This document shows positions 1 through 64,000 of a DNA stretch of 64,000 bases, one piece after another. Position numbers and translations under genes: made by a program. The stretch comes from Alteromonas sp. V450 (GTDB lineage Bacteria; Pseudomonadota; Gammaproteobacteria; Enterobacterales; Alteromonadaceae), in assembly GCF_001885075.1 (NCBI RefSeq), contig NZ_MODU01000004.1:2604001-2668000 (forward strand), in the 5' to 3' direction. Numbering within the stretch: position 1 is the stretch's first letter; each line of letters opens with the position of its first letter. The notes under the pieces were generated by a model. The model made no database searches. It saw nothing but the letters and a program-made list of their open reading frames with translations, and was not told the origin of the DNA.

Positions 1-603
1 ATATTTCTCCCATGATGATTTATCGTTACCCAAGTACTGTGAAAATGCTTTTTGTCCCCACGGACAGTTAGAAGGGTTAGAAATTGGGCTGAACGCAGAC
101 ACCGAAACATATTTATTTTGGTTGCTCATACCTATAACCAAAGCACCATGCCCTCCCATAGAATGTCCGCTTATCGCTTTTTCCTTGGTAACAGGAAACG
201 CTTCTTCTATAAGAGATGGTAGCTCTTCCGTGATGTAACTGTACATTTGATAATTCTTATCCCAAGGCGGCTGTGTTGCATCAACATAAAAACCTGCCCC
301 TAAACCAAAGTCATACGCGTTGTTTTCATCGTCGGGAACACCTTCTCCCCGTGGTGATGTGTCAGGTGCGACGATAGCCATACCCAGTTCAGCAGCAAGC
401 TTCATTGCCCCTGCTTTTTGCATAAAATTTTGGTCGGTACACGTTAAACCAGACAGCCAATATAGCACCGGCACGGGTTTGTCCGCAGACGCAAATGGAG
501 GTAGAAAAATAGCGAATGTCATGTCGCACTGGGTCGTTTTGGCTTTATGCGTGTATCGAAGGTGTTTACCTCCAAACGCTTTGTTTTCGCCAATAAGTTC
601 CAT
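1..603 (-). CDS. fghA: S-formylglutathione hydrolase, 3' end missing
   Basis: Serine esterase of the esterase D family; in glutathione-dependent formaldehyde detoxification it hydrolyses S-formylglutathione to formate and glutathione in the cytosol. The frame opens with ATG at 601-603 (MELIGENKAFGGKH) and runs uninterrupted to base 1, giving 201 residues of a family that is usually about 280 long. Visible family motifs are the WLSGLTCT oxyanion-loop region and the nucleophile elbow SGHSMGGHGA. The Asp and His of the triad would lie beyond the window edge. The gene is divergent from the acyltransferase operon at 716. The partner alcohol dehydrogenase (adhC/frmA) is not in the window; it may lie beyond base 1. 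Confidence 0.9.
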   Translation of the reverse strand, partial: MELIGENKAFGGKHLRYTHKAKTTQCDMTFAIFLPPFASADKPVPVLYWLSGLTCTDQNFMQKAGAMKLAAELGMAIVAPDTSPRGEGVPDDENNAYDFGLGAGFYVDATQPPWDKNYQMYSYITEELPSLIEEAFPVTKEKAISGHSMGGHGALVIGMSNQNKYVSVSAFSPISNPSNCPWGQKAFSQYLGNDKSSWEKY

Positions 604-715
604 TTCGACTCCTTAATTAAAAAAATACAACCTTTATTAAACAATCAGTAAAGGCTCTATCGGATTTTAGATCAAGTTCGTTTACACTAAGTGCCTAATT
701 TTTGAGGTAAGTATA

Positions 716-1630
716 ATGATAAAAGCACTGCTACATAATATTGTAGGCACCATATCGGTTATAGTTTATTTTCTGAACACCGTTTTATGGTCAACGCCTA
801 TTTTCATTTTAGCCATTTTTAAATTGATTCCTGTTGCAATATGGCGCCGTTTTATATCATATCTTTTAGATGCTTGTGCTACTGCCTGGATAGGCGTCAA
901 CAACCTCAATCAACGAATCAGCGGCCGCACCAATTGGCAAGTAAATGGTTTGGACAAACTTACCCGCGATGATTGGTATTTAGTCATTGCTAACCATCAG
1001 TCATGGGTTGATATTCTGGTACTTCAACGCGTATTTAATCGAAAAATCCCATTTTTAAAGTTCTTCTTAAAAAAAGAGCTTATCTATGTCCCTATTTTGG
1101 GTTTGGCATGGTGGGCTCTGGACTTTCCATTTATGCGCCGTTATTCAAAGTCTTTTCTCGCAAAGCACCCTCACCTTAAAGGTAAGGACATGGAGACCAC
1201 GCGTAAAGCCTGTGAAAAGTTTAGAAATAAACCGGTTAGCATTATGAATTTCGTAGAAGGTACAAGGTTCACCAAGAGTAAACATGAAAAGCAAGATTCT
1301 CCTTTTACTCATTTGCTTAAACCGAAAGCGGGCGGTGTCGCGTTCGTGCTTTCAGCAATGGGAGATAACTTACATAAGCTAATAGATGTCACTATTGACT
1401 ATCCACAAGGAGTGCCTTCGTTTTGGGACTTCGTGTGTGGGAAAGTACGCAATATTCGTGTGAATATTAGCGTTACGCCAATAAAGGAAATTATTGAAAA
1501 TGGTATTTTCAATGACAACTATTTTGACGACCCACAAGTCCGTGTGCGTTTTCAAAACTGGCTAAACGATCGTTGGCAAAATAAAGATGCCCTTCTTGAC
1601 TCTCTTAACGCAACACAGAAACCATTATGA
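716..1630 (+). CDS. YihG-family lysophospholipid acyltransferase, first of tandem pair
   Basis: Membrane-bound PlsC-type acyltransferase expected to move an acyl chain onto a lysophospholipid. The 304-residue protein has a hydrophobic N-terminal segment (about residues 1-40), the HX4D catalytic motif NHQSWVDI near residue 93 and the substrate-binding block FVEGTRFT near residue 180. Between them is FLKKEL...WWALDFPFMRRYS, close to the E. coli YihG pattern. The start at 716 has a GAGGT ribosome site. Its stop overlaps the next gene in ATGA, so the pair is translationally coupled. It is a clear paralogue of the next gene, which suggests a local duplication; which one corresponds to YihG itself cannot be decided here. 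Confidence 0.87.
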   Translation: MIKALLHNIVGTISVIVYFLNTVLWSTPIFILAIFKLIPVAIWRRFISYLLDACATAWIGVNNLNQRISGRTNWQVNGLDKLTRDDWYLVIANHQSWVDILVLQRVFNRKIPFLKFFLKKELIYVPILGLAWWALDFPFMRRYSKSFLAKHPHLKGKDMETTRKACEKFRNKPVSIMNFVEGTRFTKSKHEKQDSPFTHLLKPKAGGVAFVLSAMGDNLHKLIDVTIDYPQGVPSFWDFVCGKVRNIRVNISVTPIKEIIENGIFNDNYFDDPQVRVRFQNWLNDRWQNKDALLDSLNATQKPL

Positions 1631-2520
1631 TCCGTGCAGTACTCGCTCCTATTATTTTTGTTATTCACACAACGCTTCAAATTCTCAACCTTGCATTTTG
1701 GGGTGGCCTTATTATTATTTTGGGCTTAGTAAAGCTTCTGCTCCCTAACGGCAAAGTGAAAAAAGCCTGGAATAGCGTGATGCACGGCTTGATGTTTAGC
1801 TTTGGCCGGATCAGCGTTCTACTTATACGCTTATTTAATAATGTTGAAATAAGCTACAATGTTCACGGTAACCTCGCAAAGGATGCGTGGTACCTAATCA
1901 TCTCAAATCACCTTAGCTATCTTGATATTATCCTTCTCATTGAGTTTGCTACGTACCGTATACCCGCACCTAAGTTCTTCTTGAAAAAAGAGTTAATTTG
2001 GCTGCCCTTTGTGGGACTAGGGGCCTGGGCATTAGACATGCCATTCATGCACCGATATACACGTGCCTATTTAGAAAAACACCCTGAGAAAAAAGGTAAA
2101 GACTTAGCAACAACTAAAGCTTACTGTGAGAAATTCAGAACAACACCTACAACCGTTATTAACTTTGTCGAAGGGACACGTTTTACCACAGCAAAACATC
2201 AGCTGAAAAATAGTCCTTACACTCACCTTTTGCAGCCCAAAGCAGGCGGGGTATCATTCACACTCGCAGCGATGGGGGAATTGTTCACTAATGTACTGGA
2301 CATTTCATTGCTGTATCCAGAAAACAAACGCCATCCGATGATGGCTATGCTGAGTGGACGAATGACCAAAATAATCATTGATGTCAATGTAACGCCAGTA
2401 CCGGAGTTGCAGCAGCAATCCAATCGCAGTGAATCTGAATTTCGTCTTTATTTCCAAAATTGGCTCAATGAACTGTGGGAAAATAAAGACCGTCGAATAA
2501 AAAACTTATTGGAGTCATAA
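1627..2520 (+). CDS. YihG-family lysophospholipid acyltransferase, second of tandem pair
   Basis: Second PlsC-type acyltransferase, 297 residues. It carries the HX4D motif NHLSYLDI near residue 93 and NFVEGTRFT near residue 178, preceded by the YihG-like stretch FLKKELIWLPFVGLGAWALD and HPEKKGKDLATT. Residues 1-45 form one or two membrane segments. The start overlaps the upstream stop (ATGA) and the stop is only 3 bases before the mechanosensitive channel gene, so all three genes form one operon. An envelope phospholipid remodelling role is inferred from family; the acyl acceptor cannot be read from sequence. Confidence 0.87.
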   Translation: MIRAVLAPIIFVIHTTLQILNLAFWGGLIIILGLVKLLLPNGKVKKAWNSVMHGLMFSFGRISVLLIRLFNNVEISYNVHGNLAKDAWYLIISNHLSYLDIILLIEFATYRIPAPKFFLKKELIWLPFVGLGAWALDMPFMHRYTRAYLEKHPEKKGKDLATTKAYCEKFRTTPTTVINFVEGTRFTTAKHQLKNSPYTHLLQPKAGGVSFTLAAMGELFTNVLDISLLYPENKRHPMMAMLSGRMTKIIIDVNVTPVPELQQQSNRSESEFRLYFQNWLNELWENKDRRIKNLLES

Positions 2521-2523
2521 TTC

Positions 2524-3843
2524 ATGGAATTAGGTACCTCAGCAAGGGGTTTGTTTGTTGAGCTAATAAACAACGTATTTCCTTCTGTGTCAGCACAAGA
2601 GCCGCTTTACAACGTACTTGCACTGGGTACTATTCTCGTCACGTCTGCAATACTGTACATTGCTGCCCGTTTATTGATTAGGCCACAACTTACTAAATTG
2701 GTATATAAGTCTAATCACCGGTGGGACGACGCTCTTCAAAATCATGGCTTTTTCCGGCGCTTATTTCATCTTTTCCCTGCCATATTCATCTACATTGCCA
2801 CCCCTGTACTTATAAAAGATGAAGCGGTGATGCATGGCGCTGTCATTAAAGGTGCTCAGCTCTACATGCTGTATTGCGGCCTACTGGCCATTTACGCATT
2901 ACTAAGCACTATTGAAGATGTGTATAACGCGTCAGCTTTAGCGCGACGAGCCCCCATAACAGGCTTTATTCAAGTTACAAAGCTGGTTGTTGCTATCATT
3001 GTAATCATACTCAGTATTTCACTTGTTGTAGGTAAAAGCCCGTTGTTACTCGTTTCAGGGCTTACGGCTATTGCAGCTGTACTACTACTTATCTTTAGGG
3101 ATACCATTTTAGGATTTGTGGCTGGCATTCAAATTGCGGCAAACAGAATGTTTAACACTGGCGATTGGATTTCGATGCCTAAATACGATGTTGACGGAGA
3201 AATTCTTGAGATCGGGCTTACTAATGTAAAAGTACAAAATTGGGACAACACCATATCTACATTGCCTACATACAGCCTTACCACAGAAGCTGTGAGAAAC
3301 TGGCGAGGTATGCAGGAGTCAGGCGGTCGCCGAATTAAGCGCGCAATATACATTGATATCCATTCAATAAAACTATGCGACAATGAGATGCTAGATCGCT
3401 TTTCACAAGTTCGCTACATAAACGAATACATCGAAAAGAAAAAAGTAGAATTACAAACCTATCACAGAGACTTTTCCATTGATGAGTCCGACTTACTCAA
3501 CAGCAGGCGACTCACCAACATCGGCACCTTTCGCGCTTATTTAGAAGCCTATTTACGTAAGCATCCGAATATCAATCAAGAACTTACCTTAATGGTAAGG
3601 CAGCTCGCACCTAATGAACTCGGGCTTCCCCTAGAAGTTTATTGCTTCAGTGCGCAAAAAGCGTGGGTTCAGTATGAAAAGGTGCAAGCGGATATCTTTG
3701 ACCACGTTATGGCCATGTTGAATATCTTCGATTTACGTGCCTTTCAGCGAGATGGTCATTTGGGTCTCTTAAGTCAAACTGACGCCAAGCTGGGGCTATC
3801 TAATACGGTAAATGTCGCTTCATCGGGTAACAACACCCAATAG
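2524..3843 (+). CDS. ybdG: YbdG-type mechanosensitive ion channel (MscS family)
   Basis: Inner-membrane channel of the MscS superfamily that opens under membrane tension; E. coli YbdG gives the small-conductance MscM activity. The protein has 439 residues, with membrane segments in about residues 30-215 and the pore-lining helix around SGLTAIAAVLLLIFRD. After it come GDWISMPKYDVDGEILEIG, VQNWDNTISTLPTYSL and SGGRRIKRAI, which follow E. coli YbdG almost word for word, as does LMVRQLAPNELGLPLEVY near the C-terminus. It is the last gene of the acyltransferase operon and ends before a hairpin terminator. The pairing of lipid remodelling enzymes with a tension sensor is suggestive but unproven. 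Confidence 0.93.
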   Translation: MELGTSARGLFVELINNVFPSVSAQEPLYNVLALGTILVTSAILYIAARLLIRPQLTKLVYKSNHRWDDALQNHGFFRRLFHLFPAIFIYIATPVLIKDEAVMHGAVIKGAQLYMLYCGLLAIYALLSTIEDVYNASALARRAPITGFIQVTKLVVAIIVIILSISLVVGKSPLLLVSGLTAIAAVLLLIFRDTILGFVAGIQIAANRMFNTGDWISMPKYDVDGEILEIGLTNVKVQNWDNTISTLPTYSLTTEAVRNWRGMQESGGRRIKRAIYIDIHSIKLCDNEMLDRFSQVRYINEYIEKKKVELQTYHRDFSIDESDLLNSRRLTNIGTFRAYLEAYLRKHPNINQELTLMVRQLAPNELGLPLEVYCFSAQKAWVQYEKVQADIFDHVMAMLNIFDLRAFQRDGHLGLLSQTDAKLGLSNTVNVASSGNNTQ

Positions 3844-3887
3844 CGGTATTGAGGACAGTGTGCGCATAACTCAAATAAGGTGAACAT

Positions 3888-3928
3888 AAAAAAACCGGCT
3901 GATATTTTTACTCATCAGCCGGTCTTTT
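3888..3928. terminator. Bidirectional intrinsic terminator
   Basis: ACCGGCTGAT (3894-3903) pairs perfectly with ATCAGCCGGT (3914-3923) around a 10-base loop. An A-run lies on the left and a T-run on the right, so the hairpin can end transcription of ybdG and of the convergent small membrane gene. Confidence 0.9.
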
Positions 3929-3944
3929 ATATAGCTACGCAGTG

Positions 3945-4136
3945 TTATGCTAGACCGTATGCCATCAGTGCGCAAAGCACAATACCGGTCACCCCGAAGA
4001 AGCCATACTCAATTTTTTCTTGCATGCCCTCTGCACCTGCCTTTGCAGTCATAAACCCCATAATGATGCTGCTAAATCCTAATGTGAAGGCAATTAGCGC
4101 AACACCAAACATAATTGCATTAATCCAATCAGCCAT
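3945..4136 (-). CDS. Small membrane protein of unknown function
   Basis: Short 63-residue protein starting MADWINAIMFGVALIAF. The ATG at 4134-4136 is preferred over an upstream in-frame start because AAGGTG lies 6 bases before it. It has two hydrophobic segments (about residues 5-30 and 44-62) joined by a charged loop, KAGAEGMQEKIEYG. The fold suggests a two-helix inner-membrane hairpin. I do not recognise the family. It converges on ybdG and shares its terminator; no neighbour hints at a role. Confidence 0.65.
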   Translation of the reverse strand: MADWINAIMFGVALIAFTLGFSSIIMGFMTAKAGAEGMQEKIEYGFFGVTGIVLCALMAYGLA

Positions 4137-4535
4137 TGTATACACCTTAAAAAAATTTCTGGCGGTATTATGCATCAATAAAATATGTTTGAACATGGCT
4201 ACACCGGTTAAAAGTGACCTGTTCCCTACTAATTTATGAGTGATTTTTGATCTTAGTCAAAATCACCATATTGTTAGCATTCTGACTACTATGTTTTAGC
4301 TCTATTAATTTAACATTCCCCTCAAAAAGCCCAAGACATTGATTTTAAACAATTAAAAATATTGGCAAGTACATTGCTAACACTTAATCATTGTTAGTTG
4401 GGCTCTAACGACCTCGGTTAACAGCCTTTGTATTAAATTAAACGGATGGTTACTTGATAGAAACGAGTTCGTAACTCACTCAGGTATCTAAACGAACTGT
4501 TGCGTGAAGATAGCGCGCTGATTAAGGAAAACACT
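4137..4535. other. Intergenic region with two dyads
   Basis: About 400 bases, AT-rich, between the divergent small membrane gene and the DUF2884 gene. Two dyads are visible: GTGATTTT (4240-4247) with AAAATCAC (4259-4266), and CTAACA (4377-4382) with TGTTAG (4392-4397). Neither has a T-run on the expected side, so they look more like operators than terminators. No further gene was seen. Confidence 0.4.
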
Positions 4536-5351
4536 ATGACTTTCAGAATTTTGCTACCCATTGCTATGAGCAGCTTATTTATCGGCGGTCAGGCTCTCGC
4601 CCATGACACGCATTTTCAAAACAACAGTTGTGATATTGAATTAGACGGTCATATTCAATATTACCAAGGCGACTTAACTGTCAAGATGGATAATGGCGCG
4701 GTAATGCATATCGATGCAGACCGCAACTTATCTCTTAATGGTGAGCCAGTATCATTGAACAACGAACAGCAGCGTTGGGTTACTGATTATTACAATCAAA
4801 TTGATATGGCAATACCCATGACACTGTCAATTGCCAGTGAAGGTTTAGAGATCGCACATGTCGCCGTGACAGAAGTATTTACAGAACTCCTTGGCGGAGA
4901 CAATCAACTAAATGAAGATTTCCAAGCAATCTTTACAACACTCGATCAAAAGCTACTTACGTCATTTTATGATGAAGCTGGTAACATTCGCGTCGATTCT
5001 ACAAAATTCGAAGAGCCAGGTTGGTTTGACGAAACATGGGAAGCTGAATTTGAATCCCAATTAGAATCGTTAATTAGTGAGTCTATGGGCAGAATTTTAA
5101 TTGCCATTGGTACCCAAATGCTGTGGGAAGGTGGCGACATGTCTGAATTCGAGCAGAAAATGGAACGCTGGGGAGAAGATCTCGAATATCGCTTGGAAAG
5201 CCAAGCAGCTTCATTGGAAGAAAAAGGCGAAGCGCTATGCGAAGTATTGAAAAAAGCGGATTACGCAGAGGGCAAGATGCAAGCTTCAATCAAAGGCCTA
5301 AATAGGTTGAACTTACTTGATATTGAAACCGACGCAGAAATGAAAATGTAA
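4536..5351 (+). CDS. DUF2884 (YggN-like) periplasmic protein
   Basis: Exported protein of the DUF2884/YggN family, function unknown. The start at 4536 follows AAGGAAA and gives a clean signal peptide, MTFRILLPIAMSSLFIGGQALA, with predicted cleavage before HDTHF. An earlier in-frame codon at 4500 would bury the signal peptide. The mature part begins with CDIELDGHIQYYQGD and continues with an acidic, helical region rich in Glu and Gln (about residues 130-250). The single gene is followed by its own terminator. It is likely a soluble periplasmic or outer-membrane-associated protein; no catalytic motif is visible. Confidence 0.8.
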   Translation: MTFRILLPIAMSSLFIGGQALAHDTHFQNNSCDIELDGHIQYYQGDLTVKMDNGAVMHIDADRNLSLNGEPVSLNNEQQRWVTDYYNQIDMAIPMTLSIASEGLEIAHVAVTEVFTELLGGDNQLNEDFQAIFTTLDQKLLTSFYDEAGNIRVDSTKFEEPGWFDETWEAEFESQLESLISESMGRILIAIGTQMLWEGGDMSEFEQKMERWGEDLEYRLESQAASLEEKGEALCEVLKKADYAEGKMQASIKGLNRLNLLDIETDAEMKM

Positions 5352-5384
5352 CCGCCGCGCAGTTTAATGTGGTTAATGTGATTG

Positions 5385-5419
5385 AAGCCGAGCACGTAAA
5401 TATGTAGCTCGGCTTTTTC
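5385..5419 (+). terminator. Intrinsic terminator after DUF2884 gene
   Basis: AAGCCGAGC (5385-5393) pairs with GCTCGGCTT (5407-5415) and is followed by a run of T. It lies 34 bases after the DUF2884 stop codon. Confidence 0.88.
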
Positions 5420-5500
5420 TTGTGTATACCGTTCGATATACTATCGTATTAAAGAACAAAACGCGTTTTAGGGAAATGAAACCAATTAACGGGAACCACT

Positions 5501-6313
5501 ATGTCCAATAAACTGGTGATAAGTGGCTATGGCTGGCTAGCCGGCTATTTGGATCGTGCCTTATCTTCTGACTTTCAGCTAACTGCAACAAGCCGCAGTG
5601 AAGATAAATTGTCTGAATTAAGTAAGCGCGATGTTCGGGGCATTAAATATGCATTAGGCGACGATACTTCTTCATTATGTCAGGCAGTAGAAGGCGCTAC
5701 GTTCATCCTCAACATACCACCTGGTAGGAAGAACACAGCGCTAGATGAATTTACCCATAATATGTTGTCATTGATTGATGATGTCGTGAATGCTAACGCA
5801 AAGCACATTATTTTTGTGAGTACAACATCTGTTTATGGTGACACCACAGACGCCGAAATATCAGAAACAACGGCTACGTCGCCAGAAACTGCTTCTGCTC
5901 GAGCACATGTTGCTATTGAAACACATTTAAACTCGTCGCACTCGCATGTTCCGTATACGATTGTGCGGCTCGCAGGCTTAGTCGGCCCAGACCGGCATCC
6001 CGTTCGCTCTCTTAGCGGACGCACTTTAGATGCCGGTAACAAACGAGTAAACCTAGTTCACGTTGCCGATGTAGTTAAAGCACTTGAGGTTATCACTGTA
6101 AAGGGCGGCAAAAACGCAACATATCACCTCTGCAGTGACTTGCATCCAAAACGCGGCGAATATTATGTGAATGCAGCAAAAGCTATTGGTGTTACACCAC
6201 CGCATTTTAGTGATACAGAAAAGCCGCCAGTAGGGAAATATGTAAATGCCCGAAACAGTTGGTCAGAACTAAACATAACACCCGCTTATTCGGATCCTCA
6301 TCTGATGTACTAA
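5501..6313 (+). CDS. YeeZ-like NAD(P)-binding SDR epimerase-family protein
   Basis: Extended short-chain dehydrogenase-like protein resembling E. coli YeeZ; the substrate is not known. In 270 residues it shows the nucleotide-binding turn GYGWLAGYL (about residues 9-17; a degenerate GxxGxxG). VSTTSVYGD near residue 105 supplies the catalytic region, and IVRLAGLVGPDRHP and VNLVHVADVV match the YeeZ signature. The classical YxxxK lysine is not in place after VYGD: the stretch reads SARAHVAIE. YeeZ proteins share this departure, so catalysis may be altered. It is flanked by terminators on both sides, hence monocistronic. Confidence 0.82.
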   Translation: MSNKLVISGYGWLAGYLDRALSSDFQLTATSRSEDKLSELSKRDVRGIKYALGDDTSSLCQAVEGATFILNIPPGRKNTALDEFTHNMLSLIDDVVNANAKHIIFVSTTSVYGDTTDAEISETTATSPETASARAHVAIETHLNSSHSHVPYTIVRLAGLVGPDRHPVRSLSGRTLDAGNKRVNLVHVADVVKALEVITVKGGKNATYHLCSDLHPKRGEYYVNAAKAIGVTPPHFSDTEKPPVGKYVNARNSWSELNITPAYSDPHLMY

Positions 6314-6360
6314 GTGCTTTATCATATCAATCCGCATAGATAATGGTGCGTTTATCTACG

Positions 6361-6392
6361 AAAAAACGGCGCTCAATGAGCACCGTTTTTTA
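6361..6392. terminator. Intrinsic terminator between convergent genes
   Basis: AACGG-C-GCTCA pairs with TGAGC-A-CCGTT across positions 6365-6387, with one mismatch. It is flanked by A6 and T5, so it works for both the YeeZ-like gene and the convergent transporter. Confidence 0.8.
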
Positions 6393-6457
6393 TTTTAGAA
6401 CCACGCTTTCAACATCTTTTCTGTGTGCTGTAAGCGAATTAATATAGTGGCCCTTTT

Positions 6458-7879
6458 TTATCCAATAAGACTTACACCAAAATATTTCAGAGCAACCGTA
6501 TTTACGAATATTGCGAACAAAATAAGTGGAATAAAAGATTTTAAAGACACATCTACGTATTTTTCAAACCAACTGCCTTTATATCCATCGCTTCCCTCTT
6601 CTAAAGCGGCATTAAAGTTCGCGCTTTTCCATCGGTAGATAACAAATAAACAGATCAAAAGGCCATTAAGTGGCAAAATGGTGTCATAAAATACGTCGTA
6701 AATAACGTCGAACAACGATTTATCAACACCTGCGTAATGCACAAGCGAGGAAAGAAACTCTACCTTCCCAAACGAGAGAGCGCTCAATATCGCGAGCACA
6801 ATCATTATGCTACCCAATGAGCCCAATGCCCATTTGCGGCTTACACCTTTTTCGTCCATTAACGCGGCAACAGGTACCTCGAAAATAGACACTAATGACG
6901 TTATCGCCGCAAAGAACACGAGTAAGAAGAACAAACTGGCCACAGTCGAGGCGCCGACGTAACCAATAGAATCCTGAAGCGCCAGAAAAATGTTCGGTAA
7001 ATAAGTAAATATCATACCTACAGATGACTCGCTTAGCTCGTCAGGATTGATATCAGGATTGAAGGAAAAAATGGCGGGTAAAATCATTAGGCCCGCGGTG
7101 AACGCAACAGCAGTATCGGTTAGTGCAACCAGCTTGGCTGAATTTGGAACATCGGCGCGTTTATCTATGTAACTACCGTAGGTTATAAGGATCCCCATAC
7201 CCAACGATAAAGAGAAAAAAGCTTGCGAGAGTGCTCCACTGACAACATCCGCCGTCAGTTTTGAAAAGTCAGGCACAATGTAAAACTTAACGCCCGCCAT
7301 CGCATTGTCGCGGGTAAGTACAAACACGACAAGCCCAATTAGCATCACAAACAAAGCAGGCATCAAAAGTTTGGCCGCCTTTTCGATCCCCTCTTTAACG
7401 CCGCCCTGTAAAATAAGGTAAACAACGCCTACCACTACTGCCATGTATGCAAATATGGCTTCGGAATTGATAAATAACCCAAAAGTTTCTTCGTTAGCAA
7501 GCAAGTCGAGATTACCGCTCACTGCTTCAAACAGGTAGCCAAAAATCCAAACCGTGATCACCATATAAAAAACGGCAATCATGAAAGGGGTTGCAACAGC
7601 TAGCCACCCTGCAAATTTCCATTTCCGTTCATCATTACTGATTGCACTGTATGCGCCAAGTGGATCTTTTTTAGCGTGCCGGCCTACGGTCATTTCAGCC
7701 AACATAACGGGTAAGCAAATAGCAAACACAAAGATGGCGTACATAAGCAAAAATGCGCCGCCCCCATTTTTCGCTGCTCCCACTGGAAAGCCAACTAAAT
7801 TACCGATACCAACGGCAGAACCTGCTGCTGCTAGTATAAAACCAATGCGCGATCCGAACTGTTCTCTGGCCCCGCTCAT
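6458..7879 (-). CDS. Sodium-dependent transporter, neurotransmitter:sodium symporter family
   Basis: Inner-membrane Na+-coupled transporter of the NSS/SNF family (LeuT fold), probably for amino acids. It has 473 residues and about eleven membrane helices. The TM1 signature SRIGFILAAAGSAVGIGNLVG carries the unwound Na+/substrate site, and SQAFFSLSLGMGILITYGSYI is the conserved TM6 stretch. The ATG at 7877-7879 is preceded by GAGGAAGG. The gene is monocistronic. The substrate cannot be named from the sequence. Confidence 0.93.
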   Translation of the reverse strand: MSGAREQFGSRIGFILAAAGSAVGIGNLVGFPVGAAKNGGGAFLLMYAIFVFAICLPVMLAEMTVGRHAKKDPLGAYSAISNDERKWKFAGWLAVATPFMIAVFYMVITVWIFGYLFEAVSGNLDLLANEETFGLFINSEAIFAYMAVVVGVVYLILQGGVKEGIEKAAKLLMPALFVMLIGLVVFVLTRDNAMAGVKFYIVPDFSKLTADVVSGALSQAFFSLSLGMGILITYGSYIDKRADVPNSAKLVALTDTAVAFTAGLMILPAIFSFNPDINPDELSESSVGMIFTYLPNIFLALQDSIGYVGASTVASLFFLLVFFAAITSLVSIFEVPVAALMDEKGVSRKWALGSLGSIMIVLAILSALSFGKVEFLSSLVHYAGVDKSLFDVIYDVFYDTILPLNGLLICLFVIYRWKSANFNAALEEGSDGYKGSWFEKYVDVSLKSFIPLILFAIFVNTVALKYFGVSLIG

Positions 7880-8076
7880 ATCCCTTCCTCTTGTTGAGTT
7901 ATTGTTATTTATTATCAGGATGGCGAACTAAATATGACTCACATGTGGCGTCAACGCGTTGTATTGCAGTCTTCATAGGACATATCAATACGCTGTACCA
8001 TTCCCAAAACAGCATGGTAACAGCAGTCAAATAAAAAGTCTTGATGTTGGACTCACACAAACTCTGTTCAGCCGTA

Positions 8077-8802
8077 TTACCAAGTTACCACATCGCCTTT
8101 ATAGTCGATAAAGTGGCAAAGTTGGTCGCGATCAAGCAAGGATAGCTGCTTAAGCAATTGGCTAGCGGTGTATTCAGGGGTAAAGAGTTTTTTAGCAGCA
8201 ACATTTTTCTGAAAAGGCTTTGATAGCCCTGTATCTACTGTACCAGGGTGATAACTCACCAGCATTGCGTCTTTCAACCGCCGCTTGTATTCTACTGATG
8301 CTGTTTTAACAGTCATATTGAGCGCGGCTTTAGAGGCTCGGTACCCGTACCACCCGCCCAGTTTGTTATCGGAAATGCTTCCTACTCGAGCACTTAAACA
8401 AGCGACTGTTGCATCGTGTTTATCCATTACTCTAACTAAATGCTTTAGCCACAGCGCTGGCGTAATTGTATTTACGGCGAAGTATTCAGCCATAGCCTCG
8501 CTGCTTAAATCCTCCAGCCGTTTTTCTGGATGGATGTTTAACGCCTCGTTATGCAAAAAGCCAGTGGTAATAATGGCAGTGTTAATCACCACACCCTTTT
8601 CTTGCAGTTGCTTGATGAAAACGTCGATAGCATTGTCATCTTGCGGATTGACAGTGTAATAGTGAACAGTGTCGGTACGCGCATCTTCATCTTGCTCGCG
8701 CCTGCTAACGCAAATCACTTCATCGCCTCTTTTTTCACACAGTGTTGCTAGAGCTGATGCAATGCCCCCTGATGCACCTACGATAAGTGTTTTACTTGTC
8801 AT
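8077..8802 (-). CDS. Short-chain dehydrogenase/reductase, C-factor-like
   Basis: Classical SDR-fold NAD(P)-dependent oxidoreductase of 241 residues; substrate unknown. It begins MTSKTLIVGASGGIASALA, a GxxxGxG cofactor site at residues 9-15. The active site reads LSARVGSISDNKLGGWYGYRASKAALNM, with Ser, YxxxK and a following Asn near residues 150-170. The ATG at 8802 follows AGGAGAG and is favoured over an upstream frame extension. The start lies inside the end of the DCC-family gene (11-base overlap), so the two are cotranscribed and probably translationally coupled. Such SDRs resemble CsgA/C-factor proteins. Confidence 0.87.
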   Translation of the reverse strand: MTSKTLIVGASGGIASALATLCEKRGDEVICVSRREQDEDARTDTVHYYTVNPQDDNAIDVFIKQLQEKGVVINTAIITTGFLHNEALNIHPEKRLEDLSSEAMAEYFAVNTITPALWLKHLVRVMDKHDATVACLSARVGSISDNKLGGWYGYRASKAALNMTVKTASVEYKRRLKDAMLVSYHPGTVDTGLSKPFQKNVAAKKLFTPEYTASQLLKQLSLLDRDQLCHFIDYKGDVVTW

Positions 8803-9187
8803 GTTTCTCTCCTGGTACACAGCGCGCGCATTCACGTTTCTTACCCGTCAGTAAAAACGAAATGGTATAACGATGTTTCGCAAAAACGTTATATAGCGCA
8901 TCTGCAAAAAACCGTATTACAGGCCAGCGTAAAGGGGCATAAAGCCAGCCCACTCCCACCGCTTTCCATGCTTGATGAGTGACATCCAGGCCCGTAATTA
9001 ATGTTCCATCCTCTTTTAACCCGTGGATCCTTGCGTTCAAGTCGTCCCAATTAAGCGACGGATACCGTTCGCTAAAGTCAGGGGCCTGAATATCTACTAG
9101 CGTCAATTTGTTATGCTTATCTCGTTTTCTTAAATGCTTCATTTCTGCTAAACACAAAGGACAGTAACTGTCGTAAAAAATGATCAC
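8792..9187 (-). CDS. DCC-family (DUF393) thiol-disulfide oxidoreductase-like protein
   Basis: Thioredoxin-like small protein of 131 residues beginning with GTG at 9185-9187, preceded by AGAGGT. The family's DxxCxxC motif is present as DSYCPLC at residues 6-12. A central stretch, WLYAPLRWPVIRF, and a basic Cys-containing tail follow. DUF393 proteins are presumed redox or membrane-associated proteins; the partner is unknown. It is upstream of and overlaps the SDR gene. Divergent from msrA, another redox-repair gene, though this may be chance. Confidence 0.83.
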   Translation of the reverse strand: MIIFYDSYCPLCLAEMKHLRKRDKHNKLTLVDIQAPDFSERYPSLNWDDLNARIHGLKEDGTLITGLDVTHQAWKAVGVGWLYAPLRWPVIRFFADALYNVFAKHRYTISFLLTGKKRECARCVPGEKHDK

Positions 9188-9362
9188 CCCGATACCTCTA
9201 ACGATAAATTAAACAAGACTATGACTGCTTTTCGTCGCTATTTTTGAGCAGCTTAAAAACTATTTGATATGCGTTTATACGATAAAAAAACACGCTTGGA
9301 TGACTTGAGTTAGTGCGCTGTTGTACCCACACTAATGCCATTGAGGAAAAAAGGTGTTAACA

Positions 9363-9908
9363 ATGGCAAATTTACAAGTCGCTACCCTTGCCGGTGGTTG
9401 TTTTTGGTGTATTGAATCAGCCTTCAATAGTGTGGAAGGTATCGTTAAAGCCATTTCCGGATATGCCGGTGGTGAAAAGCCAGAGCCAACATATGAGGAA
9501 GTATGTTCAGGTAACACGGGGCACGCTGAGGTGGTACAAGTTACCTTTGATGCCAACATTATTTCTTATCGAGAAGTGCTTGAAATCTTCTTTGCACTGC
9601 ACAACCCAACGCAACTCAACCGCCAGGGGAATGACGTAGGAACACAATATCGCAGTGCTATTTTCTATCATGACGATACACAAAAAGCAGAGGCGGAGAA
9701 AATTATCGCTGAAATTACAGAAGATGCTATTTGGCCAGACCCAGTCGTTACAGAAATAGTAGAAGTTAACAACTACTATCAAGCTGAAGATTATCATCAG
9801 GATTATTTTAAAAATAATCCTCAGAATCAGTATTGCTCTATGGTTGTGGCACCCAAGTTGGCGAAATTTAAGAAAACATTTGCGTCACGACTTCGCAGTG
9901 ACACATAA
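9363..9908 (+). CDS. msrA: Peptide methionine sulfoxide reductase A
   Basis: Reduces the S-epimer of methionine sulfoxide in proteins and free methionine, using thioredoxin. The protein starts MANLQVATLAGGCFWCIES with the catalytic GCFWC motif (residues 12-16), followed by GYAGGEKPEPTYEEVCSGNTGHAE and PTQLNRQGNDVGTQYRSAIF, all hallmark MsrA blocks. The resolving Cys near the C-terminus is in NQYCSMVVAPK. The ATG at 9363 is chosen over a GTG nine bases upstream because the AAGG site is optimally spaced for it. The length of 181 residues is normal. A strong terminator abuts the stop. Confidence 0.97.
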   Translation: MANLQVATLAGGCFWCIESAFNSVEGIVKAISGYAGGEKPEPTYEEVCSGNTGHAEVVQVTFDANIISYREVLEIFFALHNPTQLNRQGNDVGTQYRSAIFYHDDTQKAEAEKIIAEITEDAIWPDPVVTEIVEVNNYYQAEDYHQDYFKNNPQNQYCSMVVAPKLAKFKKTFASRLRSDT

Positions 9909-9934
9909 AAAAAGGGGCGTATCGCCCCTTTTTT
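9907..9934. terminator. Strong bidirectional terminator after msrA
   Basis: A7-GGGGCG, loop TAT, CGCCCC-T6. It overlaps the msrA stop region. Before the IS insertion it would also have ended the convergent lipoprotein gene, which now lies 1.3 kb away. Confidence 0.92.
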
Positions 9935-9995
9935 GATTAGGTTTGACCCATCCTAAATAGCGTTGACACTTTTCAAACTTATTTTGGAGAGTGTA

Positions 9996-10385
9996 ATGAA
10001 ATCAAATAGCAGAAGAACTCAACGTGATTATTCCCTCGCTTTTAAATTGGCTGTTGTAGACCAAGTTGAAAAAGGCGAGTTCACCTACAGGCAGGCTCAA
10101 GATCACTACGGAATACAAGGTTGCTCAACTGTTTTAGTTTGGCTTCGTAAGCACGGTCGTTTAGATTGGACGGATGGAACACCGAAGTTTCTAACGCGAG
10201 GCCACGTCGTGGATAAACCCAAAGCAGAACTCACCCCCGAACAGCGAATTAAAGCGCTAGAGAAAGAGCTTGCTGATACAAAAATGAAAGCTGATTTCTT
10301 TGAAGCCGTTGTAAATGTCCTTGAAAGTGACTATGGAGTAAGCGTTGTAAAAAAGCGCAAAAGAAAGTCATCCAAGAAAAAGTGA
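9996..10385 (+). CDS. IS3-family transposase OrfA
   Basis: DNA-binding subunit of the transposase, 129 residues from ATG 9996, which follows TTGGAGAG. An upstream TTG at 9963 falls in the terminal repeat region and is unlikely. It has a helix-turn-helix in RDYSLAFKLAVVDQVEKG through STVLVWLRKHG. A coiled-coil/leucine-zipper-like segment follows, EQRIKALEKELADTKMKADF, and then a lysine-rich tail. The end AAG AAA AAG TGA overlaps the GTG start of orfB. A -1 slip on the A-rich stretch would fuse the two products, though the run has only five A, short of the classical A6G. Confidence 0.9.
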   Translation: MKSNSRRTQRDYSLAFKLAVVDQVEKGEFTYRQAQDHYGIQGCSTVLVWLRKHGRLDWTDGTPKFLTRGHVVDKPKAELTPEQRIKALEKELADTKMKADFFEAVVNVLESDYGVSVVKKRKRKSSKKK

Positions 10386-11200
10386 TAGGCGGAGTGTCCG
10401 TTGCCAAAGCCTGTCGTTACCTGAAGATTTCTCGTCAGGCTTACTACCAATACTGCGCTCGCTCACTCAAGCGCGAAGCGCTTGAAGGTCAAGTCATTCA
10501 GTTCGTCCGTCAGGAGCGAATGATGCAACCTCGCATCGGCACTCGGAAACTACAGTATCTGCTTGCGCTCGAAAAAATGGATATCGGGAGAGACCATCTC
10601 TTTAATTTACTGAGAGAAAAGCGGCTATTGGTGCCGACAAAGCGCGCGTATCACAAAACAACCAACAGCCATCATCGGTTCCGTCGTCACCCTAATCTCA
10701 TTAAAGCGGGTTTCAAAGCAGAGAAGCCCAATCAGCTTTGGGTAGCGGATATCACGTACTTACCGACGCGAAGTGGAGAGAGTTATGTAAGTCTCATTAC
10801 AGATGCTTATTCGCGGAAGATTGTGGGCTATCAGGTTGACGATAACATGCGAACGCAGTCAGTAAAGCAAGCATTTACTCGAGCGCTTAAACAAAAAAGT
10901 ACAAAAGAAAAGCTCGTGCATCACTCAGACAGAGGTATACAGTATTGTTCAGAAGAGTATCAAAAACTCCATAGAAAACATGATGTACAGTGCTCGATGA
11001 CAGATGGCTACGACTGCTATCAAAACGCCCTTGCAGAGCGAATAAACGGTATTCTTAAAAATGAATACTTACTCCATAAGCCACGAGATTTAGAAGAAGC
11101 GAGAAAGATGGTTGCAGAGTCAATAGCAATCTATAATGGTAGGCGGCCACATCAGGCCCTTAAATACAAAACGCCCGATGAAATACATCGGGCGTTTTAA
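10382..11200 (+). CDS. IS3-family transposase OrfB (DDE integrase core)
   Basis: Catalytic part of the transposase, 272 residues. An N-terminal HTH_21-like region is followed by the rve integrase core. The first Asp is in LWVADITYLPT, the second in LVHHSDRGIQYCS and the Glu in NALAERINGILKNEYL. The end IYNGRRPHQALKYKTPDEIH is typical of the family. Its GTG start overlaps the orfA stop. The last ten codons also encode a terminator hairpin. Confidence 0.94.
   Translation: MIGGVSVAKACRYLKISRQAYYQYCARSLKREALEGQVIQFVRQERMMQPRIGTRKLQYLLALEKMDIGRDHLFNLLREKRLLVPTKRAYHKTTNSHHRFRRHPNLIKAGFKAEKPNQLWVADITYLPTRSGESYVSLITDAYSRKIVGYQVDDNMRTQSVKQAFTRALKQKSTKEKLVHHSDRGIQYCSEEYQKLHRKHDVQCSMTDGYDCYQNALAERINGILKNEYLLHKPRDLEEARKMVAESIAIYNGRRPHQALKYKTPDEIHRAF
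11169..11198. terminator. Hairpin terminator coded within orfB 3' end
   Basis: AAACGCCCGATG (11169-11180) pairs perfectly with CATCGGGCGTTT (11186-11197) over a 5-base loop, with a T-run at the stem base. It overlaps the final orfB codons. It stops outward transcription and, being symmetric, also stops the convergent lipoprotein gene just inside the IS. Confidence 0.88.
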
Positions 11201-11228
11201 CCGAAATAAGTGTCAACCTATTTCAGGA

Positions 11229-12356
11229 CTAGTCAGTTTCAAACCAACTTTCACTCAGTGGTAATGGGAACAACAAAGGCGCTAAATCTTCGTAGTGCCT
11301 TCTGTGTGCTTCACACGTCACGTTTTTCAAATAGTTTTTTTCCCATGGATCGTTAATGATCCAGAGTGTTGTTCCATGGATTACTAGCCCTTCCATCGAA
11401 GCGTTATCCATGGTGTATTCTTCACAATTTTCACTTCCCTGTACGTTAAAAATAACTGGAATGCGCTTTGTTGGTAACGTTCCTGCAGTGTCAATTATCC
11501 AAAGTTCATTGTCATTTCGAGCCGCCGCCAGCAAGTAAGATTTGCCATTCTTTGCTGTGTGCAGAGCCAAACCATTTATCGGATGATTACCGGCGCTAAA
11601 CTCTGGCAGACGTAGTTTAGGCTCATAAACCGTTGCAAAATCACTTGTTGACCAAAACGACGTATCAATATCAAGCGCAAATATACGAGGCTGCCCCGCT
11701 TTATCTTTTTCCAGGCCCAAGTACAAGGTACCGTCAGATGACATTGTTAGTCCTTCAATACCGTCATTTGGAAAATTACCCACGTTGAAAGTATCTGGGA
11801 ACTGTATGGGTCGAACACTCGACATTTCTACATTGTTGTCGTCTAATTTTGTTAATTTAACCAATAGTGAGGGGTAGTCAGTAGAGCCTGTTTTTTCGTA
11901 TTTGCTTTCACAACGTGTGCTCAATGCTCCCGTGCGCGTAGCATCTTCTGTTACGGTGTAAATTACATTTGGGTTACGCGGGTCAACGGCCAGCGCTTCA
12001 AGGTCTGGTTGATCGTTCAAGTAATCAAAGAAGCAACTTCGTCTCACTTCCCGAGAAAAAGAAAACCGATCACTTGAGTGGGCTAGCTTGAACGTTGAAG
12101 GATTAATAGTATGCAGTTTCAGTTGCTGTGTGATATCTGCACTAGCGTCTGCAATGGTTATTAATTGTCCCTCCAATACCACTAAACCGGAAGTCTGAGG
12201 GTCAAACATAACCTTGCCAGAATCGTCAGTAATCCACTGCCCCACCGTGGTAACGGTCAAATCTTGTGCTTCAGGAATTATAACGATGTCTTGTTGCTGA
12301 TTACAGGCGCTCAATAATAGCAACCCACTTATTAGCGCTAGGGTTTTTCTTAGCAT
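11229..12356 (-). CDS. Lipoprotein with phytase-like esterase/beta-propeller domain; stop codon provided by IS
   Basis: Probable outer-membrane or periplasmic lipoprotein of 375 residues. The signal peptide MLRKTLALISGLLLLSAC ends in a lipobox with Cys18. The mature part has propeller-like motifs of the 'esterase-like activity of phytase' group: DLEALAVDPRNPNVIYTVTE near residue 120, NDGIEGLTMSSDGTLYLGLE near residue 205 and SMEGLVIHGTTLWIIND near residue 325. The acidic residues in DLEALA and IEGL are typical of these six-bladed proteins, but the substrate is unknown. The C-terminus reads SWFETD-stop; the last codon and the TAG come from the IS right end. The gene is divergent from the PhoD-like gene. 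Confidence 0.78.
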   Translation of the reverse strand: MLRKTLALISGLLLLSACNQQQDIVIIPEAQDLTVTTVGQWITDDSGKVMFDPQTSGLVVLEGQLITIADASADITQQLKLHTINPSTFKLAHSSDRFSFSREVRRSCFFDYLNDQPDLEALAVDPRNPNVIYTVTEDATRTGALSTRCESKYEKTGSTDYPSLLVKLTKLDDNNVEMSSVRPIQFPDTFNVGNFPNDGIEGLTMSSDGTLYLGLEKDKAGQPRIFALDIDTSFWSTSDFATVYEPKLRLPEFSAGNHPINGLALHTAKNGKSYLLAAARNDNELWIIDTAGTLPTKRIPVIFNVQGSENCEEYTMDNASMEGLVIHGTTLWIINDPWEKNYLKNVTCEAHRRHYEDLAPLLFPLPLSESWFETD

Positions 12357-12510
12357 TCTCTCTGTTTTCCTTTGTGCTCACTCATCAAATAGAAAAGTGG
12401 CTTAATAAATTGTAAGGGAGTATATCCAGCATACCGTTTAGACACAAAAAAGAGTAAAGTACGAACATGCTTGTTAAATAAGTAAACGCCAATATTGCCA
12501 TTGCATTCAC

Positions 12511-12523
12511 GGAGAACATTATT
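12511..12523 (+). promoter_or_regulatory. Ribosome site GGAG before ATT initiation codon
   Basis: GGAG at 12511-12514 stands 6 bases before ATT at 12521-12523. No ATG, GTG or TTG occurs in this frame between the upstream stop at 12479 and GTG at 12587. The intervening codons read like a real N-terminus. ATT is a known but rare start codon (infC and pcnB in E. coli). Confidence 0.6.
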
Positions 12524-14401
12524 TCTACGCAACAACTTCCTCAAGTCATAGCAGGTCCAATTGTACGTAAAGTTACGTCTACGCAGGTGTTTATATGGCT
12601 TGTTACCCGCGCCCCCAATGCGCCAATCATCGCGTTAGAGCAAGCCGGTAAACCATTAACTGGCGAGGCGAATAATGATACGGTACAGGTAGGCTCGCAC
12701 GCGTTCATTCATCTGTTGTCTTTTTCTGCCTTTGAAGAATTTAGACAACAAAAACGCGTGCAATACACGCTAACGTTTACAGAAAGCAGCGCTCAACAGG
12801 AATGGGTGAATGAGCAACCAACCTTGCGCTATGACAGACAAGATACATTTAGTTTTCACGTCAACAATACACCTTCTACAATTTTGCACGGGTCATGCCG
12901 GAAACCGCATTTTGACGGCAAAGACGCATTAACTCAGGTCGACACACTTCATCAGAAAGCCTTCGATGGAAAAAGTGAATTCCCCGATTTACTGCTGATG
13001 ACTGGGGATCAGATTTACGCCGACGATGTAGCAGGCCCGATGCTCAAAGCAATACACGCTACCATAGACTTACTTGGACTCTTTCACGAGTCTCTTGATG
13101 GCGCTGTGGTCTCATCTACGCAACAGCTTGCTACCCACCAGCATGGCTTTTATGAGCGGGAGCAGTTGTTACCACAGATAGAAACGAATACTGTTCTATC
13201 GTCCATTTTCTTTGGCGCAAAGAAAAAGCCCGTATTCACCTCGGTGAATGCTCAAAATCACTTAATTGGTTTTGCTGAGATTATCGCCATGTATTTGTTG
13301 GTCTGGTCCGATGCGCTTTGGCCATTCATCAAGATAGATAAATCATATGTAGGTGAAAAATACAGCGCGCTTTTTGACAAAGAGCGGGATACTATTTCTG
13401 CGTTTGTTGCAGACTTACCAAAAGTTCGCCGTGCCATGGCACATATTCCAACCTACATGATTTTTGACGATCACGATGTGACTGATGACTGGAACCTAAC
13501 GCGAGGCTGGGAACAAGAAGTCTATGGAAACCCCCTGTCTAAACGTATGATAGGCAACGCACTTTTGGGGTACTTGCTGTGTCAGGGATGGGGAAATGCA
13601 CCAAGCAATGTCACACCTTTAATCGAAAAGCTTCAAAAAAACATATCAGAAAAAGGGCTTAATGAGCACGATGAACTTATAGATACCCTGTTGGATTTTG
13701 ACCAATGGCACTATCGTTTAGATACATCACCACCGATAGAGGTATTAGATACTCGAACACAACGCTGGCGCTCAGAGTCAAATATGAATAAACCTTCAGG
13801 CCTTATGGACTGGGAGGCACTATGCGATTTTCAACACTCTATCATTGGGAAAGAGGCTGTCATTGTTGTTTCCGCCGCGCCAATTTATGGTGTTAAAGTC
13901 ATAGAAGCAATACAGAAAGTATTCACATTTTTCGGTAAAGCACTCACCGTAGATGCAGAAAACTGGATGGCGCATAAAGGCACGGCAAATGTAATGCTTA
14001 ATATTTTTCGACATTATAAGACGCCACCGGAATTCATCATTCTTTCTGGAGACGTGCACTATTCGTTTGTATACGACGTTAGATTGCGTTTTAGGCGCAA
14101 TAGCCCGCATATCACGCAATTTACATGTAGCGGTCTTAAGAATGCATTCCCAGACGGTTTAATTAAATGGCTTGATAGATTTAATCGTGTTTTGTATCGA
14201 ACTACTTCGCCACTTAACTTGTTTACACGACGCAGAAATATGTCGATTAAGGCGCGTCAACCAAGCGACGGATACGGCGAATTATTCAATGGATGCGCAC
14301 TGGGTGTATTAAAAATTTCACATAATAGTACAGAAGTAGAATGCAAAGCTTTGTTGAGTAACGGTAAACAGGTAGAATTCCCACCCGCAACGCATGATTG
14401 A
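12521..14401 (+). CDS. PhoD-like alkaline phosphatase D family metallophosphoesterase (ATT start)
   Basis: Metallophosphoesterase of the PhoD superfamily, 626 residues if begun at the ATT, otherwise 604 from GTG 12587. The longer form adds STQQLPQVIAGPIVRKVTST, which supplies the N-terminal beta-sandwich start found before QVFIWLVTRAPN in such proteins. Metal-site motifs are HGSCRKPH, LLMTGDQIYADD, YMIFDDHDVTDDWN and EFIILSGDVHYSF. There is no signal peptide, so it is probably cytoplasmic, unlike secreted PhoD. It is followed 20 bases later by fldB and divergent from the lipoprotein gene. The substrate is unknown. Confidence 0.85.
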   Translation: MSTQQLPQVIAGPIVRKVTSTQVFIWLVTRAPNAPIIALEQAGKPLTGEANNDTVQVGSHAFIHLLSFSAFEEFRQQKRVQYTLTFTESSAQQEWVNEQPTLRYDRQDTFSFHVNNTPSTILHGSCRKPHFDGKDALTQVDTLHQKAFDGKSEFPDLLLMTGDQIYADDVAGPMLKAIHATIDLLGLFHESLDGAVVSSTQQLATHQHGFYEREQLLPQIETNTVLSSIFFGAKKKPVFTSVNAQNHLIGFAEIIAMYLLVWSDALWPFIKIDKSYVGEKYSALFDKERDTISAFVADLPKVRRAMAHIPTYMIFDDHDVTDDWNLTRGWEQEVYGNPLSKRMIGNALLGYLLCQGWGNAPSNVTPLIEKLQKNISEKGLNEHDELIDTLLDFDQWHYRLDTSPPIEVLDTRTQRWRSESNMNKPSGLMDWEALCDFQHSIIGKEAVIVVSAAPIYGVKVIEAIQKVFTFFGKALTVDAENWMAHKGTANVMLNIFRHYKTPPEFIILSGDVHYSFVYDVRLRFRRNSPHITQFTCSGLKNAFPDGLIKWLDRFNRVLYRTTSPLNLFTRRRNMSIKARQPSDGYGELFNGCALGVLKISHNSTEVECKALLSNGKQVEFPPATHD

Positions 14402-14420
14402 TTAGCTACGAGGTAAAGTA

Positions 14421-14957
14421 ATGAGCGAAGGTACACTGTCTATTGGATTGTTTTACGGCTCAACAACCTGTTACACCGAAATGGCAGCAGAAAAAATTCA
14501 AGCTCAGCTAAACCAGCTTTTTGAGGCTGACATAGTACAACTTCACAATATAAAAGACGTTAGTCTCTCACGCACTGCGGATTACGACATAATTATCTTC
14601 GGCATTTCAACCTGGGATTTTGGCGAATTACAGGAAGATTGGGAATCGCACTGGGAAGACGTGCACGGCTTAGACCTGAACGGAAAAACCATTGCTTTGT
14701 TTGGTTTAGGCGATCAATTAGGCTACGGTGAATGGTTTCAAGATGCGCTTGGTATGCTACACGACGCCATTCTGCCATCAGGATGTAAGCTTGTAGGTTA
14801 CTGGCCTAACAACGGCTATGAATTTACGGCATCTAAAGCACTTACTGAAGATAAGTCATTTTTCGTCGGTTTATCATTAGATGATGAAAATCAATACGAT
14901 AAAACAGACGAACGCATTGCATTGTGGTGCGAGTCTATCCTTTCCGACATGCTCTAA
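14421..14957 (+). CDS. fldB: Flavodoxin 2
   Basis: FMN-binding electron carrier of the long-chain flavodoxin group, 178 residues. The phosphate loop is [15 protein letters not shown] (residues 9-23). Isoalloxazine contacts lie in [15 protein letters not shown] and [19 protein letters not shown], and [16 protein letters not shown] and [12 protein letters not shown] follow. These blocks match E. coli FldB better than FldA. The start follows a GAGGT site. It lies 20 bases after the PhoD-like gene and may be cotranscribed with it. Confidence 0.93.
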
Positions 14958-15009
14958 TAAATAAAACATACTGATATTATTCCCGCGTGTAGGCTTTTTC
15001 AGATAATTT

Positions 15010-15798
15010 ATGAGCGATCAAGGTAGGTTACATCAGCATTTTTATCGAAATGGCCCAAGTCATAGAGATGGCGCCGATGTATCTTTTCAAGATATTCGAA
15101 AACTTTTTAATTTTGCCACGATCACGATCGGACGGTGGGTCACACCACAAGAACAACAGATCGCAGCAAACCTTTTTTTTGATGCGCTTTATGATCTCGT
15201 CGAAATTTTAAATATAAATGAACAGGTACTCTCTCTAAACGGCTCTCTTTCATTGGCCTTTGGCAGCGGGGGCCAAAAACACAGCAGCGCGCATTACAAC
15301 AGCGCGAAAAGACAGTTAGCTCTAGCCAAAAATGCAGGTGCAGGCGCCCTCGCGCACGAGTGGTTTCACGCATTTGATCACTACATTGCCCCGCGTATGT
15401 TTGACGGCGTAAGCCCAGGCAGTTTCGCTACACAAGCTTGGCTTGACAATGCACCGATGCATGCGCACCCATTGAATCAAAAGTTGAGTGATTGTTTTGC
15501 CCTTTTATTCCTCAACGATCAAAAAAGGCCAAATGACTACTTTGTGCGATCCGTTGAAGCTGATCGCGCGCTCAAAATGTATTATTATGCTATGCCTCAG
15601 GAGATGGCTGCCCGCGCCTTTGAAGCCTGTATTCAAGATCACGAGATAAAAAATGCGTTCTTGGTACAAGGTACAAAAAAGTCGACGGAAGCTAGACTTG
15701 GCATTTATCCTCGTGGTAACTTGCGTGCATCACTCAATAGAGCACTGATGTTGTATTTTTACCAATTAGGTGTCGCTATTTCACACAAGCAGTCCTAG
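15010..15798 (+). CDS. CLCA_X / LPD1-type protein with HExxH motif
   Basis: Protein of 262 residues whose centre matches the LPD1 (large polyvalent protein-associated) pattern: LSLAFGSGGQKHSSAHYN, then GAGALAHEWFHAFDHYI. HEWFH (about residues 116-120) is a zincin-type HExxH zinc site followed by Asp. LPD1 is better known inside very large mobile-element polyproteins. Here it is a chromosomal single-domain protein, as in the gammaproteobacterial CLCA_X family. No signal peptide is seen, so it is probably cytoplasmic. It is isolated between fldB and exbD. Peptidase activity is an inference from the motif only. Confidence 0.72.
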   Translation: MSDQGRLHQHFYRNGPSHRDGADVSFQDIRKLFNFATITIGRWVTPQEQQIAANLFFDALYDLVEILNINEQVLSLNGSLSLAFGSGGQKHSSAHYNSAKRQLALAKNAGAGALAHEWFHAFDHYIAPRMFDGVSPGSFATQAWLDNAPMHAHPLNQKLSDCFALLFLNDQKRPNDYFVRSVEADRALKMYYYAMPQEMAARAFEACIQDHEIKNAFLVQGTKKSTEARLGIYPRGNLRASLNRALMLYFYQLGVAISHKQS

Positions 15799-15940
15799 AT
15801 TGTTGTTTTATTACTGTGAAACTGAGTATTTTTTCAACAACAAGTATCGAAGAGCACGCTGTTTTACACAAAAAGCCTGTATATTTTTGTAACAAGCAGT
15901 ATACTAAAGCGCTCGAACGTAACAGAAGAAAGAAGACGAG

Positions 15941-16348
15941 ATGAAAAGAAAGAAGCATACCTCGGCTGATGACGAGGCTCAGATTGATATGACCCCCATG
16001 TTGGACATCGTGTTCATCATGTTGATTTTCTTCATCGTAACGACCTCGTTTGTAAAAGAGAAAGGTTTAGACGTTAATCGTCCAGAAGATAATCAAGCTA
16101 AAAACGACAAACCTTCTAAAGCATTGTCTATTCGTATAGACGCAGATGGAACCATTATGATGGGTGGTCGTGAAGTTGACATTCGCCGTGTTGTAGCTAA
16201 CGCGCAGACATACTTAGCAGAAAACAATACAGATACAGCAGCAATCCAAGCACACGAAGATAGTGAGCACGGAACTGTAGTTGAAGTTATGAACCAGGTT
16301 AAAATTGCCGGAATCGATAAGGTTTCTGTACTGGTTAAGAAAAGCTAG
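15941..16348 (+). CDS. exbD: Biopolymer transport protein ExbD/TolR family, orphan
   Basis: Inner-membrane protein of the energy-transducing ExbB-ExbD-TonB system, 135 residues. It has one membrane helix, MTPMLDIVFIMLIFFIVTTS (about residues 17-36), with the essential membrane Asp in DIVF, and then a periplasmic domain ending DKVSVLVKKS. ExbD genes normally lie beside exbB and tonB; none is adjacent here, so its partners must be elsewhere. It ends in a strong terminator shared with the convergent small gene. Confidence 0.88.
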   Translation: MKRKKHTSADDEAQIDMTPMLDIVFIMLIFFIVTTSFVKEKGLDVNRPEDNQAKNDKPSKALSIRIDADGTIMMGGREVDIRRVVANAQTYLAENNTDTAAIQAHEDSEHGTVVEVMNQVKIAGIDKVSVLVKKS

Positions 16349-16362
16349 GAACAACGCATAAC

Positions 16363-16392
16363 AAAAAAGCCACCCTAGGGTGGCTTTTTTTT
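16363..16392. terminator. Bidirectional terminator after exbD
   Basis: A6-GCCACC, loop CTAG, GGTGGC-T8: a perfect 12-base stem including the A/T flanks. It serves exbD and the convergent 57-residue gene. Confidence 0.93.
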
Positions 16393-16394
16393 GT

Positions 16395-16568
16395 TTAATT
16401 CTCGCTAGTTTCTACTAGTTTGAGAGCCACCTTGGTGGGTTTATGCTTTCGAAACAACTTGGCATGTTCGTAAACATTTAACGGGACTCTTGCGTCAATC
16501 GCCTTTTGAAACGTTTGCTCTAACTCTGAGAAACACGCTGTTAACGGTACATTATTGACCAGTTTCAT
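16395..16568 (-). CDS. Small hypothetical protein, 57 residues
   Basis: Short basic protein starting MKLVNNVPLTACFSELEQTF and ending VALKLVETSEN. The ATG at 16566-16568 has GGGAG 8 bases upstream, better than the GTG three codons earlier. It is bounded by the shared exbD terminator. No membrane segment or known motif is visible, and I do not recognise the family. The good ribosome site and terminator support a real gene. Confidence 0.5.
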   Translation of the reverse strand: MKLVNNVPLTACFSELEQTFQKAIDARVPLNVYEHAKLFRKHKPTKVALKLVETSEN

Positions 16569-16727
16569 AGCTAACACTCCCTATTATTGAACAATAAGTG
16601 TACTCACTACCGCTGCAAGTAAAAATTACTGATGCCATACCTAATAATGGGAAATGATACGTGAGTCGACTATTTGTTACTATTGAACTTTAGTTTCCAA
16701 GCAATCGTTAATTGCTACGCGAGAGTC

Positions 16728-17225
16728 TCAGGCTGATTTAGACGAACGAAGTTTAATAATGATGCTCAGCAGATTACTCAGATTAAAAACGGTACCAAAA
16801 ATACTGCCTACAGAAACAGCATAAATTAAGCCTAACCCCTCGGCTATAACGAATACTTTTCGGATGGTGTGAACATCTCTAATTACCAATGAACCGATGG
16901 TAAAGATAAGTGATGACATGTAGGCAATAAAGATGATCCAATCATGATTTAACACAAACCATTCGTAGGATAAAAAAGCCAAGTTAACGGCAATAAAGAA
17001 AAATAGCACTGCCTTGCTTCTGTATTTCAACGCAATTACGTTACGGCAGCTTGCCAGTAACGTACCTACGCCCGCCGCCATTGCATCAAGTAAAAAGAAA
17101 TGTGCGCTTAACGCTGCTAGTGCAAAAGCAGATATCAGTAGATAACGGTCAATATTGAGCTGACGATAACCAATAAAGTTTAAGACTACAGCAACTGCTC
17201 CAAACGCCTCAGCGATTATAATCAT
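16728..17225 (-). CDS. YgjV-family inner membrane protein
   Basis: Integral membrane protein of 165 residues with about six hydrophobic segments. It opens MIIIAEAFGAVAVVLNFIGY, and the segment LLASCRNVIALKYRSK in the loop after helix 3 is characteristic of the YgjV family (PF10688). Function unknown. It starts 13 bases after the trmN6 stop and is probably cotranscribed with it. Confidence 0.8.
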   Translation of the reverse strand: MIIIAEAFGAVAVVLNFIGYRQLNIDRYLLISAFALAALSAHFFLLDAMAAGVGTLLASCRNVIALKYRSKAVLFFFIAVNLAFLSYEWFVLNHDWIIFIAYMSSLIFTIGSLVIRDVHTIRKVFVIAEGLGLIYAVSVGSIFGTVFNLSNLLSIIIKLRSSKSA

Positions 17226-17238
17226 TTAATTTTTAACT

Positions 17239-17985
17239 CTAGAAATTAAGATAATACTCGCTACAGAGTGCCCTGTAGTCATCAGTATAAGTACCATCGC
17301 TATTTTTTATAATGAGACGAGATAACTGACATGATTCTGCCCGTGTTACAGCGCCATCATTGTTCAGTCGCTGAAAACGAAACACGTTTAAATAAGGATC
17401 ACTTGTCAGGTTATGTTTAACCTCGACAATCACCGTTGCCTCAAGCTCTGATAAACGTGCACAGTCGAGAATATTTTGACGCACTTGAAAAGGGTAGACG
17501 CACCAAAATACGCCGTTTTTATTCAAATACTTTCGCGCAAACGCGCTCAGCACGCTGGGCGAAAGTGCACCTGTTTGTCTTGCGATAAATCTCGAAGCAT
17601 TTTGTAGCTTATACGCGTTTGTAGTTTTATCTGGCGTGTCGAAGTAAGGCGGGTTGGCAATGATTAGGTCATAACAGGTGTCAGGGGCATATGCTGTAAT
17701 ATCAAGCGGTAAAACGTGTAGGCGCTCTCGCCACGCCGATTTAATAAAATTTTCTGAGGCCTGTTTTGCAGCGGTTATATCAAGTTCAACCGCGTCCACC
17801 CTCGTATCTAATGATGATTGCTGGGCCATCATTAGAGCCAAAATACCCGTCCCGGTGCCGATATCGAGAATACGCATGGCATTTTTTGCGTCTGCGCCTG
17901 CATAACTTCCTAGAATCAAGCTGTCTGTATTCACTTTCATCGCACATTTGTCCTGTGCAACAGAAAACTTTTTACAATGAAACAT
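17239..17985 (-). CDS. trmN6: tRNA1(Val) (adenine(37)-N6)-methyltransferase
   Basis: SAM-dependent Rossmann-fold methyltransferase of 248 residues modifying A37 of tRNA-Val1 (E. coli YfiC/TrmN6). Motifs are FSVAQDKCAMKVNTDSLILG at the N-terminus, the SAM loop ILDIGTGTGILALMMAQ (about residues 39-55), acidic VDAVELD, and catalytic IANPPYF near residue 112. The C-terminus ends SEYYLNF. No clear ribosome site precedes the ATG at 17985. It lies just upstream of ygjV in transcription. Confidence 0.9.
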   Translation of the reverse strand: MFHCKKFSVAQDKCAMKVNTDSLILGSYAGADAKNAMRILDIGTGTGILALMMAQQSSLDTRVDAVELDITAAKQASENFIKSAWRERLHVLPLDITAYAPDTCYDLIIANPPYFDTPDKTTNAYKLQNASRFIARQTGALSPSVLSAFARKYLNKNGVFWCVYPFQVRQNILDCARLSELEATVIVEVKHNLTSDPYLNVFRFQRLNNDGAVTRAESCQLSRLIIKNSDGTYTDDYRALCSEYYLNF

Positions 17986-18039
17986 AATATCTAGCGCGAT
18001 ATGTAAAAGGTGGCGTAGTTTACACTAATGAATTTTCCA

Positions 18040-18660
18040 CTACCATTTCTGCAATGACATCATATTTCTTGCGACATCGACGGCGTGCACGGGACGATAT
18101 TTTTTTAACGGCCCTTTCATTATGCTTTGCCAAATGGGTGCCGTTTTCTGCGCTATATCTTCAAGTGTTCGAGATTCATTGCGTTCACCGAGTAATAACG
18201 AAGGACGTACTGCAGAAGCATGAGGTAACTGAGGCATCCGCATAATTGCGTTTTCTAGCTCGCCTTTTACCCGCAAATAAAAGTTGCTGCTTTTAGCATC
18301 AGCACCAACCGAAGATATCCATACAAAGCTGTCTGCGCGCTGAGCACGAGTTAACTGCGCCGCTACATGAACGTACTCGAAGTCAACGCGACGAAATGCT
18401 TGTTTAGAGCCGGCTTTTTTCAGCGTGGTCCCTAGGCAACAGTACACATGGTTTACGCTGAAGTAACCTTGGTAGTCCTGCAGATTTTCGAAGTCGATAA
18501 CGACTGGTTTTAATCGATTGTGCGGGTCGTTAAACAAGCTGGAAGAAAGTGGTTTTCTGACCAGGCAAGTTACCTCGTCGTACCTTCTGTCTTGTAACAG
18601 TATATTTACAAGCGTTCGTCCCACTAAACCTGTCGCTCCTAGCACCATTGCGGATTTCAT
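18040..18660 (-). CDS. NAD(P)-binding atypical SDR (TIP30/YbjT-like)
   Basis: Rossmann-fold protein of 206 residues. The cofactor site is MVLGATGLVGRTLVNILL (GxxGxxG at residues 8-14). The stretch VYCCLGTTLKKAGSKQAFRRVD and FVWISSVGADAKSSNFYLRVKGELE resemble HTATIP2/TIP30-type oxidoreductases, with Ser and YxxxK present. The ATG at 18660 follows AAGGTG. It is divergent from the DPP4 gene, sharing a 58-base gap. Substrate unknown. Confidence 0.82.
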   Translation of the reverse strand: MKSAMVLGATGLVGRTLVNILLQDRRYDEVTCLVRKPLSSSLFNDPHNRLKPVVIDFENLQDYQGYFSVNHVYCCLGTTLKKAGSKQAFRRVDFEYVHVAAQLTRAQRADSFVWISSVGADAKSSNFYLRVKGELENAIMRMPQLPHASAVRPSLLLGERNESRTLEDIAQKTAPIWQSIMKGPLKKYRPVHAVDVARNMMSLQKW

Positions 18661-18718
18661 ATGTCGCACCTTGTATCATAAATTGATATAACTACAATCA
18701 AACCTTCGACAGTCAAAT

Positions 18719-20944
18719 ATGCAGATAAAAATGAAAAAAGCCCTTTTAATTGGAGCCGCTATGCTCTCTACTGCTTTAAACGCTGAAACGCTCACTATTG
18801 AGCGCATTTTCTCTTCTCCTTCACTAGATGGCAACGCCCCCCGTTCGTTAAAAGTATCACCTGACGGTCAACGCGTTACATTTCTTAAAGGCAAACAAAC
18901 TGACTATGAACGCTTAGATCTATGGGAATACCATATTGAAAGTGGCCAAACTCGCATGCTTTTCGACTCAAACGACCTACAAAGCGGCGAAGAAGTGCTT
19001 TCTGATGAAGAGAAAGCGCGACGCGAGCGCATGCGTTTATCTGGCAGCGGTATTGTAAGCTACCAGTGGTCTGACGACGGTAAAGCGTTGTTATTCCCGC
19101 TAGGCGGCGATGTGTTTTACCACAAGCTCGGCGAAAAAGGGGCAAAGCAACTTTTAGATACTGACGCTTTTGAAACTGATATTAAATTATCACCAAAAGG
19201 TAACTATATTTCTTTTATTCGCGACCAGAACCTTTATGTAAAACATATCGAGTCAGGTAAAGAAACGGCGATTACTAAAGAAGGTGGCGACAACATCAAA
19301 TTTGGTATGGCCGAATTTGTAGCGCAAGAAGAAATGGGCCGCATGACCGGATACTGGTGGTCGCCAGATGAAACTAAAATTGCTTTTACCAAGGTTGATG
19401 AAAGCCCGGTAGACGTGATCACGCGTTCTGAAATCTATGCTGACGACATCAAGCTTATCGAACAGAAATACCCAAAAGCGGGGACGCCAAACGTATTGGT
19501 TGAACTTGCTATTCAAGACATCAACTCTGGCGATCGTACTTGGGTTGATTTAGGTAAAGACAAAGACATTTATTTTGCCCGCGGTAAGTGGATGCCAAAT
19601 AGCACTACCTTTACCTACCAGTGGCAAACGCGTGACCAGCAAACCTTAGAGCTGCGCGCGTTCGACCTTAACAGCAAAAAAGAAAACATATTGCTTACAG
19701 AAACTAGCGATACCTGGGTAAACCTGCACAACGACCTTTACTTCCTAAAAGAAAAAGGCCAATTCATCTGGGCATCTGAGCGCGACGGTTTTAAACACCT
19801 TTACCTATTCGACAACAGCGGCAAGCTGGTTAAGCAATTAACCAAAGGTGATTGGGTAGTTGATAGCGTTGAAGCCATTGATACCGCAAATAACCGCTTG
19901 TATTTCTCTGGTCGCAAAGACACACCACTAGAAAGTCATGTTTACAGCGTGCCTTTAGATGGCGGCGAAATTTCGCGTATCACTGAATTAGGCGCATACC
20001 ATAGCGCGGCATTTAGCAAAGATGCGTCTATTTTTATTGACCGTTTCTCAACGATTAACTCGCCCGCACAAGTTAGCCTAAATAGTGCCACCGGCCAGCG
20101 GATTACCTGGCTTGAAGAAAACAAAGTTGAAGAAGGCCACCCTCTGCACGCTTATATGGATAGCTGGACAGCACCTGAGTTTGGTGACATCACCACAAAG
20201 GATGGCGCTACCCTTAAGTATAGAATTTACACGCCTGACAGTGCCAAGCAAAACCCAAAACAGAAGCACCCGGTTATTGTTTACCTTTACGGTGGTCCGC
20301 ACGCACAAGTGGTAACAAACAGCTGGGCGGGTAACCGAGGTTTGCTTTTCCAACACTGGGTTGACCAAGGCTATGTGGTATTTACGCTAGATAACCGTGG
20401 CTCTAACTATCGCGGTAAAGGCTTTGAAGATCCTATTTATAAAAAAATGGGCTTTATTGAAGTAGACGATCAGGTTGCTGGCGTAGAGTTCTTGCGCACA
20501 CTTCCTTTCGTTGATGCTGAGCGTATTGGTGTTCATGGTCACAGCTATGGCGGCTACATGACGCTGATGACCATGTTCAAAGCGGGCGATTATTTTGCAG
20601 CGGGTGTGTCAGGTGCGCCGGTAACTGACTGGCGCTTATACGATACCCACTACACTGAACGCTACATGGGCAACCCAAATACAGATGACGATGCTTACAC
20701 TGCGTCTTCAGTATTCCCTTACGCAAAAGACCTGAAAGGCGACCTTTTGATTTACCACGGCATGGCAGATGACAACGTGTTGTTTACCCATTCAACGATG
20801 CTATACAAGCATCTTCAAGACTTGGCAATTCCATTTGAAACTATGGATTACCCGGGCAAGAAGCACAGCATCCGTGGTAAGCAAACGGGCATTCACTTAT
20901 ACAAAACTATTACTAACTTCTTTAACCGTAACTTGAAAGACTAA
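18719..20944 (+). CDS. Dipeptidyl peptidase IV, S9B family
   Basis: Exported serine exopeptidase removing X-Pro or X-Ala dipeptides from N-termini. It has 741 residues. The signal peptide runs MKKALLIGAAMLSTALNA (an alternative ATG at 18731 would start exactly here). A beta-propeller spans about residues 25-480, including the substrate N-terminus clamp FVAQEEMGR with its double Glu. The alpha/beta-hydrolase domain holds the oxyanion Tyr in VIVYLYGGPH, nucleophile GHSYGGYM, Asp in HGMADDNV and His in GKKHSIRG. No good ribosome site is seen. A terminator follows downstream. Confidence 0.93.
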   Translation: MQIKMKKALLIGAAMLSTALNAETLTIERIFSSPSLDGNAPRSLKVSPDGQRVTFLKGKQTDYERLDLWEYHIESGQTRMLFDSNDLQSGEEVLSDEEKARRERMRLSGSGIVSYQWSDDGKALLFPLGGDVFYHKLGEKGAKQLLDTDAFETDIKLSPKGNYISFIRDQNLYVKHIESGKETAITKEGGDNIKFGMAEFVAQEEMGRMTGYWWSPDETKIAFTKVDESPVDVITRSEIYADDIKLIEQKYPKAGTPNVLVELAIQDINSGDRTWVDLGKDKDIYFARGKWMPNSTTFTYQWQTRDQQTLELRAFDLNSKKENILLTETSDTWVNLHNDLYFLKEKGQFIWASERDGFKHLYLFDNSGKLVKQLTKGDWVVDSVEAIDTANNRLYFSGRKDTPLESHVYSVPLDGGEISRITELGAYHSAAFSKDASIFIDRFSTINSPAQVSLNSATGQRITWLEENKVEEGHPLHAYMDSWTAPEFGDITTKDGATLKYRIYTPDSAKQNPKQKHPVIVYLYGGPHAQVVTNSWAGNRGLLFQHWVDQGYVVFTLDNRGSNYRGKGFEDPIYKKMGFIEVDDQVAGVEFLRTLPFVDAERIGVHGHSYGGYMTLMTMFKAGDYFAAGVSGAPVTDWRLYDTHYTERYMGNPNTDDDAYTASSVFPYAKDLKGDLLIYHGMADDNVLFTHSTMLYKHLQDLAIPFETMDYPGKKHSIRGKQTGIHLYKTITNFFNRNLKD

Positions 20945-21019
20945 TACGGTTAGAGCCTGGGGCCTGTTGATCTCTCCTGTACATCTAAGCTCAACAAGAC
21001 CTAGAAATGAGTGAAAAGC

Positions 21020-21053
21020 AAAAAGCGATGCTTATGAAGGCATCGCTTTTTTG
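21020..21053 (+). terminator. Intrinsic terminator after DPP4 gene
   Basis: AAAAGCGATGC (21021-21031) pairs with GCATCGCTTTT (21040-21050) over an 8-base loop, followed by more T. No gene was found between it and the convergent PH-domain gene. Confidence 0.88.
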
Positions 21054-21181
21054 TTTGCTCTGTTTGATTAAAAGCTTATTTTGTGCATGTTTGCGTTGTA
21101 GCACTTTCTGCACTTGCAGGGTGATTAGACTTTCTTCACTTGCTACTTACAAGCATCAATCAAATATTGCAAATGCAGGAA

Positions 21182-21556
21182 CTAGCTAAACATCTGGGTT
21201 GCTAGGTTTTGCTGTACCGCCTGAGCAGACGATGCACTTAGTTCAATCTCGATAGGATCGGCTTTCCCCGACAACCAGATTTTAAGCTCAGCGTCAGTAT
21301 CAAAATGCCCTGCCGTCTCAACGATAAACTGCGTAATCGATTTGTAGGGTATAGAGTGGTAGTTCACTTTGCGCCCGGTAAGGCCTTGCTTATCAATGAG
21401 GATCAGGCGTTTGTTGGTGAATACACTTAAATCGCGTACTAACTTAAACGCAGAGGTAACGGTCTCGTTAACAGCGAGTATAGGCGTAAGCTCTTCTTGT
21501 ACGTCTGATGCACTTGTCTCACTCGCATTACCCATGATGGTATCAAATAAACCCAT
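21182..21556 (-). CDS. Bacterial PH-domain (PF08000-like) protein
   Basis: Cytoplasmic protein of 124 residues. After a short linker it shows the bacterial pleckstrin-homology pattern VRDLSVFTNKRLILIDKQG, then VNYHSIPYKSITQFIVETAG and a C-terminal helix. The start ATG at 21556 follows AAGGAA. It begins 12 bases after the GGDEF-EAL gene and so is its operon partner. bPH proteins may bind peptides or stress-related partners, but no function is assigned. Confidence 0.82.
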   Translation of the reverse strand: MGLFDTIMGNASETSASDVQEELTPILAVNETVTSAFKLVRDLSVFTNKRLILIDKQGLTGRKVNYHSIPYKSITQFIVETAGHFDTDAELKIWLSGKADPIEIELSASSAQAVQQNLATQMFS

Positions 21557-21568
21557 AACATTTCCTTT

Positions 21569-24547
21569 TTAGGCAGAGGCAAGTTTAACTCGCCATTGAA
21601 CTCTGTGCGCCAGCGGCTTAGGTTTATCTAAAGCAAAACCCTGACCAAAATCCACTTTGAGCTCTCGTAAAACCTCAGCGGTCGCGTTATCGACCACAAA
21701 TTCGGCCACAGTCTGCTTACCCATGCTGTGCGCGATATTATTTATCGCTGTTACTGTAGCATGATCGATAGGATCGTGAACGATATTTCGCACAAACGAG
21801 CCATCAATCTTAACGTAATCAACATCGAGGTTTTTAAGATAGGTGAACGAGGACATACCTGCACCAAAGTCATCTAAGGCGAAGCTACATCCCAAATCGC
21901 GTAGCGTAGATATAAAGTGTTTTGCAGCGCTTAAATTGGTTACCGCGGTAGTCTCAGTAATCTCAAAACAAATTTTTTCAGCAGGTACAGAAGTGCTTTT
22001 CATGCGCTGAGCAATGTTGTGCAGCGCCATTTCATCACCCAATGTAATGCCTGATAAATTGATTGCAACTTTGCCCACGTTATCAATGTGAGCAGGGTTA
22101 CTTTCTAGGGTTTTAAGGGTGTTATCTACCACCCATATATCCACTTTGTTCATCAGGCCATGGCGCTCTGCCAGTGGAATAAAAAGCCCGGGGCTTATAA
22201 GGCCGCTTTCCTTCGCGTTTAATCGCAGAAGAATCTCATAATGCTGTAGCTGAGCGGCTTTCTGATGGCTCGGTACGTTAAGCGGCATGATAGCTTGGCT
22301 GTACAACTCAAAACCATCGTTTTGTAACGCGTGGTGTAAGGCGTGTAATACCTGGTTTTCACTGTCATCAATAACCATTTGAGAATCGCTGTCGCGAAAC
22401 ACAAAATAACGGTTTCGGCCCAGGTGTTTGGCTTTGTAACACGCGTTGTCAGCCGCTTTGATTAATGCTTCTGCACTTTGTGTACCTTCGTTTATTTCAA
22501 TAACGCCAATACTTGCCCCCACAAAGAACAACTTGTCATCATAGACAAAACGGTAGTTTGAAATTGCCACTAACAATTTATCTAGGCGCTTTGTTACCTC
22601 ATCTAAACTTTGATTGCGAAATATTATACAGAACTCGTCACCCCCGATTCTCGCAAGCAAGTCTTGTCCATTTACGTATTGCCTAAAAATGGTGGAGATC
22701 TCTTTTAGCAACTTATCACCGGCTGGGTGACCACAGCTGTCGTTAACTAATTTGAACCTATCCATATCGATAAAGCACATCACGCTTTGCTTGTGGTAAG
22801 CGCGAGGCGAACTAATGTTTGCCACGTTTTCAAAGTCAACGTGGTTTAATGCCTTCCTATTGTCGTGCTGATCAGTCTCTTTTTGGGTTTCATTAAGAAT
22901 TGCTCGCAGTTTTTCATCAAACGCGTAGCGATTAAACAGCCCGGTTAACTGGTCATGATTAGCCTGAAAATATACTTCTTCCTGTAACGCTAGCTCTTTC
23001 GTCACATCGCGTGCTATGCCTTCAACGGCAACCAATGATCCTTGCTCATCGATAATGGGTGTATCTGAAAATTCAATCGCCAGCGGCTCTTGGCCGTTAT
23101 TTTGATAATGCACAATATACGGCGCTGGCTTTTCACCACGGGCGATAGTTTGGCGTATATCGCAAGTCTCCTCGGGCACTTGACGAAGATATGTCGACTC
23201 GTTTGCGCAGAATTCATTTGCGCTAACCCCTAAAATTTTTTCAATACCTGCGCTCACGTACATAAAATTGTGCTCGACAGTTTTGGTATAAACAAAGTGG
23301 CGGTGCATACCGTCAACGAGCCGACGATATTTTTCTTCGCTGCGCTTCAAATCCTGCTGCGCCCGAAAACGTTCTGTCACATCCCTTACAGTAACGGCAA
23401 TATTATCCCCTGCTTTTACTACTTGAATTTTGACCCATTCAGGCGCGACTTTGTCGCTCTTTATCGCTATGTGTGCTTCGTAAGGTACACCGTTCGCTGC
23501 GACATTTTGCACGCGTTTAAATTCATCTTGCATCCCGAGATATCGAGTTTGTTCTGCCAAGCTCATTGAACCTAAGACATCACATGCTCCTCGGAATAAG
23601 TAGCGACTGTATGAGTTAGCTTCCACAAGTGAAAAGTCATTGTCCATAGGTTGATATATAAGTAGAGCATCAAGGGAGGCTTCGCTGGCAGTTAGGTAGC
23701 GCTGGTGACTTACAGATAAGCTCACAGCGCCTTTGAGTTGTTTGTGTAACACGTAGCTCACCAAAGCCGACATTAGCAGCCCAATCATGATAATTAAAAA
23801 ACCCGCATTGTAAGGGCCTTGCTGAGACTGCATAGAGAGAAAAAACTGTCTCTCTAGGAATGTGAAAGGCGCAAGTGATACAACAGTGCCGTCGTTAATT
23901 AAGTCACCGCTCTTAAACAACGTTTCGTCATCTGCTTGTAGTTGAAAATTAAATTGTGGACCTACAAGCTCTCCTAACATGACCGTAAAAATAGTGTGCA
24001 CATCGAAGCCAGCCACTAGAAAACCATGTTCAGGCTCCTGTGGACTTATGGCCCTTCCCACTACGATAAAATGATGTTCTGCAGTGGTTGAATACAAGAG
24101 TGTACTTTCAAGATCTTCAGAGTAACTCGAGATCTCTAGGCCCAGTGCCTCAATGGGCTGACCTATTAAGCTGTTGTCTATACGCGTTTTTATACCGGAG
24201 TTGGGGGTCGTCACCCACGCAATCTCGCTTTTTTCATCAACGAAAACCAGTGATGAAAAGCCCTGCTGCATGCCCATCAATGATAGCGCTTGTGCATTAA
24301 ACCAATCTACTTGGTTCGGTTCAAAAGTAGGCCAGTTTTGCATTAGATTATGCAGCGCTTGTATGCGCTCGTTTGAGAAAACCTCCAGACTAATTTTGAC
24401 CTGTTCGGCTACTGATTGCGCCTTAGAAATGCGCGCTGCGCGCTCATCGTTCTGAATAAAAATACCAGCAAAAACAAATAACAAAGTAAGGAAAAGAAAC
24501 AAAACCGTGGGTAGGGCATAGATACGGTGGTTTAACTTTCTTAACAT
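21569..24547 (-). CDS. Membrane sensor with PAS, GGDEF and EAL domains
   Basis: Bifunctional cyclic-di-GMP protein of 992 residues. TM1 is at about residues 12-32, a periplasmic sensor follows to about 245, and TM2 lies near 247-267. Two PAS-like regions end in TVRDVTERF and GIARDVTKE. The GGDEF domain follows, with active site ARIGGDEFCIIF, and then EAL. EAL catalytic residues appear intact: YEILLRL (the motif reads EIL), AINLSG, CFEITETT, LDDFGAGMSS, VKIDGSF, and QGFALDKP. The RxxD inhibitory site is NGQD, lacking Arg. About 35 residues rich in Asp, His and Asn are inserted early in the GGDEF domain. GGAGAC precedes the ATG. Confidence 0.93.
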   Translation of the reverse strand: MLRKLNHRIYALPTVLFLFLTLLFVFAGIFIQNDERAARISKAQSVAEQVKISLEVFSNERIQALHNLMQNWPTFEPNQVDWFNAQALSLMGMQQGFSSLVFVDEKSEIAWVTTPNSGIKTRIDNSLIGQPIEALGLEISSYSEDLESTLLYSTTAEHHFIVVGRAISPQEPEHGFLVAGFDVHTIFTVMLGELVGPQFNFQLQADDETLFKSGDLINDGTVVSLAPFTFLERQFFLSMQSQQGPYNAGFLIIMIGLLMSALVSYVLHKQLKGAVSLSVSHQRYLTASEASLDALLIYQPMDNDFSLVEANSYSRYLFRGACDVLGSMSLAEQTRYLGMQDEFKRVQNVAANGVPYEAHIAIKSDKVAPEWVKIQVVKAGDNIAVTVRDVTERFRAQQDLKRSEEKYRRLVDGMHRHFVYTKTVEHNFMYVSAGIEKILGVSANEFCANESTYLRQVPEETCDIRQTIARGEKPAPYIVHYQNNGQEPLAIEFSDTPIIDEQGSLVAVEGIARDVTKELALQEEVYFQANHDQLTGLFNRYAFDEKLRAILNETQKETDQHDNRKALNHVDFENVANISSPRAYHKQSVMCFIDMDRFKLVNDSCGHPAGDKLLKEISTIFRQYVNGQDLLARIGGDEFCIIFRNQSLDEVTKRLDKLLVAISNYRFVYDDKLFFVGASIGVIEINEGTQSAEALIKAADNACYKAKHLGRNRYFVFRDSDSQMVIDDSENQVLHALHHALQNDGFELYSQAIMPLNVPSHQKAAQLQHYEILLRLNAKESGLISPGLFIPLAERHGLMNKVDIWVVDNTLKTLESNPAHIDNVGKVAINLSGITLGDEMALHNIAQRMKSTSVPAEKICFEITETTAVTNLSAAKHFISTLRDLGCSFALDDFGAGMSSFTYLKNLDVDYVKIDGSFVRNIVHDPIDHATVTAINNIAHSMGKQTVAEFVVDNATAEVLRELKVDFGQGFALDKPKPLAHRVQWRVKLASA

Positions 24548-24746
24548 GTCTTGTCTCCGGTGATTATCGCCGAAATCCTAAAGTAAAATTGTGAAATAAA
24601 TATGAATTGCCTTATCAACAATGTGGTGTAGTCTCTGGCGTAAAGAGACAGTATCTGGCAATGTAAAGCACTAGATTTGCTTTTGGCGCAATAAGCCGTC
24701 TGATAGCTAGAGAACATAAAAAACATACTTAGAAGAGCGCTACCCA

Positions 24747-25787
24747 ATGAACACTTCCCCCAGTTTCGAAGATATAAAACAAGCATTTGGACGAATAAAG
24801 GACGACATAAAGAAGACGCCGATTGTAGAGTCTTCGTTGCTTAACAAGTGGATGGGCAATCGCATTTTGTTTAAAGCCGAATGCTTACAAACCATTGGGG
24901 CATTCAAAATTCGCGGCGCTATGAATTTTTTAGCCCGCTTGAAAGAGGAAGGTAGTTTACCAAAGCATGTGGTCGCCAATAGTTCCGGGAATCATGCGCA
25001 GGCAGTAGCGTATGCTGCAGCTCATTTTGGTATTAAGGCCACTATTTTCGCAAGCGAGACCATATCACCGATTAAAGCCGCAGCTACACAAAGCTATGGT
25101 GCTGAATTAAAGCTATTCCCTACCCGACCAGAAGCAGATGCTGCTGTCGAGCAAGCATCAAAAGCGCCAGACACTGTCTGGATCCCGCCGTTTAACCACA
25201 AAGATATTGTGGCAGGACAAGGCACAGCAACGTTAGAAGCGCTTAATGAAATTGGGGAAGTGGATGCTGTCTTTGCACCGTGTGGTGGCGGTGGTTTGTT
25301 GTCGGGCGCACTGCTTGCCACCCGCGCTCTCCAGCCAAATGCATTGGTGATTGGCGCTGAGCCAGCCGAGGCAAATGATGCGTCTATGTCGTTGCAAGCT
25401 GGGGAGATAATTGCTTTAGATTATACACCAAATACCTTAGCAGACGGTGCAGCCACGCCTTCTGTTGGCGATGTAACGTTTCCTATACTGCAAGAAATAG
25501 ATGATTTCTATGAAGTAGATGAGCTACAGATTGCTTATTGGACGCAATGGTTACATCATTTGCTAAAACTTCACATTGAGCCAACGTGTGCGATGACCAT
25601 GGCTGCAGTAGCGGCTTGGGCTGCTAATACGCCACCCGGGCAAACCGCTCTTGTTATATTGAGTGGTGGCAACATTAGCCAGTCGAGTATGGCTAAGATT
25701 TGGGAGAGAGATTTTTTGCTGCAACCTCCCATCCTCGAGTTTGATAACGAAGACGAATTAGAAGTTACCGAGCGTGTTGAAGCATAG
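24747..25787 (+). CDS. PLP-dependent serine/threonine dehydratase family
   Basis: Fold-type II pyridoxal phosphate enzyme of 346 residues, expected to deaminate L-threonine or L-serine, or possibly to racemise serine. The PLP lysine is in GAFKIRGAMNF (Lys54). The Asn contact is NSSGNHAQAVAYAA and the phosphate-binding glycine loop is APCGGGGLLSG near residue 180. The C-terminus SGGNISQSSM is the PLP pyridine contact. There is no ACT regulatory domain, so it is the short catabolic type. A 25-residue acidic tail, FDNEDELEVTERVEA at its end, is unusual. Divergent from the GGDEF-EAL gene. Confidence 0.88.
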   Translation: MNTSPSFEDIKQAFGRIKDDIKKTPIVESSLLNKWMGNRILFKAECLQTIGAFKIRGAMNFLARLKEEGSLPKHVVANSSGNHAQAVAYAAAHFGIKATIFASETISPIKAAATQSYGAELKLFPTRPEADAAVEQASKAPDTVWIPPFNHKDIVAGQGTATLEALNEIGEVDAVFAPCGGGGLLSGALLATRALQPNALVIGAEPAEANDASMSLQAGEIIALDYTPNTLADGAATPSVGDVTFPILQEIDDFYEVDELQIAYWTQWLHHLLKLHIEPTCAMTMAAVAAWAANTPPGQTALVILSGGNISQSSMAKIWERDFLLQPPILEFDNEDELEVTERVEA

Positions 25788-25911
25788 CGTTGTGTTAGCG
25801 CGCAGCCATTGAAACTGGAGCAATTCTTGATGTTTAGGCTGCATGGGCAACTTGGTATAAAAGACTAAAAAACAAAGAAAAAAGCAGAAATAAAAAAGGC
25901 AGAAACTCACT

Positions 25912-27612
25912 ATGAACTCTACATTGTTCAAACTGACATTTAAAAAGCGCTCGCTTTCAAAATTACTCACCTCAACGTTTGCAACAGCGGCAACGTTAGG
26001 CGCTATGACCGCCACGTTTACAGTAGATGCAGCAACGCTAGTCGAGAACGTAAAAGGCTATACGTTAAATGAAAGTGGCAAACTCATTACGTTTAAAAAC
26101 CTTGTCATTGATGAAGGCAAAGTGGTTGCGCTAGATATCGATAAAGGCAACACGCCTGTCGATAGTACTATTGATGGCAAAGGCAAAGTCATGCTACCCG
26201 GGCTTATCGACGCGCACGGGCATTTGCTGGGCTTAGGCGCAAACTTGCTAGAAGTCGATTTGCGAGAAAGTAGCAGTGCTCAAGACGCGGCAAAGACAGT
26301 TGCCGAATACGCCTTTGCAAATGGACAACAATCTTGGATTACCGGGCGCGGTTGGAACCAAGAATTGTGGTCTGACAGAGCGTTTCCAACAGCGGCTGAC
26401 CTGGATAAAGTAATTTCTGACCGCCCCGTGGCATTAGCACGCGTAGACAGCCACGCTACCTGGGTAAACAGTAAAGCGATGGAAATTGCTGGTATCACTA
26501 AAGACACCCCATCGCCCGCAGGGGGCGAAATCATTAAAGACGCTAACGGTAATCCTACCGGTGTTTTCATTGATAATGCATCGCAATTAATTGAAGCGCA
26601 TTTACCCAAAGCAAGCAGCGCTATTTACGAGCAACAATTACATGCCGCAGGTGAGCACTTACTAGCAAATGGCATTACGTCAATGCACGATGCTGGCATA
26701 GACAGAGACGTTTACGATTTCTATTTAAAAGAAGCGGTAGAAGGTGACTTGCCCGTACGTATTTACGCTATGGTGAGTGCTACAGACCCTGATCTCAGCA
26801 CCATGCTAGGCAACGGCACCATTCGCGACAAAGACGATTTCTTATATATTCGTTCGGTTAAAGCCTATGGCGATGGCGCACTAGGTAGCCGAGGCGCTGC
26901 ATTGCTTGAACCTTATTCAGACGCGCCACATCAACATGGTTTGCTGTTAACTCAACCAGAAGATATGACCCAACTTTTTACTGCGGTCATTGGCGCAGGC
27001 TTCCAGCTTAACTACCATGCCATTGGTGATAAGGCTAACCATGTTGCACTTAATGAGTTTGAAGCAACGTTTAAGAGTATTGGCGGCAGCGAACTGCGCA
27101 ACCGCATTGAGCATGCGCAAGTTGTTGCGCCTGACGATCTAGCTCGCTTTGCTTCGCTAAACGTTTTACCTTCCATGCAGCCAACTCACGCTACTAGCGA
27201 TAAAAACATGGCCGAAGATCGTTTAGGCAAAGAACGTATGAAAGGCGCCTACGCATGGAAAACGCTACTCGATTCAGGTATTGCACTGCCTTTAGGCTCG
27301 GATTTCCCTGTTGAACTTGCTAACCCATTTTACGGCCTTCACGCTGCGGTTACGCGCCAAGACAGAAACAATCAACCCGTAAAAGGCTGGTATGCCCACG
27401 AAGCGTTAACCATTGAACAAGCCTTTAAAGGGTTTACTTTAGATGCTGCCTACGCAGGGCACATGGAAGATACCTTAGGCACACTAACCCCAGGAAAATG
27501 GGCAGACTTTATCTTGGTCGACCAAGATATTTTTACCATTGATGCCAAAGACATTTGGAAAACCGAAGTACACGCTACTTATGTGGCTGGAGAAGAAGTT
27601 TTTTCTAAATGA
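25912..27612 (+). CDS. Exported amidohydrolase, YtcJ-like (Amidohydro_3)
   Basis: Metal-dependent amidohydrolase of 566 residues. The N-terminal 42 residues look like a signal peptide, with a basic start, a hydrophobic core and TVDAATLVEN at the end, suggesting export. Metal ligands are in MLPGLIDAHGHLLGLG (HxH near residues 102-104), NYHAIGDKANH, RIEHAQVV, and LGSDFPVELANP near the C-terminus. The family includes YtcJ and related proteins of unknown natural substrate. The stop overlaps the permease start by 4 bases, so uptake and hydrolysis of an amide or amino-acid derivative may be coupled. Confidence 0.88.
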   Translation: MNSTLFKLTFKKRSLSKLLTSTFATAATLGAMTATFTVDAATLVENVKGYTLNESGKLITFKNLVIDEGKVVALDIDKGNTPVDSTIDGKGKVMLPGLIDAHGHLLGLGANLLEVDLRESSSAQDAAKTVAEYAFANGQQSWITGRGWNQELWSDRAFPTAADLDKVISDRPVALARVDSHATWVNSKAMEIAGITKDTPSPAGGEIIKDANGNPTGVFIDNASQLIEAHLPKASSAIYEQQLHAAGEHLLANGITSMHDAGIDRDVYDFYLKEAVEGDLPVRIYAMVSATDPDLSTMLGNGTIRDKDDFLYIRSVKAYGDGALGSRGAALLEPYSDAPHQHGLLLTQPEDMTQLFTAVIGAGFQLNYHAIGDKANHVALNEFEATFKSIGGSELRNRIEHAQVVAPDDLARFASLNVLPSMQPTHATSDKNMAEDRLGKERMKGAYAWKTLLDSGIALPLGSDFPVELANPFYGLHAAVTRQDRNNQPVKGWYAHEALTIEQAFKGFTLDAAYAGHMEDTLGTLTPGKWADFILVDQDIFTIDAKDIWKTEVHATYVAGEEVFSK

Positions 27613-28991
27613 GTAACGAAAACAACAGCCTGTTAACCAAAGGAATTGGCGGCATTGGCGCTGCCCTTTTGGTGTTAAATGGCCTTATTGGGGCAGGCAT
27701 TTTTGCTCTGCCCGCTAAAATGGCCGCTGAACTTGGCGCTTTCAGCCCTTACATCTTTTTGATCTTTGGCGCGCTAATGCTCGCAATTGTATGGTGTTTC
27801 GGGCAGCTAGCGGCGCTGTACCAAGAAACCGGTGGCCCTGTGGTGTATGCCCAGAAAGGCTTTGGCGACGCGGCCGCCTTTCAAACTGGCTTTATTTATT
27901 ACTTAGCTCGCGCAACCGCGATTGCCGCCAACATGCACGTATTATTGCTGTACGCCGGCTATGTATGGCCCGAACTGAATGCGGGAATAGGCAAGTCATT
28001 CGCTATTATCGCGCTTACCACAGCACTAATCGTAGTGAATATTGTCGGCCTTAAGGCCGCCATGCGTTCGCTTGATACTATCTCAGTGCTAAAACTGCTT
28101 CCCTTTGTGGCGCTTATTGCGGTTGGCTACTGGCAACTCGACTTTTCTACTGCGTTAACAAGCGCTTCGGAAGCCGTTGTGCCTGCATTTGACACCATAT
28201 CGGCCGGTGCTCTGCTTACGCTTTATGCTTTTATTGGTTTTGAAACGGTAGTGGTAACGAGCGGCGAGACGAGCGCGCCTAAAAAAACCATACCTCGTGC
28301 ATTAATGCTTACGGTTTCAGGTATTGCCATATTTTACTTTTGCGTGCAGTGGCTTTATTGGCACACCGTAGGGCCTGCAAAGCCTGATAGTGCACCGCTT
28401 ATTGCACTCGCCAATAAGATATTTGGTGAAACCGGGGCGCTGGTAATGACGCTTACCGCCGTGGTCTCGGTTGCCGGCAACTTACTGGCAAATATGATAT
28501 CTACTTCTCGGCTGACTTTTTCAATGGCAAGACAGTCACTTATTCCAGGTAAGCTAGGCAGCGTCCTGGGTAGAGTCCATACCGCCTTTGCTACCCCCTA
28601 TTTTTCCATACTAGTACTAGGGCTATTCGCCGGTGCTATGGCGCTAAGCGGCAGCTTTGTGTGGTTAGCTATTTCTAGTGTACTTGCTCGGCTAGTGGTT
28701 TACGCCGTGTGTGTAGTGGTGCTGATGAAAGCTCAGAGGGCTTCGTCACAAAGCAGCTTGCAGCCGATTACGTCTGAGAGAGATGCTTATCCTGAGGAGG
28801 CAACAGACACACCCGCAAGCCCTGTAAAGCTGATAAGACGTTTGATACCCTTTGTCGCACTAGCGGTTTGCGCATGGTCTATTGCACAGTCGTCAACCAA
28901 CGCATGGCTATTTTTACTGGGTGAATTGGTAATTGGCGCACTGCTTTATTTTTTTTATTTCGCTCAAAGCAACAAAATATCAAAAGGTTAA
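27609..28991 (+). CDS. APC-family amino acid permease, YjeH-like
   Basis: Inner-membrane amino-acid/polyamine/organocation transporter of 460 residues and about twelve helices. TM1 carries the APC signature GIGAALLVLNGLIGAGIFALP. It starts in an ATGA overlap with the amidohydrolase stop, and the next gene is 3 bases downstream. The hydrophilic insert near residues 375-405, rich in Ser and Glu, precedes the last two helices. It probably imports the product, or exports it, for the amidohydrolase; this is inferred from the operon alone. Confidence 0.87.
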   Translation: MSNENNSLLTKGIGGIGAALLVLNGLIGAGIFALPAKMAAELGAFSPYIFLIFGALMLAIVWCFGQLAALYQETGGPVVYAQKGFGDAAAFQTGFIYYLARATAIAANMHVLLLYAGYVWPELNAGIGKSFAIIALTTALIVVNIVGLKAAMRSLDTISVLKLLPFVALIAVGYWQLDFSTALTSASEAVVPAFDTISAGALLTLYAFIGFETVVVTSGETSAPKKTIPRALMLTVSGIAIFYFCVQWLYWHTVGPAKPDSAPLIALANKIFGETGALVMTLTAVVSVAGNLLANMISTSRLTFSMARQSLIPGKLGSVLGRVHTAFATPYFSILVLGLFAGAMALSGSFVWLAISSVLARLVVYAVCVVVLMKAQRASSQSSLQPITSERDAYPEEATDTPASPVKLIRRLIPFVALAVCAWSIAQSSTNAWLFLLGELVIGALLYFFYFAQSNKISKG

Positions 28992-28994
28992 ACC

Positions 28995-29636
28995 GTGGAA
29001 ATTCAAGTTATACCCGTCACGCCCTTTGCTCAAAACTGTTCTTTAATTTGGGACTCATCCACTAACAAAGGCGCGTTTGTCGACCCGGGCGGCGACATTG
29101 AAAAGTTGATTGAAGCTGCATCGAATAAAGGCGTGAGTATAGAGAAAATTATACTCACTCATGGGCACTTAGATCATGTAGGCGGCACTGTCGCCATTGC
29201 TGAACATTACGGTGTACCTATTGTTGGGCCGCATATTGGCGATAAATTCTGGCTAGATGCACTTATGCAGCAAAGCCAGATGTTTGGCTTTCCACCTGCC
29301 CAGCCATTTGCTCCTAATGAGTGGTTAAACGACAACGACACCATTTCCTTGGGCAATTTAACGCTAGAAGTATTGCATTGCCCGGGCCATACGCCTGGGC
29401 ATGTGGTATTAGTAGAACGCTCAAGCAATCGGGTTATTGTGGGGGATGTTATTTTCGCAGGGTCAATCGGCAGAACTGATTTCCCACAAGGTAATCACCA
29501 GCAATTGATCGACTCGATTAAGCAGAAAATTATGGTGCTACCCGATGACATGACGATTTACCCGGGGCATGGGCCAACTACTACTGTTGCCACCGAAAAG
29601 ACCTCAAACCCTTATGTTTCGGGTCAATTCGGATAA
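28995..29636 (+). CDS. ycbL: YcbL-type metallo-beta-lactamase fold hydrolase (glyoxalase II-like)
   Basis: Zinc hydrolase of 213 residues, similar along its length to E. coli YcbL, a type II glyoxalase II acting on hydroxyacylglutathione thioesters. It shows FAQNCSLIWD, VDPGGDIEKLI, the metal motif THGHLDHVGG, HCPGHTPGHVV, GDVIFAGSIGRTDFP and YPGHGPTT. The start is GTG at 28995, with AAAAGG seven bases before. It is the third gene of the amidohydrolase operon. Confidence 0.92.
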   Translation: MEIQVIPVTPFAQNCSLIWDSSTNKGAFVDPGGDIEKLIEAASNKGVSIEKIILTHGHLDHVGGTVAIAEHYGVPIVGPHIGDKFWLDALMQQSQMFGFPPAQPFAPNEWLNDNDTISLGNLTLEVLHCPGHTPGHVVLVERSSNRVIVGDVIFAGSIGRTDFPQGNHQQLIDSIKQKIMVLPDDMTIYPGHGPTTTVATEKTSNPYVSGQFG

Positions 29637-29671
29637 AACCTCAAGTTTTACATGGGGTTAAGGAACAAAAA

Positions 29672-29712
29672 GGCGAGGTACGTTGAACAAGCTTTTGCTT
29701 GTTTCGCCCTCG
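29672..29712. repeat. Nested inverted repeat
   Basis: GGCGAGG (29672-29678) pairs with CCTCGCC near 29706-29712, and within it GAACAAGC pairs with GCTTGTTTC. No T-run follows on either side. It may act as a weak terminator or as a structured 3' end between the convergent ycbL and VOC genes. Confidence 0.55.
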
Positions 29713-29782
29713 CCGTTCGCTTATTTAACGCTTGCTATGCATTCGCTTAGCGCAATGTCTATAAAGCGTTCTTAACTTACCC

Positions 29783-30298
29783 TTATTCGTATGCACCGCT
29801 AGCATAATGCAATTCATAGCTGTGGCTATAAATTTCAAGGATGTTGCCAAACGGGTCTTCCATGTAAATCATGCGGTAAGGCTTTTCACCCGGATAGTAA
29901 TAACGCGGCGCCTTCATTCGCTTCTTACCACCAGCAGCGACAATTTTTTCAGCCAAGCCTTCTACGTCTGGGTCTTGAACACAGAAATGGAAGATACCGG
30001 TTTTCCAGTATTCAAAGTTGTTTTCTGGGTTTTCTTGATTGCTGAACTCGAAAATTTCAACGCCAACACGATCACCTGTTGAAAGGTGCGCAATGCGGAA
30101 TTTACCCCAACCTGGCCCAAAAACATCAGTACACATTTCACCAATGGCCGAGTCATCTTCAACAATCTCGGTTGGCTTCATGATGAGGTACCAGCCAAGT
30201 ACTTCGGTATAAAATTTCACGGCAGCTTCTAAGTCAGGTACCGAAATACCGATGTGAGAAAACGTACGTGGATACGGTGTTTTTACTGCTTCAGTCAT
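29783..30298 (-). CDS. VOC-family dioxygenase/glyoxalase-like protein
   Basis: Vicinal-oxygen-chelate protein of 171 residues. Its two beta-alpha-beta-beta-beta modules show FSHIGISVPDLEAAVKFYTE (metal His at about 15) and IFHFCVQDPDVEGLAEKIV, then YMEDPFGNILEIYSHSYE (Glu near residue 156). The substrate is not identifiable; relatives include lactoylglutathione lyases and catechol-type dioxygenases. AAGGAG precedes the start. It is divergent from a LysR gene and so probably controlled by it. Confidence 0.84.
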   Translation of the reverse strand: MTEAVKTPYPRTFSHIGISVPDLEAAVKFYTEVLGWYLIMKPTEIVEDDSAIGEMCTDVFGPGWGKFRIAHLSTGDRVGVEIFEFSNQENPENNFEYWKTGIFHFCVQDPDVEGLAEKIVAAGGKKRMKAPRYYYPGEKPYRMIYMEDPFGNILEIYSHSYELHYASGAYE

Positions 30299-30560
30299 TA
30301 CTTACTCCTTTATAGTGCAAGTTGTCAATATGGCTTAAGGGGCCGTTTAGTCGGCTGTGTCGATGCCCCGATTAATTCGAGTGAGTGCAATTTTAATGCA
30401 GGTTCAATAACACATTTGATATCAATGTTATTACCAAGCCATTCATTAAAAAGCCCAACGCGAATACCGCTTAAGTAAATGTGTATACATAGTAGCTAGA
30501 CAAAGATGAAACATGAAATTATGATATTTTCTAAATGTGATAAATTTAAGTTATACCTAA

Positions 30561-31490
30561 ATGATAAACCCTATCTGGCTAGACACCTTCATTACTTTAG
30601 TAGAAACGGGTAACTTTACGCGCACTGCAGAGCAACGATTTATGACGCAGCCGGGCGTTAGCCAGCACCTTAAGAAACTGGAAGAGACATGCCAGTGTGA
30701 ACTGGTGGTTCGTTTGAGCAAAGGGATCCAGCTTACGGAACAGGGCCAGCGTGTGTATCAATATGCCAAAGAGCAGCAGGAAAAAGAGCAAGATTTTATT
30801 GCTAGCTTAAAGTTCGACGCCCCTTTTGAAGGAAAATGTGTAGTAGCTTGTTCAGGCGCTATCGCTCAGCGTATTTATCCAGCCCTGCTAGCACTACAAA
30901 AACAGTACAGCGCGCTTAATATTCATGTTGAAGTGGCGCCTCGGCGCACAATTCTATCGGGCATAGCGAATAATACCCTTGAACTTGGCATTGTAACTAA
31001 CCAGCCAGAGAGTGAAGATATACACAGCGAGTACTTAGGCGAAGAAGCGTTGGGGCTTATTCTGCCGCGTGGCCTGCATGATGCTAAAGATATATCTACA
31101 ACTGCAACGCATAAAACAGAAGACGCAAATGCGTTGAAAGATATCATCAAGCATTTAGGGCTTATTAATCACCCTGACGCCATGCACTACTTGCAGCGCT
31201 ACTTTAACGATTGCGGAGAGCCTGAATTAGCCAAGGTTAATCCAAATAAGCTGCCCCATGCCGGCTACATCAATCAACTTTCGCAAATTTTGCTACCGGT
31301 AAGTGAAGGGTTAGGTTACACCGTGCTGCCCATTAGCACGCTAGACTTTGTATCATTTGCCGACAAACTTACTGTTTACGAAGCAAAAAACGAGGTAACA
31401 GAGCCCTTATACAGCGTTCAAACACCCCACAGCGCACTACCCGCCCGCTACCAAGCGGTAAAACAAGCCATCATACAAGTATTGGGTTAA
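30561..31490 (+). CDS. LysR-family transcriptional regulator
   Basis: DNA-binding regulator of 309 residues. The N-terminal winged helix-turn-helix reads WLDTFITLVETGNFTRTAEQ and QPGVSQHLKKLEE; the effector domain covers about residues 90-300. It is divergent from the VOC gene across 262 bases, the classic LysR arrangement, so that gene is the likely target. The effector is unknown. The stop is directly followed by a GGGGTCAGAGTA repeat. Confidence 0.92.
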   Translation: MINPIWLDTFITLVETGNFTRTAEQRFMTQPGVSQHLKKLEETCQCELVVRLSKGIQLTEQGQRVYQYAKEQQEKEQDFIASLKFDAPFEGKCVVACSGAIAQRIYPALLALQKQYSALNIHVEVAPRRTILSGIANNTLELGIVTNQPESEDIHSEYLGEEALGLILPRGLHDAKDISTTATHKTEDANALKDIIKHLGLINHPDAMHYLQRYFNDCGEPELAKVNPNKLPHAGYINQLSQILLPVSEGLGYTVLPISTLDFVSFADKLTVYEAKNEVTEPLYSVQTPHSALPARYQAVKQAIIQVLG

Positions 31491-31492
31491 AG

Positions 31493-31580
31493 TTGGGGTC
31501 AGAGTACATTATTAGGCTGGTTTAACGACTAAGGGTAGAGCTTCATGAGATCGGAGTCATTAAAATTACTCTGCCCCCAC
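31493..31580. repeat. GGGGTCAGAGTA inverted-repeat element A
   Basis: GGGGTCAGAGTACATT (31495-31510) is matched in inverse by AAATTACTCTGCCCCC ending at 31578. The 88-base element fills the gap between the convergent LysR and yafJ genes. Related to the copies at 32560, 33867, 33942 and 36599. Confidence 0.8.
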
Positions 31581-31589
31581 AATTCGTGA

Positions 31590-32423
31590 TTAGTCGTGAA
31601 GCGAAGGGTCGGGCGCTACCATTTCGGCTTCTTTTTTATGTTCAGGTACATCCACTTTCCCCGAGGCAATAACCTCTCCCTCTTGCCATAGCTTCCACTC
31701 GCCCCGTTCGTAGATATCCCACTGTTCATCGTTGGTTAGCGGTTCTGTAGCAATAATGCTTACCACATCCTTTGGTGTGGTTTCAGCGGCAAAATCAATT
31801 TCTACTTCAACATCACTTAAACAAGCCGGGCCAAAAGGCGCTCTACGAGTAATGCTGGCTAGCTTTGTACTACAGAAGGTAAACAGCCAGTCGCCATTGC
31901 TCAGCAAGCAATTGAATACACCTTGCTGTGCATACGCTTGTGCAAGTGCCACCAGTGTTTCAGCTAACTGTTCAGGCATCGCGTCTCGTGAAAGGTTTTG
32001 CCTAACATTGTTCATGATGTCACAGAAAAGCTCTTCGCTATCGGTATCCCCAACCGCCTCATAAATACCTGCGCGACGTGAGAAGTTAGGCAACTGCCCA
32101 TTATGTGCAAACACCCAATAGCGCCCCCAAAGCTCACGGGTGAAGGGGTGCGTGTTCGCTAAGTTGATGTTACCAACATTAGCTTGCCGGATATGACAAA
32201 TGGCGTTTTTACTTTTGATAGGTAGTTTGGAAACGAAGTCAGCGATGGGTGACGTAGCGCAAGGTTCGGGATCGTGAAACATACGAACGCCCTTACCTTC
32301 ATAAAAGGCAACGCCCCAGCCGTCTTTATGCGGCCCGGTTTCACCACCGCGGCGAGTCAGCCCGGTAAAACTGAAACATAGGTCAGTAGGAGTGTTCGCA
32401 CTCATGCCTAAAAGTTCACACAC
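31590..32423 (-). CDS. yafJ: YafJ-type class II glutamine amidotransferase
   Basis: N-terminal-nucleophile glutaminase-fold protein of 277 residues. The start is GTG, so the processed protein begins with the catalytic Cys2 (MCELLGMSAN). Further blocks matching E. coli YafJ are FTGLTRRGGETGPHKDGWGV, HIRQANVG, NTHPFTRELWGRYWVFAHNG, STKLASITRRAPFG and ATEPLTNDEQW. No synthase domain is attached, so its amide acceptor is unknown. A weak AAGGT site lies 10 bases before the GTG. Confidence 0.92.
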   Translation of the reverse strand: MCELLGMSANTPTDLCFSFTGLTRRGGETGPHKDGWGVAFYEGKGVRMFHDPEPCATSPIADFVSKLPIKSKNAICHIRQANVGNINLANTHPFTRELWGRYWVFAHNGQLPNFSRRAGIYEAVGDTDSEELFCDIMNNVRQNLSRDAMPEQLAETLVALAQAYAQQGVFNCLLSNGDWLFTFCSTKLASITRRAPFGPACLSDVEVEIDFAAETTPKDVVSIIATEPLTNDEQWDIYERGEWKLWQEGEVIASGKVDVPEHKKEAEMVAPDPSLHD

Positions 32424-32727
32424 AGCGTTTATTACCTTTAGCAGTTATTTCATTAAGTACGTTGAGAATACGCAAGCTTTTGGATGGAATCAATTCGACA
32501 TAAGGTAGGAGTATCACATTCTGCCTGAGGTTCCATATTTGCCTTACTACTCGACGGAGATTGGGGTTAGCGTACTTTTTGAGGGAATGTACTCTGACCC
32601 CAATATTTTTCGCTGCTGACCAGATAAACGTAGGTATTTTAATACTTACAGTTTTTATTCGGCAGTTAAGAAGTTAACCTTTTGCAAGCCATCACCATCA
32701 GCGACGTTCGCTGACGCTGTCATAGAC
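32424..32727. other. Intergenic region with repeat element B
   Basis: About 300 bases between the yafJ start and the next minus-strand gene. It holds repeat copy B at 32560-32604. No gene is seen. A promoter for yafJ presumably lies near 32430-32550, but no convincing -35/-10 pair was picked. Confidence 0.45.
32560..32604. repeat. GGGGTCAGAGTA inverted-repeat element B (short)
   Basis: ATTGGGGTTAGCGTACTTTT (32560-32579) faces AATGTACTCTGACCCCAAT (32586-32604) over only a few bases. This 45-base hairpin lacks the internal segment of the longer copies. Confidence 0.8.
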
Positions 32728-33795
32728 TTATATCTCGCGCTGTGCAGTGAAGGCTTCAAGTTCCCTGAAAAGCAACGAAGGGTTATCTACGCTTAGGTAT
32801 AACATTGATATACTCTCATTTAATAAAGCCATTCCAGAATAATATGCTTGGGGCCTATTGAAAGTAAGTTTGACGTTAGCTACTCCCCTTCCAAAGTGAA
32901 AGTCCTCTTTGGTTAAACTTCTACTCCACTCGCCAATTTCCATGCTTTCTATATTCGCCTTTGGAATTACTACCATTCCCCACCACGAGTTGTTCACTAC
33001 AACCTTATCCTGCCAAACATAGCAACTGTAATTTTTGCTCACCCGATAGTTCGCAACAAACATGATCACTAGATAGAACACCAAGGTGGCAACCACTAAA
33101 GCAATAGTTTCACTGAATTGCGATAGCAATACATATGAGGCATAGGTTGTGACACTCAAAGCAATGAGTACGCCCAGTAAATGCCACCACTTACCAGAGA
33201 GTAACTTCAGGTGCACTGCGTTTTTCACATGCTTTTTACTGAAGCTAGGTATAGCGTAATACCAACTTGCCGGTTCATGAGCCAACATTAAAGCAAGCTC
33301 TAGTTGCTTAGCCTCTTTACTACTTTTTTCCGGCGCCTCTTCTCTTTCGTATTTTTCAAGCATGTGAATACGCGGGTCGCCACTTAGTTTACGTGCGTCC
33401 CAAAGTGCTTTTACGATAGTTACTAATAGCACGACTTCAATGACCATCAACACAGCAATGATGGGGTATTTTAGGTAGCTAATAAAAGCAAAATAATGCG
33501 CAAGCTGCTCCGGATAGTTATAGCGAGCTATCAAGCTACTTAACGAAAATATTAGCAGTACTTTCCAAAGAGCTTGTTCGCCAATACGGATAACCCAGAA
33601 GTAATACAACACCGGCAGCACAAGGAAATAAACCAACGAAACAACCGCCGTATTACGCCAACTTGGCTCTGAAATGATATTGCTAAAGGTAAGCGTAATG
33701 TCTGGCAAGGTACTCGGTAAAAACCATGTGCCTACATAAAAACAAACCGCAGCAACAATTAAAAAAGCAATTCTGTATTTGACGGGTTTACGCAT
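32728..33795 (-). CDS. Unrecognised multi-pass membrane protein
   Basis: Protein of 355 residues that I do not recognise. About four membrane helices lie in residues 8-130 (for example AFLIVAAVCFYVGTWFL and YPIIAVLMVIEVVLLVTIV). A charged cytoplasmic segment follows, rich in Glu and Lys (about 135-175). Two more helices span about 205-253. The C-terminal soluble domain starts YSCYVWQDKVVVNNSWWGMVV and reads like a PH-type beta domain (VIPKANIESMEIGEW). It may be a bPH membrane protein. It is flanked by repeat elements on both sides. Confidence 0.7.
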   Translation of the reverse strand: MRKPVKYRIAFLIVAAVCFYVGTWFLPSTLPDITLTFSNIISEPSWRNTAVVSLVYFLVLPVLYYFWVIRIGEQALWKVLLIFSLSSLIARYNYPEQLAHYFAFISYLKYPIIAVLMVIEVVLLVTIVKALWDARKLSGDPRIHMLEKYEREEAPEKSSKEAKQLELALMLAHEPASWYYAIPSFSKKHVKNAVHLKLLSGKWWHLLGVLIALSVTTYASYVLLSQFSETIALVVATLVFYLVIMFVANYRVSKNYSCYVWQDKVVVNNSWWGMVVIPKANIESMEIGEWSRSLTKEDFHFGRGVANVKLTFNRPQAYYSGMALLNESISMLYLSVDNPSLLFRELEAFTAQREI

Positions 33796-33866
33796 ATTTC
33801 ATCCCTGATGCGTTGAAGATAAGAAGCAGCTAAGAAGCTAAATTGTTGATACACAATACGAAAAAA

Positions 33867-33933
33867 TGGGGTCAGAGTACATTAATTTGATGGCGGAGGT
33901 CGTCTAACGTTGGCGAAATGTACTCTGCCCCCA
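33867..33933. repeat. GGGGTCAGAGTA inverted-repeat element C
   Basis: TGGGGTCAGAGTACATT opens and AAATGTACTCTGCCCCCA closes the 67-base element. Its interior TGGCGGAGGTCGTCTAACGT is shared with the next copy. Confidence 0.85.
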
Positions 33934-33941
33934 AATCTTAC

Positions 33942-34006
33942 GGGGGTCAGAGTATATTAGTTTGGTGGCAGGGTCGTCTGACTTTGGTGAAATGTATTAT
34001 GACCCC
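33942..34006. repeat. GGGGTCAGAGTA inverted-repeat element D
   Basis: GGGGTCAGAGTATATT opens and AATGTATTATGACCCC closes it. The interior TGGCAGGGTCGTCTGACTTT aligns with copy C, so C and D are a tandem pair. It ends 8 bases before the yiaA stop. Confidence 0.85.
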
Positions 34007-34013
34007 GTTACTT

Positions 34014-34484
34014 TTATGCGGCTTTTACTTTGGTGGTTGTTTCAGGTTGTGAAACGTTAGTTTCTAGTTGGGGGGCGACGCTACTTGGCTCGCCATGAGT
34101 TTGGCTATCGCGAACATTCTTTTGAACCGTTATGGCGGCAAATAAGCTTAAAGTAAACGCCATTCCAAAAAAGCCTTTTTCACTTAATAAGAGTTCGGCG
34201 TTCAGTAACCCAATAACTAACAGTACAATGGCTGAGGCAGTAGCAACAGCGGATGCTAACAAGTACGCCTTGGTAGTAGGCACGCCTTCCATTTTATCGC
34301 GTACCGTTTTTTGTAAGCTCACCACAGAAAACAAACCAAATAGCATAATAGTGAAGTAATAACCTTTTTCGTTAAGGGCCATAGGCGCGTTATACAAACC
34401 TATGAAATAAGCACCAACGCCTACAATGAGTGCTGCTAGTGACGCGATACGAAACGCTTTAGTGGGTTTATTCATGTTTTGCAT
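34014..34484 (-). CDS. yiaA: YiaA-like inner membrane protein (two YiaAB domains)
   Basis: Membrane protein of 156 residues made of two similar YiaAB two-helix units. LNEKGYYFTIMLFGLFSVVSLQKTVRD (unit 1, cited for position about residues 37-63) is echoed by LSEKGFFGMAFTLSLFAAITVQKNVRD (unit 2, about 100-126). Each unit ends in Q-K-x-V-R-D. It resembles E. coli YiaA closely. AGGAG lies 7 bases before the ATG at 34484. It starts 10 bases after the DUF2145 gene, so it probably belongs to that operon. Function unknown. Confidence 0.9.
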   Translation of the reverse strand: MQNMNKPTKAFRIASLAALIVGVGAYFIGLYNAPMALNEKGYYFTIMLFGLFSVVSLQKTVRDKMEGVPTTKAYLLASAVATASAIVLLVIGLLNAELLLSEKGFFGMAFTLSLFAAITVQKNVRDSQTHGEPSSVAPQLETNVSQPETTTKVKAA

Positions 34485-34494
34485 AGTAAAGCTC

Positions 34495-35304
34495 CTAAAT
34501 ATTTTCTATTTGACCCGAGTGGGTAAACGTAACGGCCTTGTTTGTTAAATTGTACTTCTGCATATAGCGAGCAAGGCTTCCGAAAGTGGTGGTTTCTATC
34601 TTGCGACCGTGATCTGATAGGGTTACGCCATCACTGAATATACTTGCCAAGCCAAGTTTTGCGCGGCTCATGTTTACTTTTTGCGGTACAAAATGTGCTT
34701 TTGCATTTACCTTTAGCTGCGCAATATCAGTAGTTGAGTAGATTGCAGCGTTCAAAACATCAAGGGTGTATTCTGTGCAGTTCTGGCGTTCGCTATTAAA
34801 CGGGTTGGCCACTACCGAATAGCGAGGGTTGTGAAGCAGCTTAGCTTTGTCATCGCGATAAAGATTCACTAACGCTTGCTGCACTTCTGCTGAAGGAATA
34901 ATAATTCCTGCTTCAAGCGCATACGCGCCCCAGAAGAAATCTACAGGATAGTCGGTAATCAAATGACTTTTTCCCTGCGCTTCAGCATCTTGATACAAAT
35001 TGTGTATGGCATAACCTTTCGCCGTATTGCCATTGGTCAGCTGAACAGTTGAGTAAATAGCAACGGCGGTATGAGTAAAGCGAATGCCTTTCGGCATATC
35101 CTCAATAGGTCTGCCACGTCTAGCAATGATAAAAGCTCTCGCCCCTTCACTTGCCGCATACTTTTCCACATTTTTTGAAAAAGTCGCAATCGCTTCTGGC
35201 GTAAAAGTGGGCTTACCATGCTGCTGGCTACCCGCGTATACGACATGAATACTAGACATCAACAATACAAAAGCGAACCCGATTGAAGTTAAGTAGGCTT
35301 TCAT
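34495..35304 (-). CDS. DUF2145 secreted protein, predicted cysteine hydrolase
   Basis: Exported protein of 269 residues with signal peptide MKAYLTSIGFAFVLLMSSIHVVYA, cleaved about before GSQQHG. The DUF2145 hallmarks are ARRGRPIEDMPKGIRFTHTA (His78) and RQNCTEYTLDVL (Cys176, the only Cys). His first and Cys later within an NCTE-helix is the order seen in circularly permuted NlpC/P60 (LRAT-like) hydrolases, so I infer a periplasmic papain-like enzyme; the substrate is unknown. It follows the valine-rich secreted protein by 7 bases and precedes yiaA by 10. Confidence 0.75.
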   Translation of the reverse strand: MKAYLTSIGFAFVLLMSSIHVVYAGSQQHGKPTFTPEAIATFSKNVEKYAASEGARAFIIARRGRPIEDMPKGIRFTHTAVAIYSTVQLTNGNTAKGYAIHNLYQDAEAQGKSHLITDYPVDFFWGAYALEAGIIIPSAEVQQALVNLYRDDKAKLLHNPRYSVVANPFNSERQNCTEYTLDVLNAAIYSTTDIAQLKVNAKAHFVPQKVNMSRAKLGLASIFSDGVTLSDHGRKIETTTFGSLARYMQKYNLTNKAVTFTHSGQIENI

Positions 35305-35311
35305 GTTTCAC

Positions 35312-35716
35312 CTATCGCTGAGTATTAGTTGTAGTTGTGATCACTTTAGTTTTGGTAGTAACCACTTGGTTTGGAGCGGGGTCGGCGGTAATAATGGTTT
35401 CAGTTATTACCAAAGGCTGGTTGTGCGCTACTGACAATTGATGGCTAGCCTGATGAAGGTTACGAGCGCTTTCGTTCACCGCGCTTTCTACCACCGCGCT
35501 TCCGGCTACAACCACACTTCCGGTCACTACTACCGGCACTGCCACGACCGCACTGGCTACCGAAGCGGTTGTCGCCAAGCCTTCAGAAGCCGCTAAAACA
35601 CTGTGCTTACTGGCCTTGCCGCTATGGTCAAAAGAATCATCCGCCATTGCAGAATGAGTAAGAAGCGCACTACCAAGTAGTGCAGTTAACATCAATGTTG
35701 AACGTGTATTTTTCAT
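35312..35716 (-). CDS. Valine-rich secreted protein of unknown function
   Basis: Exported protein of 134 residues. The signal peptide MKNTRSTLMLTALLGSALLT is followed by HSAMA, with cleavage before DDSF. The mature part has a small-residue and Val-rich stretch near residues 45-80 (SAVVAVPVVVTGSVVVAGSA), which could insert in a membrane, and then a Thr/Val tail of short beta-type repeats ending TTKTKVITTTTNTQR. I do not recognise the family. It is the first gene of the DUF2145 operon, divergent from an HTH regulator, so a partner or substrate role for the DUF2145 protein is plausible. Confidence 0.68.
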   Translation of the reverse strand: MKNTRSTLMLTALLGSALLTHSAMADDSFDHSGKASKHSVLAASEGLATTASVASAVVAVPVVVTGSVVVAGSAVVESAVNESARNLHQASHQLSVAHNQPLVITETIITADPAPNQVVTTKTKVITTTTNTQR

Positions 35717-35847
35717 ATCACTTGCTCCTAGTTTGTTAAGACAAGATGTGCCTGAACACTTTCTACACTAGAACCAAGAATAAATTTCGTAAACCAAAAT
35801 GATTAATGTAGTATTAAATTACACCACAAGTATAAAAAAGTAATACC

Positions 35848-36582
35848 ATGAGCCAGATTAGTCTTGTTTACGACACTTTGAAGCAATGCTTACGGGAACA
35901 GCGACTTACCTATAAGCGGCTTGCAGAAGCGCTAAATGTGAGTGAAGCGAGTGTGAAGCGTAACTTTTCATTGCAGGCGTTCAGCCTTGATAAGTTAGAG
36001 CAAATTTGTGAGTGCTTAAATTTGTCATTAAGTGATTTATTTAGCCTTTCACAAAAACAGCAGGAGAAAATTTCGCAACTGTCTGAACAGCAAGAAATGG
36101 AACTGCTCGCTAACCCCAAGCTATTACTTGCCGCGGTGTGTGTTCGTGACGGCTGGCGCTTTTCTGAACTCATCGAACATTACGACCTTGATGAAGTAGA
36201 AGGTATTAAACTAATGACGACCCTCGACAGGCTTAAGCTTATCGAACTGTTGCCGAACAACCGTTATAAGCTACTTATCGCACAGGATTTTCGCTGGATC
36301 CCAGGCGGCCCACTAGAGAAATTTATGGAACAGGAAGTTATGGTGAAGTTTATGGACCCAAAGAAAAACGAGCCATGGATGTTCCGTTTCTATTTACGCG
36401 GCCGTTATTCTCAGACCTCAGTTTCGATTATTCAGCGCCGTCTTGAACAACTGCGACAAGAAGCAGCAAAACTCAGCAGTGAAGATAATGCCCTACCAAT
36501 TGAAGAGCGCCAACACATCGGTCTTTTAATGGCGATGCGGCCTTGGGAGCCTTCTCTTTTTGAAAATATGCAGCGAAAATAA
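35848..36582 (+). CDS. XRE-type helix-turn-helix regulator
   Basis: Regulator of 244 residues. The N-terminal Cro/CI-type HTH (about residues 6-62) reads LTYKRLAEALNVSEASVKRN and LDKLEQICECLNLSLSDLF. The rest is a helical domain containing WRFSELIEHYDLDEVEGIKL (possibly a second HTH near residues 100-130) and a C-terminal dimerisation-like part. It is divergent from the valine-rich/DUF2145/yiaA operon over 131 bases, so that operon is the probable target. Confidence 0.83.
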   Translation: MSQISLVYDTLKQCLREQRLTYKRLAEALNVSEASVKRNFSLQAFSLDKLEQICECLNLSLSDLFSLSQKQQEKISQLSEQQEMELLANPKLLLAAVCVRDGWRFSELIEHYDLDEVEGIKLMTTLDRLKLIELLPNNRYKLLIAQDFRWIPGGPLEKFMEQEVMVKFMDPKKNEPWMFRFYLRGRYSQTSVSIIQRRLEQLRQEAAKLSSEDNALPIEERQHIGLLMAMRPWEPSLFENMQRK

Positions 36583-36598
36583 CCCTGTCGAAGTATAT

Positions 36599-36713
36599 TT
36601 GGGGGGGTCAGAGTCCATTTCGTAGAAAAGCACTCCGCCCCCATTGGTTTACTACATAGAAAATTACTCTGATCCCGTTAGTTTACTGCTCAGAAAAGTA
36701 CTCTGACCCTATT
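36599..36713. repeat. GGGGTCAGAGT repeat cluster E
   Basis: One forward end (GGGGTCAGAGTCCATTT near 36604) is followed by three inverse ends: CACTCCGCCCCC, ATTACTCTGATCCC and AAGTACTCTGACCC. Intervening segments (GGTTTACTACATAG, AGTTTACTGCTCAG) are themselves related. The cluster runs up to the stop codon of the NCS1 permease gene. Confidence 0.75.
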
Positions 36714-38214
36714 ATTGGGAGGCGCTTTTTGCCTCCATGGTGACGGGTATTCTGTTGGAGAGCAGCAGATAAACCATGCTGGCGATGATTAGCCCTACAA
36801 ACCATGCATAGGCGTAAAGCGTATCGAAAATAGCTGGCACGCTTTCTACAAAACCAGCTGCGTGCAGAAAACCGGGGATATTGGGTAAAATGCCAATAAT
36901 AAGTGCAGTCACACCCGCCATGTTCCAACCGTTGTTCGCGCCATATTCGCCACTGTGTTGAAATAGCGCATCTATGTTTAAGGTCGATTTTCTTAAGATA
37001 AAATAATCGGCAATCAATATACCCGCGATAGGGCCAAGCAGCGCAGAATACCCGGTAAGCCATGTAAATAAATAGCCCCCCGCGGTTTCAAGCAGCTTCC
37101 AGGGGAAGATAGCAACGCCGATACCAGCGGTTATATAGCCCCCCATTTTGAAGCTTATTTTCGATGGCGCCATATTCGAAAAGCCATAGGCTGGGGCTAC
37201 CATATTAGCGGCTAAGTTTGTGGTTAACGTTGCAAGTGCTAATGCTGCAAGCGCTAACACGACTCCCATTCCGCCCATTCGACCGGCAAGTGCAACAGGG
37301 TCCCAAATAGCCTCACCATAGATGGTTACAGTCGCAGAGGTAACCGCTACACCAATAAAGGCAAACAGTGCCATAGGTAAGGGTAAGCCAATAGCTTGCC
37401 CTAGCATTTGATCTTTTTGTGATTTAGCAAAGCGCGTAAAGTCGGGAATATTTAAAGCCATGGTTGCCCAAAACCCCACCATAGAAGTTAGACCTGCGAA
37501 GAAAGCTGTCCAAAACTGCCCTTCTTTAGCGCCGCCTTCAACAAACTGAGACGGCGTTGACAACATTTCGCCGAACCCACCAGCATTAACGTATGCCCAA
37601 CCAAGAAGCGCTAGCCCCATTAAGATCAAAAATGGTGCAGCAAAAGTCTCAAGCCAACGAATAGATTCAGTGCCGTGCTTTATAAAAACTAAGTGCATCG
37701 CCCAAAAGGCAAAGAAGCACAGAGTTTGTGTGATATCGATACCTAAAAACGGTAACGCTTGCCCCACAAATGCGTCGCCGCTGACACTGTTTAAAATAAC
37801 GTAAATAGCACTGCCGCCTACCCATGTGTTAATTCCAAACCACCCGCATGCTACAAGTCCACGAGCCAGTGCAGGAATCTTCGCGCCTTTGGTGCCAAAT
37901 GCGCTACGTAACAAAACAGGAAAAGGTAAGCCGTATTTGGCACCCGCATGGCCTATTAACATCATGGGTACGAGCACGATAATGTTTCCCAACAGCACGG
38001 TTATTACTGCCTGGTACCAGTTCATACCTTCAGAAACCAAACCTGCTGACAAAAGATAGGTGGGTACACACACCACCATGGCAACCCACAATGCCGCATA
38101 GTCTTTCCATATCCACGTTCTAGTTTCCGCGTTGGTTGGCGCTAAATCTTCATTCCATAAATCGCCATCGTAATGGGAAGGTTTTGTCATGGTTTGATTG
38201 TTGGTGTTATCCAC
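36712..38214 (-). CDS. NCS1-family nucleobase/cation symporter
   Basis: Inner-membrane symporter of 500 residues and about twelve helices, of the NCS1 family (Mhp1/CodB/PucI type). The Mhp1-like signature WFGINTWVGGSAIY is near residue 130, preceded by NWYQAVITVLLGN and GLPFPVLLRSAFGTKGAK; NIPDFTRFAKSQ and ANMVAPAYGFSN follow. It starts with GTG at 38214, AAGGA 8 bases before. It closes the rut cluster, which lacks rutG (a UraA-type carrier), so it most likely imports uracil or a related pyrimidine. Exact substrate unproven. Confidence 0.87.
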   Translation of the reverse strand: MDNTNNQTMTKPSHYDGDLWNEDLAPTNAETRTWIWKDYAALWVAMVVCVPTYLLSAGLVSEGMNWYQAVITVLLGNIIVLVPMMLIGHAGAKYGLPFPVLLRSAFGTKGAKIPALARGLVACGWFGINTWVGGSAIYVILNSVSGDAFVGQALPFLGIDITQTLCFFAFWAMHLVFIKHGTESIRWLETFAAPFLILMGLALLGWAYVNAGGFGEMLSTPSQFVEGGAKEGQFWTAFFAGLTSMVGFWATMALNIPDFTRFAKSQKDQMLGQAIGLPLPMALFAFIGVAVTSATVTIYGEAIWDPVALAGRMGGMGVVLALAALALATLTTNLAANMVAPAYGFSNMAPSKISFKMGGYITAGIGVAIFPWKLLETAGGYLFTWLTGYSALLGPIAGILIADYFILRKSTLNIDALFQHSGEYGANNGWNMAGVTALIIGILPNIPGFLHAAGFVESVPAIFDTLYAYAWFVGLIIASMVYLLLSNRIPVTMEAKSASQ

Positions 38215-38519
38215 GATCTATTTCCTTATTGGGTTTGCTGTTGCCCGCTGCGTTGTTTTACACAACATCGTGCTTAGCAAAGCGGTACGTTAAAGAAAGC
38301 ATCAGTGCTCTCAACGGCATATTGGTTAAGATAGAGGCATACAGCTGAGCTTTACCTCTACTGACAAAAAGAAGCAAAAATACTGCCGTTTCGCGCGCTT
38401 TAATACTGCTAAACCTAAATACCGTTTTGCAGAAGCTGATATTTAGGATAGCTATTCAGGTTTAGTCTTAAAAACAGATGAAGCGCTTTATTTCATTAAA
38501 TAAAGCGCAGCCACTCTAC
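38215..38519. other. Intergenic region, TonB receptor to NCS1 permease
   Basis: About 305 bases. Next to the receptor stop lies a perfect hairpin: GCGCTTTATTT pairs with AAATAAAGCGC over a CATT loop (38483-38508). It has no T-run after it on the coding strand, so it may protect the mRNA 3' end rather than terminate. No gene seen. Confidence 0.55.
38483..38508. repeat. Perfect 11-bp stem hairpin downstream of TonB receptor
   Basis: GCGCTTTATTT-CATT-AAATAAAGCGC. It lies 11 bases beyond the receptor stop codon and is AT-rich in its upper half. Confidence 0.8.
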
Positions 38520-40838
38520 TTAAAAACTACGTCTTAGTGTCACGCCAACCGTTCGTGGCTTGGCATATGAAATTTGCGACGTTCCATAAAACCCAGACAC
38601 ATCGAAGCCTATTAGTTCGTGGTCAGAGTCAAACAGGTTATCTACGTATGCGGCTAGGCTCCATTTGTCTTGCCCATCTACCCACGTTACGCGGGCATCT
38701 GCCGTAGCATAGCTGTCAATTTCATGAGCGGTAAAATTACGCGCATTGTGAAACGTTTCAGACTGATAGTTTGCCGACAGTTGAGCTGCCATATTGCCTT
38801 CAAAGGCATCCCAGTTGTAGCGTACCATGGCAGACGCTTGATACTCTGGGGTAAATGGCGGCGTTGTATCAGCAAAGTACCCAGAGGCCACCTCTAGGTC
38901 TTCAACCACGGCATCGGTATAAGAGAAGTTAACCATTACATCTAAACTGTCTGTCGGGGTTAAGAATACTTCTAGCTCTACCCCGCTAAACGAAGCCTCT
39001 TCATTAGTCACCACGCCCGCATTATTCACCCATGAAAACGACTGATAATTGCTGTAATCATAGTAAAATACGTTAGCATTAAATACGCCGCTTCCTTGCA
39101 TAAAACTATGCTTTAAACCAGCTTCATAAGAAGTGAGCTCTTCAGGTTCATAAAAACTAAAGCCGCCAAATAAAGGCGCATTAAAGCTTCCTGCTTTAAC
39201 GCCTCGGTTGACTCCTGCGTAATACAAACTATTACCCACGCTGTATTCCAACTGAAGCTTTGCCGACCATAAGTTTTGGTCGTTACTTTGCTCAGTAAAT
39301 TCTAGCGAAGGGGTGCTGGTGTCAATCTCAATAACTCGGTCGTCGGTGTTCTCGTTCTGATAAACATTACCCACAAAGTCTTTGTCTTCACGGGTATAGC
39401 GTAAGCCACCAACCAGAACAAGGTCGTCAGTCAAGCTATAGTCTATTTGCCCAAATACAGAGTAAGACTCGGTTTCAAGAGATACCAAGGTGTTATTTTC
39501 TTCACCGCCCAAGAAAAAGGTGGTAGGTGAACCCGCCAAGCCTTGGCTATAGTCTGTATCGATAGACAGATAATAAAGCCCCCCAACCCATTTCAAGTCA
39601 GCAGTTTCACCAGAAAAGCGAAACTCTTGGCTAAACTGCTCTATCGTGCTGTTGGACTGGAAAATAAGTTCGGGTGACGCGGTTTGGTCGGAGTCGAGGC
39701 CGACCGTACGTTTAAATTCTTTATAATCAGACATGGCGAAGAAATCGAATTCTTCGAAGGCATAGTCTAATGTTGCTGCAAGGCCTTTCGATTTGATTTT
39801 GTTTTGATCATCAAAAGCGAAGTCTTTATTTACTTTATTACCCGAACCATCAGGGTCGAAGTTACCATTGAAATCGCCGCCTTGAATGGGACGGAAAGGG
39901 TCGCCATTGAAGTTGCCATCTACGCAAACGCCAGCCTGAATAGTGTCACAACCTAGCGGGTCGTCAGCAGCATAAATAACGTCAATTACATTACCGTCGG
40001 CATCTTTTACTTCTGTGGTATTGACCACCTGATAAGGGCCTTCACTTTTGGTTGTATCAGACCAGTTACCGCTTAGTAGCAGCGAGCCTTCTTCACCAAT
40101 ATCAAATAGCAGTTGAGCTCGAAACGCTTTGGTATCATCGTTGTACCCGTCTTCACCGCCTCCTACTGAACCCAAGCGCGTATCGGGCGCTGCGCCGTCT
40201 TCATAAATATTCTCTAGGATCTCACCTTGCTGATTGGTAAACCCAGAAAAGCGGCCATAAATGCCGTCTGCTAGTTCGCCTGATATCGCCCCTTCGAAGC
40301 GGTATTGCTCGAAACGTGCGGCAGTAAACTCAGCATAACCCTCTGTATCGGCAGTAGGCTTGGCGGTAACCGTATTAACCAGTCCGCCTGTGGCATTTCT
40401 TCCGAATAATGTTCCCTGTGGACCTTTAAGAATTTCGATGCGAGCTACATCGAATAAACCAAAGGTTTGTGCTTGGGTACTGGCTAAATAGCCACCGTCG
40501 ACATAAACCGCCACCGGCGCTTCCGCCAAGTCAGCGTAATCGTTTTGCACCACGCCTCGAATATTGAAAATAGCACGCTGACCACCAATATCCCCGGCTA
40601 ACGATACGCCAGGGGTAAACGCGATAAGCTCAGTGCTGCTTTCAAGGCCAAGCGCCTCTAATTGCTCCCCTGAAAAGGCGGTGATAGCGATACCTACATC
40701 GCTTATGTTCTCGTTGCGTTTTTGCGCTGTAACTTCAATACTTTCCCAAACATTCTCTGCAGCAAAGGCCGCTGGCGTACCAAACGCCATAGCTACGGTT
40801 AACGCCAGCAGACGCTTGTGTGTGTTTAACGTATGCAT
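38520..40838 (-). CDS. TonB-dependent outer membrane receptor
   Basis: Outer-membrane active transporter of 772 residues. The signal peptide MHTLNTHKRLLALTVAMAF ends before AENVWES. A TonB box, IEVTAQKR, lies at about residues 33-40. The plug domain has FNIRGVVQNDY and EILKGPQGTLFGRNATGG, and the beta-barrel ends in VGVTLRRSF with the terminal Phe. Located between mmsA and the NCS1 permease within the rut cluster, it probably brings pyrimidines or nucleosides across the outer membrane. It resembles the FecA/'IroN-like' receptors common in Alteromonas. Substrate inferred from context only. Confidence 0.88.
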   Translation of the reverse strand: MHTLNTHKRLLALTVAMAFGTPAAFAAENVWESIEVTAQKRNENISDVGIAITAFSGEQLEALGLESSTELIAFTPGVSLAGDIGGQRAIFNIRGVVQNDYADLAEAPVAVYVDGGYLASTQAQTFGLFDVARIEILKGPQGTLFGRNATGGLVNTVTAKPTADTEGYAEFTAARFEQYRFEGAISGELADGIYGRFSGFTNQQGEILENIYEDGAAPDTRLGSVGGGEDGYNDDTKAFRAQLLFDIGEEGSLLLSGNWSDTTKSEGPYQVVNTTEVKDADGNVIDVIYAADDPLGCDTIQAGVCVDGNFNGDPFRPIQGGDFNGNFDPDGSGNKVNKDFAFDDQNKIKSKGLAATLDYAFEEFDFFAMSDYKEFKRTVGLDSDQTASPELIFQSNSTIEQFSQEFRFSGETADLKWVGGLYYLSIDTDYSQGLAGSPTTFFLGGEENNTLVSLETESYSVFGQIDYSLTDDLVLVGGLRYTREDKDFVGNVYQNENTDDRVIEIDTSTPSLEFTEQSNDQNLWSAKLQLEYSVGNSLYYAGVNRGVKAGSFNAPLFGGFSFYEPEELTSYEAGLKHSFMQGSGVFNANVFYYDYSNYQSFSWVNNAGVVTNEEASFSGVELEVFLTPTDSLDVMVNFSYTDAVVEDLEVASGYFADTTPPFTPEYQASAMVRYNWDAFEGNMAAQLSANYQSETFHNARNFTAHEIDSYATADARVTWVDGQDKWSLAAYVDNLFDSDHELIGFDVSGFYGTSQISYAKPRTVGVTLRRSF

Positions 40839-41141
40839 GTTTTACTCTCGTTTATAGTTCTTTCTAACAAGCCTTGCGGCGGTGTTGTCCCGATATTTTT
40901 TTGTAAGAGTAACGGTCGACGTGAACTGCATATCGATTGCCACTGGGGTGCAAGACAAAGGCAGGACTGGAGAGGAACTGCCAAAGGCTTGCGGTTTTAA
41001 ATTGTTATTATTGATGGCTCACTGTTAAGCCTAATTTTCTGTTCTTTTACCTGCTGTAAATAGCGAGTTGCCATGAAGGCTGCCTAGCTATTTCGCGGGG
41101 GCAAAGTTCTTATGGTCAGTTAAAACCAATACACCAAGGCA
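40839..41141. other. Intergenic region, mmsA to TonB receptor
   Basis: 303 bases with no gene and no clear terminator. It should hold the receptor promoter, or an untranslated leader if the operon is continuous; no operator matching the one before rutA was found by eye. Confidence 0.4.
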
Positions 41142-42632
41142 TTAACTTGGAAATGAAAAGCTCACGCCTTCTCGAACGCCGCTCGAAGGCCAACGCTGAG
41201 TAATGGTTTTGCGTTTGGTGTAAAAGCGCACGCCATCTGGGCCGTATGCGTGAAGGTCACCAAAGAGAGAGCGCTTCCACCCACCAAAGCTGTGATAAGA
41301 CACGGGCACTGGCAGCGGAACGTTTATGCCTACCATGCCCACTTGGATATTGTCTGAGAAGTAACGGGCAGCCTCGCCATCACGGGTGAAAATACAGGTA
41401 CCATTGCCGTACTCATGGTTGTCAATGAGCTGCATGGCTTGCTGCATACTGTCAACGCGCATGACTTGTAGTACAGGTCCAAAAATTTCAGCCTTGTAGC
41501 TGGCCATTTCAGGCGTAACCTTGTCGATAAGTGTTGCACCTAAGAAGAACCCCGTCTCGTAGCCTTCTACGCTAGGGTCTCTGCCATCTACGACCACATC
41601 TGCGCCTTGCTCAGCCGCACTGCTAATGTACCCTTCTACTTTCTCTTTGTGCTGAAGGGTAATAAGCGGGCCGAAATCGTTAGTCGCATCGTCAAAAGCC
41701 CCTACTTTTAAGCCTTTCATGGCTGATTGCATTTTATCTACAATTTCATCTGCCACTTTATCGCCTACGGCAACCACGACAGACAACGCCATGCAGCGCT
41801 CGCCTGACGAGCCAAAAGCAGCACCTAAAAGCTGATTCACTGCGTTATCGATGTCGGCATCAGGCATCACAATAGCGTGGTTTTTAGCGCCACCTAATGC
41901 TTGGCAGCGCTTGCCATTAGCATTGGCTTTTGAATAGATGTATTCGGCGATAGGCGTTGAACCTACAAAACTCACTGCTTTAATGCGCTCGTCATCAAGT
42001 ATTTGATCAACCGCTTCTTTGTCGCCGTTAATAACGTTAAAAACGCCGTCGGGTAGCCCTGCTTCTTTAAGTAGCTTGGCTAGGAAAATGGCGCAGCTTG
42101 GATCGCGCTCAGAGGGTTTTAAAACAAAGGTGTTACCGCAAACAATGGCAAGCGGAAACATCCAAAGGGGCACCATGGCCGGAAAGTTAAATGGTGTAAT
42201 TCCCGCCACCACGCCAAGAGGCTGAAACTCGCTCCAAGAGTCTATACTTGGCCCAACATTTTTACTGTGCTCGCCCTTTAACAACTGGGGTGCACCGCAG
42301 GCAAACTCAACATTTTCAATACCGCGCTGTAATTCGCCTGCCGCATCGTGGCTTATCTTGCCGTGCTCCGCACCAATTAATGCAATAATTTCATCGGCAT
42401 GTTCTTCAAGTAAGCTTTTAAATTTGAACATAACGCGAGCGCGCTTACTTACTGGCGTATTACGCCACTCAACAAACGCATTTTGCGCGCTGACGATAGC
42501 GTCGTTTACCGTCGCTTTTGACGCCAGTAAAACCAGTTTTTCTGCCTCGCCCGTCGCCGGGTTATAAACATCTTGCATGCGCCCCTTTGGGGTACAGGTT
42601 TCACCGTTAATAAAGTGGCCTACTACTTTCAT
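41142..42632 (-). CDS. mmsA: CoA-acylating methylmalonate-semialdehyde dehydrogenase
   Basis: NAD-dependent, CoA-acylating aldehyde dehydrogenase of 496 residues converting malonate semialdehyde to acetyl-CoA and methylmalonate semialdehyde to propionyl-CoA, with CO2 release. Family marks are VVGHFINGE at the start, GITPFNFPAMVPLWMFPLAI near residue 140, VGSTPIAEYIY, QALGGAKNHAIVMPDAD, and the catalytic Cys in GSSGERCMALSV (near residue 280). The C-terminal GGWKRSLFGDLHAYGPDGV is typical. It lies 19 bases after rutF, linking Rut products to central metabolism. Confidence 0.94.
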   Translation of the reverse strand: MKVVGHFINGETCTPKGRMQDVYNPATGEAEKLVLLASKATVNDAIVSAQNAFVEWRNTPVSKRARVMFKFKSLLEEHADEIIALIGAEHGKISHDAAGELQRGIENVEFACGAPQLLKGEHSKNVGPSIDSWSEFQPLGVVAGITPFNFPAMVPLWMFPLAIVCGNTFVLKPSERDPSCAIFLAKLLKEAGLPDGVFNVINGDKEAVDQILDDERIKAVSFVGSTPIAEYIYSKANANGKRCQALGGAKNHAIVMPDADIDNAVNQLLGAAFGSSGERCMALSVVVAVGDKVADEIVDKMQSAMKGLKVGAFDDATNDFGPLITLQHKEKVEGYISSAAEQGADVVVDGRDPSVEGYETGFFLGATLIDKVTPEMASYKAEIFGPVLQVMRVDSMQQAMQLIDNHEYGNGTCIFTRDGEAARYFSDNIQVGMVGINVPLPVPVSYHSFGGWKRSLFGDLHAYGPDGVRFYTKRKTITQRWPSSGVREGVSFSFPS

Positions 42633-42651
42633 TATTTGTCTAATCCTTTAG

Positions 42652-43182
42652 TTATGCGTCTTTACATGCGCTGTGATAGCCGCGCTGATAATATAAAAGC
42701 GCGTCGGCTTCTGGGTCTTGCTTGATATCCACCACCTGGCAAAAAATAACGTCGTGAGTGGCCACACTTTTAACGTCTGTAATAATGCAATCGAAGCTGA
42801 CTGCAGCATCGGCAAGTCTTGGGCAGCCGGTCGTCGATTCCACCCAATCACCAATTTCAAAGCGTTCGTTCATGGGCGCTTTGCCACCAAATGTGTTTGA
42901 AATTAACTGATGCTGTGAAGTAAGGGTGTTGATAACCAAATGCGTGCTGTTTTTAAAAACCTGATGTACAGATGCACCGCGATTTAAACAAACCAATAAG
43001 GTTGCAGGGTTATCACTTACGCTACATACGGCGGTCGCCGTAAAGCCTGCACGCCCTTCTGGGCCAATGGTTGTAACGACGTTTACCGCTGCCGCTAAAC
43101 TCGACATACCTTCTCGATAAGCTTCGGGAGTTACCGGGGGAAGCACTTCTGTTACTGCGTTTTTTATTGCTGTAATAGTCAT
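42652..43182 (-). CDS. rutF: RutF flavin reductase
   Basis: NAD(P)H:FMN reductase of the DIM6/NTAB family, 176 residues; it supplies reduced FMN to the RutA monooxygenase. Typical stretches are YREGMSSLAAAVNVVTTIGP, GRAGFTATAVCSVSDNPATL, VCLNRGASVHQVFKNS and TTGCPRLADAAVSFDCIITD. It lies between rutE and mmsA with short gaps (22 and 19 bases). Confidence 0.93.
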   Translation of the reverse strand: MTITAIKNAVTEVLPPVTPEAYREGMSSLAAAVNVVTTIGPEGRAGFTATAVCSVSDNPATLLVCLNRGASVHQVFKNSTHLVINTLTSQHQLISNTFGGKAPMNERFEIGDWVESTTGCPRLADAAVSFDCIITDVKSVATHDVIFCQVVDIKQDPEADALLYYQRGYHSACKDA

Positions 43183-43204
43183 ACAAATATCCTTTAAGTT
43201 GGCG

Positions 43205-43825
43205 TTACACGATGTGGCAGGCTTGCTCGAAACTTAAGCGAGGTAAGCGTTTATGTACTTTCTCTTTATCGCCGTAGCCAATGTTCAGTAAGAAATTCAC
43301 CTTCCACGTGCTATCTGAAAAGAAAGTTTCGTTAAGTAATGTGGGGTTGAAACCAGACATGGCGCCAGCGTCAAGGCCTAGGGCGCGAACGGCGCTTATT
43401 AAGTAAGCCCCTTGCATAGAGCTATTGCGCATGGCGGTCTCATAGGCCGCTTCTGGACTTGAAGTAAACCAACTTTTCGCATCTGCATAAGGGAATAACG
43501 TAGGAAGCTCTTCGTAGAACTCTTCGTCGTAGGCCACTATAACCGTACAGGGTGCGGTCATGGTTTGTTCAACATTACCGCTTGAAAGGCTAGGTTTGAG
43601 CTTTTCTCTCCCTTCATCTGAGGTAATGAAAACAAATCGCGCTGGGCTGCAATTTGCCGATGTCGAGCCTACTTTTACTAAATCGTACAGCTGTTTCAAC
43701 ACAGCTTCTGAAATAGGTTTGTCGTGCCATTTGGTGTGGGTATGCGCATCGGTAAAGAGTTGGGCTAGTCCAGCCTCGGCAAGCGGGCTAGTTGCTTTAA
43801 ACTCTGTATTTTGTGTATCAGTCAT
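43205..43825 (-). CDS. rutE: RutE malonic semialdehyde reductase
   Basis: Nitroreductase-fold flavoprotein of 206 residues reducing malonic semialdehyde to 3-hydroxypropionate in the Rut pathway. It contains [57 protein letters not shown] and [20 protein letters not shown], as in RutE proteins. It shares its substrate with MmsA encoded two genes downstream. A 178-base gap separates it from rutD, so a second promoter is possible. Confidence 0.93.
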
Positions 43826-44003
43826 TTTAAATTCATTCCAGTTTTATCAGATCTTTTAAGCGCTACGCTATGCTCTCGGTTTTTACGCTTAGCGCTTTTT
43901 TAGCTATCACGTTATTGAAGCTGTAGCTTTGCAGCTTGTTTACAATGCATACGCCTCATCAGTTGAGAAACACCTCATAGCTTGATGCAGTGTCGTGTTC
44001 ACG

Positions 44004-44852
44004 TTAGGCCACTTGCCCTAAATAGCTGCGCAGCAGTTCATTAAACGCAATTGGGTTTGTAATGCTTGATGCATGCCCGCCGTATTCCATGACCGACAAT
44101 TCGGCGTTGGGCATAGCTTCAGCCAACATCTGTGAACGCTGCCACGGCACCAAGGTATCGTCTTTGTTGGCAAGCGCTAACGTTGGTGTGGTGATGGCGT
44201 GCAAACTCTTATCAATATTGAACGTACTAAGGGCACCAATGCGGGCGAGCAGATTTTCTTCGTTAGGGAAATGGTTGAGTAAGTGCGCCTCTTCCTCTGC
44301 CAAGTGGGCGGCATTCGCGGCTATCCAATCAGGCGGAAACAGCAGCAGCGCCTGAAGTTGCAAATACATGTCCTTTCTGCCTGCCGCCAATAACGCTTTG
44401 CGTATATTAAAGCAGCGCAATGTGTGCGGATTTGGACTGCTCCACGCATTTACCAGCACTAAACTTTGTAAAAGCTTAGGTTTAGACAAAGCAAGCTCAA
44501 GCCCCACCAAACCACCCAGCGCGTGACCGACGAAATGGCACGCTTGCACTTCAAGTTTTCTAAGAAGTGCAGCGAGTTCATCCGTCATATTTGAAATGCT
44601 GTAATTCGCTGGCAAGTCACCCACACTTTTGTTCGTGCCATAGTGATCGTAAGTAATCACTCTGTAATCTTGGGTAAAGTCAGCCAGTTGAGGCTGCCAA
44701 AATTTTGCTGCCCCGCCCAGTCCAGAACTAAACACAATCGTAGGTGCGTCGGGCGACGTTAAACCGTGAATCTCGTAATGTAACTTGTTGCCCACTTCAC
44801 CGTTCATTTCGCCGCTCATGTGGGCGTAGCCTGCCTGCGCATCAGAATGCAT
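44004..44852 (-). CDS. rutD: RutD aminoacrylate hydrolase
   Basis: Alpha/beta-hydrolase-fold protein of 282 residues acting after RutC on aminoacrylate in the Rut pathway. The nucleophile elbow reads FVGHALGGLVG: Ala replaces Ser, as in E. coli RutD, fitting a non-classical mechanism or a role in speeding spontaneous hydrolysis. Other marks are IVFSSGLGGAAKFWQPQLAD and the His-bearing MEYGGHASSITNP. The ATG at 44852 with AGG 8 bases before is preferred over GTG 44861. It has a roughly 20-residue N-terminal extension relative to E. coli. Confidence 0.9.
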   Translation of the reverse strand: MHSDAQAGYAHMSGEMNGEVGNKLHYEIHGLTSPDAPTIVFSSGLGGAAKFWQPQLADFTQDYRVITYDHYGTNKSVGDLPANYSISNMTDELAALLRKLEVQACHFVGHALGGLVGLELALSKPKLLQSLVLVNAWSSPNPHTLRCFNIRKALLAAGRKDMYLQLQALLLFPPDWIAANAAHLAEEEAHLLNHFPNEENLLARIGALSTFNIDKSLHAITTPTLALANKDDTLVPWQRSQMLAEAMPNAELSVMEYGGHASSITNPIAFNELLRSYLGQVA

Positions 44853-44910
44853 AAAGCTCACCTAAATAAAACCAATGGGCGCAGTTCGCGGGTAGTCCAA
44901 ACATAACCGT

Positions 44911-45294
44911 CTACCCAATGTGCGCTACAGATGCGATTTCAATTAAGGCCTCTGGTTTTACCAGCCCAACTTTAATGCAGTAACGCGCCGGTTTTTCACC
45001 TGGAAAGTATTCGGCGTACACCTTGTTTACCGCGGCGTAGTCATCCCAATCGGTAATAAAAATTGAGTTGAAAGTGACGTCATCCATAGTGCCGCCCGCT
45101 TCTTCGATGACGCTTTTAATGGTTTCTAAAACGTGGCGCGTTTGTGCTTCGGCGTCGCCCACGTGGACTACATCGTTGTTTTCGTCAAACGGTAAGGTAC
45201 CTGACACATATAGAATATTGTCAGCCATAGAGCCTGGAACAAAAGGAGCTATGGGTGTTGATGTACCTGCTGGAATAATGGCTTTCTTTGGCAT
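44911..45294 (-). CDS. rutC: RutC 3-aminoacrylate deaminase (RidA family)
   Basis: YjgF/RidA-family protein of 127 residues; it deaminates or reduces peroxyaminoacrylate-derived intermediates to aminoacrylate and its semialdehyde. It shows [53 protein letters not shown] and [18 protein letters not shown], with the Arg of the RidA active site in PARYC. It lies between rutB and rutD. Confidence 0.93.
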
Positions 45295-45426
45295 GTTCTT
45301 ATCCTTTTCGTTGCGCTTTCTATACGTTGCTGCCTAGCGCCTATAAATGGTTTATTTCAAATTGTGCAAACTGATTTATCGCGTTGTTTTTGTCTGCGTG
45401 GCTACTAGATGCTAAGAAGAAAGCAC

Positions 45427-46161
45427 CTAACTCGTCCCTTCAAATACTTCACAGAACTGCGCGGTGGTAGACACCCACCCGAAAAACGTCTGAATGTTGA
45501 AAAGTGAGGCCTCGTGAATGTCTGGCGGGCCAGCTTGATATGCCGCATCGGCCAGCACCACACCAAAATATTCCAGATGGAAGCCATCGCGCAGCGTAGA
45601 TTCCACACACACATTGGTTGCAATGCCTGTAAACACTAAGTTGCGAATACCGCGTGCGCGCAGCATGCTGTCTAAATTAGTATTGTAAAAACCGCTGTAA
45701 CGGGTTTTAGGAATAATGATGTCGCCATCTTGAGGCTTTAGCGCATCGACAAGCGCGTAATCCCAAGTACCTTTGGCCAGCAAACTTCCCTTAAGCTCTG
45801 GTTGTTTGCGCATGGTTTTAAGGGCATTAGACTTATACCAGTTCGGCGAACCAGGGCCGCCGGCCTCTTTATAGTCGGCATCCCATCCATTTTGTAAGAA
45901 CACCACAGGCATGCCTGCAGCCCGCGCTGTTTCAAGCACTTTAGTGGTGTTTTCAATGACTGGCGCCGTAGTGGACACATCAAAACCCGCCTTGTCTAAG
46001 TAGCCGTTTTTACTGGCATAAGCGTTTTGCAAATCCACCACAATAACGGCAGTTTCCGCAGGGTTTAACGTCAACGGTTCAGGCTTAGCTGGCAGTACGG
46101 GCTGCCCTGTTTGACGTGCTTGAAAGCACCCTGAGACCTCAAATATTTCACCGGCTGACAT
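45427..46161 (-). CDS. rutB: RutB ureidoacrylate amidohydrolase
   Basis: Isochorismatase-fold cysteine hydrolase of 244 residues that cleaves ureidoacrylate (or its peracid) to carbamate and aminoacrylate. Catalytic residues are Asp in [14 protein letters not shown], Lys in [15 protein letters not shown] and Cys in [17 protein letters not shown]. Its ATG overlaps the rutA stop in TAATG. The C-terminus ends [10 protein letters not shown] 132-base gap precedes rutC. Confidence 0.95.
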
Positions 46162-47249
46162 TAGGCGGCTCCCGATGTGCTAAGCAAGTGCTGACGGGAT
46201 TTCATTAGCGGCTGAATTTTAGTGCCGAAATCATCCATGCCTTTAAGGAAGTCATCGAAGGTCAGCAATACACCTTCACAGCCCGGCACTGTGGCTATTT
46301 CATCAAGCATAGAGGCCACCGACTCATAGGAACCCACCAGCGTCCCCATGTTCAGGTTTACTGCTGAGGTTGGGTTGGTCATATCGCGGATATTCGTGTC
46401 TTTACCCGATTTCTTATCAGCAGCTCCTTGCGTTGCCATCCAGTCCAACGCGGACTGATCTTTGCCGTCTTTATAGCTTTCCCATTTCGCCATGGCGGCT
46501 TCATCCGTCTCATCGGCAATAACCATGATAAGTACCGCTGAACCTACGCTGCGACCGTGTTTTTCAGCCGCTTCAGTTAAGCGCGCTGCGGTTGGTGCAA
46601 AAGCGGTAGGTGTATTTACGCCTTTACCAAAGCAGAAATTATAGTCGGCATGACGGGCAGAGAAATCCATGCCTGCTGCGCTTTGACCGGCACAGATAAG
46701 TGGAATTTTTCGCTGTGGCTTGGGCAACATTCGGCAATCATCCATTTGGAAATGCTCGCCTTTAAAATCGCTTTTTCCGGTTTCCCATAATTCTTTGACT
46801 ACCTGAATGTATTCATCCAAATACTCATAGCGGTTACCGAAAAATTCATCGCCCGGCCACATACCCATTTGCGAGTATTCAGGGCGTTGCCAGCCAGTGA
46901 CTAGGTTTACGCCAAAACGTCCGTTGGAGATAGAGTCGATGGTACTGGCCATGCGCGCCATGATTGCAGGCGGCAAGACTAGTGTGGCAGCCGTGGCATA
47001 TAGTTGAATTTTTGAGGTAACAGCAGCAAGGCCTGCCATTAACGTAAACGACTCTAAGTTGTAGTCCCAAAATTCGGTTTCACCGCCAAACCCTCGCAGT
47101 TTGATCATAGAGAGCGCAAAATCCATATCGTACTTTTCAGCCTTCATTACAATCTCTTTGTTGAGATCGAAGGAAGGTTTGAACTGAGGCGAATTTTTCG
47201 AAATTAACCAGCCGTTGTTACCAATTGGAATAAATACACCTATATCCAT
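46161..47249 (-). CDS. rutA: RutA pyrimidine monooxygenase
   Basis: FMN-dependent luciferase-like monooxygenase opening uracil or thymine between N3 and C4. The protein has 362 residues from ATG 47249, which has AGAGGGA upstream; an in-frame start at 47315 would add 22 residues not expected in RutA. Marks are [56 protein letters not shown] and [20 protein letters not shown]. It is the first gene of the cluster, divergent from rutR. Confidence 0.96.
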
Positions 47250-47402
47250 GTTGTTCCCTCTGCTTGTTTGCGTTTTAAGCGGTTTACCCCGCTTTTTTAA
47301 GGTTGCCGAATTCAAAACATTGAAGTGGCGGTATACATAGTGAACAGCATAAAGCAGGCCAATTTATTAAATCTCTAATTTTCAACAACTTAAGAGTTAT
47401 CG

Positions 47403-47432
47403 AAATTGAAATTAGACCCTTTGGTTCAATTT
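47403..47432. promoter_or_regulatory. Candidate RutR operator
   Basis: In the rutA-rutR gap, TAGACC-CTTT-GGTTCA (47413-47428) resembles the E. coli RutR site TTGACC-ANNT-GGTCAA: spacing is identical and 9 of 12 half-site bases match. A second dyad overlaps it, AAATTGAA (47403-47410) with TTCAATTT (47425-47432). Either could be bound by the TetR dimer. Confidence 0.5.
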
Positions 47433-47557
47433 GGAACATCCAGTCCAGTGCAACTGAACTTAATTGGTGCATATTTGTGCAAATGGGTTTATAGGTGAGA
47501 AAACTGCGCGTAAACTATGCGCTAGATTGTAGAAATCCGGTTAAGAAGAATCGAGTA

Positions 47558-48232
47558 GTGAGCAAATCTGAAGACCAAGTAAATACAAAAACAGTAAGAG
47601 CATTTAGCCCTAAAACCCAAAAGCGGCGAGAAAAGGCGCTTCAAGAAAAGCGCACACGTATTATGGATGCAGCGCTATCTTTGTTTGCAAAAAACGGCGT
47701 TAACGGCACAACGGTAGAGCAAGTTTCTGAGTTAGCGAATGTCTCAAAAAGTAATTTATTGTATTACTTTAAAAGTAAAGAGGGTTTGTACTTATCGGTT
47801 ATTACCCACCTTTTAGATGTGTGGTTAACGCCTCTTCAGAGCTTTTCAGCAGAACAAGACCCTATAGAAACCCTGAGCGACTACATTAAAGTAAAACTTG
47901 AAATGTCGAGGGACAATCCCGCTGAATCTAAGCTTTTTTGTATGGAAGTGGTACAAGGTGCCCCTCTTTTAATAAAGGAATTAGAAACGCCGCTCAAAAC
48001 ACTGCTGGACGCGAAAAGCGCCGTCATTATCGAATGGATTGAAGCGGGTAAGCTAAAGCCTGTTGATCCTATACACTTGATATTCAGCATTTGGGCCATT
48101 ACTCAGCATTACGCCGATTTCAGCGTGCAGATCAAAGCCGTAACTGGTAAAGATTTAAGCGATCCCGCTTTCTTCGAGAGCACGCTAAGCAACATTCAGC
48201 ACATTATTTTAGGCGGGCTAAAGCCAGCGTAA
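47558..48232 (+). CDS. rutR: RutR, TetR-family pyrimidine regulator
   Basis: TetR-family repressor of 224 residues from GTG 47558 (MSKSEDQ after translation); an earlier GTG at 47495 would add 21 residues. The HTH reads RIMDAALSLFAKNGVNGTTV and LANVSKSNLLYYFKSKEGLY. The ligand domain contains KLEMSRDNPAESKLFCMEVV, GAPLLIKEL and HLIFSIWAITQHYADFSVQI, all closely like E. coli RutR, which binds uracil and thymine. It is divergent from rutA; derepression by uracil is expected. Confidence 0.93.
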   Translation: MSKSEDQVNTKTVRAFSPKTQKRREKALQEKRTRIMDAALSLFAKNGVNGTTVEQVSELANVSKSNLLYYFKSKEGLYLSVITHLLDVWLTPLQSFSAEQDPIETLSDYIKVKLEMSRDNPAESKLFCMEVVQGAPLLIKELETPLKTLLDAKSAVIIEWIEAGKLKPVDPIHLIFSIWAITQHYADFSVQIKAVTGKDLSDPAFFESTLSNIQHIILGGLKPA

Positions 48233-48319
48233 TACTTGATGCATGAGTTGCCATGGGCGTGGAATAAATTTGAGGGAGGGTCTTTTGGCGCTCTCGCATG
48301 TGGAGGACATTAACCACTC

Positions 48320-48991
48320 TTACAATGGTAATAGTGACGAACTTTCTTTCAAAAAACCTTCCAGTCGCTCGACCTGGATAATTGCCACGCCCCCGTAGCG
48401 CTTTTCAATCAACTTTAAATCATACAGCTTCGTTAATGATTTATGTGCGGTAAGTACGGTAACGCCCAATCTTTCAGCATAATCGCTTTGCCTTAACGGT
48501 ATAAAGACGTGCTTAGAGGTAAGATACGATTGATAAATTAGCTTAGCTAACTGGACGTGAGTGGGTAAGCGTCGAATATCATCCAACCTTTCCAGCGCCG
48601 AGTGAAGCTTTATTGCCAGTGACCGGGTGATGAATTCAGCAATCGCTGGATGTTGGCTTGTCAGAGAACGAAAAGCAGGTTCAGGTATTTGTAATACCTT
48701 ACATTCCGTTAGCGCTTCAGCGTGATGCGTTCTTGCAAGTGATGCATACAATGTGAACTCGCCAAACGTATCTCCTCGTTGCAATACAGTAGTAATTTGA
48801 TAACTGCCGTCCAGGCCATAATTACCAATCTTTACTTCTCCTGATACCACAACAGACAGCCCTTTGTTTTTACTTCCCCTATCGTGAATTGTCGCGGTAG
48901 CCGCATAGGTTCTTAGCGTTCCAAAAGGCAAACAAAGCGCGACGTATTCGTCAGGCATAATGGTTTGCTGTTTGCCGTGAATGTAAGACAT
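48320..48991 (-). CDS. Crp/Fnr-family transcriptional regulator
   Basis: Regulator of 223 residues from ATG 48991. The N-terminal cyclic-nucleotide-binding-like beta-roll spans about residues 15-120 (GLSVVVSGEVKIG, RGDTFGEFTLYASL). The dimer helix follows, then a C-terminal winged helix (IPLRQSDYAERLGVTVLTAHKSL, about 165-188). The FNR cysteines are absent, so no Fe-S sensing. Divergent from the sterol-desaturase-family gene over 86 bases, its most likely target. Effector unknown. Confidence 0.88.
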   Translation of the reverse strand: MSYIHGKQQTIMPDEYVALCLPFGTLRTYAATATIHDRGSKNKGLSVVVSGEVKIGNYGLDGSYQITTVLQRGDTFGEFTLYASLARTHHAEALTECKVLQIPEPAFRSLTSQHPAIAEFITRSLAIKLHSALERLDDIRRLPTHVQLAKLIYQSYLTSKHVFIPLRQSDYAERLGVTVLTAHKSLTKLYDLKLIEKRYGGVAIIQVERLEGFLKESSSLLPL

Positions 48992-49077
48992 GACATTCAA
49001 ATCTATACAAGTATATATTCTTGCATGTTAACGCAATGTAAATTCACTCTCAACAATCTCTTGGTGGGAGTTATTAC

Positions 49078-49983
49078 ATGGGTTATCAATGGGCAATTTT
49101 AGCGGTTTTTATCACGTTTGCTTTGCTGGAAGCGAAGAACGGTAAGCTATTTAAAAAAGCGACAGAAGTGAGCGATGATGGAAAAGTAGAGCTCATAGGT
49201 ACGTTACTTTTATTTATTGTAACCCAGCCACTGGTTCTCTTTTGTTCTGCAACAATGATGGCGTTGGCATTTCCTCAACTTCAGGGAATACTTGTAGATT
49301 CCCATGTTCTTGCGCACATAGCGCTACTTTTGATTTTCGATGACATGATGCAATATTGGTGGCATAGGCTTTCACATTCCACCCGATTTCTTTACAACTT
49401 ACATAGAGCCCACCATAACGCTAAGTACATGAGCGTTCGCATTATTTACAGAAATAACTTTTTCTATTACCTGTTTATGCCTTCGCTATGGTTTTCCGGT
49501 GCACTGATTTACCTAGGATTGGGTTGGACCTATGCCTTTTACTTGGTGGTTAAACTTACCGTTATCACCGGCGCACACGCAGAGTGGAAATGGGACAAAA
49601 CACTGTACAGTATTCGGTGGTTACATCCTGTAGCCTGGGTAATTGAGCGCACGATATCAACGCCTTCTACACATAGTGCGCATCATGGATTAAAAGCCGA
49701 TGACGGCGTGACCAACTACAAAGGTAATTATGGAAATCTGTTGTTCTTCTGGGATGTGCTATTTGGTACCGCTAAGATCACCAGGCAGTATCCTGCACAA
49801 TACGGTATTGAGGGGATGTTTTACGCCAACTGGAAAGAACAGCTTATTTGGCCGCTTTATAAAACACCGCGAAAGCCTAAAGTAGTGCAAAGTCCTTCAA
49901 CGAAAGTGAACGATGCTAGCCAACCTTTGATACCGAACACAAAACAAATACCCACGAGTGAAACAATTGAAAGTAAAGCTTAG
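49078..49983 (+). CDS. Sterol desaturase / fatty acid hydroxylase superfamily protein
   Basis: Membrane di-iron oxygenase of 301 residues with about five hydrophobic segments. The eight-histidine clusters are present: HRLSH (near residue 99), HRAHH (near 113) and HSAHH (near 203), plus His in AHAEW. The family hydroxylates or desaturates lipids and alkylglycerols; the substrate here is unknown. The C-terminal 40 residues are hydrophilic (SPSTKVNDASQPLIP). It is probably controlled by the divergent Crp/Fnr regulator. Confidence 0.86.
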   Translation: MGYQWAILAVFITFALLEAKNGKLFKKATEVSDDGKVELIGTLLLFIVTQPLVLFCSATMMALAFPQLQGILVDSHVLAHIALLLIFDDMMQYWWHRLSHSTRFLYNLHRAHHNAKYMSVRIIYRNNFFYYLFMPSLWFSGALIYLGLGWTYAFYLVVKLTVITGAHAEWKWDKTLYSIRWLHPVAWVIERTISTPSTHSAHHGLKADDGVTNYKGNYGNLLFFWDVLFGTAKITRQYPAQYGIEGMFYANWKEQLIWPLYKTPRKPKVVQSPSTKVNDASQPLIPNTKQIPTSETIESKA

Positions 49984-50052
49984 CGCATTGATACGCAGCA
50001 AGTGGGTTCGTGCTAGACTAGGGTCTTAATTTAGAACAAGCAGCGGCACTTT

Positions 50053-50271
50053 ATGAATCAACAACCTAATAATCCCTTACATGGCTTAACGCTAGAGAAA
50101 ATCGTCACGCAACTTCACGAGCGTTACGGATGGGATGGATTGTATTACCGCATCAAAGTGAACTGCTTTAATAACGATCCTTCGATTAAATCGTCTCTTA
50201 AGTTTCTTAGAAAGACCCAGTGGGCGCGAGACAAAGTAGAACAGCTCTATATTCAAACGTTTAGTGATTAG
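50053..50271 (+). CDS. VF530 family small protein (DUF2132)
   Basis: Protein of 72 residues beginning [39 protein letters not shown] and [20 protein letters not shown] are the DUF2132/VF530 signature; a family structure suggested a DNA-binding fold. It is cytoplasmic and monocistronic. A single half-copy of the GACCCC repeat lies just downstream (50290-50299). Confidence 0.88.
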
Positions 50272-50310
50272 AATAGCGTAGCGTTTTACACTGACCCCAT
50301 TATTTCTAGC

Positions 50311-51201
50311 CTAAGCGTCTTTGTAGAGTGTAGTTATCCACTTTTCTTCAGTAATAAAGTTCCAGCTCCAATCAGCCCACTTTTCATCTAAGCCCATCGC
50401 TTTAACTTCATCAAGGGTTTTGCCGTCTTGCTTGAGCGTCTTAACATAGTTAAAAGTTTCACTGATCATAGCTAAAAACGCGGTATATTCTTGCTTGTTA
50501 CTAATGTCGCCGTGACCCGGAATAATAACCGTTTCGTCATTTATTTTTGCCAGCAACTGCTCTACCGATTCCATGTAGCCTTCTACATTGCCACCTGCAC
50601 CTTGGTCAATGTAGGGAAAACGGCCATTGAAGAATAAGTCGCCCGTGTGCATAACGTTGGGTTGCTCAAACCACACTACACTATCGCCATCAGTGTGACC
50701 TACCGCTAAATGCATGACGTGAAGGGTCTCACCATTAAAGTAAATCTTAATTCCATCTTCATAGGTAATGGTTGGCAGCGCTTCCGGTTTTATCTTTTCA
50801 TCGTTAGCAAGGCGTACACGCACATTCTCATGGGCAAGAATAGTTGCCCCCTTATGACTATGGAAAAATGCATTAGAACCTGTGTGATCGCCGTGATAAT
50901 GCGTGTTTATCACATATTTAGGCTTATCGCTGCCTAGTTCACCAAGCTGTGCTGCTATTTTTTCAGCCAGTGGCGCAAATTGATCGTCGATGATAAGAAC
51001 ACCGTCTTCACCAGCTGATACGCCAATATTTCCACCTGCGCCTGTAAGCATGTGCACAGAGCCTTTTATCGCGGTTGCCTTTACTTCAACATCGGCGAAC
51101 CTGTCTTGTGCATTTGCGGGATTAGCCGCTGAATAAATTAAAGGGCTAGTAGCTATAAACGCAGCCATAATGTGGGCGCTAAAACGAGGGGCAGTTTTCA
51201 T
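50311..51201 (-). CDS. Periplasmic metallo-beta-lactamase fold hydrolase
   Basis: Exported MBL-fold hydrolase of 296 residues. A signal peptide covers about residues 1-31 (ending ANPANAQDRF). Metal ligands are NTHYHGDHTGSNAFF, HLAVGHTDGDSVVWF, MHTGDLFFNGRFPY and IIPGHGDIS. The C-terminal stretch has DEKWADWSWNFITEEKW. The family includes SoxH-like and quinoprotein-relay hydrolases as well as lactamases; no antibiotic target can be claimed. It is monocistronic. Confidence 0.87.
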   Translation of the reverse strand: MKTAPRFSAHIMAAFIATSPLIYSAANPANAQDRFADVEVKATAIKGSVHMLTGAGGNIGVSAGEDGVLIIDDQFAPLAEKIAAQLGELGSDKPKYVINTHYHGDHTGSNAFFHSHKGATILAHENVRVRLANDEKIKPEALPTITYEDGIKIYFNGETLHVMHLAVGHTDGDSVVWFEQPNVMHTGDLFFNGRFPYIDQGAGGNVEGYMESVEQLLAKINDETVIIPGHGDISNKQEYTAFLAMISETFNYVKTLKQDGKTLDEVKAMGLDEKWADWSWNFITEEKWITTLYKDA

Positions 51202-51264
51202 TATTATTTCCTTGTAAGAAGCCTGTTTTAATAAGACCTCTTACACTATGACCTAATTTCACAA

Positions 51265-51513
51265 TTAGATCATTTTTTCATCTTCAGGGATATCACCAAC
51301 ATAAGCAAAACGAGGAAGTGTCTCTCCGTCTTTTTCCACTGACTCTACAAACATACCCAGAGGGCGAACCCATAACGCTTTTTCGCCATAACACGGCCGA
51401 TATACCACTAGCTTACTTTCGTCTTCTGAATGTGTAGCCACTTCATATACATCGTATAGATTACCTTTGTAGTGCTTATAGCGGCCGGGGGTTTTGAGTT
51501 GTTTTGAGTCCAT
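51265..51513 (-). CDS. DUF1653 family protein
   Basis: Small cytoplasmic protein of 82 residues. The DUF1653 pattern is visible: GRYKHYKGNLYDVYEVATHS, KLVVYRPCYGEKALWVRPLG and MFVESVEKDGETLPRFAYV. The family is SH3-like and of unknown function. It lies 50 bases after dinB and may be cotranscribed with it, hence under SOS control. Confidence 0.87.
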   Translation of the reverse strand: MDSKQLKTPGRYKHYKGNLYDVYEVATHSEDESKLVVYRPCYGEKALWVRPLGMFVESVEKDGETLPRFAYVGDIPEDEKMI

Positions 51514-51563
51514 AGTGACCTTCGAGATAAATGTTGCGTCAGAGAATAAGGCGCTAGTGTTAA

Positions 51564-52637
51564 TTAAATCTGCTCAAAAGGCAAAACCAGCTGTTGTGTC
51601 GATTGGTCGGCTGCAAGACCAATATGTACGCCTACAAGACGGATGCCACGCCCTGTTGCTCGCTCGAAAGCTTCCTGCATTAGTGTGTGAAAATACGCTT
51701 CATTAAGCGCCGCGCTGCGGTGCTCAACAGTCGTTAGCTGAAAGTCGTTAAACTTAAGCTTTACGCCTTGGGTGCGAATACGCACAGGCTTGCCTGTGCG
51801 CTTTTTATGGTTTTCCATACGCTGCTGAAGCTTTTCAAACAAATGGGGCAAGAAGTCGATGCATTGCTCGATAGTGTGTATATCTTCATTTAGCGTGCGC
51901 TCTACACCTATAGACTTGCGCTCTCGCGATACCGACAATTCACGCTCATCAATACCATGAGCCCGTTCCCACAGTACACTACCGAACTTACCCAGTTCTT
52001 TTTGAATGCGCTCAAAAGGATACTGGCGAACATCGTTACAGGTATTAAGCCCCATACGCTGAAGCTTTTGCATAGTAACTTTGCCCACGCCTGGAATTTT
52101 CTTTAGCGGCATTTCGCGTACAAAGGCATCGAGATTATCGGGCGTGATCACACAAATGCCGTTGGGCTTGTTTTCGTCACTGGCTACTTTCGCCACGAAT
52201 TTGCAAGGCGCGACCCCTGCTGAAGCGGTAAGACCTAACTCCCTTTCAATACGAGCGCGTATTTCTTCCGCAATTAACGTGGCACTGCCCCCACAAAACT
52301 CACTATTGGTCACGTCCAAATAGGCTTCATCTAATGATAGGGGCTCAATAAGGTCGGTGTAGTCTGCAAAAATCTTACGTATTTTTTGCGACTCGGCAGC
52401 GTATACATCCATACGCCCCTTTACGAGGGTTAGATTTGGACAAAGCTTTAAGGCATACGCTGTGGCCATAGCTGAGCGCACACCAAATTTGCGGGCAGGA
52501 TAGTTGCAGGTAGAAATAACCCCACGACGGTCGGCACTGCCACCAATGGCAATAGGAATATCGCGCAAGGCTGGGTTGTCGCGCATTTCAACTGCGGCAT
52601 AAAAACAATCCATGTCGACGTGGATAATTTTTCGCAT
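51564..52637 (-). CDS. dinB: DNA polymerase IV
   Basis: Error-prone Y-family polymerase of 357 residues for translesion synthesis. Catalytic carboxylates are in [17 protein letters not shown] (Asp8) and [10 protein letters not shown] (Asp and Glu near 103-104). Also present are [21 protein letters not shown], the helix-hairpin-helix [17 protein letters not shown], and the C-terminal beta-clamp-binding peptide [11 protein letters not shown] perfect LexA box lies 34 bases upstream of the start, so it is SOS-regulated. Confidence 0.97.
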
Positions 52638-52671
52638 TACCTGCCTTTGCTCTTAACGTGCTCACACGAGA

Positions 52672-52687
52672 CTGTACAAAAAGACAG
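52672..52687 (-). promoter_or_regulatory. LexA (SOS) box upstream of dinB
   Basis: CTGT-N8-ACAG on the minus strand, with inner sequence CTTTTTGT. It is a perfect match to the gammaproteobacterial LexA consensus outer bases, about 35 bases before the dinB ATG. Confidence 0.88.
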
Positions 52688-52822
52688 TATATTATCAATG
52701 GCGGTTAATTACACTATTTCGTTTTGAGATATCAATAAAATTAACGGAGTTCTAATTCCTTATAAAAGGCACATATTTAAACAAGTGTATTTTTTCACCG
52801 TGTGACCAGAACTAGAAGACCC

Positions 52823-52860
52823 AAAAAAAACGGCGATACACCAACATTGATGTGTCGCCG
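52823..52860 (-). terminator. Intrinsic terminator of the FG-GAP lipoprotein gene
   Basis: Minus strand: CGGCGACACATCA pairs with TGGTGTATCGCCG (one mismatch pair), followed by T8 (52823-52830 as A). It lies about 54 bases beyond the stop codon. Confidence 0.88.
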
Positions 52861-52913
52861 CTATACTAAAAAACGCCTCAGAACGGTATCGAAATGAGCG
52901 CAGATAGCGCTAC

Positions 52914-55900
52914 TTACTCAGCGCGGCCTAACCAATACATTGCTCTTGTTGTAGCCATTAACACTTCAAGGTTTCCCTCGGACGATTTTCTCGTATGAAG
53001 CGAGTATTTGCGCGCAGAACCAATCAACGATGGGCTTTTCCAGATAGAGATCCCTTCAGCTGTCATTTCGCTGAGCTCTGAAACACCGTAATACTCCAAG
53101 TAATCATCGTCATTCGCGGAAGTCACGATGAGAGTTTGATTAGCGGAAGTCATCGGATTTGCTACCATGTCGATGATTGTCGTGTTGATACGAACGTCTG
53201 ATGTTTTAGTCAAACTGGTGTCTGTAACGTCAAACAGAACGAGAGACTGGTTCTGATCGTTATAACAAGCAAGTTCTGTGGCAGCGTCGCTATCAGCGTT
53301 TATAAAGGTAAGACGCGTGCAAGAAGTATCAGTGCTGGCCAAAATTGAAAAACCTGATGTTGTTGGCGTAAGTAATTCAGTGATTTCGTCACCTAATGAA
53401 AGCGCCACATACACACTGCCATTCATCGCGACAATATCAAAGTCACGAAAGTACTGAGGCATAGTGTACGTAGCCAACATAACTTGATTCTTCACGTCCA
53501 CCGCTTTTAACGTTCGACCATCAACATATACGGCATCATCGAAACCATCGTTATTAAAGTCGAATGCTTTAATAACTGAAACATCGTTCGAATAACTCCC
53601 TGTAATCTCATATTGAATAGAGAAATCATTTAATCGCATTGCAGCAAACGCGCCATCATAGGTTTGTGCAGTAGGTAGGAATAAATCACCGGCACCGTCA
53701 TTGTTGTAATCGGTAGTTACAGCAATACCAGAGTTATCCCAGTTAGAAGAAACTTCTTCACTGGTGATGTAATTCCCGGTTTTCTCCATAAGTAAAACCT
53801 TGGAGCCGTCATAGCCGCTCCCCGTGCTCGGTACGAAGAAAACAGCGCGTTCGTCACCAGGATACAAATCTGCCCACCCAGCTGCATTAAAGCTATCTAG
53901 CTGATGCGTAGTCGCAGCGGTTTTAATTGTTGCAGAAGTGGCAGTGACATCAGCCGTTACGAGTAAATCTTCACCAGAATGTGTAGTACCGGTGCCCCAT
54001 AACAGTTCATTAAGGCCGTCATTATCGGCATCGCCAAGGGTCAGCGAAGCAGAACCATGATCAACCATATCAATGCTAAATACTGAAGTAAGCGAATTAT
54101 TAGACAACTTCATAGCGTGAATATTGCCCCATTGGCAGTCTCCAACGAGCAATACAGGATTACTATCTACGGTGAGCCTTCCTGCGCTAATGTCGCAAGT
54201 GTTAAAATTTTCAATACTCGTAATTTGAGATTTGTTTTGTGCTGAGTACACATAGATGTAAGACCAACTGTCTGCCCCTACAATTTCATCAATACCGTCG
54301 CCATTTATATCGGCAACAGCAATATGGCTACTACTGAAACCTGCTCCCAAGAACCATTGATTTTCACCAGTTTCCAAGTCGTAAACCAAACCAGAATTTG
54401 TAACGAGCTCTAAGTGAGTGTCGTTATCTACATTACCTAAAGCAATTTCATCTGTTTCTTCCGCGGTGAACGTAAACAATGGAGATTCGGGCGAACTCAG
54501 GTCAACCACTGCGATCTGATTGGTTTCGCCATAAGCATATGATGAATATAGGTAGGCTAATTCATCGTCACCATCGTTATCAATATCTCCAAGAACGGCG
54601 CTATGTATATAATTGTCGGTGGTAAACAGCGTGGTTGCCGGTACGTCAATGTCGGTAATTACGGATACACTGTTTTCAGATATCACTATAATGTCGGGGT
54701 AATCGTCGTTATCAAAATCTGTACTGAGAACTTGCTTTATTGTCCCACCTTGTTCGAGTAAGTAGGGATACATCCAAGTTTGGTTGTAGATGCCGTTTTG
54801 ATAAGAGAGCAAGAACACGCGATTTGCAGAATCAGTTGAGAGAACTTCATTGTCACCATCGTGGTCAAAATCACCAACTACCATTGAATTGTTCAATTTA
54901 GGTACTTCAACTCCCGAACGAGCTAATTCTTGTACGTCATGATTAGTCACTGAGACATGGGTTTTGACGACTTCAGCACCATCTAAGCCTGTCGAAAAAC
55001 CAAATGCATAAAGCTGAGTTTTAAATAATTGACTTGTCGGTACTTGCCAGTTGATCACCCCTTCATCATTAATGGTCGCCCCAGAAGGCGCAGACACCAA
55101 TGTGGGAGCCCCTTGATTGTCGCCAAGATCGGGGTCAGACACAGAAGCCTTAAATTCAACATATTCCCCAGGGGAAACAGCTTCAGGTAAATTTTCGAGC
55201 ACTACTTCTGCCGGGGCGTCCGACAACACAATGGAAGTGCGATCTGATTCTACAGTGTTGGCGCTATCAGAAATAACCATAGACACTTCTAGTACATCGT
55301 TAAAGACAGCCCGGTAGGCTGGAAAGGTATCCCCTACAACGTCTTCTACCAAGTTACCGTTGAGATACCAGCGGTAACTGACGGATAAATCTTCGTCCTC
55401 TGTATCGCTATCGTAATAATATCCCCCGCTAACGGTTATGGGTGTCGTTGTATTCACTATCTCATCAGGGTAAAAGCCAGGTGCATTTACAATGGGTGGA
55501 GCAGACATATCTGCAATGGCGACGAGGTTTCTGCCTGCTAAGTTACCGCTAATTAAATCGTCAGCATCGACCAAAAATGTACCTATGTCATAGTTACCGT
55601 CGTTATCTGAATCTTCCAAATAGCGAATAAAACCATCCTCAAACAAAAACGATGAGGTTTTGTTACCCGCTATAATAACTTCTCCCCTGTACATATATGG
55701 CGAAAAATATTCAGGGCTATCTGCCTCAATAACAAGTTTACCTTTAGAGCCAACGTAGAAGTCAACTTCAGCATGATTAACGGAGTCATAAGAATATTCA
55801 GATATATTGAAATTGCCTTCCAATTTGTACTGCTCAGAGCCAATGGTTAATGCGACGTGTTGGCTTGTGTCCGCTTCATAGCTACCGTTAGTTTGGTTAA

Positions 55901-56501
55901 ACCCTTCATCAACTGAGACAACGCCCGACAAAGTATAAGGCGTACCTTCGTAAGTCCATGTTAGCTTATCGATAAACAAACTGTATTTCACCGCGTTCTC
56001 TGACACGCTTTCGATAGCGATAGCCGTTGATCCGGAAATAGCTGCACCGTTGCTATATAACCAACAGTTTTGGTAATTCATGGCGATGATACCGGTGGAG
56101 GAATCTGACACCTTACCGTCATAAGCAACGCTACCACCTTGGTCACAAGTGTATGTTTTCTTTATCGCGCCATTAATAACGTCATCAGTGAAGTCCTGCT
56201 CTGCCAGTTCTGGCAAAGTCATAACAGAATCATTGAAAAGTAAATTGAACGCCTGTTGAGCTAACGTCAGATCTACTTGTGCATCGGTTGTTTTGCCTTT
56301 GTATTGGGCGTTTGCAATTGTTTTTGCTGCGGTGTTGAGACGCGACACATCGTAGTCTTTAGCGTTTTTTATAATGGTAGATGACGAAACCGAGGAGGAA
56401 CCGCCGTTTGCCGGCCCCGCAGAGTCAGAACCTCCGCCTCCACAAGCGGCTAATGTTAATGCGACTACACTGATAGTCCCGAGGCGTATACTGCGTGCCA
56501 T
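52914..56501 (-). CDS. Large FG-GAP/VCBS-repeat surface lipoprotein
   Basis: Predicted lipoprotein of 1195 residues from ATG 56501, which follows AAGGA. The signal peptide MARSIRLGTISVVALTLAAC ends in a lipobox with Cys20, followed by GGGGSDSAG and a Ser/Gly linker. Residues to about 340 form a beta-rich domain of unknown type, followed by two Ig/cadherin-like segments (about 350-520). From 540 on come at least eight calcium-binding DxDxDG FG-GAP repeats, such as DFDHDGDNE, DIDNDGDDE, DINGDGIDE and DFNNDGFDD, building an integrin-like propeller. Its role may be adhesion or polymer binding; no enzyme motif was seen. Confidence 0.83.
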   Translation of the reverse strand: MARSIRLGTISVVALTLAACGGGGSDSAGPANGGSSSVSSSTIIKNAKDYDVSRLNTAAKTIANAQYKGKTTDAQVDLTLAQQAFNLLFNDSVMTLPELAEQDFTDDVINGAIKKTYTCDQGGSVAYDGKVSDSSTGIIAMNYQNCWLYSNGAAISGSTAIAIESVSENAVKYSLFIDKLTWTYEGTPYTLSGVVSVDEGFNQTNGSYEADTSQHVALTIGSEQYKLEGNFNISEYSYDSVNHAEVDFYVGSKGKLVIEADSPEYFSPYMYRGEVIIAGNKTSSFLFEDGFIRYLEDSDNDGNYDIGTFLVDADDLISGNLAGRNLVAIADMSAPPIVNAPGFYPDEIVNTTTPITVSGGYYYDSDTEDEDLSVSYRWYLNGNLVEDVVGDTFPAYRAVFNDVLEVSMVISDSANTVESDRTSIVLSDAPAEVVLENLPEAVSPGEYVEFKASVSDPDLGDNQGAPTLVSAPSGATINDEGVINWQVPTSQLFKTQLYAFGFSTGLDGAEVVKTHVSVTNHDVQELARSGVEVPKLNNSMVVGDFDHDGDNEVLSTDSANRVFLLSYQNGIYNQTWMYPYLLEQGGTIKQVLSTDFDNDDYPDIIVISENSVSVITDIDVPATTLFTTDNYIHSAVLGDIDNDGDDELAYLYSSYAYGETNQIAVVDLSSPESPLFTFTAEETDEIALGNVDNDTHLELVTNSGLVYDLETGENQWFLGAGFSSSHIAVADINGDGIDEIVGADSWSYIYVYSAQNKSQITSIENFNTCDISAGRLTVDSNPVLLVGDCQWGNIHAMKLSNNSLTSVFSIDMVDHGSASLTLGDADNDGLNELLWGTGTTHSGEDLLVTADVTATSATIKTAATTHQLDSFNAAGWADLYPGDERAVFFVPSTGSGYDGSKVLLMEKTGNYITSEEVSSNWDNSGIAVTTDYNNDGAGDLFLPTAQTYDGAFAAMRLNDFSIQYEITGSYSNDVSVIKAFDFNNDGFDDAVYVDGRTLKAVDVKNQVMLATYTMPQYFRDFDIVAMNGSVYVALSLGDEITELLTPTTSGFSILASTDTSCTRLTFINADSDAATELACYNDQNQSLVLFDVTDTSLTKTSDVRINTTIIDMVANPMTSANQTLIVTSANDDDYLEYYGVSELSEMTAEGISIWKSPSLIGSARKYSLHTRKSSEGNLEVLMATTRAMYWLGRAE

Positions 56502-56821
56502 AGCTCTTCCTTGATGTGCTGATGTTGATGTTTGTAATTGTTCGAGCGTTAAATTTAGCTTAAATCTGTATGTGGAGCAACGATACAAAAGGTGGGTATA
56601 TCAAAATCTTAATAAATGAGAGTCTCTCAAATTTTCACTTTTATATAGAGCGACTCATCTCGACTGGTGCCGCACCAGGTTGCCCTAAATCAGCGTCATG
56701 TATGCACGTCCGCATAGATACGCAGAATCGTTAAAGCATTGTTTTTACAATATATAGTAAAAAGCGCCGTCGAAGTTCTCAAACAGCGCTTTTTACACTT
56801 AAGCAAACAATAGTTTCAGCA
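56502..56821. other. Intergenic region between FG-GAP gene and nqrM
   Basis: About 320 bases. It contains GAGAG-T-CTCTC (56618-56628), the perfect palindrome CTGGTGC-C-GCACCAG (56664-56678) and the nqrM terminator. The FG-GAP promoter should be here, and the palindrome lies about 165 bases upstream of its start, in reach of a regulator. Confidence 0.45.
56759..56794 (-). terminator. Terminator downstream of nqrM
   Basis: AAAAAGCGC (56759-56767) pairs with GCGCTTTTT (56786-56794) with an 18-base loop, including U-run flanks. It ends the nqr operon. Confidence 0.72.
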
Positions 56822-57055
56822 TTACAAAATTTGGTTTTGCTTCCACTCGTTTAGCTTTTTTTGACGGGCTTCTTCTTTTTCCATACGTGACTTTTTGCGG
56901 TCACAAGGTTCAGGGCAGTCACAGGCTTTTTCAATACCTAGTGCACCTAAGCCACCGCAGCTTCCAGAGATTGATTTTTTCTGAAAAAGGTAACCTACGG
57001 CCATCGCCAGTACCATTGTTAGAAAGAAACCAAAAGCAAGGATAAATGTAGACAT
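56822..57055 (-). CDS. nqrM: NqrM, Na+-NQR maturation protein
   Basis: Small membrane protein of 77 residues (DUF539/NqrM) needed to load iron into the NqrD/NqrE site. It has one N-terminal helix (FILAFGFFLTMVLAMAVGYLF), then the conserved cysteines SCGGLGALGIEKACDCPEPCDR, and a charged C-terminal helix. It starts 9 bases after the apbE stop. Neighbouring genes encode its target complex. Confidence 0.93.
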   Translation of the reverse strand: MSTFILAFGFFLTMVLAMAVGYLFQKKSISGSCGGLGALGIEKACDCPEPCDRKKSRMEKEEARQKKLNEWKQNQIL

Positions 57056-57064
57056 TGCTACCCC

Positions 57065-58090
57065 CTAATTATGAACTGTGACCAGTTTATCAAATTCTGG
57101 CGACGCATACTCTTCAAATCCGTCTTCTGTGCGACGAATGAGAAATACAGCAAGTTGTTCTTGCTCTGCAACTGCTATTGCTTGTCCCCACCCCATCACA
57201 TTAAACGCTGTTGCCAAGCCATCAGACGTCATCGACGAAGGGTGGACAACGGTGACCGACACCAAGTTGTGTGAAATTGGTTTGCCCGTTGTGGGGTCGA
57301 TTAGATGCGAATAACGAACGCCGTCTTCTTCGTAATAGTTGCGATAGTCACCTGATGTAGCAACCGCGTTTTCTCCTATTGAGACAACTTTTTGAACAGC
57401 ACGTTCAGTGGTAACTGGCTTTTCAATGGCAATCAGCCACTCACTGCCGTCGCCACGTTCACCTTTCACACGCATTTCACCACCTATTTCTACAAGGTAG
57501 TTTTCAATGTTGTGGTTTTCAAGGATCTCCGCCACTTCATCAACGCCAAAACCTTTTGCAATAGTCGACAGGTCGACATAAAGCATTGGGTGACTTTTCT
57601 TTAAGCCTGTAGGCGTGGTTGACAGCTTCTTATAACCCACATATTCGCGAATATCGTCGATGTCTGTCTGGCTTGGTACTTTTTCAGGGCGCTTAGTTGG
57701 GCCAAACCCCCACAAATTAACCAATGGGCCAACGGTAACATCAAGTACACCGCCACTAAGATTAGCCAAGCGCAGCGCTTCATTTACCACGGTTAACGTA
57801 TCTGGCGACACGGCGAAATTGTCGGTGTAGCGATATTGATTGAACCTTGATAGTTCTGACGTTGGGTCGTAAGTAGACATCATCTTGTTAACCTCAACAA
57901 GACGGGCATCTATTTCAGCTTGCAAGCCTTCTACCGGCATTTCAGCTACAAGGTATTTTACATTGTAGGTTGTGCCCATTGTCTGCCCTTGCAGGTGTAC
58001 TACAGGCGTTTTTTCGTCGCTACAGCTTGCGAGTAGTAGAATACCTACCGCAACAAAGGCGAGGAATATTCGAATAGCAAATCGAATCAC
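57065..58090 (-). CDS. apbE: FAD:protein FMN transferase (ApbE)
   Basis: Lipoprotein flavin transferase of 341 residues that attaches FMN through a phosphoester to Thr in NqrB and NqrC. The start is GTG at 58090 with AAGGA 7 bases before; an upstream ATG at 58117 lacks a site. The signal peptide ends in the lipobox LASC (Cys23). Family motifs are GQTMGTTYNVKY, TVGPLVNLWGFGP, VDLSTIAKGFGVDEVAEIL, YLVEIGGEMRVKG, NAVATSGDYRNYY and HLIDPTTGKPISHN. It lies between nqrF and nqrM. Confidence 0.95.
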   Translation of the reverse strand: MIRFAIRIFLAFVAVGILLLASCSDEKTPVVHLQGQTMGTTYNVKYLVAEMPVEGLQAEIDARLVEVNKMMSTYDPTSELSRFNQYRYTDNFAVSPDTLTVVNEALRLANLSGGVLDVTVGPLVNLWGFGPTKRPEKVPSQTDIDDIREYVGYKKLSTTPTGLKKSHPMLYVDLSTIAKGFGVDEVAEILENHNIENYLVEIGGEMRVKGERGDGSEWLIAIEKPVTTERAVQKVVSIGENAVATSGDYRNYYEEDGVRYSHLIDPTTGKPISHNLVSVTVVHPSSMTSDGLATAFNVMGWGQAIAVAEQEQLAVFLIRRTEDGFEEYASPEFDKLVTVHN

Positions 58091-58158
58091 GATGTTGTCC
58101 TTAGCTAATATGCACAAAACGAAACGGGTATTATGTGCATTATGCGTTTTGCTTCAAC

Positions 58159-58182
58159 GAAAAAGGGGCTTACGCCCCTTTT
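58159..58182. terminator. Hairpin between nqrF and apbE
   Basis: AAAAGGGGC-TTAC-GCCCCTTTT (58161-58182, stem 9) with A and T flanks on both strands. It has all the marks of an intrinsic terminator, lying within the nqr cluster and 28 bases after the nqrF stop. It would attenuate apbE-nqrM expression. Confidence 0.85.
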
Positions 58183-58210
58183 AATATGCTTGAGTTTTTA
58201 AGCGAGTAGC

Positions 58211-59443
58211 TTAGCCACCGAAGTCATCTAGCATGATGTTTTCGTCCTCAACACCTAAATCTTTAAGCATGTTGATTACGGCCGCGTTCATCATAGGTGG
58301 TCCACACATGTAGAACTCACAGTCTTCTGGTGCAGGGTGATCTTTCAAGTAGTTCTCAAGAAGTACTTGGTGAATGAACCCTGTGTAACCTTCCCAGTTG
58401 TCCTCTGGCTGAGGATCAGAAAGTGCTACGTGCCACTCAAAGTTATCGTTTTCTGCTGCTAACTCATCGAAGTCTTCTGTATAGAACATTTCACGAAGTG
58501 AACGTGCACCGTACCAGAAGCTCATCTTACGCTTAGACTTAAGGCGACGAAGCTGATCGAAGATGTGTGAACGCATTGGGGCCATACCAGCACCACCACC
58601 TACGAATACCATTTCGTTTTCAGTTTCTTTCGCGAAGAATTCACCGAATGGACCAGAGATAGTCGCTTTGTCACCTTCTTTCAGGCTCCAAATATACGAT
58701 GACATTTTACCCGCAGGTAGGCTTAGGTTATTAGGTGGCGGCGTAGCAATACGCACGTTCAACATAATAATGCCTTCTTCTTCTGGGTAGTTCGCCATTG
58801 AGTAAGCACGAATAGTCTCTTCGTCTACTTTAGACTCGATGTCGAAGAAGCCAAAACGCTCCCAGTCACCGCGGTATTCTTCAGGAATATCGAACTCTTT
58901 GTACTTAACGTGGTGCGCTGGCGCTTCAATCTGAATATAACCACCTGCACGGAAAGGTACACTTTCACCATTAGGAATTTTAAGCTTCAGTTCTTTGATG
59001 AAGGTTGCTTTGTTATCGTTAGAGATAACTTCACAATCCCACTTCTTAACACCAAATACCGACTCTTCAAGCTCGATCTCCATGTCTTGCTTAATAGCAA
59101 CCTGACATGAAAGACGGCAGCCTTCGCGTGCTTCACCTTTAGTGATGTGGTCTAGTTCAGTTGGAAGAATTTCACCACCACCTGAGTGTACGTCTACACG
59201 ACACTGGCCACATGAGCCACCGCCACCACAAGCAGAAGATACGAAGTAACCTGCGTCAGCTAGTGCACCAAGAAGCTTGCCACCCGGTGCTGTTTTGATT
59301 GCCTTATCTGGGTCACCATTGATAGTGATAGTAACATCACCGCTTGGTACCAATTTAGACTTGGCAAACATGATAATAAATACCAGCGCTAGAACGATGG
59401 CAATGAACATGCCTACGCCTAGATATATTTCTACATTATTCAT
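58211..59443 (-). CDS. nqrF: Na+-translocating NADH:quinone reductase subunit F
   Basis: NADH-oxidising subunit of the Na+-pump, 410 residues. One N-terminal helix is followed by a ferredoxin domain with 2Fe-2S ligands [12 protein letters not shown] and a further Cys in EGCRLSC (near 111). An FAD/NADH reductase domain follows: [60 protein letters not shown] and [16 protein letters not shown]. Length is normal for NqrF. Confidence 0.97.
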
Positions 59444-59463
59444 TTATATGCTCCCGAGCTCTA

Positions 59464-60072
59464 TTACAGCTGAATACCAGTGAATGACTGGAAGCCAAGT
59501 GCCATTAGGCCAGCGATCATGAATACAGAACCAAGACCACGAACACCATCAGGCATGTCAGCATACTTCAGCTTTTCACGTACTGCCGCTAGCAACACAA
59601 TTGCTAGTGCCCAGCCCATACCACTACCAACGCCGTAAACGATGCTTTCAGTGAAGTTGTATTCACGCTGTACCGCAAACGCCACACCACCGAAGATTGC
59701 ACAGTTAACGGTAATTAGCGGAAGGAAGATACCTAGTGCGTTGTAAAGCGCAGGGAAGAACTTGTCTAAGCTCATCTCTAGAATCTGTACCAACGCCGCG
59801 ATAACACCGATAAACGTTAGGAAGTTAAGGAAGCTTAGGTCAGCTTCTGGGAAACCTGCCCATGCTAGTGCGCCTGGAGCAAGAATGTTTACATAAATAA
59901 CTTGGTTAACCGGTACAGAGATACCTAGTACCACGATAACTGCAACACCAAGACCCATAGCAGTTTTAACTTTCTTAGATACCGCTAGGAATGTACACAT
60001 ACCCAAGAAAAGTGATAACGCCATGTTCTCAACGAAAATTGAGCGAACAAATAACGACAAATAATGTTCCAT
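59464..60072 (-). CDS. nqrE: Na+-NQR subunit E
   Basis: Membrane subunit of 202 residues and about six helices, paired with NqrD in an inverted pseudo-symmetric fold. The iron-ligand cysteines are Cys26 in [11 protein letters not shown] and Cys120 in [10 protein letters not shown], both present. It contains [14 protein letters not shown] and [20 protein letters not shown]. It is 20 bases before nqrF and 3 bases after nqrD. Confidence 0.97.
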
Positions 60073-60075
60073 GAC

Positions 60076-60708
60076 TTACTCCTTAGGCTCTACTTGCTCT
60101 GGACGGATAGTACGGATAAACCAAATCATACCGCCGATTAAGAAGAATGAGCTGAATGGTAGGATTAACAAACCGTTACCCTGATACCAGCCACCGTTTT
60201 GAACCAGTGGAAGGATTTCGAAACCTAAAATAGTACCGAAACCAAATAGCTCTTTAATTGTACCAATAACAATTAGAATGAAAGAGTAACCCAAGCCGTT
60301 ACCAATACCATCAAGGAAGCTCATCAGAGGTGGGCTCTTCATGGCGTAAGCTTCAGCACGACCCATTACGATACAGTTAGTAATAATCAGACCAACGAAT
60401 ACCGACAGCTGCTTCGATATTTCATACGAATACGCTTTCAGAATTTGGTCAACAACGATTACCAACGATGCAATGATGGTCATCTGGATAATAATTCGAA
60501 CGCTAGATGGGATCTGGTTACGAATTAGTGAAATAAACAAGTTTGAGAACGCTACAACGCTTGTAAGCGCAAGCGACATTACCAATGCTGTTTCCAGCTT
60601 AGTGGTAATTGCCAGTGCTGAACAGATACCCAATACCTGTAGGGCGATCGGGTTGTTGTCCAGGATTGGCCCAAAGAGGGCCTTTTTCATTTCTTTAGTA
60701 TCTGCCAT
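60076..60708 (-). CDS. nqrD: Na+-NQR subunit D
   Basis: Membrane subunit of 210 residues. The cysteines of the intramembrane iron centre are Cys29 in [12 protein letters not shown] and Cys112 in [16 protein letters not shown]. It contains [12 protein letters not shown] at the N-terminus and [20 protein letters not shown] near the end. It is 3 bases before nqrE and 10 after nqrC. Confidence 0.97.
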
Positions 60709-60718
60709 GAGACTTCCC

Positions 60719-61483
60719 TTATGAACGCCATGCTTGGTTCTTCAGGAACTGGCCGAAGCCTTGCTCGCCTACCCAGTAACGAATGGTGTTTTCAACACCG
60801 TTGCTGGTTAGGGTTGCACCTGAAAGCGCATCGATAGTGTGAGGATTGCTAGGGTTAGCATTTTTCACTACGCGAATAGCAACTTCACCATTCTCGTAAA
60901 GCTCTTTGCCGTCCCATTTGTCCTGCCAAGCAGGGTTTTGCACTTCACCACCTAGTCCTGGCGTTTCTTTTTGCTGATAGTAAATGAGCTCGCGAACCGT
61001 TTGGCCGTCTGCGTCTACCGCTAAGAAACCGTACATAAGATCCCAAAGGCCGCTGCCGTGTACAGGAAGGATGATACGAGATACATCACCTGCGTCGTCG
61101 CGAACTAAGTAAACACTTGCCACGTTAGGGCGGCGTTGGAAACCAACATTGCTGTTAGTTACCTTAGTGCTGTACTCAGTTTCTTTGGCTGCTTTATACA
61201 TATCGTAATCTGGCTTAGGCGCTTCTACGAAAGTACCCTCGTCAAGATTAACAAAACGCTGTTCTACTCGCTCGCTGTACGTGCTTTCAATTGCGCTATT
61301 GCTCATGCCCATTTCATAAAGGCCTGCAGCATTAAGAATGTTGCTCTTTTTATCTAGAGCTGCGTTTGTTTGCTGTAGCGAGCGAAGGCCAACAGCCGCG
61401 CCAGAAACAACAATTGAACAAACTAAACATACGGCAACAACAATACCTACCGTCTTGCCTAAAGATTCTTTCTTAGCCGACAC
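60719..61483 (-). CDS. nqrC: Na+-NQR subunit C
   Basis: Subunit of 254 residues with an N-terminal anchor ([21 protein letters not shown]) and a periplasmic domain covalently carrying FMN on Thr in [13 protein letters not shown] (near residue 223). The motif [20 protein letters not shown] is typical. The start overlaps the nqrB end by 11 bases. ApbE, encoded downstream, performs the flavinylation. Confidence 0.97.
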
Positions 61484-62675
61484 GTGCTACCCTCCGCTTG
61501 ATATTGCTTTGTGCGACGAAATAGTCGAACAGTGGCGCCCACAAGTTAGCAAATAGAATTGCTAGCATTACACCTTCTGGGAAGGCTGGGTTAAGGACGC
61601 GGATTAGTACCGTCATAAAACCAATGAAGATACCGTAAGCCCACTTACCTTGGTTTGTGAACGACGCAGATACTGGGTCTGTCGCCATAAAGAACATACC
61701 AAAAGCAAGACCACCAACAACAAAGTGCCAATGAGCAGGCATTGCAAACATAGGGTTAGTATCGCTGCCGATTAGGTTTAGCAAGGTTGCGAAGAACGCC
61801 ACACCAATTGCTACACCAGCAACAATGCGCCAGCTTGCTATACGCATGTACATGATGAACAAGCCACCAAGAATGATAGCAAGGGTAGACACCTCACCCG
61901 CTGAACCTGAAATAGTACCGATGAAGCTGTTCATCCACTGATCCATGTTCGCGTAATCAAGGTTGCCAGAAGCCGCTTGGCTTAGAGACGTTGCACCAGA
62001 ATAGCCATCTGCCGCTACCCATACTTGGTCACCTGAAATTTGTGCAGGATACGCAAAGTAAAGGAATGCACGACCAGACAATGCTGGGTTAAGGAAGTTA
62101 CGACCTGTACCACCGAATACTTCTTTAGCAATAACAACACCGAAGGTAATACCTAGTGCAACTTGCCATAGAGGAATAGTAGCTGGAAGTGTTAGTGCGA
62201 ACAGAACTGATGTAACAAAGAAACCTTCGTTAACTTCGTGTTTGCGCACAGACGCAAATAATACTTCCCAGAAACCACCTACCGCAAACGTAACTGCGTA
62301 GATTGGCAACCAGAAACATGCGCCGTAGAAGAACAGACCTAGTGTGCCCGCATTTGCCAAGTCACCGCCAAGTGCAGCGAATAGGCCTGCTTGCCACGTA
62401 TCAGGTAATGTACCTGCACCAGCAGCGATTGCTTCTTGCGCTTGGAAACCAATGTTATACATACCAAAGAACATAGCTGGGAATGTTGCCATCCATACCA
62501 TGATCATGATGCGCTTAAGGTCAATGCTGTCACGCACGTGCGTGTTAGCTTTGTTTACTTTACCTGGGGTGTAGAAAATGGTCGCCGCAGCTTCGTAAAG
62601 CGCATACCACTTTTCATGCTTACCACCTGGTTCGAAGTTTGGTTCGATCTTTTCTAAATACGCTTTTAAACCCAT
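61473..62675 (-). CDS. nqrB: Na+-NQR subunit B
   Basis: Membrane subunit of 400 residues with about ten helices; it carries covalent FMN on Thr in [15 protein letters not shown] (near residue 232), probable Na+ and quinone sites and riboflavin contacts. The N-terminus [20 protein letters not shown] and helices such as [15 protein letters not shown] match the family. It is 3 bases after nqrA. Confidence 0.97.
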
Positions 62676-62678
62676 GAC

Positions 62679-64000
62679 TTAACCCTCTTTCTCTATCGTG
62701 GTCAAACAGTCGCGTAAGATAGGAGCGTAGTTGTATTTGCCAGGGCATACATAAGTACACAATGCCAAATCTTCTTCGTCCAATTCTAAGCAACCCAACG
62801 TCTGAGCACCGTCAGTATCACCAGAAATCAGGTCCCTAAGCAGAAGCGTAGGAATGATATCTAGGGGCATAACGCGTTCGTAATTACCAATTGGAACCAT
62901 AGAACGTTCAGAACCATTGGTAGTTGTTGTCATATCAAATTTCTTGTTGCCACTTAGGTGACCTAAGTAAGCACGAGTCACTGAGTGCTTATCTGAACCT
63001 GGAGTGATCCAGCCAAATAGCTTTTTCTCGCGACCTTCTTTTAGTAGTGAAACTTGGGTGTGGAAACGGCCAAGGAAGCCGTGAACGCCCATCGCTGTTG
63101 TACCGCTAAGTACAGAGCCAGAGATAACACGCACTTCACCGTCTACTTGCTCGTTTGCAGTAAGTTCGGTCAAATCTGCGCCTATTACAGTTCGCACTAG
63201 GCGTGGATTGGTTGCAGCGGGACCCGCAAGTGAAATAACACGACGGTTATCTAGCTCGCCAGAGGTCAGCAATGCACCAATTGCCATAACGTCTTGGTAG
63301 TTGATGTGCCAAACCGTTTTGTTCATGCCAGCAGAATCAAGGAAGTGGATGTGAGTACCCGGTAGGCCCGCAGGGTGAGGACCACCAAATTCTTCAACAT
63401 CAACTGCCGCATCGCCAGTAGCAACTGAAGCACCTGCCGCTTTACAAACGTAAGTCTTGCCGCCGCTCAATTGCGTTAACGCTTTAAGACCATTTACGAA
63501 ATCGTCTTGGCGCTCAGCAATAATCACAGCAGGATCTGCTGCTAGTGGATTAGTATCCATTGCTGTAACAAAAATTGAACTTGGAACAGAGTCCAGCTGT
63601 GGAGATTTGCTGAATGGACGTGTGCGTAACGCTGTCCACATGCCTGACTCTACAAGGATTGACTGAAGCTGCTCACGTGTTGCGCTCGCGATCTGGTCAG
63701 CTGCAATTTTATCAAATGACACAGCATCACTGCCGTTCATTTTGATAACTACAGACTGAAGAACACGTTTTGCACCACGGTTAACCTCTACCACTTCACC
63801 CGCTGCTGGCGCAGTGAATTTAACGCCAGGGTTCTTTTTGTCTTCAAAAAGAACCTGACCTTTTTTCACTACATCGCCAACTTGGACGTGCATGGTAGGG
63901 CGCATACCCACATATTCTTCTCCCAGAATGGCAACGCGCGTTGCAGCAGATGCATCAGCAATCTCCTGCTTTGGCGCTCCCTCAATTGGGAGGTCGAGAC
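62679..64000 (-). CDS. nqrA: Na+-NQR subunit A, 5' end missing
   Basis: Peripheral quinone-associated subunit. The frame is open to base 64000: beyond the in-frame GTG at 63909-63911 it continues upstream as [20 protein letters not shown] and RVAILGEEY, so only about 7 N-terminal residues are missing. Lipoyl-like [17 protein letters not shown], then [19 protein letters not shown] and [20 protein letters not shown] near the C-terminus. The promoter lies outside the window. Confidence 0.95.

Follow-up and report, generated by a model that had tools for sequence, protein, structure and literature searches.

The rut operon of Escherichia coli K-12 comprises rutABCDEFG with a divergently oriented rutR, and the Rut chemistry from RutA to RutD, which leads to malonic semialdehyde (methylmalonate semialdehyde in the case of thymine), is established. 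The substrates known to be taken up actively across the outer membrane are mainly iron complexes, vitamins, and sugars, and the ligands of known TonB-dependent receptors are mostly too large for porins. Pyrimidines are also degraded by a reductive pathway (PreTA, dihydropyrimidinase, and ureidopropionase), whose ring chemistry differs from that of Rut. RutR regulons have been compared across 68 genomes of Proteobacteria, with a mean of 10.9 genes and with taxon-specific motif changes, and the same study assigned TonB-dependent receptors by prediction to regulons for hydroxyproline, histidine, and N-acetylglucosamine (passages of Leyn et al. 2016, PMC5343134). Those passages name no receptor for RutR; table S3 of the study or RegPrecise could list one.

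Gene content of the rut cluster

The window analyzed here, a 64,000-nucleotide stretch of Alteromonas sp. V450 contig NZ_MODU01000004.1, carries a divergent cluster at positions 36712 to 48232. Open reading frames and curated family models place rutR on the forward strand, opposite rutABCDEF, mmsA, a TonB-dependent receptor (TBDR) gene, and an NCS1 symporter gene on the reverse strand (Table 1). The cluster resembles that of E. coli K-12 in having the RutA to RutF families and a divergent RutR with a predicted operator between them, but it differs in having an NCS1 carrier for RutG (NCS2) and in the addition of mmsA and the TBDR gene. No rutG or NCS2 gene was found in the cluster, the region searched for it, and the NCS1 gene stands in its place, so that the gene content described in the earlier note is borne out. 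We consider it about 74% probable that the locus is a RutR-controlled operon for uracil and thymine degradation with its own two-membrane import system.

Table 1. Features of the rut cluster, with coordinates in the window
Feature	Coordinates	Strand	Support
NCS1 nucleobase:cation symporter, occupying the place of rutG	36712..38214	-	TIGR00800, 390.8 bits (cutoff, 353.1); PF02133
TonB-dependent outer membrane receptor (TBDR), putative pyrimidine receptor	38520..40838	-	PF07715 plug and PF00593 barrel
Conserved leader ahead of the receptor gene, candidate cis-regulatory RNA; start codon within its 3' end	40836..40995	-	
mmsA, CoA-acylating (methyl)malonate-semialdehyde dehydrogenase	41142..42632	-	TIGR01722, 685.6 bits, over cutoff
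rutF, flavin reductase	42652..43182	-	Best family TIGR03615, 224.3 bits, below cutoff (254.75); PF01613; position fits
rutE, malonic semialdehyde reductase	43205..43825	-	NF003768, 294.5 bits (cutoff, 152)
rutD, alpha/beta hydrolase of the Rut pathway	44004..44861	-	TIGR03611, 342 bits, over cutoff
rutC, Rid-family protein	44911..45294	-	TIGR03610, 248.2 bits, over cutoff
rutB, isochorismatase-fold amidohydrolase	45427..46161	-	TIGR03614, 408.8 bits, over cutoff
rutA, luciferase type; start set at ATG 47246 (mechanical open reading frame starts at TTG 47315)	46161..47246	-	TIGR03612, 682.3 bits, over cutoff
Predicted RutR operator, 22-bp palindrome between rutA and rutR	47410..47431	.	Footprint of rutR-rutA gaps
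rutR, TetR-family regulator, start codon uncertain	47495..48232	+	PRK15008, 272.5 bits (cutoff, 230); TIGR03613, 298.4 bits, below cutoff (368)

RutA scored over the cutoff in 14 of the 36 genus-level genomes, among them that of the window, and the gene order is the same in 12 of these 14; the exceptions are genome G001, without the receptor, and genome G022, without the receptor and mmsA. The Rut cluster with receptor, NCS1, and mmsA is real and conserved. Cultured species that have it include A. portus, A. gracilis, and A. marina. The curated RutR model begins at residue 44, and the C-terminal domain of the protein is YcdC-like. Scans of the window for promoters and terminators did not rise above shuffled sequence (10 versus 15.2 promoter-like and 17 versus 15.0 terminator-like matches).

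In the proposed pathway, RutA, which we take to be a pyrimidine oxygenase, would open the ring with reduced flavin from RutF, and RutB (substrate presumably ureidoacrylate), RutC, and RutD would then yield malonic semialdehyde, with methylmalonate semialdehyde as the product in the case of thymine. RutC of E. coli is described as a 3-aminoacrylate deaminase in passages of PMC8113886. The window's genome gave no PreA match at E 1e-60 and no dihydropyrimidinase over the cutoff. Reductive-pathway loci in P. arctica and elsewhere share the same receptor family and NCS1 with the window; MmsA occurs in some of them and a RutR-like regulator in two.

Distribution and probable ligand of the outer membrane receptor

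The receptor is a plug inside a beta-barrel, on which the AlphaFold2 model (pLDDT 79.8, pTM 0.82) and the PDB matches agree. Fold searching returned generic receptors only, with siderophore receptors as the nearest solved structures and FyuA (4epa, E 1.6e-43) as the best match. Sequence and fold thus indicate a TonB-dependent receptor and not specifically a nucleobase receptor, which counts against the import reading, and the argument for a ligand comes from genomic context. On plasmids, relatives of the receptor were seen in four records, at most 37% identical, and one annotated record held no named pyrimidine genes. Unusually conserved loops were considered and rejected, as the loop-to-strand conservation ratio was 1.06 (1.12 in a 12-member set) versus 0.97 in a single control receptor, whose set has the higher identity; loop borders were drawn by hand on the model, and loci L096 and L098 (about 31% identity) were left out. 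That the loops are no less conserved than the strands lends import weak support.

Among the 36 genus-level genomes, 16 have a receptor orthologue (70 to 100% identity), 12 together with RutA and 4 with dihydropyrimidinase, and 2 RutA genomes have none; the receptor is in none of the 18 genomes that lack both RutA and dihydropyrimidinase, a receptor-less set of which only a minority was searched for PreA. The association has a Fisher p of 4e-8, uncorrected for kinship. Elsewhere, the receptor family (60 to 99% identity) adjoins three unrelated first steps, namely Rut, PreTA, and that of an F420 cluster, in which a TIGR03842 oxidoreductase stands with a dihydropyrimidinase, and it is kept in at least six different gene arrangements. 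Of 47 loci found, the 38 at 60% identity or above were counted and the other 9 left out; RutA, PreA, TIGR03842, dihydropyrimidinase, or NCS1 lies in the fetched stretch of 28 of the 38, and the 10 with none of these five markers speak against import. Two of the marker-less loci are contigs shorter than 4 kb, and one of these two has a nitrilase of the kind seen in PreTA clusters.

The three first steps also separate by genome. In 29 carrier genomes, hand-picked from the receptor loci and mostly ones not already reached as relatives, RutA was found in 4, PreA in 9, TIGR03842 in 12, and none of them in 4, never two together. Dihydropyrimidinase accompanies them in 0 of 4, 8 of 9, and 12 of 12 genomes, respectively, and is present in 2 of the remaining 4; the other two (G077 and G078, MAGs whose completeness is not stated) have none of the four enzymes over the cutoff. 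These two, like the two RutA genomes without the receptor, tell against import. Seven more genomes (G000, G009, G028, G038, G043, G057, and G059) were searched outside these counts. In the F420 cluster of G009, thiC comes after the neighbors of the receptor.

As the same receptor stands beside three unrelated pyrimidine pathways, it is in our view a strong candidate for the active import of pyrimidine bases. Its part in pyrimidine use, claimed in the earlier note, is upheld by this association and by the palindromes, shared or of RutR type, that related genomes carry (see below). It is very unlikely, in our estimation, that an ordinary siderophore or vitamin receptor has traveled with pyrimidine genes by chance. 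FyuA as nearest fold, a weak match to the TonB-siderophore subfamily (TIGR01783, 147.8 bits against a cutoff of 223.5), and the thiC gene of G009, which would suit a receptor for thiamine or hydroxymethylpyrimidine, all lean that way, but they have to be set against the variety of arrangements and first-step enzymes around the receptor, its absence from genus-level genomes without RutA or dihydropyrimidinase, and palindromes that are of RutR type or common to catabolic genes.

The earlier note had proposed capture of pyrimidines or nucleosides. The pyrimidine link holds, and the cluster genes identified (some neighbors are unassigned) include no nuclease, nucleosidase, or nucleoside phosphorylase; lacking a nucleosidase or nucleoside phosphorylase there, a free base is likelier than a nucleoside. 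The TBDR would thus bind the free base and pull it across the outer membrane, after which the NCS1 symporter, whose best solved relatives are the Mhp1 hydantoin permease structures 4d1a and 2jln (E 4e-35), would carry it through the inner membrane in the role of RutG. One difficulty with import is that so small a base could pass porins, so that a TBDR would not be needed in rich media. The usual size of known TBDR ligands, mostly too large for porins, along with the siderophore receptors among the fold matches and a long stretch of the receptor (residues 265 to 346, taken as extracellular) with a mean conservation of 0.81, might suit a larger pyrimidine compound (a nucleoside, nucleotide, nucleic acid fragment, or conjugated base) from which enzymes with genes outside the cluster would release the base in the periplasm. 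We consider such a ligand improbable, given the cleaving enzymes missing from the identified cluster genes and a usual inner membrane partner, NCS1, that belongs to carriers of free bases and hydantoins.

The TIGR03842 protein of the F420 clusters is a Mer-like luciferase-family enzyme with F420 biosynthesis genes in the same cluster, and it is probably an F420-dependent uracil reductase. More broadly, we see about even odds that marine Gammaproteobacteria have a dedicated TBDR family for free pyrimidine bases, freely exchanged among three routes, of which the third is new, with F420-dependent TIGR03842 making dihydrouracil in place of PreTA, and that the Alteromonas rut leader, which can pair over the ribosome-binding site, is possibly a pyrimidine-responsive switch. 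In the titles and abstract openings covered, with most subscription journals outside the scope, neither a pyrimidine TonB receptor nor TIGR03842 came up. If true, a receptor whose ligand is a base small enough to pass porins would widen the ligand range of TonB-dependent uptake, and it would point to competition for dissolved pyrimidines at levels at which growth is limited by diffusion. Since the receptor occurs with three pathways, its presence can serve to flag pyrimidine use and can aid function assignment, as here for TIGR03842.

Control of the receptor gene

The only good RutR-type site in the window lies between rutR and rutA; it scores 28.8, whereas 20 shuffled versions of the window reached at most 17.5, and it is itself among the 13 sites of the matrix. 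With an 18-bp core and a 4-bp spacer, this predicted Alteromonas operator differs from the E. coli 16-mer, which has six matches in the window (three mismatches each, versus 2.87 expected), none at cluster promoters. At this palindrome RutR would repress rutA until uracil appears. The matrix scan found no RutR site ahead of the receptor or NCS1 gene in the window, and at locus L128 there was no good site in the rutR-rutA gap; these results, like the lack of the E. coli 16-mer at cluster promoters, weigh against the proposed reading.

In some genomes of each pathway kind, the receptor promoter carries a RutR-type palindrome or one common to the catabolic operon. Paraglaciecola marina has a detached TBDR-NCS1 pair with an Alteromonas RutR-type site (score, 26.4) and a second site at its rut operon (17.9), and neither is in the matrix. 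Two PreTA clusters that include a RutR-like gene have a perfect TTGACC-N4-GGTCAA between NCS1 and TBDR, a motif read off these loci, and the F420 clusters of seven genomes have one palindrome before the TBDR gene and again before lysR. As the window has its RutR site only at rutR-rutA and a conserved leader at the receptor gene, the receptor may be transcribed by read-through from the rutA promoter or from a promoter of its own under separate control involving the leader.

Conservation of the leader is real: over its 160 bases, divergence is 2.9 to 12.4% (aligned part), versus 20 to 74% at four-fold sites of the receptor gene. Under strict filters, leader model R1 occurs once each in 15 of 59 genus genomes, matches that are mostly the sequences used to build R1 or near them and that in G095, G096, and G103 were counted without a view of the neighboring genes. 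Rfam gave no match to region 36000 to 48500 at E up to 1. A stable structured RNA on folding energy alone was rejected, with a z-score of only -0.81. In helix 1, four pairs are changed on both sides, a count reached by 4 of 500 shuffles, but 145 of 500 reach the number of further pair types. There is hardly any variation in the helix over the ribosome-binding site, so covariation lends that helix no support.

Fate of pyrimidine carbon

Past RutD, RutE would convert the semialdehyde to the hydroxy acid, and MmsA would instead form acetyl-CoA or, from thymine, propionyl-CoA; the latter would feed the methylcitrate route, with carbon as well as nitrogen gained. The best PDB match of MmsA, over nearly its whole length, is the methylmalonate-semialdehyde dehydrogenase 4zz7 (884.8 bits), presumably DddC of the Oceanimonas doudoroffii DMSP pathway, whose operon differs from the one described here. 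The route from pyrimidines to carbon that the earlier note had assigned to MmsA is plausible in view of the MmsA subtype, shared with the F420 pyrimidine cluster, and of prpB in the window's genome. Against it, rutE is retained beside mmsA, which should make it dispensable, and was kept in 14 of 14 rut clusters compared.

This retention of rutE, as well as the Rut genes of G022, which have no mmsA in their cluster, could be read as a sign that the pathway, as in E. coli, scavenges nitrogen only, with MmsA serving for other semialdehydes and 3-hydroxypropionate carrying off the base's carbon. We hold that alternative to be possible but doubtful, because the genome has a second methylmalonate-semialdehyde dehydrogenase (55% identical to the rut-linked one) to serve other uses, prpB is present, and the rut-linked MmsA, with 4zz7 as its best match, is 69% identical to the MmsA of the F420 cluster.

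The receptor in Alteromonas rut and F420 clusters

The earlier note had described a rut cluster joined by genes for MmsA, a TonB-dependent receptor, and an NCS1 carrier, and its ten genes and their coordinates were borne out by open reading frames and curated families. In a profile search, RutA to RutE, MmsA, and the NCS1 carrier passed the curated cut-offs, RutR exceeded that of one of two curated models, and RutF fell below its own (224.3 versus 254.75 bits). The closest named relatives of the receptor encoded in this 4.39-Mb genome are those of other Alteromonas: A. portus (99%), A. gracilis (97%), and A. marina (96%).

Features of the window and of two other loci
Feature	Location	Position	Strand	Remark
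rutR	Window		+	Opposite to the remaining nine genes
rutA-rutB-rutC-rutD-rutE-rutF-mmsA-receptor-NCS1	Window		-	In that order
TonB-dependent receptor	Window	38520-40838	-	
Conserved leader	Window	40836-40995	-	5' of the receptor gene
Predicted operator	Window	47410-47431		rutR-rutA gap
Second operator-like stretch	Window	47429-47450		Weak
Second cluster	L055	192-10762		
Second cluster	L057	1720-11664		

Among 36 genus genomes, the window's own included, RutA was over cut-off in 14 and a receptor orthologue (70 to 100% identity) was present in 16; beyond these orthologues, the best full-length matches had about 30% identity, and one paralogue reached 46% over the plug only. Of the 14 RutA genomes, 12 keep the gene order of the window; G001 has mmsA and NCS1 without the receptor, and G022 has NCS1 without mmsA or the receptor. 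None of the four remaining receptor carriers (G004, G009, G028, and G032) has RutA over cut-off, and these four are exactly the genus members among the 8 of 60 relatives with a dihydropyrimidinase over cut-off. Their receptor (70% identical) is preceded by a RutR-like TetR gene (198.6 bits with TIGR03613, under cut-off), a complete set of coenzyme F420 genes (cofG, cofH, cofD, cofC, cofE, and npdG), and a TIGR03842 oxidoreductase gene (520 bits; cut-off, 295). An adjoining divergent operon encodes an omega-aminotransferase, a (methyl)malonate-semialdehyde dehydrogenase (MMSDH), a carbamoylase-family amidase, an NCS1-like carrier (326.5 bits; below its cut-off of 353.1), and a dihydropyrimidinase (584 bits; cut-off, 393). 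These families were run on G009, to which the other three genomes were matched by BLAST; the cluster of G032 is spread over several contigs.

Scored by RutA or dihydropyrimidinase, with PreA not sought in most receptor-less genomes, the receptor is present in 16 of 18 pathway genomes and in none of the other 18 (Fisher p, 4e-8). The genomes are related and hence not independent, simple counts of this kind are inflated by kinship and by the co-transfer of clusters, and several carriers are MAGs. Within the genus, the receptor therefore occurs only alongside one or the other of two pyrimidine pathways.

One receptor beside three pyrimidine pathways

When the receptor alignment was used to scan named genomes, 47 loci were obtained, of which 38 had at least 60% identity; the contexts seen in these 38 include rut clusters, F420 clusters, and PreA with a PreT-like neighbor. 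The PreA loci belong to two Paraglaciecola arctica genomes, a Cellvibrionaceae MAG, a Woeseia MAG, and a further gammaproteobacterial MAG; PreA scored 658.7 bits in L064 and 682.4 bits in L088 (cut-off, 335) and was recognized by BLAST in the rest. At least one of RutA, PreA, TIGR03842, dihydropyrimidinase, and NCS1 lies in the fetched stretch of 28 of the 38 loci, and the 10 without any of these markers include two contigs shorter than 4 kb. When 29 carrier genomes were searched whole, RutA was found in 4, PreA in 9, and TIGR03842 over cut-off in 12; all three were missing in 4 (G073, G077, G078, and G085), and no genome held two of them together. TIGR03842 matches under cut-off (209 to 218 bits) occurred in G078, G085, and G086. 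Dihydropyrimidinase was present in 22 of the 29 (none of the 4 RutA, 8 of the 9 PreA, and all 12 TIGR03842 genomes, plus G073 and G085). Such mutual exclusion is as expected for three alternative first steps sharing one importer. The evidence here is comparative throughout: the receptor is a candidate importer common to three pyrimidine pathways, and pyrimidines are its predicted ligand and the putative substrate of NCS1.

The solved protein nearest in sequence to TIGR03842 is an F420-dependent methylene-H4MPT reductase (E, 5e-26). On a Leisingera plasmid, TIGR03842 is annotated beside cofGHDCE, npdG, dihydropyrimidinase, a Zn-dependent hydrolase, and an aminotransferase, with a RutR-like regulator (198.3 bits, under cut-off) in the same neighborhood; on a Paracoccus plasmid, it lies with F420 genes, and no dihydropyrimidinase was found in the 21 kb read. 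On the simplest reading, TIGR03842 would be an F420H2-dependent uracil/thymine reductase; literature searches on the family turned up one paper, on gut transcriptomes, and no title or opening of an abstract pointed to such a role. F420 biosynthesis genes and TIGR03842, with dihydropyrimidinase there or nearby, also mark loci L049-L052, L068, L070-L076, L080, L113-L116, and L129, which probably encode an F420-dependent reductive pyrimidine pathway.

Receptor relatives at three other loci (L082, L092, and L094; 63 to 70% identity) lie in stretches that lack all five marker genes and perhaps serve a different use; in L092, the only one on which families were run, the neighbors encode an M28 peptidase, an MFS carrier, and a class-III aminotransferase.

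Candidate operators and a conserved leader

The rutR-rutA gaps of 13 clusters have the palindrome AATTrGACCnnntGGTYcAATT in common. With a matrix built from these gaps, the window's own site included, the predicted operator of the window scores 28.8, the second window match 10.8, and the best match in 20 shuffles of the window 17.5. No good site was found with this matrix 5' of the receptor or NCS1 in Alteromonas rut clusters or in the rutR-rutA gap of L128. P. marina, whose receptor-NCS1 pair is separate from its rut genes, was left out of the matrix; a site scoring 26.4 starts 218 bases 5' of its receptor gene, and its rutR-rutA gap has a site scoring 17.9, which together lend independent support to the predicted control of the importer by RutR. 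The receptor may already appear among the RutR regulons tabulated by Leyn et al. 2016 (PMC5343134). A second operator-like stretch in the window, 19 bases beside the main site, scores 8.3, within noise; this spacing is repeated in L046, L047, and L048 (scores, 9.8 to 16.1).

Two PreTA clusters, L088 and L091, contain a RutR-like gene (TIGR03613, 178.8 and 176.4 bits, under cut-off) and, between divergent NCS1 and receptor genes, a perfect TTGACC-N4-GGTCAA, a pattern derived from these loci themselves; the longer L088 palindrome was unmatched in 200 shuffles. In the scanned F420-cluster stretches of seven distinct Alteromonadaceae genomes, GTTTCAT-N4-ATGAAAC occurs twice with at most one mismatch, 5' of the receptor and 5' of lysR, with the start of the aminotransferase operon on the far side; in L071, where the stretch ends, this was not seen. 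We infer that the regulator acting at this palindrome is probably the LysR protein.

In Alteromonas rut clusters, the 160 to 170 bases 5' of the receptor start diverge by 2.9 to 12.4% over the aligned part (which for L046 and L048 covers just 97 and 100 bases out of 174) versus 20 to 74% at four-fold sites of the receptor in the same eight comparisons. R1, a model of this leader, matched once per genome in 15 of 59 genus genomes and in none of 27 loci besides the window, a set that includes F420 clusters, PreTA clusters, and own receptor paralogues. Among the sequences searched, the leader was found in Alteromonas rut clusters alone; it had no match in Rfam. Pairing in helix 1 is maintained by double changes in four pairs; the helix that would lie over the ribosome-binding site is almost invariant and for that reason unproven, and the folding energy is not unusual. 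The leader may act as an RNA switch, as the target of an sRNA, or, at the DNA level, as a protein-binding region.

Possible carbon use and a second cluster

The rut-linked MmsA best matches 4zz7 (884.8 bits); a second MMSDH of the genome, 55% identical to it, best matches 4e4g, and the F420-cluster MMSDH is 69% identical to the rut-linked enzyme. The genome also encodes methylisocitrate lyase (prpB, 428.8 bits; cut-off, 354.4). Judging from these MmsA matches and prpB, the carbon of uracil and thymine could be used, though rutE is retained.

Two loci, L055 and L057, hold a second cluster, possibly for breakdown of another nitrogen compound, with a different TonB-dependent receptor and RutA-like (37 and 36%, respectively) and RutB-like (36 and 32%) proteins; that of L055 also encodes an MFS carrier and formamidase-like, LigB-like, and TauD-like proteins.
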